Source of the DNA: Candidatus Nanopelagicaceae bacterium
GTDB lineage: Bacteria; Actinomycetota; Actinomycetes; Nanopelagicales; Nanopelagicaceae
Length of the DNA stretch: 33,321 nucleotides
Assembly: GCA_018882745.1 (NCBI GenBank)
Contig: VFFD01000007.1
Coordinates: 1 to 33,321 of the forward strand
Direction of reading: 5' to 3'
Shown in pieces: positions 1 through 33,321 of this stretch (position 1 is its first letter; every line of letters starts with the position of its first letter). The notes beneath the pieces were generated by a model. It searched no databases. It saw nothing but the letters and a program-made list of their open reading frames with translations, and had not been told where the DNA came from. The position numbers and the translations under genes were made by a program.

Positions 1-1002
1 ACCTTCTATTGATTCACCGTTACTTAGTTCAACAGATATGCCGTCTTCAATCTCTTTGACGCCAGAAACGCCAGACTTAACAACGCGAATTCGGCCCGAA
101 TCAATTGCAAGTCTAACTTCCTCCGCGATCTCAGGAGCTAGGCGATGCCGATGGACATTCCACCAACGCAGATCGTGATCCAAAAAACTTGCTTTCATTT
201 GTTCGCTCCAACGATGCCAAATGTCAGGCAGTTGATGCCTAATCCCATCTTGGGCGGCTCTCCAATCATCAGCTTCTTCAATAAAGCGACGCATTTCTTC
301 TGGATTCTCGCGGGCAATCGCAGGAACTTCCAAAGGATCTGCACGATGAGCTAGATGAGCTTCTGGTATCAACCCATTACGGGATATCCCAGTAACTGTG
401 TTCGTTGAATTTCGTCGTATATGCGTAAGAGCATGATCAATAAAAGTTAAACCTGTGCCAATCCCAATCAAGTGACCATCTACTGCACTTACAGTAAGTC
501 GCCATGGGTCAGCTAGATAGCGCTTGGAAGTTAGATCCTTTCCAACGCCCGGAATTTGAAAAGATTCACCGTGACCGATGGCAAGAACTACAGCATTAGC
601 GAAGAGCTCTTCTCCGCCTGCAACGACAACTTTCCACTCCGCACCTTCTTGCGCTAAAGATATTGCCTTGTCCTGAATGTGTCGCAATTTAATTTTGCTA
701 AGGTCTAATGATTGAAGAGTTTCTTGAAGATAGCGAGCGTAAGCTCTTCTCGGCGCAAAGGTGTTCTTGTCGCATCCCATCCATTGCATGAAATGCTCAG
801 GATGATCCATGAATGCCGACATTCGCCCTGCCGGAACATTTAGCACATGACCTTCATCTTGTGTGCTGTATGCAATGCCCTCGCCCAAAACGTTTCGCGG
901 TTCAACGATGGTGATGTAGAGGCTGTCTTGAGATTTCCGGGCCAAATTGAGGGCAACAAGAAGCCCTGAAGCACCTCCACCAACAATCGCAATCTTTATC
1001 AC
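1..1002 (-). CDS. FAD/NAD(P)-binding protein (NAD_binding_9-like), 3' end beyond window
   Basis: The frame is open from a GTG at 1002 down to base 1 (334 codons) without a stop, so the C-terminus lies outside the window. The N-terminus is a Rossmann dinucleotide fold with GGGASG at residues 8-13. It is followed by the GEGIAYST and LNVPAGRMSAF blocks typical of the COG4529 / NAD_binding_9 family of FAD-dependent oxidoreductases; a later AIGHGE segment fits the second nucleotide-binding strand. The substrate is unknown; relatives include hydroxylase-like and uncharacterised proteins. An AGGGG stretch 5 bases before the GTG could be a Shine-Dalgarno and supports this start. It is divergent from the zinc-ribbon gene, with 119 bp between them. 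The family call is firm, the function is not. Confidence 0.8.
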   Translation of the reverse strand, partial: MIKIAIVGGGASGLLVALNLARKSQDSLYITIVEPRNVLGEGIAYSTQDEGHVLNVPAGRMSAFMDHPEHFMQWMGCDKNTFAPRRAYARYLQETLQSLDLSKIKLRHIQDKAISLAQEGAEWKVVVAGGEELFANAVVLAIGHGESFQIPGVGKDLTSKRYLADPWRLTVSAVDGHLIGIGTGLTFIDHALTHIRRNSTNTVTGISRNGLIPEAHLAHRADPLEVPAIARENPEEMRRFIEEADDWRAAQDGIRHQLPDIWHRWSEQMKASFLDHDLRWWNVHRHRLAPEIAEEVRLAIDSGRIRVVKSGVSGVKEIEDGISVELSNGESIEG

Positions 1003-1109
1003 AGGACCCCTAGAAACTTCGCTACTTTTGATTACATCAGAATAGTCAAAGTTTGAAAAAGTACTCGCCGACTCATCATCATGTCGCCAGTATTAATCCT
1101 GAGAAATGA

Positions 1110-1115
1110 TTTAAT
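1110..1115 (+). promoter_or_regulatory. Candidate -10 element (TTTAAT) of the zinc-ribbon gene
   Basis: TTTAAT differs from TATAAT at one position and ends exactly 6 nt before the GTG at 1122. The same spacing recurs at many operon heads in this window and implies a leaderless mRNA starting at the GTG. No clear -35 is visible. Confidence 0.4.
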
Positions 1116-1121
1116 CGCCGC

Positions 1122-1292
1122 GTGAGTGCCAATAACCATATGCCGTGCGACTTCTGTGGCAAACCTTATGACCCTGTTTCGACCCGGTGGTTATGTCCAA
1201 ACTGTCATATGAAGACAAACTGTTGCGATGGCGCCCCTTGTGCGATTCCAGAAAACGTTATCCCAGAACCAACTTCGAGTTCTGGGAATTAA
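1122..1292 (+). CDS. Small zinc-ribbon protein (56 aa)
   Basis: This is a 56-residue protein. Read from the GTG at 1122 it contains CDFC, a WLCPNC knuckle, a CC pair and a further Cys: seven cysteines in about 30 residues. CxxC...CxxC is the arrangement of a structural zinc ribbon. The tail is Pro/Ser-rich. The central STRWLCPNC block resembles a family of tiny uncharacterised bacterial zinc-ribbon proteins as I remember them; no function is known to me. The GTG start is preferred because a -10-like hexamer lies 6 nt upstream; an in-frame ATG six codons later (1140) would give 50 aa and has no clear Shine-Dalgarno either. The last four bases overlap the convergent UPF0303 gene, and the tail codons contain a strong hairpin (1261-1287). 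Confidence 0.65.
   Translation: MSANNHMPCDFCGKPYDPVSTRWLCPNCHMKTNCCDGAPCAIPENVIPEPTSSSGN
1261..1287 (-). terminator. Perfect 9-bp hairpin, likely terminator of the minus-strand operon
   Basis: TCCCAGAAC at 1261-1269 is the exact reverse complement of 1279-1287, with a 9-nt loop. On the minus strand it begins one base after the stop of the UPF0303 gene and is followed by a T-containing stretch (ATAACGTTTTC), so it suits intrinsic termination of the five-gene minus operon. On the plus strand it lies inside the last codons of the zinc-ribbon gene and is not followed by a T tract. Confidence 0.6.
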
Positions 1293-1774
1293 AGAACTTC
1301 TCCACGGCGCGCAAGAAATTCTGTAAGAACTTCAATTCCTAGTAAATGATCTTCAACTTGAGGTAGTCCTGAAATTAGAAGGATCCCCGCAAACCCCGAA
1401 TCTTTAGTGATGAGTGGTAAGCCCCCTCCGTGGATAGCATGGGTCTCGTTCGTCACTCCATTTTCAATATGCCAATCAATCTCAGTTTCTTCGGCCTTTA
1501 CTCGTTCGTACATCGTGGAGTGATGCTTCAGTTCAACAACGCGAGCCTTGCGGTTTATCCAACTATCATTTTCGGGCTTACTTCCGGAGAGACATGCTCG
1601 ATAAACCACCCAATCCCCAATTCGAACTTCGAGGGCTATAGGCAACTTCCGTTCTATGCCTATTTCGGTGGCAATCTTCCCAATCTCGATAGCGTCGTGG
1701 TTTGCGAGTGAAGATAACTGAAGCGTCGCTTCTTCACGTAGAAGATCTGCTGAACTCAATCCACCAGTTGTCAT
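1289..1774 (-). CDS. UPF0303 / GlcG-HbpS-like domain protein
   Basis: The 161-aa protein matches in length and layout the UPF0303 proteins (COG4702), a branch of the GlcG/HbpS-like (formerly DUF336) fold. Recognisable blocks are the N-terminal helix, the LPIALEVRIGDWVVY strand region near residues 44-58, the Met-Tyr helix around residue 88, and the closing GGLPLI...GFAGILLISGLPQVEDH segment that is diagnostic for this family. Biochemical function is not established; some relatives bind haem or cofactors. It is the last gene of the operon, starting 4 bp after the uppP stop. The start is the only plausible one next to that stop. Confidence 0.8.
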   Translation of the reverse strand: MTTGGLSSADLLREEATLQLSSLANHDAIEIGKIATEIGIERKLPIALEVRIGDWVVYRACLSGSKPENDSWINRKARVVELKHHSTMYERVKAEETEIDWHIENGVTNETHAIHGGGLPLITKDSGFAGILLISGLPQVEDHLLGIEVLTEFLARRGEVL

Positions 1775-1778
1775 GCAA

Positions 1779-2555
1779 TCACGCCGAAATTGTTCCAGAA
1801 GCTAACAGCGCTAATAAAAGTACTCCCAAGGCGATTCGATAGATTACAAAAGGCATGAAGCTCTTTGTTTGGACAAACTTCATCAACCACGCGATAACTG
1901 CATATCCCACCAGGAAAGCCGTGATTGTTGCTGCAAATGTTTCGGGCAGGGAGAAGTTGTTTGTCGGCTCGGACAGTGAATTGAACAACTCGTAAGCGCC
2001 GCTTCCTAAAACCGCAGGAATCGCAAGTAAGAATGAATAGCGCAGCGCATCTTCTCTGCGATAACCAAGGAATCGTCCCATCGCGATTGTTGCGCCAGAT
2101 CTTGAGACTCCAGGAATAAGCGCCATGGATTGGGCTAATCCATAGAAAATGCCGTCGCGAGTGTTGAGATTGTCGATGGTCTTCTCTTTCTTTCCTTTGT
2201 AATCCAGGTAGCCCAACAAGATTCCGAAGCCAATGAGAGTAACGGCAATCAACCAGAGGGATCTAAAGTTGCTACGAATGTATTCCTGGCCGAGATATCC
2301 CAGAATAAATATAGGGATCGAGCCCAGAATGATGAGTCTTGCGAGTTTGCCACCTCGCATGATTTCTTTGATTTGCTGGAAGAAGAAGAGCAAAACCGCC
2401 ATCTCCGTACCAATCTGCATAATTGCAGTAAAGGTTGCTCCGGGATCTTGAGCTGAAGGTAGAAACTCTCCGAGGATTCTTATATGTGCGCTTGAAGAGA
2501 TGGGAAGAAACTCAGTGAGCCCCTGAATGATTCCCAGAAAAATTGCCTCTAACAT
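1779..2555 (-). CDS. uppP: Undecaprenyl-diphosphatase UppP (BacA)
   Basis: This is an integral membrane phosphatase that dephosphorylates undecaprenyl diphosphate to recycle the lipid carrier for peptidoglycan and other wall polymers. It also gives basal bacitracin tolerance. At 258 aa it has the usual length. The first signature, QGLTEFLPISSSAH, is at residues 11-24 and contains the conserved Glu and the SSSAH loop. The second, PGVSRSGAT, is at 148-156 with the catalytic Ser/Arg pair. About seven to eight hydrophobic segments surround them. Its ATG is 2 bp downstream of the stop of the CDF-like gene, so it is translated as part of the minus operon. Confidence 0.95.
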   Translation of the reverse strand: MLEAIFLGIIQGLTEFLPISSSAHIRILGEFLPSAQDPGATFTAIMQIGTEMAVLLFFFQQIKEIMRGGKLARLIILGSIPIFILGYLGQEYIRSNFRSLWLIAVTLIGFGILLGYLDYKGKKEKTIDNLNTRDGIFYGLAQSMALIPGVSRSGATIAMGRFLGYRREDALRYSFLLAIPAVLGSGAYELFNSLSEPTNNFSLPETFAATITAFLVGYAVIAWLMKFVQTKSFMPFVIYRIALGVLLLALLASGTISA

Positions 2556-2557
2556 TG

Positions 2558-3139
2558 TTAAATCGAACTTTCTTTATGTTCGGCACGAGCAGCATCCAGA
2601 ATATCTCGGGCTGAATCGGCATTCATGATGAATATAACGGCGCCCACCACCAAGTCTGGAATAGCACTCACCCACACAAGAGTAATCAATCCAGCCACAA
2701 TGATGAGAACGTTTGAAACGGCGTCATTGCGCGCCGAGAAATATGCTGCCTTTGCCAATCCACCCTTGATTTCTCGGAACTTCTTCAGGATGAGTGCGCA
2801 ATAAAAGTTCACAGCAAGAGCCCCGGCGCCCACGATGCTCATGCCCCGTCCGACTGGTGCTTCTGGGTTTGAAATCTGTTGTAGAGCATTGAAAATGAAG
2901 CTAATTCCAGGAAGTAGAAGCAATAGAGCAAATATGTAACTTAACCGCTTTCGCCATCTTACTGAAAGAGAGAATGCGAGAAATATCAAGATATTAACTG
3001 AGGCATCTTCAAGAAAATCAAGGCTATCTGACAATAGCGCCACGGAATTAAATCGGTGCGCAAAATAGAATTCCACAACAAAATAACTGAGGTTGAGAAT
3101 GGCGACGCGGACAACAACTGGTTTCAGGGTTTCAGTCAT
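2558..3139 (-). CDS. Short cation-diffusion-facilitator-like transporter
   Basis: This 193-aa membrane protein is of the CDF (cation efflux) type, which exchanges divalent metals such as Zn2+ for protons. Five to six hydrophobic segments are visible. The metal-site region of TM2 reads SDSLDFLED (residues 37-45) and that of TM5 reads ARNDAVSN (136-143). The usual HxxxD of TM5 is therefore replaced by an Asn/Asp arrangement, and the cytoplasmic C-terminal dimerisation domain of classical CDFs is absent. The metal is not predictable. The frame is open further upstream, but the ATG at 3139 overlaps the stop of the peptidase gene (ATGACTGA) and is the natural coupled start. It lies third of five genes in the operon. 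Confidence 0.75.
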   Translation of the reverse strand: MTETLKPVVVRVAILNLSYFVVEFYFAHRFNSVALLSDSLDFLEDASVNILIFLAFSLSVRWRKRLSYIFALLLLLPGISFIFNALQQISNPEAPVGRGMSIVGAGALAVNFYCALILKKFREIKGGLAKAAYFSARNDAVSNVLIIVAGLITLVWVSAIPDLVVGAVIFIMNADSARDILDAARAEHKESSI

Positions 3140-3905
3140 TGTGAAGTAAGCCTCGGCGACGGAGCAGTGGTTCAATTTCTGCATCTCGACCCCTAAAGTT
3201 TCGAAACATCTGCATCGAGTCCACAGATCCACCACGACTCATTAATGCCTTTCTAAAGTGATCGCCATTCTTGCGATTAAGCCCACCATTCTCTTTAAAC
3301 CATTCAACTGTGTCAGCATCGAGAACTTCGCTCCAGATATAGCCGTAATAGCCAGCTGAATATCCACCCGCAAATATGTGCGAGAAATATGTCGATCTAT
3401 ACCGCGTGGGAACCGGCGAATAGTGCAAGCCGTAATCTCGAATGGCATTTTTCTCGAACTCTTCAACGCTCGTAATTTCTTGAGAGCCGTCGAGCGAGTG
3501 CCAGGCTAAATCCAAAACCGCTGCAGAAAGGTAACTGGTAGTTGCATGACCTTCATTGAATGTCGCTGATTCATGGAGCTTGTCGACCCATGCTTGCGGA
3601 AGTCGCTCCCCCGTTTGATAGTGAATTGCATAGTTATCTAGAACTTCTGGCCAGAGAATCCACATCTCATTAACTTGTGATGGGAATTCAACAAAGTCTC
3701 GCTGCACTGCTGTCCCCGACACTCGTGGGTACGTCACATCTGAGAGAAGTCCGTGGATGGCATGTCCAAACTCATGAAAGAGCGTCGTGGTTTCATCATA
3801 TGAAAGCAGAGTTACTTCTCCCTGGGGCGGTTTAGAAACATTCATGTTATTTACAACCACAGGCTTCTGATTAAGGAGTTTGCTCTGTTTCACAAGTGAA
3901 TTCAT
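3132..3905 (-). CDS. C-terminal zinc-binding part of the interrupted M3 peptidase
   Basis: This is a 257-aa frame from the first in-frame ATG after the TAA. It holds the whole catalytic zinc site (HEFGH at 44-48 of this fragment and Glu73 in VEFP) but lacks the N-terminal lobe that shapes the substrate channel, and there is no good Shine-Dalgarno before it. Separate expression as a working enzyme is doubtful. Its end overlaps the CDF-like start by 8 bp. Confidence 0.45.
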   Translation of the reverse strand: MNSLVKQSKLLNQKPVVVNNMNVSKPPQGEVTLLSYDETTTLFHEFGHAIHGLLSDVTYPRVSGTAVQRDFVEFPSQVNEMWILWPEVLDNYAIHYQTGERLPQAWVDKLHESATFNEGHATTSYLSAAVLDLAWHSLDGSQEITSVEEFEKNAIRDYGLHYSPVPTRYRSTYFSHIFAGGYSAGYYGYIWSEVLDADTVEWFKENGGLNRKNGDHFRKALMSRGGSVDSMQMFRNFRGRDAEIEPLLRRRGLLHND

Positions 3906-3986
3906 CCAGGCTCCACCGCGCTTTGAATCGCGGGTATAGAAATCTCCAATGTAAAGGCCTACCGCTGAACCATCCTCATTAAATAC

Positions 3987-5168
3987 TTAAAAAACCCGAG
4001 CCTCAGGATGATAGGCGACTAAATCTGGGCGTTCCTTGAAAGTGAGGCCGTATAACTTCTGCGCTGCAAAGAAAACGCCATCTTTGAGAACTCGCTCCAA
4101 TTCAAAATAGGGTTTCATCGCAGCGGTATCAAGGGAGTATTTCTCAGCCCTTACTTTCTCGGTATAGAAACCCCAGTCCCAACTTTGTAGTTCATCAGAG
4201 GAATCCCGCGACATGATGGCCTGTATATCTTTTCCTTCACGTTGCGCATTCTTTACTGCAGCAGGTGCCAGCTTTTTTAGCATCGCATGAACATTTGAAG
4301 GGTTTGCCGCGGTCTGTTCTTGGAGGACAAATTCAGCATGTGTCTTGAGACCAAATAGTTTCGCCCGCTCGGTCCTTAAAGCCACCATGCGAAGCAAAAC
4401 TGTTTGGGTGTCATTCTCGTTTTGGCGCCCACCTTTAAGGAGAGAGTTCTTCATTACTTTCTCTCGCAGCGCTCGATTCTTCAGAGAACTCAGCAAAGGA
4501 TGGCCAGTGAAATTGACCATAGTTATCAACCACTTGTCCTTCAAGCCACGTGATTCTGCAGCTGCTTTGCATGCTGCAATTTGGTTGGGGGTTAATCCAT
4601 CAAGATCGGCGACGTTATCAACCACAACTGCTAAATCATTGGTGTCAGCGAGAAGCTTCTTGCCAAATTGGGTCTGGAGAGACGAAAGTTCCTCGTTGAT
4701 CTCCTTAACTCGATTACGACTTTCTTCGCTTAATTCCGCGCCAGCATGGGAAAAGTCCCGGAAATAACGTTCGACGAGCCACGACTGCTCTTCGTTTAAG
4801 TCAGAAGTGTTGCCTCGCAAAGTCTTAATCCGCAAGAACAAATGAGGATTGAGTCGAATCGCATCCGAATGGGCCGCGAGCTTAGGAGCAATCTCCGCCT
4901 CGATTGCATCAATTTGATCATTAGTATCACTTGAAGACTTGTTGTAAAAAACATTAAGCACACGATTAAGAATTGCGCCGCTGCGCTCCATGGCCTCGAT
5001 AGTGTTTTCAAAGGTCACATTGGGATCAGCCAATATCGCATCAATTTCGAGCAATTGCTCATTCATACCGGCATAGAACGCTTCGAGGTAGTGATCCTCA
5101 GTAATCAGCGAGAAGGGCGGGAGTTCATACTCAAGTGAGGATTTTGTCAGGAAGGGGTTTGAGCTCAT
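3987..5168 (-). CDS. N-terminal part of the interrupted M3 peptidase
   Basis: This is the 393-residue product if the TAA terminates translation. It contains the helical N-terminal M3 region up to the residues just before the zinc-binding lobe, so alone it has no metal site and should be inactive. Start: ATG overlapping the upstream esterase stop by four bases (ATGA), indicating translational coupling. Confidence 0.6.
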   Translation of the reverse strand: MSSNPFLTKSSLEYELPPFSLITEDHYLEAFYAGMNEQLLEIDAILADPNVTFENTIEAMERSGAILNRVLNVFYNKSSSDTNDQIDAIEAEIAPKLAAHSDAIRLNPHLFLRIKTLRGNTSDLNEEQSWLVERYFRDFSHAGAELSEESRNRVKEINEELSSLQTQFGKKLLADTNDLAVVVDNVADLDGLTPNQIAACKAAAESRGLKDKWLITMVNFTGHPLLSSLKNRALREKVMKNSLLKGGRQNENDTQTVLLRMVALRTERAKLFGLKTHAEFVLQEQTAANPSNVHAMLKKLAPAAVKNAQREGKDIQAIMSRDSSDELQSWDWGFYTEKVRAEKYSLDTAAMKPYFELERVLKDGVFFAAQKLYGLTFKERPDLVAYHPEARVF

Positions 5169-5935
5169 CGACTTCTCTCCTCGATAAAGATCCTCGCATT
5201 TTCGAAGATCGTTTCTGCGTCATAATCCAACGTTGCAACGTGGTAGCTATTGGTGAGCTCAATTCGTTGTTTATCCGATGACCCTAATTCGCTCATGATT
5301 ATTTCAGTGTTGGAGACAGGCAGGACATGATCGTCAACGCTATGAAAAACCAACGTTGGTACCTTTATTGTCGGCAACAACGAGCGAGAAAGTTTCAGAA
5401 ACTTGTACAGTTGCGCAACGCCTTTTAATGGCAAAGCATCGTAGCCCCATTCCGTAACGCCCGGCTTCTTGATGTCATCTCCTACAGAGGCCCGTGACTT
5501 CTGAATCCTGGAAATTATGTGCACGAATTTAATTTGAATTCCAGGAATGTGAATCATGGGGTTAACGAGAATTAACCCATCGACGAGATGTTGATTCTTC
5601 GCTGTGACATACAGAGAATTCCCACCGCCCATCGATAGAGCGCAGATGAAGACCTTGGAGCACCGTTCTCGTAATTTTTTTAGTTCACTTTCAACTTTTG
5701 CTGGCCAGTCTTGCCACTGCACATGATTCAGGTCGTGCCACGTTGTTCCGTGTCCCGGCATTAGCGGGACGGAGACGGTGTATCCGCGTTCATTGAGGTA
5801 GTGAGACCACGGCCTCATTGAGGCTGGAGTTCCCGTGAAGCCATGTACAAGAAGCACGCCGATTTTCTCGTTGGGTCCGGTACCGGCGGCAAAGTAATCC
5901 TTAATCCAGCCTTCCGGGGCGCCCTCAATACTCAC
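5165..5935 (-). CDS. Alpha/beta hydrolase, Est30-like carboxylesterase/monoacylglycerol lipase
   Basis: This is a 256-aa serine hydrolase without signal peptide or membrane segment, so it is cytoplasmic. The oxyanion-hole HGFTG motif is at residues 31-35, the nucleophile elbow ALSMGG places Ser101, the acid lies in the VDDHVLP segment (Asp201/202), and the His is in NSYHVATLD (His232). Order and spacing match Geobacillus Est30-type carboxylesterases that hydrolyse short- to medium-chain esters or monoacylglycerols. The natural substrate is unknown. It is the first gene of the minus operon and starts at a GTG with no Shine-Dalgarno but a TAGGGT hexamer 6 nt upstream, suggesting a leaderless message. 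An overlapping ATG one base upstream is followed directly by TGA and can be excluded. Confidence 0.88.
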   Translation of the reverse strand: MSIEGAPEGWIKDYFAAGTGPNEKIGVLLVHGFTGTPASMRPWSHYLNERGYTVSVPLMPGHGTTWHDLNHVQWQDWPAKVESELKKLRERCSKVFICALSMGGGNSLYVTAKNQHLVDGLILVNPMIHIPGIQIKFVHIISRIQKSRASVGDDIKKPGVTEWGYDALPLKGVAQLYKFLKLSRSLLPTIKVPTLVFHSVDDHVLPVSNTEIIMSELGSSDKQRIELTNSYHVATLDYDAETIFENARIFIEERSR

Positions 5936-5941
5936 ATACGA

Positions 5942-5947
5942 ACCCTA
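5942..5947 (-). promoter_or_regulatory. Candidate -10 (TAGGGT) of the esterase operon
   Basis: TAGGGT on the minus strand ends 6 nt before the GTG start at 5935, implying a leaderless transcript. The whole divergent intergenic region is 28 bp. A weaker candidate for the plus gene, CACAAT at 5950-5955, ends 8 nt before the ATG at 5964. Confidence 0.45.
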
Positions 5948-5963
5948 AGCACAATCACCGTAA

Positions 5964-7799
5964 ATGTCATTCATCCCATCTACCTTTACCTACGTGAGTG
6001 ATCAGAAATCTTTGAAACGTGGTGCAGCCCTTGGATGGCAGCCCACTTTCGACGATATTGGGCGCGCTCTCATCGATACCACATTTGTAGTTGTTGATCT
6101 AGAGACAACCGGTGGCTCGCATTCCAATTCTTCTATCACCGAAATTGGTGCGGTGAAAATTCGTGGCGGAGAAATCATCGGAGAATTCCAAACTCTTGTA
6201 AACCCAGAATCGCCCATTCCGGCCTTCATCACTGTGCTGACTGGCATCACTGATGCCATGGTCATTGAAGCTCCCAAGATCGGTGAAGCGTTGTTTTCGT
6301 TCTTAGAGTTTGCTGGTTCTCCGGAAGAAACAGTTTTGATTGCACATAATGCGCCTTTTGATATCGGATTTCTAAAAGCTGCGGCACTGGAGTGCGCAAC
6401 GCCGTGGCCCAAGTTCCAGGTCATCGACACAGCGCGCGTGGCGCGTTGTGTCGTTACTCGTGATGAGGCGCCAAATTGCAAGCTTGCAACACTTGCAAAT
6501 TTCTTTGGCGCGGCTACAAATCCAGATCACCGTGCGCTCTCTGATGCGCGCGCCACAGTTGATGTTTTTCATGGGATTCTGGATCGATTGGGTTCCTTTG
6601 GCGTCACAACATTGGAGGATCTCAAATCATTCTCAAATCGCATTACTGACTCACAACGAAAGAAGCGTTACCTAGCAGAAGGTCTCCCGAACAGTCCTGG
6701 CGTCTACATCTTTAGGGATGAACAACGTGAGCCGCTTTATATCGGCACTACTCGCAACCTTAAGAATCGCGTTCGTTCCTATTTCACTGCCGCAGAAACA
6801 CGTAAACGTATACATGACATGATCACTCTGGCCCACTATCTCGATTACATCGAGACTCCAACCATTATTGAAGCAGAAGTCCGCGAACTACGTCTTATTG
6901 CAGAAAAGCAACCGCGCTTTAATCGTCGCTCGAAATTCCAAGAAAAAGCAGTATGGGTCAAAATTACAGAAGAGAATTTCCCAAGATTGGTTTCGGTCCG
7001 AGGCCAGCGCGGACTCTCCGATGATCTCGGATGGTGCGGACCATTCAATGGCCGTGATGAAGCAGCTCGCGCGATTGAAGCAATCTATGAAGTTACTCAA
7101 ATTCGCCAATGCTCCCCTCGCATCACACTAAATTCCATGAAAAGTGCAAGTCCCTGCGCCCTCTTTGATATGAAAAAGTGCGGCGCTCCCTGCGTGGGTA
7201 AGGAATCAGTTGACTCTTATTCATCTCATGTCTTAACCACTCAGATTTCGATGCATCATGACGCCACCACAATCCTTAACTCCATCAATCAAAGAATGAA
7301 GGAGTTGGCTCATCAAGAACGTTTTGAAGAGGCCGCTGAATTACGTAACCGACTTAGCTCATTTATTCGCGGTACTGCACGCGGGCAGCGCATTAGATCT
7401 CTCACCCGAGTTCCACACCTGATTGCAGCTCTTCCAGTTTCGCCACGGCAATGGGAGTTCATTGTTATTCGTTATGGTCGGCTAGCCGGAAGCGCCCAAG
7501 GTAGCTCTGCCAATTATCGCGATGTCATTGAAAGTCTGATTCTCACAGCAGATGTCGTTGTCGATAATGGCGAGATACTTCCCGCATCTCATCATGAAGA
7601 GGTTGAAGTTCTGCTTCGCTACCTTTCGCACGACGGAATCAGACTTATCGATATTCAAGGTGAATGGTGCATGCCCACTTTCGGCTCTGGTGCAGCGCGA
7701 GAGAATTTGGAACGAGTTAGGGAAGTTTCAGATTCCCTCCGCTATAAAGAGGACTTTGCTAACTCGTTTGAAAGATCTGCCCAACGCTCCACAAGGTGA
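5964..7799 (+). CDS. DEDDh exonuclease-UvrC-like (GIY-YIG) fusion nuclease
   Basis: This 611-aa protein has two nuclease modules. Residues about 40-205 are a DnaQ-like 3'-5' exonuclease: DLE at 45-47, PFD with Asp133, and HRALSDA giving His189 and Asp194 (DEDDh set). Residues about 244-325 are a GIY-YIG domain like the N-terminus of UvrC (GVY 246-248, YIG 259-261, Arg269, a Glu-rich EAEVRELR helix). A UVR-type helix pair follows near 435-465. The C-terminal RNase H-like and HhH parts of true UvrC are missing. Such fusions are known in actinobacteria (for example mycobacterial Rv2191). A DNA-repair role, perhaps an alternative 3' incision as in Cho, is inferred. The 3' end overlaps trpD on the other strand by 58 bp. 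Confidence 0.9.
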   Translation: MSFIPSTFTYVSDQKSLKRGAALGWQPTFDDIGRALIDTTFVVVDLETTGGSHSNSSITEIGAVKIRGGEIIGEFQTLVNPESPIPAFITVLTGITDAMVIEAPKIGEALFSFLEFAGSPEETVLIAHNAPFDIGFLKAAALECATPWPKFQVIDTARVARCVVTRDEAPNCKLATLANFFGAATNPDHRALSDARATVDVFHGILDRLGSFGVTTLEDLKSFSNRITDSQRKKRYLAEGLPNSPGVYIFRDEQREPLYIGTTRNLKNRVRSYFTAAETRKRIHDMITLAHYLDYIETPTIIEAEVRELRLIAEKQPRFNRRSKFQEKAVWVKITEENFPRLVSVRGQRGLSDDLGWCGPFNGRDEAARAIEAIYEVTQIRQCSPRITLNSMKSASPCALFDMKKCGAPCVGKESVDSYSSHVLTTQISMHHDATTILNSINQRMKELAHQERFEEAAELRNRLSSFIRGTARGQRIRSLTRVPHLIAALPVSPRQWEFIVIRYGRLAGSAQGSSANYRDVIESLILTADVVVDNGEILPASHHEEVEVLLRYLSHDGIRLIDIQGEWCMPTFGSGAARENLERVREVSDSLRYKEDFANSFERSAQRSTR

Positions 7800-8800
7800 A
7801 GTGCAGCTCCACTATCCACCGCTTGTTTAGCAAGAACATATCCGTTGGCAAATTGTTGCTCTATACCGAGATGAAAATCACCTTTGAAGGCAGCAATCGC
7901 AGCAGCTGCATTAATCAGCACAGATTCCCGATATGCCCCTAATTCTCCGGCAAAAATCCCACGAGTAATCTGGGCGTTTTCATCGGGAGTTCCGCCTTTG
8001 AGAGCGCTCAATGGGAACTTCTCTAATCCAATTTCGCTCGGATCAAAAATTTCACGGCGAAGGACGCCATCTTTGATGATCAAGACGGTTGTGGTTGTGC
8101 TGAGCGAAACTTCATCAAGACCATCATCCCCCCGAAAGACAAAACCTTCGCAGCCTCGTTTAGCTAGAACTTCGGCGACTGTCTCCAATAACTCCGCCCT
8201 TGCAACGCCAATTGCTACGCACTGTGGCTTGGCTGGATTAGCAAGAGGGCCCAAGATGTTAAATATTGTCGGTACTCCAAGCTCTTTCCGAGCCTGTGCG
8301 GCGTGCTTCATGGCCGGATGAAATGTTGGGGCAAACGCAAAACCAATTCCAATCTTCCGTACGCACTCTGCAACGCCTTTGGCTCCTAGCGTGATGTTGA
8401 TACCAAGAGATTCGAGAAGATCTGCTGCGCCACTTCTTGATGTTGCAGCGCGGTTTCCGTGTTTGATAGTGCGCGCGCCGGCAGCCGTAGTAATGATGGC
8501 CGCCGTCGTTGAAATATTGATTGTGTTCGCGCCATCTCCACCGGTTCCGACAATATCGACTGCACGATCTGGAATCTCGATGAGAGATGCTTTGCGATAC
8601 ATGCAATCGACAAGAGAATTAACTTCATCTGCTGTCTCGCCTTTTTCTTTGAGAGCGAGGAGAAACCTCTTTGTGTTCTCAGTAGAGCTCGCGCCTTCAA
8701 GAATCTCATTCATCGCCCATTCGATCTGGGGAGCACTTAACTCAGATTTTGTGGCAAGGGTGGCAAAAACGTCCTCCCACGAAGGAGAAGAGGAATTCAT
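7742..8800 (-). CDS. trpD: Anthranilate phosphoribosyltransferase
   Basis: The enzyme transfers the phosphoribosyl group of PRPP to anthranilate, the second step of tryptophan synthesis from chorismate. The 352-aa length is normal. The PRPP-binding GTGGDG loop is at 85-90, with NIST after it; KHGNRAATSRSGAADLLE (the second Mg/PRPP and anthranilate region) and GPLANPA are all present. It stands away from other trp genes, next to the cytochrome cluster, an arrangement also seen in other actinobacteria. The start lies 3 bp after the stop of the upstream receiver-like gene, so the two are co-transcribed. The last 58 bp run through the coding end of the convergent nuclease gene. Confidence 0.96.
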   Translation of the reverse strand: MNSSSPSWEDVFATLATKSELSAPQIEWAMNEILEGASSTENTKRFLLALKEKGETADEVNSLVDCMYRKASLIEIPDRAVDIVGTGGDGANTINISTTAAIITTAAGARTIKHGNRAATSRSGAADLLESLGINITLGAKGVAECVRKIGIGFAFAPTFHPAMKHAAQARKELGVPTIFNILGPLANPAKPQCVAIGVARAELLETVAEVLAKRGCEGFVFRGDDGLDEVSLSTTTTVLIIKDGVLRREIFDPSEIGLEKFPLSALKGGTPDENAQITRGIFAGELGAYRESVLINAAAAIAAFKGDFHLGIEQQFANGYVLAKQAVDSGAALHLVERWADLSNELAKSSL

Positions 8801-8803
8801 GAT

Positions 8804-9217
8804 TTAGGCCGTGACGCGTGATTTGCGGAAGATATCCGCAACTGTTGTAGCAATTGTGAAGGGATCTATTGGGTGACTGATAACGCCTTCAGCGCGTGAC
8901 CAACCAGCTAGCCAGGCATCGGATGCTCGACCAACCAGAACAATGACAGTTCCACAATTGAAAACTTCATCTTTTAATTGCTTGGCAATCCCCAATCCGC
9001 CTTCAGGAACTGATTCCCCGTCCAAGATATAGAGATCGAAGTTCTTGCCGCCATCCACGCGAGCGCGCAAAGCAGGACCTGTCGCAAACTCAGAAATTGT
9101 GTGCGGCGGTAGATCGGGAGCAATGCGAGAGCCCAGCGCTTTTTTCACGGTTTCGCGCACCGATGAATCGTCGGAAAAGAGGGCGATCCCTAATGTTTGC
9201 TCTGATTGAGTTCCCAT
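8804..9217 (-). CDS. Stand-alone receiver-like (pseudo-receiver) protein
   Basis: This is a 137-aa single-domain protein with the alternating pattern of a response-regulator receiver: acidic pair Asp16-Asp17 after strand 1, and a possible phospho-acceptor Asp66 in LYILDG. The switch Thr/Ser after strand 4 is not obvious (VLVGRASD). The invariant Lys before the cis-Pro of strand 5 is His115 (ISHPIDP). There is no output domain and no histidine kinase nearby. It may be a phosphorylation-independent signalling or scaffold protein. A receiver-like gene beside trpD/ctaE is a familiar actinobacterial neighbourhood as I recall it. It heads the operon with trpD. Confidence 0.65.
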
Positions 9218-9227
9218 GATTCAGGCA

Positions 9228-9233
9228 ATTCTA
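9228..9233 (-). promoter_or_regulatory. Candidate -10 (TAGAAT) of the receiver-trpD operon
   Basis: TAGAAT on the minus strand ends 10 nt before the ATG at 9217, giving a leader of only a few bases. No Shine-Dalgarno is visible. Confidence 0.4.
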
Positions 9234-9337
9234 GGGGCTGATTTTCACCTTTGTTTGCTCTTTCTGCGCGTGATGCGTTTCACCGCACCGACCTATCTTT
9301 CTGAGCTATCAACGGCTGAAAATGAAGGCTTTTCGGG

Positions 9338-9343
9338 AATAAT
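9338..9343 (+). promoter_or_regulatory. Candidate -10 (AATAAT) of the ctaE-qcrCAB operon
   Basis: AATAAT (one mismatch to TATAAT) ends 7 nt before the ATG of ctaE. There is no purine-rich Shine-Dalgarno: the spacer is C-rich. This again suggests a leaderless message. Confidence 0.4.
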
Positions 9344-9350
9344 CCCCCCT

Positions 9351-9977
9351 ATGAGTAGCGCGGTAGCCACCCCACCTCGACTTAATCGACCAAACATCGT
9401 TGCAGTAGGAACGATCGTCTGGCTCTCAAGTGAGTTGATGTTCTTCGCTGCGCTCTTCGCAATGTATTTCACGACGCGCGCCGTCCAAGGACCAGAGAAA
9501 TGGACTGAAGGCGTCGGATATCTCAATATTCCATTCTCTGCGCTCAACACCACCGTTCTCGTCCTCTCTTCTGTCACATGCCAGTTTGGAGTTTTCGCTG
9601 CCGAACGTTTTCAAAATGCGCGCACTGGAACGCTCCTTCAGATTTCGAAGTGGGGAATGCGCGAATGGTTTGCTCTTACTTTTGCTATGGGCGCTTTCTT
9701 TATCGGTGGCCAAGTATTCGAATATGCCGAACTCGTTCATGAAGGTCTCTCCATTTCTTCTTCTCCGTACGGTTCCGTCTTTTATTTGGCAACGGGCTTC
9801 CATGGCTTACATGTAACCGGCGGCTTGATTGCTTTCTTAATTGTGATGATCCGAGTTTCAAAAGCCCGACGTTTTGGCCACTCTCAAGCAACCACTGCAA
9901 TCGTGGTCTCTTATTACTGGCACTTCGTTGACATTGTTTGGATTGCTCTCTTCTCAGCAATTTACTTGGTGCAATAA
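9351..9977 (+). CDS. ctaE: Cytochrome c oxidase subunit III
   Basis: Subunit III of the aa3-type terminal oxidase, a membrane protein of about five helices in the actinobacterial short form (208 aa). The N-terminal LNRPN...[14 protein letters not shown], the middle AERF and GQVFEY segments, and the C-terminal [10 protein letters not shown] and [12 protein letters not shown] blocks are the family signatures. The frame is open 45 codons further upstream, but the conserved family start and the -10-like element both point to the ATG at 9351. qcrC begins at the base after its stop, so oxidase and bc1 subunits are co-expressed, which fits the obligate III-IV supercomplex of Actinobacteria. Confidence 0.96.
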
Positions 9978-10772
9978 ATGAGGTTCATCTCCAGATATCG
10001 CCGCCACCGATTTGCGGGACCATTCCTTCTGCTCGCAGGATTGCTCTTTGTTGGAATTAGCTACACCGTTGCACAGGCAGCGTCAGAGAGTGCAGTACTG
10101 AATACATCCGACAAGGCAACTCTCATTGCTGAAGGAAAAGAAATCTTCGCGAGAGGTTGCTCATCGTGTCACGGACTTAATGCCGAGGGCGCTGGGATTG
10201 CACCGTCGCTTATTGGAGTTGGAGCAGCATCAGTTGATTTCCAAGTAGCAACAGGTCGTATGCCAATGGCTGATATGAGCCATCAGGCAATGAGAAAAGA
10301 ACCGGTCTACAACGAGGAAGAGACTGCTGCTCTTGCGGCATACGTTGCTTCCCTTGCTCCTGGCCCTGCTGCAGTAACTAATGAAGAATTAGCGTGGGAA
10401 CGAAGTGGTGATACGGCTGAAGGCGGAGAGCTTTTCCGCAATAACTGCGCCATGTGTCATAACTTTGCCGGCCAAGGTGGAGCTCTTACCCAAGGAAAAT
10501 ATGCTCCAACTGTTATGGGTGTTGAACCTAAACACATTTACGAGGCGATGTTGACTGGACCGCAAGCAATGCCAGTCTTCTCAGACTCAGTCCTAACTCC
10601 CCAGGAAAAGCTATCCATCATCAAATGGATTAAGCATGCTGAAAACGAACCAGCCCTTGGCGGCGCAGCTCTTGGTCGCGTAGGTCCTGTAACCGAAGGC
10701 TTGCTTGCGTGGACACTCGGACTTGGTTTACTCATTGGCGTTGCTGTGTGGCTTACAACGAAGGCTCGATAA
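9978..10772 (+). CDS. qcrC: Di-haem cytochrome c subunit of the bc1 complex (QcrC)
   Basis: This 264-aa protein is anchored by an N-terminal helix (about 14-34) and a C-terminal helix (about 240-260) and carries two c-type haem sites, CSSCH at 61-65 and CAMCH at 157-161. Each domain has candidate axial methionines (RMPM near 94-97, AMPV near 197-200). In Actinobacteria this di-haem subunit replaces soluble cytochrome c and wires complex III directly to the CuA site of complex IV. It starts directly after the ctaE stop and is followed 2 bp later by qcrA. Confidence 0.96.
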   Translation: MRFISRYRRHRFAGPFLLLAGLLFVGISYTVAQAASESAVLNTSDKATLIAEGKEIFARGCSSCHGLNAEGAGIAPSLIGVGAASVDFQVATGRMPMADMSHQAMRKEPVYNEEETAALAAYVASLAPGPAAVTNEELAWERSGDTAEGGELFRNNCAMCHNFAGQGGALTQGKYAPTVMGVEPKHIYEAMLTGPQAMPVFSDSVLTPQEKLSIIKWIKHAENEPALGGAALGRVGPVTEGLLAWTLGLGLLIGVAVWLTTKAR

Positions 10773-10774
10773 AA

Positions 10775-11770
10775 ATGTCAAATGAAATTGCACCGTTAAC
10801 CGATCCAGGTTTACCTGAACATATTCATCGAAAAGCAGATGTGGATCCTCGCGCGGCAAAGAGAGCTGAACGCCAAGTTGGAATTCTCTTTCTACTTTCT
10901 GTCTTTGGAACCCTGCTCTTTATCTATGCCTATGTAGGAATCGACGAGTCAATCTTCATATTTCTTCCCATCATGGGCACTACCAATGCGCACCAACTTT
11001 TCTTGGGACTTGGCCTTGCCATGTCACTCTTCTTTATTGGAATGGCTGCTGTTCATTGGGCAAAAACGCTCATGCCCGATCACGAAGTAATTGATCACCG
11101 TAAGGAGCAGCGCTCCAAAGATGAAGATCGATCGGCATTTGTGGCAACCGTCAAGGAGCGCGCTGGTGAAGCAGGTCTCGGTCGCCGCCCTTTCATAAAG
11201 CGAACCATGGGACTTGCACTCGGTTTGGTTGGCCTCTCCCCGATTCTCTTGCTTCGCGATCTTGGACCGCTTCCTGAGAATGAATTAAACGAAACAAATT
11301 GGAAAGCTGGAACGCGCCTTGTTACAGATCCAGGCGATCGACCACTCAAACCTTCAGATCTAGAGGTCGGTGGCGTTGCTCAAGTGCAACCCGAATTCCC
11401 ACCAGGAAAAGAACGCCACCTAGATGACATCGCAAAAGATTCTGTGCTTCTCATTCGCATTCGACCTGAGGAGTTCAATCTCGATCCCGAGCGTCTTTCT
11501 TGGACCTATGAAGGCATCATCGCCTTCTCGAAGATTTGCTCACACATGGGCTGTGCCGTAGCTCTCTATGAACAGACCACAAAACATCTTCTCTGTCCTT
11601 GCCATCAATCGACTTTTGATGTGACTCGTGCCGCCAAAGTTATCTTTGGACCAGCGGCCCGAGCACTGCCACAATTAGCAATCACTGTAGACAGTGAGGG
11701 TTACATCGTGGCGAAGGCGCCATTTAATGAAGCCGTCGGACCTAGTTTCTGGGAGCGTGATTCCAAGTGA
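10775..11770 (+). CDS. qcrA: Rieske iron-sulfur subunit of the bc1 complex (QcrA)
   Basis: This is a 331-aa protein of the actinobacterial type. It has an extended N-terminus with two hydrophobic segments (about 36-55 and 73-97), a third (about 145-160), then the Rieske domain. The [2Fe-2S] ligands are Cys255/His257 in CSHMGC and Cys274/His277 in CPCH, with Cys260 and Cys276 as the expected disulfide. The RR..KR stretch before the third helix resembles the Tat-type signal known from actinobacterial Rieske proteins. The ATG sits 2 bp after qcrC; longer in-frame starts would run into qcrC and are rejected. The stop overlaps the qcrB GTG (GTGA). Confidence 0.96.
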   Translation: MSNEIAPLTDPGLPEHIHRKADVDPRAAKRAERQVGILFLLSVFGTLLFIYAYVGIDESIFIFLPIMGTTNAHQLFLGLGLAMSLFFIGMAAVHWAKTLMPDHEVIDHRKEQRSKDEDRSAFVATVKERAGEAGLGRRPFIKRTMGLALGLVGLSPILLLRDLGPLPENELNETNWKAGTRLVTDPGDRPLKPSDLEVGGVAQVQPEFPPGKERHLDDIAKDSVLLIRIRPEEFNLDPERLSWTYEGIIAFSKICSHMGCAVALYEQTTKHLLCPCHQSTFDVTRAAKVIFGPAARALPQLAITVDSEGYIVAKAPFNEAVGPSFWERDSK

Positions 11771-13356
11771 GCGCACGTGAACGCGTAGCGGGACAAGTAG
11801 CGAACTATGTGGATGAACGCACTGGCTCAGCAAAGTGGCTAAAGAAGACGCTCACAAAAGTCTTCCCTGATCACTGGTCCTTTATGTTGGGTGAAATAGT
11901 TCTTTATTCATTTATCATTCTTTTGCTTTCGGGGACATTTCTAACTTTCTGGTTTGATCCTTCAATGCGTGAAGTTGAGTATGAAGGCTCATACGAACCG
12001 CTCTCAGGCTTGAAGATGTCTGCGGCCTACGCATCTACGCTACATATTTCTTTTGATGTGCGTGGTGGACTGCTAATGCGCCAGATTCATCACTGGGCAG
12101 CTTTGATCTTTATGGCGGCGATGGTTGCTCACTTGATGCGCGTTTTCTTTACCGGCGCGTTTCGTAAGCCACGCGAGTTCAACTGGATCATCGGAGTTGG
12201 ACTTCTAACTCTTGGAATCGTTGAAGGATTCCTCGGTTACTCACTTCCAGATGATCTACTCTCTGGAACCGGTATCCGCATCGCAGAAGCAATTATTCAA
12301 GCGCTCCCTGTAGTGGGCTCATACCTCGCGTACTTTATTTTCGGCGGAGCATTCCCGGGCGAGATGTTTATCCAAAGAATTTATGTCGTCCATATTCTCT
12401 TAATTCCTGGAATTTTCCTGGCTTTGATTACAGCGCACTTGATGTTGGTCTGGTACCAGAAACACACTCAATACCCAGGTCCAGGTCGCACCGAAAAGAA
12501 TGTTGTTGGTTATCCATTGATGCCGGTCTATATGGCAAAAGCTGGCGGGTTCTTCTTTATTGTCTTTGGCGTGACTGCTTTCCTCGGCGCCTTCGCCTCC
12601 ATAAATCCCCTCTGGCTCTACGGCCCCTACACGCCTGGGCAGATTTCTGCCGGATCACAGCCAGACTGGTACATGGGTTGGCTCGATGGCTTGGTTCGTA
12701 TGGCGCCACCACTTGAAACTTATTGGTTTGGCTACACAATTTCCTGGAACATTCTCATTCCGGGATTAATCATCCCTGGAATCATCTTTACTGGAATGGC
12801 GCTCTATCCGTTTATCGAAAGCTGGATGACAGGAGATAAGCGCGAGCATCACCTTCTTGATCGTCCTAGAAATGCACCCAACCGCACCGCCCTCGGCGCA
12901 ATGTCCATCACTTTCATGTTGGTCGCTCTCATTAACGGCGGAAACGATCTCATTGCAACGCACTTTGATCTTTCGATTAACCAGATCATGTGGTTTACCC
13001 GCATAGGAATTATCGTTCTTCCTCCGTTGGTCTTTGTTATAACCAAGAGAATCTGTCTCTCGCTGCAGCGCGCAGACCGCGAATTAGTACTCCATGGTCG
13101 CGAGACCGGACGCCTTGTCATGTTGCCACATGGCGAATTCATTGAAGTACATGAACCGCTCTCACCTCAGAGGGCTTACTTGCTCACTCAACACGAACAA
13201 CTTCCCGCGCTCGAACCGGTTGCGGCTGATGCCAATGGCGTACGAAACCCTAAAGGTGCGAAGGCAAAAATACAGGCTCGCCTATCGCGCGCGAATCAAG
13301 AGCAGATCGCAAAGCCAACACCTAAAGAAGTGTTGGAAATCGAAGATCACCACTAA
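11767..13356 (+). CDS. qcrB: Cytochrome b subunit of the bc1 complex (QcrB)
   Basis: The quinol-oxidising membrane core of complex III, 529 aa. The two bis-His haem b pairs are visible in HHWAALIFMAAMVAH and, on a later helix, HILLIPG...TAHLMLVW. The Qo-site motif reads PDWY (PEWY variant, usual in Actinobacteria), in QPDWYMGW. A hydrophilic C-terminal tail of over 60 residues follows the last helix, as in mycobacterial QcrB. The GTG start overlaps the qcrA stop by four bases. It is the last gene of the ctaE-qcrCAB operon and faces the SRPBCC gene tail to tail, 12 bp apart. Confidence 0.96.
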   Translation: MSARERVAGQVANYVDERTGSAKWLKKTLTKVFPDHWSFMLGEIVLYSFIILLLSGTFLTFWFDPSMREVEYEGSYEPLSGLKMSAAYASTLHISFDVRGGLLMRQIHHWAALIFMAAMVAHLMRVFFTGAFRKPREFNWIIGVGLLTLGIVEGFLGYSLPDDLLSGTGIRIAEAIIQALPVVGSYLAYFIFGGAFPGEMFIQRIYVVHILLIPGIFLALITAHLMLVWYQKHTQYPGPGRTEKNVVGYPLMPVYMAKAGGFFFIVFGVTAFLGAFASINPLWLYGPYTPGQISAGSQPDWYMGWLDGLVRMAPPLETYWFGYTISWNILIPGLIIPGIIFTGMALYPFIESWMTGDKREHHLLDRPRNAPNRTALGAMSITFMLVALINGGNDLIATHFDLSINQIMWFTRIGIIVLPPLVFVITKRICLSLQRADRELVLHGRETGRLVMLPHGEFIEVHEPLSPQRAYLLTQHEQLPALEPVAADANGVRNPKGAKAKIQARLSRANQEQIAKPTPKEVLEIEDHH

Positions 13357-13376
13357 TTACCGTCGCGGTTAATTAG
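13353..13376. terminator. Weak shared hairpin between qcrB and the SRPBCC gene
   Basis: CTAATTACC can pair with GGTTAATTAG (one bulged T) around a 5-nt loop. It spans both stop codons. The stem is A/T-rich and without a clear U tract, so termination is only a possibility. Confidence 0.3.
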
Positions 13377-13836
13377 CTTCGCAGTATTCCTTTAAACGCA
13401 CTAGCGTTTTCGCTACAGCTTTTTGTGTATAGGGATATGCCTTGCGGACCTTCAACCATAAATTCAATGGCGTCGTCGTGCCATCAAAGCTTTCAATAAC
13501 TACGGTCTGAGTGGGAGAGATTTCCTTCAATTCATAACGCCAGATCCAGCGACCAAGGTGACGCCACGCGATGAGTTTGTTCTCTTCAAACTCAACTACG
13601 GTATTCGTGATTCGATACTTAATCCCAATCTCCATATTCATCCCGAATTTAGATCCAAGGGCTAATCGTTTAGGACCTTTGATAACGGAGCGGACAGAAT
13701 AGGAGCCGTCAATGATGGAATGCATCTGTGGGTTTGCGATGACATCAAAGATCTTCGAGGCCGGCGCATTGATGATGATTGATGCAGATTTAATTTTGGG
13801 ATTGCCAGTATCAAGAATCTCAGCGCGAAGGGTCAT
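13369..13836 (-). CDS. SRPBCC (START-like) family protein
   Basis: This is a 155-aa cytoplasmic protein of the SRPBCC / polyketide-cyclase-like helix-grip fold. The SASIIINAPASKIFDVIANP opening is the standard first strand and helix, followed by alternating strands including the Trp-rich HLGRWIWRYEL and a long amphipathic C-terminal helix. The family binds hydrophobic ligands; the ligand here is not predictable. It sits between the bc1 and oxidase operons but on its own promoter: TAGATT ends 6 nt before the ATG. A role in respiration is suggested only by position. Confidence 0.8.
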   Translation of the reverse strand: MTLRAEILDTGNPKIKSASIIINAPASKIFDVIANPQMHSIIDGSYSVRSVIKGPKRLALGSKFGMNMEIGIKYRITNTVVEFEENKLIAWRHLGRWIWRYELKEISPTQTVVIESFDGTTTPLNLWLKVRKAYPYTQKAVAKTLVRLKEYCEAN

Positions 13837-13842
13837 GTCTTA

Positions 13843-13848
13843 AATCTA
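13843..13848 (-). promoter_or_regulatory. Candidate -10 (TAGATT) of the SRPBCC gene
   Basis: TAGATT on the minus strand ends 6 nt before the ATG at 13836. No Shine-Dalgarno is visible, so the mRNA is probably leaderless. Confidence 0.45.
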
Positions 13849-13867
13849 ACCAAAAAATTGCGGGAAT

Positions 13868-14287
13868 TTAATGAAGAGAATCAGAGCCGTATGGTGAGTT
13901 TGATGGACGTTCGTATTCGAGAACAAACCCCATCACCGCAATGATGAGCGCCCCAGCGGTAATAAGTGTCAACCACCAACCAATCACGAGGCTGAGTCCG
14001 AGAGCTGTGGCTGCAAGTCCTACTGGTAGCGGCCACCAAGAATGCGGGCTATAGAAACCTAGTTCACCAGCGCCATCCGAGATAAGAGCCTCCGGATTAT
14101 CTTCAGGAAGGACTCCCCCTGTGCGACGATTAATAAACCAAAAGTAGTAACCGATAATCAGAGCAAGTCCGGCGCTGAGAAATATTGCGGTAACTCCGAG
14201 AGGCTCTCCACCTAACCACCAATAAATCGCGCCGACGATGGCGTAGAAAGCAAAAAGAAAGAGAAAGAGGCGGTAACCAGACTTCAT
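13868..14287 (-). CDS. ctaF: Cytochrome c oxidase subunit IV, actinobacterial type
   Basis: This is a 139-aa membrane protein with four hydrophobic segments arranged as two helical hairpins (about 5-25, 30-52, 88-105, 106-125), the plan of the actinobacterial CtaF subunit. GYYFWFINRRTGG...PED and the FYSPHSWWPLP segment are characteristic. It is required for assembly or activity of the aa3 oxidase in the supercomplex (knowledge from other actinobacteria). Its ATG is 2 bp after ctaD, completing a ctaC-ctaD-ctaF operon. Confidence 0.92.
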   Translation of the reverse strand: MKSGYRLFLFLFAFYAIVGAIYWWLGGEPLGVTAIFLSAGLALIIGYYFWFINRRTGGVLPEDNPEALISDGAGELGFYSPHSWWPLPVGLAATALGLSLVIGWWLTLITAGALIIAVMGFVLEYERPSNSPYGSDSLH

Positions 14288-14289
14288 TC

Positions 14290-15954
14290 TTAATGACCTT
14301 CGATCTTTGCGTGATCTGGGTGGTGTAGATCAAAGGCTGGACGCTCTGAACGAATTTCTGGCATGCGATGGAAATTGTGTCGAGGAGGTGGACATGACGT
14401 CGCCCACTCAAGTGAGGATCCATAACCCCACGGATCATCTGAAGTCACCTTAGGAGATTTACGGGTAATCCAGATATTGATTGCAAATGGAATCATCGAG
14501 AGCGCAAGTAGAGTCGAACCGACCGTTGAAACCATATTCATGATGGTAAATCCATCTGTAGCGAGGTAATCCGCATATCGACGTGGGAAGCCCTTAATTC
14601 CCAACCAGTGTTGAATCAAAAATGTGGTGTGGAAACCAACGAAGAGGATCCAAAAGTGAATCTTGCCAAGAGTTTCATTGAGCATGCGTCCGGTCATCTT
14701 CGGCCACCAGAAATAAAACCCAGCGAACATCGCAAAGACGACTGTGCCAAAGAGAACGTAGTGGAAGTGCGCGACAACAAAGTAAGAAGCAGATACCGCA
14801 AAATCCAGCGGCGGGCTAGCCAAAATAACGCCAGTTAAACCGCCAAGTAAGAAGGTGATCAGGAAGCCAAGAACCCAGAGCATGGGCGTATCAAAGGTGA
14901 TCGAGCCACGCCACATTGTTCCGATCCAGTTAAAGAACTTCACACCAGTGGGAACTGCGATCAAGAATGTCATAAACGAGAAGAATGGCAAGAGAACTTG
15001 CCCCGATGTGTACATGTGGTGGGCCCACACTGCAACAGAGAGCGCTGCGATTGCAATTGTCGCCGCAATGAGTCCTTTATAACCAAAGATTGGCTTACGA
15101 CTGAAGACCGGCAAGATTTCTGTTGCGATTCCAAAGAATGGAAGCGCAAGAATATAAACCTCGGGGTGTCCAAAGAACCAGAAGAGATGTTGCCACAACA
15201 TCGCACCACCATTTGCTGGATCGAAAATCTGAGAACCGAAGAGGCGATCGGATTCCAATCCAAGAAGTGCGGCGGCCAACGGCGGGAATGCAATGAGAAC
15301 GAGGATTGAGGTCAGAAGTACGTTCCACGAGAAGATCGACATACGGAACATCGTCATGCCAGGGGCACGCATAGTGAAGATTGTGGTTATGAAGTTAACG
15401 CCACCAAGAATTGTTCCAAGACCGCTTACTGCAAGTCCAAGAATCCAGAGATCTGCACCGATTCCAGGCGAATAGATGTCGTTAGACAGCGGCGCGTATG
15501 CAGTCCATCCAAAAGAGGCTGCGCCTCCCGGACTTAAGAAACCTGCGAAGGCAACAATTCCACCAAAAAGATAAAGCCAATAAGACAACATATTCATACG
15601 CGGGAATGCAACATCTGCCGCGCCAATTTGAAGAGGCATGATGACGTTTGCGAAGCCAACGAAAAGCGGCGTTGCAAACATCAGCAACATGATCGTGCCG
15701 TGCATTGTGAAAACTTGGTTGTACTGTTCTGAGCTTAAAAATTGCATACCGGGGCGCGTTAACTCAGCGCGAATTAGAAGCGCAAGTATTCCGCCAATCA
15801 AGAACCAAGCAAAAGATGTCGCAAGGTAGAGATAACCGATGGTCTTGTGATCGGTCGATGTCAAAATCTTTACGGCCAGTCGGCCTTTTGAGGTAGGGGC
15901 GGGACGCTGAGGGGTTGCTTCATCAGAAATGGGTCGTGTTGCGTACGTGGTCAT
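14290..15954 (-). CDS. ctaD: Cytochrome c oxidase subunit I
   Basis: This is the catalytic subunit of the aa3 oxidase, reducing O2 to water with proton pumping; 554 aa and about 12 membrane helices. The haem a ligand region [10 protein letters not shown], the CuB/Tyr helix [13 protein letters not shown] (His-Tyr cross-link), the HH pair in AHHMYTSG and the haem a/a3 ligands in HFHYVLFG are all present. A Lys/Arg-rich cytoplasmic tail ends in DHAKIEGH. The start overlaps the ctaC stop (ATGA), so translation is coupled. Confidence 0.97.
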
Positions 15955-16700
15955 CCGTTAGCACCAGCCTTGAGTGATTGTATATATGCGTCGTACTCTG
16001 ATGGAGTCACAACTTTGACGGTAAATCTCATCTGCGAATGTTGGCGGCCACAGAGAATGTTGCAGAAACCGCGATATTCACCGAGCTCATTAGCAGCAAA
16101 CTCAAGCTTGTTGGTTACACCTGGAATATTTTGCATTTGAATCATGAACTCAGGCACCCAGAAAGAGTGAATCACATCAGATGCTGTAAAGGTGAAGCGA
16201 ACTTTCTCCCCCAAAGGCATATAAAGGATAGGAGGTTGCGCTGGCGTTCCCGTAACAGTGGTTCCTGGACCTGCTTCTTCGTACGTGAACTGCCACGACC
16301 ATTGAATGCCATTGACTGTCACATCATGAACTTCAGTACTTGCTGGCGAAACCCTGACGATCTCACTCTCTGCCTTTGCGGTGTATCCAAATAAAACTGC
16401 GACGATGATGAATGGGATGACGGTGTAGGCAATTTCCGCAGGAACGTTGTACTGAAATTGGCGAGGAAAACTTTCACCTTCTTTTCTACGGTGAAAAATA
16501 GCGGGCCAGAGAATAAGGATGAGAGTTATGACGCCAACAACCGCTGCAGCAAGCCATGCGCCTTGCCATAGTCCAAAGGAGGATTCATTGACACTCGTAA
16601 CGTTTCCTTCAAAGCCAATGCCTGTGAGTTCCTGATTGGAGCATCCCGTCAAGAAGCCCGAGGTGGCCAGAAAAGCCAGAACCGAAACGCGGCGCAGCAT
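15951..16700 (-). CDS. ctaC: Cytochrome c oxidase subunit II (lipoprotein)
   Basis: This subunit accepts electrons at CuA. The N-terminus is a lipoprotein signal with lipobox LTGC, so Cys20 should be lipidated. Two membrane helices (about 47-70 and 90-108) are followed by a cupredoxin domain. The CuA ligands are His178 in DVIHSFW, then Cys213, Cys217, His221 and Met224 in [12 protein letters not shown]; the residue usually Glu in CSELCG is Ile here, but that ligand acts through its backbone carbonyl. WSWQF is the usual aromatic electron-entry patch. First gene of ctaCDF; TATCCT ends 6 nt before the ATG and no Shine-Dalgarno is seen. Confidence 0.96.
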
Positions 16701-16706
16701 GCGCTA

Positions 16707-16712
16707 AGGATA
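16707..16712 (-). promoter_or_regulatory. Candidate -10 (TATCCT) of ctaCDF
   Basis: TATCCT on the minus strand ends 6 nt before the ctaC ATG at 16700, suggesting leaderless transcription. A good -35 at normal distance is not obvious. Confidence 0.5.
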
Positions 16713-16743
16713 GTCCGACCTCGCATCAACGCCCATTAGCGGG

Positions 16744-16749
16744 TACCGT
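16744..16749 (+). promoter_or_regulatory. Candidate -10 (TACCGT) of the desulfurase-like gene
   Basis: TACCGT ends 7 nt before the GTG at 16757. An AAGG directly touching the GTG is too close to act as a Shine-Dalgarno. Confidence 0.35.
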
Positions 16750-16756
16750 TCCAAGG

Positions 16757-17845
16757 GTGTCCCCTATCACAGAGAACACTCCCTCAATTCGCGACTTTCA
16801 AAATGACCTGCCGCTGCATCCTGCGGCGCGCGATTTATTGGCGTATTTCTTTGATTCTGGCTGGGTTGACCCAAGCAAACTGCATCACCAATCTGCTCAG
16901 TTACGAAATCTGATTGGAACAGCGCGTGAAACTATCGCTGACAATCTTGGAATCAAGAATTCCGAACTCGAAGTGGTGGGCGAATTGGGATTTGGTTTTC
17001 AAACAGCGCTTGGTGGTCTTCTCAAAGATCCCTCAGAAAAGTTTTTCTATTCGGAGATTGACCGCCAGGTAGTTCATGCTTTCGCTCGTTCTCATATCAA
17101 TTCGGGTGGCTTAGCTACGTCGCTCAAACCTAGCTCGACAGGGCTCGTTGATTTTCAAAGCGCGCTCGCGCAGGAAAAGTCATCGGTAGTTTCCTGGCAA
17201 GCAACCAATCGTGAAATGGGCGCTATCCAAGAATTACCTAAACTCGAAGATAACCACTCGCTCTTTGCCGATATGACCGCGTCATTTCCGCTGAATCGTC
17301 TCCCAGAAAAATGGGATAGCGCACTATGGGACCCTCGAAGTTTTGCTGGACCTCAAGGAATTGCTCTAATTGGTATTTCACATCAGAGTAAATGGCGAAA
17401 TCCTGGACCAGAATTGGATAACCGCCGAGTTTTTGGATCTTTCTCTAAACCGTTGCTCCTAGCTACGGCGGTCGCGCTAGAAAATTGGGTGAAAAGCGCT
17501 GCTGAAGATTTTGCTCACTTGAGGAAACTCAACACTTTCACTCGAGAACTATTGCGCTCCAAAATTAAGGGTGTTCGCGTAGTCGGAGATGACCAGAAAA
17601 ACGATCCGCGATTCATTGCGCTCGTTCTAGCTGATTCAGTTGCTGAAGAAGTTCTTCGCAAAGTTGAGCATGCAGGATTCCTCATTGACGCAGGCTCGGC
17701 CTGCGGCGCCGGCGCTTTATCTCCTAGCCATGTACTTACGTCCATGGGCTTCTCAGAGAATGGAAACGTGAGGTTAACCCTCAAGCCAGATCAGAACGAA
17801 ACGGTAATAACAGAGTTAGTTGAAAGAATCGCCGCAAGCGCATGA
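16757..17845 (+). CDS. Degenerate class V aminotransferase / cysteine-desulfurase-like protein
   Basis: This 362-aa protein has the overall layout of IscS/NifS enzymes (fold-type I PLP). The N-terminal region with a PLHPAARDLL segment, the NREMGAIQ block (family N-E-T-G), FADMTAS with Asp172 (the PLP pyridine Asp), and the C-terminal GSACGAGALSPSHVL loop with Cys316 and VRLTLKP are recognisable. However, the lysine segment, normally HK followed by GPKG, reads RSFAGPQG (194-201): Ser195 takes the place of the PLP lysine. The His that stacks on PLP is also not apparent near SEIDRQ (99-104). It is therefore unlikely to be a normal desulfurase. It ends 30 bp inside the convergent erpA. A partner or regulatory role in Fe-S assembly is conjecture. 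Confidence 0.75.
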   Translation: MSPITENTPSIRDFQNDLPLHPAARDLLAYFFDSGWVDPSKLHHQSAQLRNLIGTARETIADNLGIKNSELEVVGELGFGFQTALGGLLKDPSEKFFYSEIDRQVVHAFARSHINSGGLATSLKPSSTGLVDFQSALAQEKSSVVSWQATNREMGAIQELPKLEDNHSLFADMTASFPLNRLPEKWDSALWDPRSFAGPQGIALIGISHQSKWRNPGPELDNRRVFGSFSKPLLLATAVALENWVKSAAEDFAHLRKLNTFTRELLRSKIKGVRVVGDDQKNDPRFIALVLADSVAEEVLRKVEHAGFLIDAGSACGAGALSPSHVLTSMGFSENGNVRLTLKPDQNETVITELVERIAASA

Positions 17846-18172
17846 ACCCTGGGCGTTGGGATTGTCGATAGTAAAGCCTTGTTTCTGGATGGTATCCACG
17901 AAATCAATAGTGGCGCCCATCAGATAAGGAGTGCTCATCTTGTCGGTCACAACTTTAACGCTGCCAAAGGCAGAAACAGTGTCGCCATCAAGAGCGCGAT
18001 CATCAAAATAGAGCTGATAGCGCAGACCAGAGCAACCACCCGGTTGGACTGCAACGCGAAGACTTAAATCATCACGGCCTTCTTGCGCCAACAGCGCAGC
18101 AACTTTTTCAGCCGCTCCAGAAGTTAGATTGATACCAGTCGTTGTTGACTCGGTCGTTGTCTCGGTTGTCAT
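17816..18172 (-). CDS. erpA: Iron-sulfur cluster insertion protein ErpA (HesB/IscA family)
   Basis: A-type Fe-S carrier, 118 aa from the chosen ATG. The three cluster-binding cysteines are present, one in PGGCSGLRY and two in the C-terminal GSCACGDSF. A Thr/Glu-rich N-terminal tail of about 15 residues precedes the domain. GGAG with 5-nt spacing supports the ATG at 18172; a GTG two codons upstream (18178) is the alternative. In mycobacteria the same family (Rv2204c) lies near ctaC and DUF3043. It likely delivers clusters to Fe-S enzymes, possibly including the NadA encoded divergently and the Rieske protein. The last 30 bp overlap the convergent desulfurase-like gene. Confidence 0.92.
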   Translation of the reverse strand: MTTETTTESTTTGINLTSGAAEKVAALLAQEGRDDLSLRVAVQPGGCSGLRYQLYFDDRALDGDTVSAFGSVKVVTDKMSTPYLMGATIDFVDTIQKQGFTIDNPNAQGSCACGDSFN

Positions 18173-18287
18173 TTTCACTCCATCTACCCAATTGTGCTCG
18201 AACTACGATGCTGGCCCAATCGAGCTAGCTCTCACTTTGTATGAATCGCAACGCCTACTTTACTCCCCGCATTCCCATTTTTCGCGC

Positions 18288-18293
18288 GATAAT
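18288..18293 (+). promoter_or_regulatory. Candidate -10 (GATAAT) of nadA
   Basis: GATAAT (one mismatch to TATAAT) ends exactly 6 nt before a GTG at 18300, which is directly followed by an in-frame ATG. This fits the spacing seen at other heads in the window and favours leaderless initiation at the GTG. Confidence 0.5.
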
Positions 18294-18299
18294 GACCGA

Positions 18300-19448
18300 G
18301 TGATGAGATCCCTAACAGATTTACTCCTTTTGGGGCGAGAATCTGACCTATCGAGCGAACGCGGCGTCTCATGTACCGGCGAACTCCCATCCCCCAGCGA
18401 TCCTGATCTCGTTGAACGTGCCACCAAGGCGCGTCTCGCTCTTGGCTCGCGGGCAATGGTCTTGGGCCACCACTATCAAAGAGATGAAGTAATTCAATTT
18501 GCCGATATCACTGGTGACTCTTTCAAACTCGCTCAAGCTGCTGCCGAAAATAAAAAAGCTGAATACATCTTCTTCTGCGGCGTTCACTTCATGGCAGAAA
18601 GCGCGGATATTCTTACTAACGACCAACAAAAAGTAATTCTCCCAGATCTAGCCGCTGGATGTTCCATGGCTGATATGGCCACCGCAAATCAAGTCTCGGA
18701 TGCATGGAAAGTATTTCAAAGACTGGGAATCGCAGATCAAACAATCCCAATCACATATATGAATTCCTCCGCTGCCATCAAATCCTTTACTGGTGAAAAT
18801 GGTGGCGCGGTCTGTACCTCTTCGAATGCGGAACGAGCGATGCGTTGGGCTTTCGATAAAGGCGAGAAAGTCTTCTTCCTTCCTGATCAGCATTTAGGTC
18901 GCAACACCGCAGTTCTTAAACTTGGTTTGGAGTTAAGTGATTGCGTGCTGTGGAATCCATGGAAACCTAATGGAGGATTATCTGATCACGAGATTATCAA
19001 TGCGAAAGTAATTCTCTGGCGTGGGCATTGTTCGGTGCACGGTCGCTTCTCCCTTGATAACATCAATGAAGTACGTCAGAAAGTTCCAGGAATCCAAGTA
19101 CTGGTTCACCCTGAATGCCAGCATGATGTTGTGAGAAATAGCGATGTTGTTGGCAGCACCGAGATGATCATCAAAACGGTAACTGAATCGCCTTCTGGCT
19201 CAGCTTGGGCGGTTGGCACCGAACTTAACCTCGTGAAGCGTCTTGCTGCCAATAACCCAGACAAGTCTGTGATCTTCCTGGATAAAACAGTCTGCTATTG
19301 CTCCACCATGAACCGGATTGACCTGCCACATCTTGTTTGGGCGATGGAATCACTTGTTGAAGGTCGGTTGGTGAATCAGATCAAAGTCGATCCAACAACA
19401 GCCAATTTTGCCCGAGTTGCGTTAGAGCGAATGCTGGCTTTACCGTAA
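18300..19448 (+). CDS. nadA: Quinolinate synthase A
   Basis: A [4Fe-4S] enzyme that condenses iminoaspartate with dihydroxyacetone phosphate to quinolinate for de novo NAD synthesis. It has 382 aa from the GTG (381 from the adjacent ATG at 18303). Cluster cysteines are expected in FFCGVHFMAE (about residue 93), HPECQHD (about 273) and TVCYCSTM (about 332/334). GHHYQRDEV near 56 and GDSFKLA near 72 are substrate-site blocks. The open frame runs further upstream but that stretch overlaps erpA and is not NadA-like. nadB and nadC are not adjacent. The DUF3043 gene begins 5 bp after its stop. Confidence 0.95.
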   Translation: MMRSLTDLLLLGRESDLSSERGVSCTGELPSPSDPDLVERATKARLALGSRAMVLGHHYQRDEVIQFADITGDSFKLAQAAAENKKAEYIFFCGVHFMAESADILTNDQQKVILPDLAAGCSMADMATANQVSDAWKVFQRLGIADQTIPITYMNSSAAIKSFTGENGGAVCTSSNAERAMRWAFDKGEKVFFLPDQHLGRNTAVLKLGLELSDCVLWNPWKPNGGLSDHEIINAKVILWRGHCSVHGRFSLDNINEVRQKVPGIQVLVHPECQHDVVRNSDVVGSTEMIIKTVTESPSGSAWAVGTELNLVKRLAANNPDKSVIFLDKTVCYCSTMNRIDLPHLVWAMESLVEGRLVNQIKVDPTTANFARVALERMLALP

Positions 19449-19453
19449 CGCTC

Positions 19454-19987
19454 ATGGCCGAGAAGAAACCTGCAGAGAAAAAAGGACGCCCGACTCCTAA
19501 GCGCAAAGAGGCTGAACAGCAACGCGTTGTGAATCGCTTGGCTCCCGCCGCAACAAAAGAAGCGAAGAAGCTTCAAAAAGCACAAGCTCGAGTTCTCCGC
19601 GCCCAACAACGCGATGCATATATGCGCGGTGACGAAAATGCGCTGCCACCTCGTGACAAGGGACCCGTAAGAAAATTCATCCGCAACTACGTAGATTCTC
19701 GTCGCTCTATCGGCGAATTTTTCTTACCAATCATTGTTCTCGTTCTTTTTATGACTCTGATTCCCGTCGTCTACGTTCAGTTCGCAGCAATCGCCCTAAT
19801 GTATTCCGCGCTTCTCTTTTCAGTCATCGATGGCCTCTTCCTCACGCGCCGAATCAAACGCGAAGTTGCTCAGAGATTTCCCGACGCACCACTAAAAGGA
19901 CTGGGCATGTATGGCTGGTTGCGCTCCACTCAGATTCGACGTTTGCGCGCGCCATTACCTCAAGTTAAGCGCGGCGAAAAAATCTAA
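19454..19987 (+). CDS. DUF3043 membrane protein
   Basis: This is a 177-aa protein with a strongly basic, Lys/Arg/Ala-rich N-terminal third (coiled-coil-prone, about 1-50), a conserved DAYMRGDENALPPRDKGP-type linker (about 54-73), two closely spaced membrane helices (about 88-108 and 110-128) and a basic C-terminus with RGMYGWLRSTQIRRLR-like residues. This is the actinobacterial DUF3043 family (mycobacterial Rv2206 type), function unknown. It is co-transcribed with nadA, 5 bp apart. Both ends should be cytoplasmic. Confidence 0.85.
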   Translation: MAEKKPAEKKGRPTPKRKEAEQQRVVNRLAPAATKEAKKLQKAQARVLRAQQRDAYMRGDENALPPRDKGPVRKFIRNYVDSRRSIGEFFLPIIVLVLFMTLIPVVYVQFAAIALMYSALLFSVIDGLFLTRRIKREVAQRFPDAPLKGLGMYGWLRSTQIRRLRAPLPQVKRGEKI

Positions 19988-19989
19988 AT

Positions 19990-20007
19990 TCGCGTTGCTA
20001 CGCGCGA
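19990..20007. terminator. Possible short hairpin between convergent DUF3043 and aldo/keto reductase genes
   Basis: TCGCG pairs with CGCGA around an 8-nt loop just after the DUF3043 stop and across the end of the aldo/keto reductase gene. The stem is short and lacks a U tract, so this is weak. Confidence 0.22.
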
Positions 20008-20999
20008 GGCTTTGGGCTAACAGTCTTTGATGGATCTTTCTCCGGCAAATTTCCAAGAGCGTTATCAATTGCCTTCAGCGTTTCTGCACTTAGCTTCACG
20101 CCACTTGCCTTCACGTTCTCTTTAATCTGTGCAGGTTTTGTGGCTCCAATAATCGCACTCGACACATTTGGATTTTGCAGTACCCAGGCGACTGCTAGTT
20201 GGGCAAGAGTCAAGCTCTCCTGTTCAGCTATTGGCTTTAGCCTTTGAACTGCGTTCAGCACTTCGTCATTCATCCAACGTGAAATCATTTTTGCGCCGCT
20301 CTTCTTGTCGGTAGCGCGAGAACCTTTGGGTGGCTTCTTTCCTGGAAGGTATTTTCCAGTCAACGCACCTTGGGCGATTGGAGACCAAACTATGTGACCA
20401 ATTCCCTCTGCTCTACATACTGGATCGACTTTGCTTTCGATTACTCGCCACAGCATTGAATATTGTGGCTGGCTCGAGACAAGCCTGGTGTAGCCCTTGG
20501 CATCTTGAATTTTAAGAGCGCGGGAAATTTCATCAGCGTTCCACTCGGAAAACCCGATATACATAACTTTGCCTTGACGAATCAGATCATCAAAAGCCGA
20601 AAGGCTCTCTTCCAGCGGTGTTTCATAATCAAAACGATGAAATTGATAAAGGTCGATGTGATCGGTTTGTAATCTCTTCAAGGAGGCATGAACTGATTCC
20701 ATAATGTGTTTACGCGAAAGGCCCCGATCATTCTTCCCGGGACCAGTCGGCCAATAGACTTTGGTTAGAAGTTCATACGACTCACGTTTGACGCCTTTTA
20801 ACGCTTTACCAAGAACTGTTTCAGCGCGCGTGCCCGCATAGACATCTGCGGTATCGAAAGTGGTAATCCCGGAATCAAAAGCGGCTCGAACACATTTAAA
20901 GGCTGCGTCTTGCTCGACCTGGGAGCCGTGGGTAATCCAGTTCCCATAAGTAATTTCTGAGACGTACATACCTGAACTGCCGAGGCGTCTATATTCCAT
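19998..20999 (-). CDS. Aldo/keto reductase (Kv-beta/YghZ-like)
   Basis: This is an NADPH-dependent (beta/alpha)8 oxidoreductase, 333 aa. The catalytic tetrad is present: Asp49 and Tyr54 in FDTADVY, Lys80 in LLTK, and His121 in YQFHRFD. The GFSEWNADEI, SSQPQYSML and AIIGATKPAQI segments match the AKR6-like group related to potassium-channel beta subunits and YghZ/GpsA-type methylglyoxal reductases. The physiological substrate is unknown. The start MEYRRLG at 20999 is the family start and has TACGCT ending 7 nt upstream. A longer in-frame GTG at 21035 would add 12 non-family residues. It is divergent from the cobalamin-riboswitch operon. Confidence 0.9.
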   Translation of the reverse strand: MEYRRLGSSGMYVSEITYGNWITHGSQVEQDAAFKCVRAAFDSGITTFDTADVYAGTRAETVLGKALKGVKRESYELLTKVYWPTGPGKNDRGLSRKHIMESVHASLKRLQTDHIDLYQFHRFDYETPLEESLSAFDDLIRQGKVMYIGFSEWNADEISRALKIQDAKGYTRLVSSQPQYSMLWRVIESKVDPVCRAEGIGHIVWSPIAQGALTGKYLPGKKPPKGSRATDKKSGAKMISRWMNDEVLNAVQRLKPIAEQESLTLAQLAVAWVLQNPNVSSAIIGATKPAQIKENVKASGVKLSAETLKAIDNALGNLPEKDPSKTVSPKPRA

Positions 21000-21006
21000 A
21001 AGGGCG

Positions 21007-21012
21007 AGCGTA
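21007..21012 (-). promoter_or_regulatory. Candidate -10 (TACGCT) of the aldo/keto reductase gene
   Basis: TACGCT on the minus strand ends 7 nt before the ATG at 20999. A perfect AAGGAGG a few bases further upstream is too far (17 nt) from this ATG to serve as its Shine-Dalgarno. Confidence 0.35.
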
Positions 21013-21061
21013 GCGCCTCCTTGCAGGGTGGTCACTTTGATGGTTTATTTCGCACACAACT

Positions 21062-21170
21062 TAATAGCCTCATGGATTGGGGAAGCCGGTGAGAATCCGG
21101 CGCTGACCCGCAACCGTAAGCCTGCAACTTGTTTTGCATGTAAGTCGGATTACCAACCGTGAAGCATTGT
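21062..21170 (+). ncRNA. Cobalamin (B12) riboswitch aptamer
   Basis: The leader contains the classic cobalamin-aptamer core: a GGGAAGCCGGTGAGAATCCGG segment (21078-21098) with the CCGG..CCGG hairpin, then GCTGACCCGCAACCGTAAG (21099-21117). The 3' box resembles AGTCGGATTACC (about 21143-21154). The 5' AATAGCCT closing-stem strand is near 21063-21070. The boundaries are approximate. It stands between the divergent aldo/keto reductase and the SCO2322-like gene and should repress the ECF operon when adenosyl- or other cobalamin is abundant. A possible promoter is TTGATG (21037-21042) with CTTAAT 17 bp downstream, just before the aptamer. Confidence 0.93.
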
Positions 21171-21214
21171 TACCACCCGTCGAGGTTTGCGGGGCGGAGA
21201 TTTTTTTCGCCATC

Positions 21215-21245
21215 GTGAATCCCTTTTCTCATTTGAAAGGTTCAC
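21215..21245 (+). promoter_or_regulatory. Shine-Dalgarno-sequestering hairpin of the riboswitch
   Basis: GTGAA (21215-21219) pairs with TTCAC (21241-21245), and CCTTT (21222-21226) with AAAGG (21236-21240), with a 2-nt bulge and a 9-nt loop. AAAGG is the Shine-Dalgarno for the ATG at 21246 (5-nt spacing), so folding hides it. This is a translational expression platform by appearance. Confidence 0.65.
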
Positions 21246-21899
21246 ATGTTTAGCAAGATTGCTCGTCACTCAATTCTTTTATCACTACTCATCATCACAA
21301 GCTCTTTATCCATTTCATCTTCACACGCCGCTACTGGATATCGCTACTGGGGTTACTTCCAAGCTCAAGGAGGAGCCACGTCATGGACTGCGGCAATGAC
21401 GGGTCCATCTGTTGAAGTCAAAGATGGCGATGTCGAAGGATGGACATTTGTCTTTAGCAATAATGACATTCCTGCGGTCGCACCCATGATGGATCCCGAT
21501 TTTGCAACGCTCTGCGATGGCATTCCAGAAACTGCTGGAAAAGTGCGCGTGGGACTGGTCGTCGATTTTGGCGATGCCAATATCGCTCCGGAAGGTGAGA
21601 CTCCTATGGAGTTCTTCTCTGATTGCGTTGTTGTTCCAGCAGGTTCAGTTGGCCTTGATGTTCTCAAAAGCGTGCTTGATGTTCGCGCTGGTGATTCCGG
21701 CTTGATTTGCGGCATCGCTGGATATCCGGCTCAAGAGTGTGGTGCTGAAATTGAGGCGCCAACAACGCAAGAAGCGGTTACTACTTCAGCGCCTATCGAG
21801 GACGCTGAGCAGTCCAGCCAATCCACACCACTACTCATGGCGGTGCTCGCCGCCCTGTTGCTAGTTGGCTTTTTCTTTAATCGACGCCGGAACAGATAG
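21246..21899 (+). CDS. SCO2322-like secreted, membrane-anchored protein of the ECF operon
   Basis: This 217-aa protein has an N-terminal Sec signal peptide (about 1-28, cleavage near SSSHA-AT). The mature part opens with GYRYWGYF, the hallmark of the actinobacterial SCO2322 family as I know it. A globular part with four cysteines (CDG, SDC, ICG, ECG) follows, then a Thr/Ser/Glu-rich linker (about 160-190) and a single C-terminal helix (about 194-211) ending in RRRNR, so it is anchored outward on the cell surface. Function is unestablished. Being the first gene under the cobalamin riboswitch and next to EcfT, it may help capture cobalamin or a precursor; this is inference. Confidence 0.75.
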   Translation: MFSKIARHSILLSLLIITSSLSISSSHAATGYRYWGYFQAQGGATSWTAAMTGPSVEVKDGDVEGWTFVFSNNDIPAVAPMMDPDFATLCDGIPETAGKVRVGLVVDFGDANIAPEGETPMEFFSDCVVVPAGSVGLDVLKSVLDVRAGDSGLICGIAGYPAQECGAEIEAPTTQEAVTTSAPIEDAEQSSQSTPLLMAVLAALLLVGFFFNRRRNR

Positions 21900-22739
21900 T
21901 TGCAACCTAAAGCTCGAGCCACGCACAGCAAATATCACCCGTTGCTGTGGTGGCTCTGGGCTGCCCTCACCACGATCATTCTCTTTTTACAGAACAATCG
22001 ATGGACATCGGTAGCGATCATCACTGCCACCCTCTTTGTGGTTTACTGGAATAGAAGTTCTTCCTATTGGTTCCAAACTATGCGTTGGGCACTTCGCTTT
22101 GCACTCATCGCTTTCACTCTTCGCATGGCCATCGGTTTTCTTATTGGCGTTCCGATGCCAGGAACTGTTCTCTTCAGCCTTCCCCAAATCAAGCTTCCAG
22201 AATTTCTAGTTGGCATCCGCGTAGGTGGAGATGTCACAAGCCAGCGCTTGTTGAGCGCACTTGATGAAGCGTTACTTCTTGTCGCACTCATTCTGGTCTT
22301 TGCCGGAGCTAACGCTCTGAGCAATCCCCATAATCTGCTTCGCGTTCTTCCAAAGAGATTTTACGGAATTGGATTAGCAAGTGTTATTGCAAGTTCAGTT
22401 GCGCCTCAGGCCGCCCGAAGTATCACCAGGGTTCGCAATGCAAAACGATTGCGAGGCCAACCCTCAATTGGTATCAAGTCATGGCGCAGCGTTGCACTTC
22501 CTGTTTTAGAAGATTCCTTAGAGCGTTCGATCGATCTAGCAGCCAGTTTGGAAAGTCGAGGGTATGGATATTTTGATAAACCCACAAAATATCGACCTGA
22601 GAAATGGGGGCAACGCGAACTCTTTGCGCTAAGTGGGCCTCTCTACGCAATCCTTGCAATTGTGACCCTCAATTTCCCACCAATGTGGTTGGCACTCCTT
22701 CTTTTTATCTGCATCTCCACGCCGGTGTTGGCCTCATGA
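21900..22739 (+). CDS. ECF transporter transmembrane (EcfT/CbiQ-type) protein
   Basis: This 279-aa integral membrane protein couples the ATPases to the S component. There are two N-terminal helices, a central helical stretch, and the two cytoplasmic coupling motifs seen here as RNAKRLRG (about 179-186) and AASLESRGYG (about 217-226). These bind the ATPase grooves and are diagnostic for EcfT. The start is a TTG that directly follows the TAG of the SCO2322-like gene; no ATG is available near the N-terminus, so translational re-initiation is likely. The stop overlaps the ATG of the ATPase gene (ATGA). Confidence 0.88.
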   Translation: MQPKARATHSKYHPLLWWLWAALTTIILFLQNNRWTSVAIITATLFVVYWNRSSSYWFQTMRWALRFALIAFTLRMAIGFLIGVPMPGTVLFSLPQIKLPEFLVGIRVGGDVTSQRLLSALDEALLLVALILVFAGANALSNPHNLLRVLPKRFYGIGLASVIASSVAPQAARSITRVRNAKRLRGQPSIGIKSWRSVALPVLEDSLERSIDLAASLESRGYGYFDKPTKYRPEKWGQRELFALSGPLYAILAIVTLNFPPMWLALLLFICISTPVLAS

Positions 22740-24349
22740 TCACATTCAGAAACGTCTCTCTTATCTACCCAAATTCAGAGCGCACCATCGTTGAAGATGC
22801 CAGTTTTGATGTACATGAGGGTGAGTTTGTTCTTTTAATGGGCCTTACTGGCGCTGGAAAGAGTTCAGTGCTGAAACTCATTAATGGTCTCGTGCCGCAT
22901 CACACGGGAGGAATTCTTTCGGGTGAGATCTCTGTGGCGGGTCGATCCACGCGCGCTCTTAAACCTGGTGAATTGGCTGATGTTGTTGGAATCGTTGGTC
23001 AAAATCCCGTTCATGGTTTTGTCTCGGACATCGTGGAAGAAGAGATTGCATTTGGCCTCGAGACTCTAGGCATTGCTCCTGAAGTTATGCGTAAGCGGGT
23101 AGAAGAAGTTTTAGATCTTCTTGCCCTCACTCCCCTGCGCAGACGAGTAATCTCCGAGCTCAGTGGCGGCGAACAGCAGCGCGTTGCTATTGCTTCTGCG
23201 CTTGTCACAAATCCCAAGGTGCTACTTCTCGATGAACCAACGAGCGCTCTTGATCCAATCGCTGCTGAAGAAGTCCTCTCTATTTTGCATCGATTAGTTC
23301 ACGATCTTGGATTAACAATCATCGTTGCAGAACATCGCTTGGAACGTGTTATTCAATTTGTCGATCGCATTATTCTGGTGCACGGTGATGGCACTTTGGA
23401 ACTAGGCAGTGCTGACGAAGTCCTCAAAGATTCACCAATCGCGCCTCCTCTTGTCGAACTAGCGCGAATACTCAAGCTTCCTGCGATTCCGCTAAGTATT
23501 CGTGAATTTAGAAAGATTGCGCCCACAATTCAGGCAGCGCTCAATGTTTCCACCGAGCAGTTGCAGAAAGTTGGAGAGCCTGTCTTGCAGGTGAAGAATC
23601 TCAGCGCTTCATATGAAGATTCACACAGTATGTACGCACTCTCAGATATAAATCTTGATCTTCACGCGGGCGAAGTTGTTGCCTTGATGGGTCGCAATGG
23701 CGCCGGAAAAACTACCTTGCTCAAATGTGCCGTGGGGCAAGCGCCAATCATCAGCGGATCGATTGAAGTATTGGGTCGCGACCCTCAAAGCTTTTCGGAT
23801 CAAGAGCTCATTGCTTGTGTGGGATATGTTCCACAAGAACCAAGTGACCTGCTTTACGGACAGAGCGTTGAGGAAGAGTGCGCCCTTGCCGATCGAGATA
23901 ACAAAGTAGAGAGCGGCAGCACCTTAAGGATTTACTCCGAGCTCATGAACATCCCCAGCCTTAGCGCACATCCGCGAGATATCTCTGAAGGCCAACGCCT
24001 GGGATTAGCGCTCAGCATCATTCTCTCTGCGCAACCGAAGATTGTGATCTTAGATGAACCCACTCGGGGCTTGGATTACGAAGCTAAAAGAGTTCTGGTG
24101 CAAAATCTAAAAGAGGTCGCACACCGACAGAAGCGAGCGGTCTTTATCTCAACGCATGATGTTGAACTTGTTGCAGAGGTAGCAGATCGAGTGGTCTTTC
24201 TTGCTGACGGTGAAGTTATTGCCGATGGAACAACCCGCCAGGTACTAACGGCCTCCCCAGCATTCGCACCGCAAGTCTCCAAAGCGCTGCCACAATCAAC
24301 ATGGCTAACGGTTGCTGAAGTAGAGAGCTACGTTAATGCGCAGAAATAG
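22736..24349 (+). CDS. Fused double ATPase of an ECF transporter (EcfA-EcfA')
   Basis: This 537-aa protein has two ABC nucleotide-binding domains in tandem, cytoplasmic. Domain 1: Walker A GLTGAGKSS (36-44), Q-loop GQNP (88-91), signature LSGGEQQR (142-149), Walker B LLLDEP (163-168), switch His200. Domain 2: Walker A GRNGAGKTT (319-327), PQEPSD, signature ISEGQRL (416-422, altered from LSGGQ), Walker B VILDEP (437-442), switch His474. Fused ATPases of this kind replace separate EcfA/EcfA' subunits in many Actinobacteria. The frame is open upstream into ecfT, but MITFRNVSLIYP is the natural start and overlaps the ecfT stop. The end overlaps the S-component gene by 14 bp. Confidence 0.92.
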   Translation: MITFRNVSLIYPNSERTIVEDASFDVHEGEFVLLMGLTGAGKSSVLKLINGLVPHHTGGILSGEISVAGRSTRALKPGELADVVGIVGQNPVHGFVSDIVEEEIAFGLETLGIAPEVMRKRVEEVLDLLALTPLRRRVISELSGGEQQRVAIASALVTNPKVLLLDEPTSALDPIAAEEVLSILHRLVHDLGLTIIVAEHRLERVIQFVDRIILVHGDGTLELGSADEVLKDSPIAPPLVELARILKLPAIPLSIREFRKIAPTIQAALNVSTEQLQKVGEPVLQVKNLSASYEDSHSMYALSDINLDLHAGEVVALMGRNGAGKTTLLKCAVGQAPIISGSIEVLGRDPQSFSDQELIACVGYVPQEPSDLLYGQSVEEECALADRDNKVESGSTLRIYSELMNIPSLSAHPRDISEGQRLGLALSIILSAQPKIVILDEPTRGLDYEAKRVLVQNLKEVAHRQKRAVFISTHDVELVAEVADRVVFLADGEVIADGTTRQVLTASPAFAPQVSKALPQSTWLTVAEVESYVNAQK

Positions 24350-25142
24350 AAGAAGCTCTTTCGTGCTACTCCTACTCGGTTCACTTCTAGGCGCTATTTC
24401 TTTCTCATGGCCGCTCTTTATTCCAGAAATCAACTTCTTTATCTTTCAGCCTGACTCAGCACGCGCATTTGCAATTTTGATTGCGCTAATCGGCATAGGC
24501 GTCGTGTCACTCGATATTTCACAGGGCGCTCTAGATAGCAAAGCGGTCGCACTCCTTGGAGTTCTCGCAGCGCTCATCGCAGCACTTCGACTTGTTGGCG
24601 CAGGTGCGGTTGGTATTGAGCCGATGTGGTTTCTTCTGATTATTTCGGGATACGTTTTTGGAGCCAACTTTGGATTCGCACTTGGAGTTGTATCGATGGG
24701 GATATCAGCCCTTATGACTGGTGGCATTGGCCCTTGGTTGCCATTTCAAATGTTGGCGGCGGGTTGGATTGGACTCTTTGCGGGAGCAGTCGCGCGACTC
24801 ACACGAAGAGTAAAAATGAAAGTTGAAATTCTCTCTTTGGTTATGGTCGGACTCTTTTCATCTCTTGCTTTTGGGTTTCTCATGGATCTCCAGCTCTGGC
24901 CGTGGATAACGAGCACCGATACCCAGCTATCGTTTATCGCAGGTGGGGCAATTCTGGAGAACTTCCAACGATTTATGGTCTTTCATCTGGCGACCGCGTT
25001 GGCGTGGGATATCCCGCGAGCAATCACCACTTCCGTTCTCATTGCTCTCACCGCTAAACCACTTCTTAATTCACTACGTCGGGCTCAGAGCCGTCTCAAT
25101 TTCACTTTACGTGCGATGCAACCAACGGTAAGCGCGCGATAA
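24336..25142 (+). CDS. ECF transporter S component, probably for cobalamin
   Basis: This is a 268-aa membrane protein with about seven to eight hydrophobic segments and an Arg-rich N-terminal start (MRRNRRS). Its FGANFGFALG...MTGGIGPWLPFQMLAAGW stretch is typical of S components with GxG-rich loops. It is the only substrate-specific subunit in the operon, so the riboswitch points to cobalamin or a corrinoid precursor as substrate, comparable to the predicted CbrT group. This is inferred from regulation, not from binding residues. The ATG lies within the end of the ATPase gene. The 3' end overlaps convergent gcvT by 41 bp, leaving no room for a separate terminator. Confidence 0.82.
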   Translation: MRRNRRSSFVLLLLGSLLGAISFSWPLFIPEINFFIFQPDSARAFAILIALIGIGVVSLDISQGALDSKAVALLGVLAALIAALRLVGAGAVGIEPMWFLLIISGYVFGANFGFALGVVSMGISALMTGGIGPWLPFQMLAAGWIGLFAGAVARLTRRVKMKVEILSLVMVGLFSSLAFGFLMDLQLWPWITSTDTQLSFIAGGAILENFQRFMVFHLATALAWDIPRAITTSVLIALTAKPLLNSLRRAQSRLNFTLRAMQPTVSAR

Positions 25143-26202
25143 CGCCTGAGCTCTGACGACCACGGACATCAATCACTATCTTTGAATCAAGTGGAAGTTT
25201 TTGATTGAGTAATGCGAGTGCGATTCCAGTTTTGAGCGAAGGCGAGAACGTCCCACTCGTTACTCTCCCAATCACCTCACCTGATTCATTCAGAACATCC
25301 ATACCTGCTCGCGGGATTCCACGGTCGCTGATCTTGATGGCTTGAAGAACTCGATGGCTTTTTTCGGAACGCTGCTTCATGAGAGCCGCTTTACCCCAGA
25401 ATTCCTTATCCCATGTAACTGCCCATGAAGCGCTCGCTTCTACTGGTGAAATATCCAGCGACAATTCGTGACCATGGAGTGGGTAGCCCATCTCGGTTCG
25501 CAAGGTGTCACGCGCTCCAAGTCCTGCAGCTCTGCCACCACATCCATGAACTTTCTCAAGGATTACATTCCAAATTTCCATGGCATCACTCCAAGAAGCC
25601 AGAATTTCATAGCCCCGTTCGCCGGTGTAACCAGTTCTACAGAGCACTATCTTCTTTGAGCTAATAGTGGTCTCAGTAAAAGACATGTAATCAAGATTTG
25701 CTTGAATTCCCAGATCATTAAGTACTTGGTCTGATTGCGGACCCTGTAGTGCGAAGACTGAATAGCTCTCATGAAGATTTTCAATAGTAACTCCAGAAGG
25801 TGCTTTTGCCTTTAGTCGAGAGACAACCTCAGATGTATTTGAAGCGTTCGGTATCAGAAAGACTTTTTCGTTTGAGTAGCGATATGCGATGAGATCGTCA
25901 ATCACGCCACCACGTGCAGGGTCGCATATGAGTGTGTATTGAGCTTGGCCATCCTTGATGCGGTTCAAATCATTGGTGAAGGCAGAATTCAAATACTCCA
26001 AGGCGCCAGCACCCGAGACCATAGCTTTACCAAGGTGCGAGACATCAAAGAGTCCAACCGTTTCGCGAACTGCGCGATGCTCATTGAGAACGCCACCACC
26101 GGAGAGTGCGGGATATTCAATAGGCATCTCCCAACCGCCGAAGTCTGCAAGTTTGGCCCCAGCGTCAAGGTGGAATTGGTGTAATGGCGAATATTTGCTC
26201 AC
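25102..26202 (-). CDS. gcvT: Aminomethyltransferase (glycine cleavage T protein)
   Basis: Transfers the methylene group from the aminomethyl-lipoyl H protein to tetrahydrofolate in the glycine cleavage system; 366 aa. Signatures: FGGWEMP near the N-terminus, LFDVSHLGK, NDL...DGQAQYTL with the folate-site Asp, GGVIDDLIAYR, CRTGYTGERGYE and GARDTLRTEMGYPLHGHEL. gcvH and gcvP are not adjacent. The start is a GTG with no Shine-Dalgarno; TAGGTT ends exactly 6 nt upstream. The start codon is only 17 bp from that of divergent pepA. The 3' end overlaps the S-component gene. Confidence 0.96.
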   Translation of the reverse strand: MSKYSPLHQFHLDAGAKLADFGGWEMPIEYPALSGGGVLNEHRAVRETVGLFDVSHLGKAMVSGAGALEYLNSAFTNDLNRIKDGQAQYTLICDPARGGVIDDLIAYRYSNEKVFLIPNASNTSEVVSRLKAKAPSGVTIENLHESYSVFALQGPQSDQVLNDLGIQANLDYMSFTETTISSKKIVLCRTGYTGERGYEILASWSDAMEIWNVILEKVHGCGGRAAGLGARDTLRTEMGYPLHGHELSLDISPVEASASWAVTWDKEFWGKAALMKQRSEKSHRVLQAIKISDRGIPRAGMDVLNESGEVIGRVTSGTFSPSLKTGIALALLNQKLPLDSKIVIDVRGRQSSGVIARLPLVASHVK

Positions 26203-26207
26203 TCCAA

Positions 26208-26214
26208 TAACCTA
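26208..26214. promoter_or_regulatory. Overlapping back-to-back -10 elements of gcvT and pepA
   Basis: The 7-bp sequence TAACCTA reads TAACCT (26208-26213) towards pepA and TAGGTT (26214-26209) towards gcvT. Each hexamer ends exactly 6 nt before its start codon (ATG 26220; GTG 26202). The intergenic space is 17 bp in total. Both mRNAs are predicted to be leaderless. Confidence 0.55.
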
Positions 26215-26219
26215 GCCCA

Positions 26220-27731
26220 ATGCCCTCAATTCGTGCGACTGATAGCTCTGTTATTGATGATGTCCTTGTCATCGGATTTTCGAAATCGTCAGGAGGTTCC
26301 AAGAAATCTCCTCAATTCAATCTTCACAGTGGTGATCTCAAGGTAGATGTCTCATCACTTCTTGAAGCACTTGACGATTTAGGTGCTTCTGGCGCTGCTG
26401 ATGAAGTAATTAAATTGCCAGGCCGCGCCTCGAAATTGATCGTTCTTACTGGACTCGGTCAGGCGCCATCCAACAATCGATTTGCGCACGAAACGCTACG
26501 TCGAGCTGCCGGCGCAGCTGCGAGAAACTTAGCGGGACACTCATCTGCAACCTTTGCAATTCCACACGCCAATCTTGAAGAGTTTGCCGCAATCTCCGAG
26601 GGAGCGCTTCTAGGCGCATATGCCTTCGATGAGTTCCGCGGAACTTCAAAATCCGATCGAAAGTCTCCACTCGGAAAGATTTCGATTTATAGCAAGAGCG
26701 CAAAGAAGAGCGAATACACCAAATCTCTTCGTCGAAGCGAAATCATCGCAAAGTACACATTCATCGTCCGTGACCTCATTAACACTCCTCCAAGCCACCT
26801 CACGCCTGATTCATTTACACAACGTTTCAAGAAACTTGCCTCTGGTTCTGGAGTGAAAGTTGAGATTCTCAACGACACGCAGCTGCGCAAACTTGGTTAC
26901 GGTGGAATTATCGGAGTTGGACAAGGCTCAGCTAATCCACCTCGTCTACTTCATCTCTCCTACACACCAAAGAAGAAGAATGTAAAACGATATGCACTTG
27001 TCGGGAAAGGCATCACTTTTGATACCGGTGGATTGGCGCTAAAGCCAGCACAAGGCATGGAAGCGATGAAATCAGATATGAGCGGTGCTGCTGCAGTTTC
27101 TGCTGCAGCCCTTGCGATTGCAGAATTGGGATTGCCCATCGCAATTGATGCTTGGGCTCCACTTGCCGAAAACATGGTGAGCGATACTGCAACGCGTCCA
27201 AGTGACATCATCACTATCTATGGTGGAAAGACTGTAGAAGTTCTCAATCCCGATGCCGAAGGTCGCCTTGTTCTTGCTGATGCGATGATGAAAGCCGCAG
27301 AGGTTGGCAAGAAAGCTGGCGGACTTGATGGACTCGTTGATGTTGCAACTCTCACTGGTGCTCAAGTTGTTGCGTTAGGAACTCGCACGAGCGCAGTCAT
27401 GACAAATAATCAAGAATTTTCAGATACATTCCTAGAAATTGCGCAATCAACTGGCGAACAATTCTGGCCGATGCCGCTACCCGAAGAGCTTCGCGCTTCT
27501 CTTGACTCACCTGTTGCAGATATCGCAAATATTGGAGATCGCATGGGTGGCATGTTGGTTGCTGGACTCTTCCTCAAGGAATTTGTGACTCCAGAACTTC
27601 CATGGCTCCATCTCGATATTGCAGGTCCCGCATATAACGATGCAAAGCCTCACGGATATACCCCAGTGGGCGGAACAGGTGTCGCACTTCGCACTCTCGT
27701 CGCGCTGGCGGAGTCCATGGCATCTCGCTGA
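26220..27731 (+). CDS. pepA: Leucyl aminopeptidase (M17)
   Basis: A two-metal cytosolic aminopeptidase releasing N-terminal residues, 503 aa. Metal and catalytic blocks are complete: VGKGITFDTGG (Lys and Asp ligands), MKSDMSGAAAV (Asp ligand) and NPDAEGRLVLADA (Asp and Glu ligands plus catalytic Arg; Pro replaces the more common Thr). The first about 180 residues form the less conserved N-terminal domain. It heads the run pepA-lpd-sucB-epimerase, an order also found in other Actinobacteria. No Shine-Dalgarno precedes the ATG; TAACCT ends 6 nt upstream. A 49-bp gap separates it from lpd. Confidence 0.95.
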   Translation: MPSIRATDSSVIDDVLVIGFSKSSGGSKKSPQFNLHSGDLKVDVSSLLEALDDLGASGAADEVIKLPGRASKLIVLTGLGQAPSNNRFAHETLRRAAGAAARNLAGHSSATFAIPHANLEEFAAISEGALLGAYAFDEFRGTSKSDRKSPLGKISIYSKSAKKSEYTKSLRRSEIIAKYTFIVRDLINTPPSHLTPDSFTQRFKKLASGSGVKVEILNDTQLRKLGYGGIIGVGQGSANPPRLLHLSYTPKKKNVKRYALVGKGITFDTGGLALKPAQGMEAMKSDMSGAAAVSAAALAIAELGLPIAIDAWAPLAENMVSDTATRPSDIITIYGGKTVEVLNPDAEGRLVLADAMMKAAEVGKKAGGLDGLVDVATLTGAQVVALGTRTSAVMTNNQEFSDTFLEIAQSTGEQFWPMPLPEELRASLDSPVADIANIGDRMGGMLVAGLFLKEFVTPELPWLHLDIAGPAYNDAKPHGYTPVGGTGVALRTLVALAESMASR

Positions 27732-27780
27732 TGCTGGCAGGATAGGACCATAGAAATTTCAATGATCTGCGAGGTTGATT

Positions 27781-29148
27781 GTGGCGAACTTTGATCTAGT
27801 AGTACTCGGCGGCGGAAGCGGCGGTTATGCGTGTGCGCTTCGGGCGGCTCAACTTGGTCTCAGCGTTGTATTGATTGAGAAAGACAAGTTAGGTGGCACC
27901 TGCTTACACCGCGGCTGCATTCCCACAAAGGCCCTCCTCCACGCAGGTGAAATAGCAGATGGCGCTCGTCATGCCTCCGAATTTGGAGTGAAAGCTGAAT
28001 TTCATTCTATGGATATGGTCGCAGTTAATGCCTATAAAGATGGTGTTATCACCAAGCTTCACAAAGGACTGCAAGGCTTAGTGAAGTCCCGCAACATCAC
28101 TTATGTCGAAGGTTCTGGAAAGTTAGTCTCGCGCGACACCGTGGAAGTCAATGGTGAGAAATACACCGGAAAGAATGTGGTTCTTGCAACTGGCTCATAT
28201 GCAAAATCTCTGCCTGGTCTCGAGGTTGATGGAAAAACCATCGTCACAAGTGATCACGCCATGCACATGACTCATGTACCTAAATCTGTCATTGTTCTCG
28301 GCGGTGGCGTTATCGGATGCGAATTTGCATCGGTTTGGAAATCTTTTGGCGCGGAAGTCACGATCATTGAAGCGCTTCCTCATCTTGTGGCGTTAGAAGA
28401 TGAATCCTCAAGCAAGCAGTTAGAGCGCGCATTCCGTAAGCGCGGTATCAACTTTGAACTTGGCACAAAGTTTAAGAGTGCCACAAAGAGCGGTAAAGGT
28501 GTCACCATAACTTTGGAAGATGGAAAGAATTTCGAAGCTGAACTACTTCTCGTTGCTGTAGGTCGCGGACCCGTTTCAAATGGCCTTGGCTATGAAGAGC
28601 AAGGCATCAAGATGGAGCGCGGATACATTCTGGTTGACAATAAGTGCCGTACCAATATCCCAGGCATTTGGGCGGTCGGAGATTTGATTCCAACGCTACA
28701 GCTTGCTCATGTCGGATTTGGCGAAGGCATACTTGTCGCTGAAGAAATTGCAGGTTTAAATCCTCGCCCAATTAATTATGACGGCGTTCCACGTGTCACT
28801 TATTCTGAACCTGAAGTTGCATCGGTGGGACTCACGACTGCTGCGGCGAAAGCACAAGGTTATGACGTTGTTGAGTTGAATTATGATTTGGCTGGAAATG
28901 GAAAAGCGCAGATTCTCAAAACTGCTGGATCTGTAAAACTGGTCTCTCAAAAAGGTGGGCCCGTTCTGGGAATTCATATGGTGGGCTCTCGAGTTGGCGA
29001 GCTACTTGCCGAAGCTCAACTCATCTTCAACTGGCAAGCAGATGCCGCTGATGTTGCACCTCTTATTCACGCTCACCCAACACTCTCAGAAGCCATGGGA
29101 GAAGCGCATCTCGCGTTGGCTGGAAAACCACTTCATGCGCATGGATAA
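27781..29148 (+). CDS. lpdA: Dihydrolipoyl dehydrogenase (E3)
   Basis: FAD flavoprotein that reoxidises dihydrolipoyl groups of 2-oxoacid dehydrogenase and glycine cleavage complexes with NAD+; 455 aa. FAD-binding GGGSGG is at 10-15, the redox disulfide GGTCLHRGC gives Cys41 and Cys46, the NAD site is VLGGGVIGCEFA, and WAVGDL is the second FAD motif. The C-terminal HAHPTLSE gives the catalytic His432-Glu437 pair. A GAGG 6 nt before the GTG at 27781 decides the start; a TTG two codons upstream lacks this spacing. Partners are the adjacent sucB product and possibly GcvT's system. Confidence 0.96.
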   Translation: MANFDLVVLGGGSGGYACALRAAQLGLSVVLIEKDKLGGTCLHRGCIPTKALLHAGEIADGARHASEFGVKAEFHSMDMVAVNAYKDGVITKLHKGLQGLVKSRNITYVEGSGKLVSRDTVEVNGEKYTGKNVVLATGSYAKSLPGLEVDGKTIVTSDHAMHMTHVPKSVIVLGGGVIGCEFASVWKSFGAEVTIIEALPHLVALEDESSSKQLERAFRKRGINFELGTKFKSATKSGKGVTITLEDGKNFEAELLLVAVGRGPVSNGLGYEEQGIKMERGYILVDNKCRTNIPGIWAVGDLIPTLQLAHVGFGEGILVAEEIAGLNPRPINYDGVPRVTYSEPEVASVGLTTAAAKAQGYDVVELNYDLAGNGKAQILKTAGSVKLVSQKGGPVLGIHMVGSRVGELLAEAQLIFNWQADAADVAPLIHAHPTLSEAMGEAHLALAGKPLHAHG

Positions 29149-29193
29149 TCGGGCCTTGTTCATCACTGACGAAAACGGATCGGAGAAATAGCA

Positions 29194-30927
29194 ATGACTT
29201 TCTCAGTCAAGATGCCTGCTCTCGGTGAGAGCGTTACTGAGGGAACCGTTACGCGTTGGCTCAAAGCCGAAGGCGATCATGTCGCACTTGATGAACCATT
29301 ACTCGAAGTTTCAACGGATAAAGTCGATACCGAAATTCCATCTCCTGCGGCGGGCGTTCTACAAAAGATTCTGGTTGCTGTCGATAGCGTTGCGCCAGTA
29401 GGAGCAGAACTTGCTCTTATCGCTGATGGTGCATCCGCTCCTGCAACACCTGCTGCCCCACAAGTTTCAACACCAGCCCCAACTCCGACTCCAACTCCGA
29501 CTCCAACTCCAGCACCGACTCCAGCACCAGTTGCTGCTGCACCTGTCAGCGCTCCACAACCCACAACGTCATCTGGAAACGCAACACCCGTGGTTATGCC
29601 AGCACTCGGTGAATCCGTAACGGAAGGAACAGTTACCCGCTGGTTGAAGAAAGTTGGCGAAACGGTCAATGTTGATGAGGCGCTACTTGAAGTTTCAACA
29701 GATAAGGTTGATACCGAAATTCCATCTCCTGCATCAGGAGTCTTGCTCTCTATCGATGTTCCCGTGGATTCCACTGTTGCAGTTGGAACTCGACTGGCAT
29801 CCATTGGCGCCTCTGGATCTGCGCCGGTTGCAGCTCCGGTAACTCCACCTGCTCCACCCGTTGCTACACCAGTTGTCACTCCAGTTGCCACACCTAAGGC
29901 AGTTCCAACTCCGCCACAGACACCTCCACCACTTCTTCCAAAGCCTGTTGCGGCAGCTCCGGCTCCTACATCGGCTAAAGGTTCATCTGTTCTTGATGAT
30001 TCATATGTAACACCCATCGTGCGCAAACTTGCTGCGGAAAATGGCGTTGATCTTTCACGGGTAAAAGGAACTGGCGTCGGAGGAAGAATTCGCAAAGAGG
30101 ATGTTCTCGCTGCTGTCGTACGCCCAAGTGCACCTGCATCTGCTCCATCGGTGTCATCACCGTCGACTCCAAGTGCTCCTCGCACTGCAGCACCGGTAGC
30201 TGTATCACCACTTCGCGGCACAACCGTCACGATGTCACGTCTCCGTAAAGTCATTGCAGCGCGAATGCTGGAATCTCTACAGGTCAGCGCACAACTCACC
30301 ACGGTTATTGAAGTCGATATCACCAAGATTGCGCGTCTGCGTGAAAAGGCGAAAGCAAGTTTTGAAGCACGCGAAGGCGTGAAGCTCACATTCCTCCCAT
30401 TCTTTGCAGTTGCAGTGTGTGAAGCGTTAAAACAACACCCTGTTGTTAATGCCTCCGTTGAAGGCGAACAGATCACCTACCACGGTGCTGAACATCTAGG
30501 AATCGCAGTCGATACCGATCGTGGACTTCTTGTTCCGGTTATCAAGGATGCCGGCGATCTCAATATGGGCGGTATCGCTCGTCGCATTGTTGATGTTGCA
30601 ACACGTACTCGCGATAACAAGATTTCACCTGATGATCTTGGCGGTGGAACATTCACCATCACAAATACTGGATCTCGTGGTGCGCTCTTTGATACTCCAA
30701 TCATCAATCAACCCCAGGTTGCAATTCTTGGAGTTGGCGCAGTCGTCAAACGTCCAATGGTTGTTAAAGGTGAAGATGGTGGAGAAACGATTGCTATTCG
30801 CTCCATGGTCTATCTCGCACTTTCGTACGATCACCGCATCGTTGATGGCGCAGATGCTGCTCGATTCTTAGGAACGCTCAAGGAGCGACTTGAAGAAGGT
30901 CGTTTTGAATCTGATTTAGGTCTCTAA
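29194..30927 (+). CDS. sucB: 2-oxoacid dehydrogenase E2 component (dihydrolipoamide succinyltransferase type)
   Basis: This is a 577-aa core enzyme of a 2-oxoacid dehydrogenase complex. Two lipoyl domains are seen (about 1-78 and 131-206) with lipoylation sites Lys43 and Lys171, each in [15 protein letters not shown]; both share the identical [18 protein letters not shown] opening. Long Pro/Ala/Thr linkers (about 80-130, 207-265 and 309-340) flank them. The peripheral subunit-binding domain is at about 271-305 ([10 protein letters not shown]...[13 protein letters not shown]). The acyltransferase domain extends to the end, with the catalytic SYDHRIVDG near the C-terminus. In Actinobacteria this E2 serves the pyruvate and 2-oxoglutarate complexes, so the exact substrate is open. 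GGAG 9 nt upstream is a possible Shine-Dalgarno. Its stop overlaps the next ATG (TAATG). Confidence 0.93.
29479..29526 (+). repeat. 12-bp tandem repeat in the first sucB linker
   Basis: There are four near-identical 12-bp units beginning CCAACTCCGACT (the third and fourth diverge to ...CCAGCA). They encode the Pro-Thr linker after the first lipoyl domain. The linker length is likely to vary between strains by slippage. Confidence 0.85.
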
Positions 30928-31820
30928 TGTCTCTCCCCCAAAGAATTGCCGTGACCGGCGCCTCGGGACTTATTGGAACTGCGCTGATTGGCCATCTCAA
31001 ATCCGAAGGTCATACCGTCCAGAAATTAGTACGACGCCCCGTCGTCTCTCCTGATGAAGTCTCGTGGGATCCACGTGCGGGAAATGTAGATCTTTCTCCT
31101 CTTGAAGGAGTCGATGCGATCATTCATCTTGCTGGCGCAAATGTTGGAGATAAGCGATGGACCAAGAAATACCGCGCTGAAATTCTTAATTCACGACTAT
31201 TAGGCACAACTGCAATCTCTCATGCGGTATCCCAACTGAAGCCACAAGTATTCATCTCATCCAGCGCGATTGGTTGGTACGGAGAAACCGGCAACCGAGC
31301 CGTAACGGAAAACGATCGCCCAGGTGATGATTTTCTTGCAGCAGTCTGCAAAGAATGGGAAGCGGCTGCTGATCTCGCTACCGATACGCGAGTAGTAAAG
31401 ATTCGTACCGGTCTTGTACTTGATCCCACTGGTGGCGCGCTCGGAAAGATGTTGCCACTTTTTAAGTTCGGACTTGGTGGAAAGCTAGGAAATGGCAAGC
31501 AGTGGTGGTCGTGGATCACTTTGCATGATCACATCCGGGCAATCTGTTATCTATTGGAGAAACCGATCGAAGGCGCGGTTAATTTAACTTCTCCTAATCC
31601 TGCAACTAATCAGGAATTTACCTCGGCGTTGGCGCGCGCCATGCACCGACCAGCGCTCTTCCCGGTTCCATCATTTGCTCTCAAGATTGCATTGGGTGGT
31701 TTCTCAACTGAAATTCTTGGCTCAAAGAAAGTTATTCCACAAAAACTCAATGATGCTGGTTTTACTTTTGATTACCCGCATATCGCTCCGGCGCTCTCTG
31801 CGCTTATTGATCAGCAATAA
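30927..31820 (+). CDS. TIGR01777-type NAD-dependent epimerase/SDR protein (YfcH-like)
   Basis: This is a 297-aa extended-SDR protein. The nucleotide-binding VTGASGLIG is near residues 9-17, IIHLAGANVGDKRW near 65-78 is the TIGR01777 hallmark, and FISSSAIGWYGETG carries the Ser/Tyr region. The C-terminus has the GSKKVIPQKL and GFTFDYP blocks (DUF1731-like). The reaction is not known for this family. Overlap of one base with the sucB stop (TAATG) makes it part of that operon. In many Actinobacteria lipB and lipA follow this gene; here the next genes are convergent oxidoreductases. Confidence 0.88.
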   Translation: MSLPQRIAVTGASGLIGTALIGHLKSEGHTVQKLVRRPVVSPDEVSWDPRAGNVDLSPLEGVDAIIHLAGANVGDKRWTKKYRAEILNSRLLGTTAISHAVSQLKPQVFISSSAIGWYGETGNRAVTENDRPGDDFLAAVCKEWEAAADLATDTRVVKIRTGLVLDPTGGALGKMLPLFKFGLGGKLGNGKQWWSWITLHDHIRAICYLLEKPIEGAVNLTSPNPATNQEFTSALARAMHRPALFPVPSFALKIALGGFSTEILGSKKVIPQKLNDAGFTFDYPHIAPALSALIDQQ

Positions 31821-32958
31821 TTGCTTCCGCAACGAGACGACCGCTTAATAACGCGCCTTGTTGAGCGGGAAAAGCTCGATCGTCCCCAGCAATAAATAAT
31901 TTCTCAGACAAACGCTGTTGGCCCTGTAATCCTTTGCCAGGCAAGTGGCGCGGCAGTGAATGCGGGATTTCATATCTCGCCACCACTTCCATCTCTCTTT
32001 CACTGATTCCCCAAAGTTCGGCCACTGCGCTATCCGCCTCGGAGGCTGTGATGTCGCGGAGAGTGGTTGATGAGATCAGAGATTTACCGTGCGGCGCGTA
32101 ACTGGGGGCGACATTAGAAATCACAACAGAGTTGATTAATGGTGGTTTCGTCGCCACACGTAGATGTTTGCTAGGGATGAGATCGCTATCAATTGCGTGA
32201 TACCACGTTGCGGAGTAATTCATTGCGACGTTATCTCCACCCAGCAACTTCCTGCTCTGAATCGCATCAGTAGCTACCACTATAAAGTCGCCTTTTAACT
32301 CTTCAGTGTTGGTCCGTACCGATCCATCACTTACATGAATGACTTCAGAATTGAATTGAATCTCTAGATTCTTTTGCAGTGCGGTTGGAAGAGCCGCAAC
32401 TCCATTCTTCGGTACTCCTGGAGAACCTTGGACAAACCATCTCAGAAGTTCATGAGCCATCTCAGAAGACACTAGATCAGCGTCAGCGAGAAATACCCCA
32501 TCAAGAAATCCTTTCAGCACTCTGCGATAAAAACGACCAGAACTCCCCAGCGCTTCACCTAAAGGTCGATCTTCGCCAGGAAAAGCGAGGAATCGAATGA
32601 AGTTGAGTTTCTCTCGCATACTTCCTGTCTGTGAGGATAGATCGCCAGGAAGATAGCGAAGGTGCTTTCGAAAATCCCCAACTCGAAGTTCTCTGCCATT
32701 AATCGAGATGTCGAAACCCTTAGGAAGGGATTGCATCTGTAATTCGGGCACTACTCCCGTTTTCTGTAATTCTGAATACTTCGTATTAATGACTTGGAAA
32801 CCGTGATCACAAGTAAAGCCATCAATGTAATCACTCTTGATGCGTCCACCTACGCGATCAGAGGATTCGAGAATTGTTACGTGATAATTTTTCTTGCTAA
32901 GGACTTGGGCGCAATTGAGACCCGCAAGTCCAGCACCAACGATAATGACCGAGCGCAT
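31804..32958 (-). CDS. FAD-dependent amine-oxidase/phytoene-desaturase-like oxidoreductase
   Basis: This is a 384-aa flavoprotein. The N-terminal VGAGLAGLNCA is the FAD-binding motif and ESSDRVGGRIKSD is the amine-oxidase (Pfam Amino_oxidase) signature. The C-terminal FIAGDDR...QQGALLSGRLVAE completes the FAD fold. Similar proteins include protoporphyrinogen oxidase, carotenoid desaturases and uncharacterised NAD(P)/FAD oxidoreductases; the substrate cannot be told. The ATG overlaps the stop of the upstream Gfo/Idh/MocA-like gene (TAATG), so the two form an operon. The end overlaps the convergent epimerase gene by 17 bp. Confidence 0.85.
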   Translation of the reverse strand: MRSVIIVGAGLAGLNCAQVLSKKNYHVTILESSDRVGGRIKSDYIDGFTCDHGFQVINTKYSELQKTGVVPELQMQSLPKGFDISINGRELRVGDFRKHLRYLPGDLSSQTGSMREKLNFIRFLAFPGEDRPLGEALGSSGRFYRRVLKGFLDGVFLADADLVSSEMAHELLRWFVQGSPGVPKNGVAALPTALQKNLEIQFNSEVIHVSDGSVRTNTEELKGDFIVVATDAIQSRKLLGGDNVAMNYSATWYHAIDSDLIPSKHLRVATKPPLINSVVISNVAPSYAPHGKSLISSTTLRDITASEADSAVAELWGISEREMEVVARYEIPHSLPRHLPGKGLQGQQRLSEKLFIAGDDRAFPAQQGALLSGRLVAEAIIADQ

Positions 32959-33321
32959 TAGCGAGTAGAAATCTCCCGAGCCTTATCGATGATACGAGCA
33001 ACGCTCAAAGCAAAGTCACGAGATACCGGCAGTTCCGATCCAATCTCCAAACTTTCACGAACTTTGGCGTAGAAGGTTGGATGCGAGCCTGGCTCACTTG
33101 AATAGCTGAATGAGTCGGTGCCTTTGAAGATACGTGCTTCGCTCTTAATGTCATCGCTCGGTAACCAGATTCCAGGCTGAGCTTTGAATCCTTTGCGAAG
33201 AAGCTCTTCTTGGTGATCTAACTCGCTGATAACAAGAGAACCTTTATCGCCGTTGAGCCGGAGTTTTGGACCAGGTGCTCCCACAATGGCGCTTGCTGAT
33301 AGATATGAATCAACTCCAGAA
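32958..33321 (-). CDS. Gfo/Idh/MocA-type oxidoreductase, C-terminal fragment (5' end beyond window)
   Basis: The frame is open to the right edge, so the protein begins outside the window; 121 codons are visible including the stop. The LRLNGDKGSLVI segment followed by DHQEELLRKG corresponds to the C-terminal substrate-domain end of Gfo/Idh/MocA sugar or inositol dehydrogenases, where the usual text is a YGTKGS motif and an acidic-Gln-Glu helix. The NAD-binding domain is not in view, so the subfamily is uncertain. An internal GTG at 33284 is not a likely start. Confidence 0.7.
   Translation of the reverse strand, partial: SGVDSYLSASAIVGAPGPKLRLNGDKGSLVISELDHQEELLRKGFKAQPGIWLPSDDIKSEARIFKGTDSFSYSSEPGSHPTFYAKVRESLEIGSELPVSRDFALSVARIIDKAREISTR

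Follow-up and report, generated by a model that had tools for sequence, protein, structure and literature searches.

A 17-bp spacer between gcvT and pepA in a Nanopelagicaceae genome as a probable bidirectional promoter of two leaderless mRNAs

How can two divergent genes be transcribed when their start codons are separated by only 17 bp? This question is raised by the gcvT/pepA boundary in a stretch of 33,321 nt (hereafter, the window), which is part of a 1.22-Mb draft genome from the family Nanopelagicaceae (freshwater acI Actinobacteria). A phage origin of the stretch was rejected, as no match was found in the phage collection.

Gene Organization of the Locus

The genes flanking the boundary were assigned as follows:

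25102..26202, minus strand: gcvT, aminomethyltransferase (glycine cleavage T-protein), GTG start at 26202; NCBIfam NF001567/TIGR00528, 405/303 bits
26220..27731, plus strand: pepA, leucyl aminopeptidase, ATG start at 26220; NCBIfam NF002073, 592 bits
27781..29148, plus strand: lpd, lipoamide dehydrogenase, downstream of pepA and co-directional with it; TIGR01350, 488 bits

Beyond pepA, lpd is followed in the same direction by sucB and then by a TIGR01777 gene. The start of lpd is likely the GTG at 27781, judging from the GAGG upstream of it. The gene at 27781..29148 was the only lipoamide dehydrogenase match of the genome above the family cut-off and the sole full-length one. The genes gcvP and gcvH are located on a different contig from gcvT and pepA. 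A search of the gcvT/pepA region against Rfam did not find an RNA element. In addition, a second PepA-like gene, 40% identical, was noted elsewhere in the genome (G000:C11:55779-57101; L002); the match contains one in-frame TGA, and the PepA paralogue matches in most relatives from the genus do not contain a stop.

Two -10 Elements in the Spacer

The plus strand of the spacer at 26203-26219 reads TCCAATAACCTAGCCCA. The following elements were distinguished in it:

26203..26219, no strand assigned: 17-bp gcvT/pepA intergenic spacer, putative shared bidirectional promoter; 14 of its 17 columns do not vary among the 23 genus genomes
26208..26213, plus strand: pepA -10 hexamer TAACCT, a TANNNT exactly 12 nt upstream of the ATG, followed by 6 nt (AGCCCA)
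26209..26214, minus strand: gcvT -10 hexamer TAGGTT, reading from 26214 to 26209, followed by 6 nt (ATTGGA); TANNNT kept in the family
26220, plus strand: pepA transcription start as predicted from the -10 position; A, the first base of the ATG
26202, minus strand: gcvT transcription start as predicted from the -10 position; G of the GTG, 18 bp from the pepA start

An earlier sequence-only reading had described TAACCTA as TAACCT in one direction and TAGGTT in the other, with five bases in common and with each hexamer ending 6 nt before its start codon, and every coordinate of this description proved accurate. The common bases are 26209-26213, within the TAACCTA core, and the -7T/-11A pairing is reciprocal: the A at 26209 and the T at 26213 are -11 and -7 on the plus strand and -7 and -11 on the minus strand. 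The gcvT direction has a -18T, which is the complement of the pepA A+1 (26220). The pepA direction does not have it, because gcvT starts with GTG and 26202 is consequently C on the plus strand. Both promoters contain A at -6, where the leaderless promoters of the family prefer T, and this is the cost of sharing one -10 element. When promoter scores were ranked among 115 leaderless promoters of the genus, pepA took the 28th place and gcvT the 87th, i.e., below most of them. On both sides only 6 nt, and no 5' leader, lie between the -10 element and the start codon. A Shine-Dalgarno-like sequence was not found in the spacer for pepA, and for gcvT there is a weak AGG within TAGGTT, 8 nt before the GTG.

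Leaderless genes of actinobacteria have a known signature, a TANNNT placed about 12 bp before the start codon (PMC3160421; PMC3898074). Such genes are defined by this TANNNT, by the lack of a Shine-Dalgarno sequence and 5' leader, and by a transcription start within 5 bp of the start codon; TANNNT was found exactly at -12 in both gcvT and pepA. Genome statistics were obtained from samples of 0.32-0.40 Mb per genome using simple ORF calling. In 0.32 Mb of the genome studied, the share of ATG/GTG codons with TANNNT at -12 was 7.9% for early starts and 0.04% for internal positions, and no comparable peak was present at other offsets. The pattern TANNNT-N6/7-start was found at approximately 24% of genes in this genome and at 17-30% in the samples of four relatives. 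In the window, TANNNT-N6-RTG was rarer than in shuffled sequence (8 vs. 20); of the eight occurrences, two belong to the gcvT and pepA starts and another three fall on ORF starts. The leaderless genes known from actinobacteria (PMC3160421; PMC3898074) likewise have TANNNT at -12/-13, have no -35 consensus and make up about a quarter of genes. Unlike ordinary genes of this kind, gcvT and pepA have one -10 element in common.

It had also been claimed that any -35 contacts would lie inside the opposite coding sequence, and this is indeed the case. No -35 consensus was found in the 115 leaderless promoters of the genus (TTGACA matches: 2.93 observed vs. 2.99 shuffled). At gcvT/pepA, the best local match to TTGACA was 3/6 on both sides, and a -35 element in the opposite genes was rejected on these grounds. 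One region deserves mention:

26185..26190, plus strand: possible weak pepA -35 contact region TGGCGA, with a 17-bp spacer; inside gcvT codons 5-6, 3/6 of TTGACA

The third-base conservation of gcvT codons 5 and 6 was the 4th and the 13th among 113 fourfold columns, which is suggestive at most of a weak synonymous constraint where the pepA -35 would sit.

Conservation in the Genus and the Family

The conservation analysis covered the family Nanopelagicaceae. It was revealed that all 23 genus genomes retaining the region carry CACTCCAATAACCTAG[C/T][C/G][C/T]AATG at the gcvT/pepA boundary. An alignment of relatives had been proposed earlier as a check on the TAACCTA core, and the core was kept in all of these genomes. 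With 14 of its 17 columns invariant, the spacer showed a mean pairwise identity of 0.961 in this set, in which the fourfold-site identity was 0.381 for gcvT and 0.403 for pepA, i.e., nearly randomised. Invariant fourfold third bases numbered only 1 of 49 for gcvT and 5 of 120 for pepA. The alignment indicates that the spacer is under purifying selection at nearly every base. The GTG start of gcvT was found at the same position in 23/23 genomes. Conservation ends at the two start codons, and this speaks for their being the true starts. The genus is one clade, so that the conservation of the spacer reflects one origin; in the GcvT tree the genus adjoins the sister genus g11 with modest support (88/77), and the divergence inside the genus is deep. 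The variable columns 26217 (C/G) and 26216 (C/T) preserve the S-R extended -10 of gcvT, a feature present at 49% of TANNNT promoters of M. tuberculosis (PMC3898074). The invariance also exceeds the minimal TANNNTA, as TCCAA and ACC are invariant in the genus too, and this is not fully explained by plain -10 logic.

In the family, TANNNT-N6-8-start upstream of gcvT was found in 140 of 142 distinct loci and in 16 of 17 genera, with TAGGTT, TAAGTT or TAGATT as the hexamer in 130 loci; pepA is leaderless-like in 58 of the 142. The distance between the two starts is 18 bp in the genus and mostly 36-40 bp, with separate -10 elements, elsewhere in the family. Starts 23 bp apart whose -10 elements have TA in common were found at the loci L103 and L115, and an equivalent arrangement of 19 bp is present in one genome of g11 (L205). 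In g11, GTG is replaced by ATG at the same gcvT position. Where the pepA start of the sister genera g9 and g11 has moved at least 57 bp downstream, TCCAATAACCTA is still found next to gcvT, but some or all of the pepA half (AGCCCA, ATG) has disappeared. Read from the alignment, this shift appears to be a natural experiment in favor of a bidirectional promoter. At one locus of the genus g14 (L203), the gcvT TAGGTT is kept farther from the ATG, so this gcvT may have gained a short leader.

The Spacer as a Bidirectional Promoter

The -10 element is nearly symmetric, and this is what gives rise to bidirectional promoters in bacteria; the commonest distance between their starts is 18 bp, at which -7 and -11 of the two directions fall on the same base pairs, and a distance of 23 bp is preferred as well (PMC10268837, PMC12825309). 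According to Warman et al., a bidirectional promoter is defined by two mapped transcription starts located 7-25 bp apart on opposite strands, and a -18T is common but not required. At gcvT/pepA, a symmetric -10 with the -7T/-11A pairing of the 18-bp class was found. All these characteristics make it highly probable, as judged from the sequence, that the spacer belongs to the bidirectional promoters described by Warman, Grainger and colleagues, with both transcripts leaderless. The earlier proposal of two leaderless promoters on one -10 element is thus strongly supported by the conservation, the genome-wide leaderless signal and the exact 18-bp geometry.

The palindrome-like heptamer TANNNTA (TAACCTA) would offer a -10 element for the housekeeping sigma factor on each strand. 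RNA polymerase could engage it in either orientation, melting the same five base pairs, and would begin transcription with the initial base of the start codon, the A of the pepA ATG or the G of the gcvT GTG. The whole intergenic region would accordingly be the core promoter. The transcription from pepA probably reads into lpd and sucB. One polymerase orientation at a time is expected, yet gcvT and pepA would be co-expressed rather than switched. The -10 elements, the 18-bp register, the leaderless start codons and the purifying selection are the steps supported by the sequence; the transcription starts themselves, transcription in both directions and its simple constitutive low-level use are presumed.

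Both ingredients of this arrangement are already known, including adjacent divergent leaderless genes, as described for M. tuberculosis (PMC3898074). A partial literature search yielded no paper on doubly leaderless bidirectional promoters. The promoters of the Warman type (PMC12825309, PMC10268837) are similar to gcvT/pepA in the pseudo-symmetric -10, the 18-bp distance of starts, the -7T/-11A pairing and the one-sided -18T. However, the divergent RNA of known examples is often antisense and non-coding, whereas both predicted transcripts of gcvT/pepA are leaderless mRNAs; the promoter also occupies the entire 17-bp intergenic region, and its starts are predictions. The adjacent divergent genes prpD (Rv1130) and Rv1129c of M. 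tuberculosis are both mapped as leaderless (PMC3898074); in contrast to gcvT/pepA, starvation induces both of these genes, and one of them is a regulator. Overlapping divergent promoters are also found in lysG/lysE of M. tuberculosis (PMC5648196) and in EcoRV-type restriction-modification systems (PMC5333194). These are regulator-driven, and the lysG/lysE intergenic region is 108 bp long, whereas gcvT/pepA has no evident regulator or operator.

In the five family genomes sampled, 42 of 218 divergent gene pairs were leaderless-like on both sides. The -10 elements overlapped in 11 of the 42, with distances of 17, 18, 18, 19, 23, 23, 23, 24, 24, 24 and 24 bp; the two 18-bp cases represent the same locus in two species. 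The architecture is therefore a recurring one in the family, and gcvT/pepA is one compact and strongly conserved case. For the same reason, these abundant freshwater Actinobacteria appear to unite leaderless translation with bidirectional promoters in one compact architecture. A divergent gene boundary can thus shrink to 17 bp, with both start codons doubling as predicted transcription starts. Because -7 and -11 are the same base pairs in both promoters, single mutations should affect both genes, and mutations of the shared bases would allow the bidirectional-promoter model to be tested cleanly beyond E. coli.

Alternative Explanations

The conserved 17 bp could mainly be an operator for a transcription factor co-regulating gcvT and pepA, with the resemblance to -10 elements being secondary. 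Such a site would account for conservation that covers more than the -10 consensus positions and for the CCAAT that is present twice, 13 bp apart. However, six genus loci have a broken second CCAAT (GCAAT), the right half of the spacer decays where the pepA start moves away, and -10 elements in exact register with the two start codons are not what an operator on its own would lead one to expect. The block TCCAATAACCTAG was found, with up to one mismatch, only at gcvT/pepA in the genome studied, and its exact copies occur once each in six other genus genomes. As the conserved block is single-copy in each genome, no shared operator is visible. The idea of a regulon was rejected given this uniqueness in the genome and the six relatives, and since the block was not seen at gcvP or gcvH. 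A single-copy site would escape this search for a repeated operator-like block; taken together, the operator explanation is very improbable. Equally little weight can be given to transcription that starts inside the opposite genes and produces leadered mRNAs with Shine-Dalgarno sites, the hexamers being coincidental. The weak AGG upstream of gcvT could serve as such a site, but it is not conserved: in 54 of 140 family members it is replaced (TAAGTT/TAGATT), while T-A and the final T remain. For pepA the spacer offers nothing similar, and the coding sequence adjoining the conserved spacer is under weak synonymous constraint at most.

The sequence-only reading had further proposed that the shared -10 has an either/or choice between one-carbon metabolism and peptide degradation built into it, a switch at which one direction, once activated, would silence the other. 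The part concerning mutual exclusion stands: it is physically unavoidable for polymerase at this geometry and has been stated for bidirectional promoters of E. coli, where strong activation of one side represses the other (PMC12825309); the overlap of the -10 elements is also kept throughout the genus. The switch itself was not supported. In five of five tested E. coli bidirectional promoters, the basal level was too weak for competition, and the partner was repressed only on strong activation of one direction (PMC12825309). Neither an activator site nor a second copy of the conserved block was found for gcvT/pepA, and relatives in the family keep both genes with well-separated promoters, 36-40 bp apart. 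Glycine cleavage needs the T-protein (gcvT) and the L-protein (lipoamide dehydrogenase). The only full-length lpd, i.e., the sole source of the L-protein, is located on the pepA side, which makes the two sides partners and not metabolic opposites; a process that needs the products of both directions argues against either/or logic. Thus, no evidence for the action of a switch was found, and this explanation is quite unlikely, though less so than the two considered above. Somewhat less doubtful, while still improbable, is the assumption that competition between the two orientations fixes the ratio of gcvT to pepA-lpd-sucB and lowers noise, and that selection keeps the shared -10 for that and not for compactness alone. 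If so, the T and L proteins of glycine cleavage would be coupled passively, without a regulator, and gcvT/pepA would represent a type of two-way promoter with two leaderless transcripts that is characteristic of the streamlined acI genomes.

Other Candidate Two-Way Sites

Where the 18-bp pattern occurs elsewhere in the genus, a second long ORF is mostly missing. Two candidate 18-bp doubly leaderless pairs were noted in one genome (G020), with the ORFs named by eye: a methyltransferase-like ORF of 425 aa opposite an ORF of 180 aa (L157:3057-3079) and a YCII-like ORF opposite a DinB-like ORF (L164:478-500). The CACTTGGTTAGGCTAAG...CATG site of six genus genomes was rejected as a gene pair, as the opposite ORF has only 7-57 codons. 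Sites similar to CACTTGGTTAGGCTAAGSRCATG were found in six genus genomes (L149:2998, L150:2704, L151:2960, L152:3034, L153:3068 and L154:3026), where they precede a long ORF, of 677-681 codons in four genomes, and contain a palindrome-like TTAGGCTAA. Given the short opposite ORF, they may be leaderless promoters firing into antisense or into a small ORF. In the window, two more divergent boundaries (16700-16757 and 5935-5994) contain leaderless-like -10 elements on both sides, which are 57 and 59 bp apart, respectively, and do not overlap.
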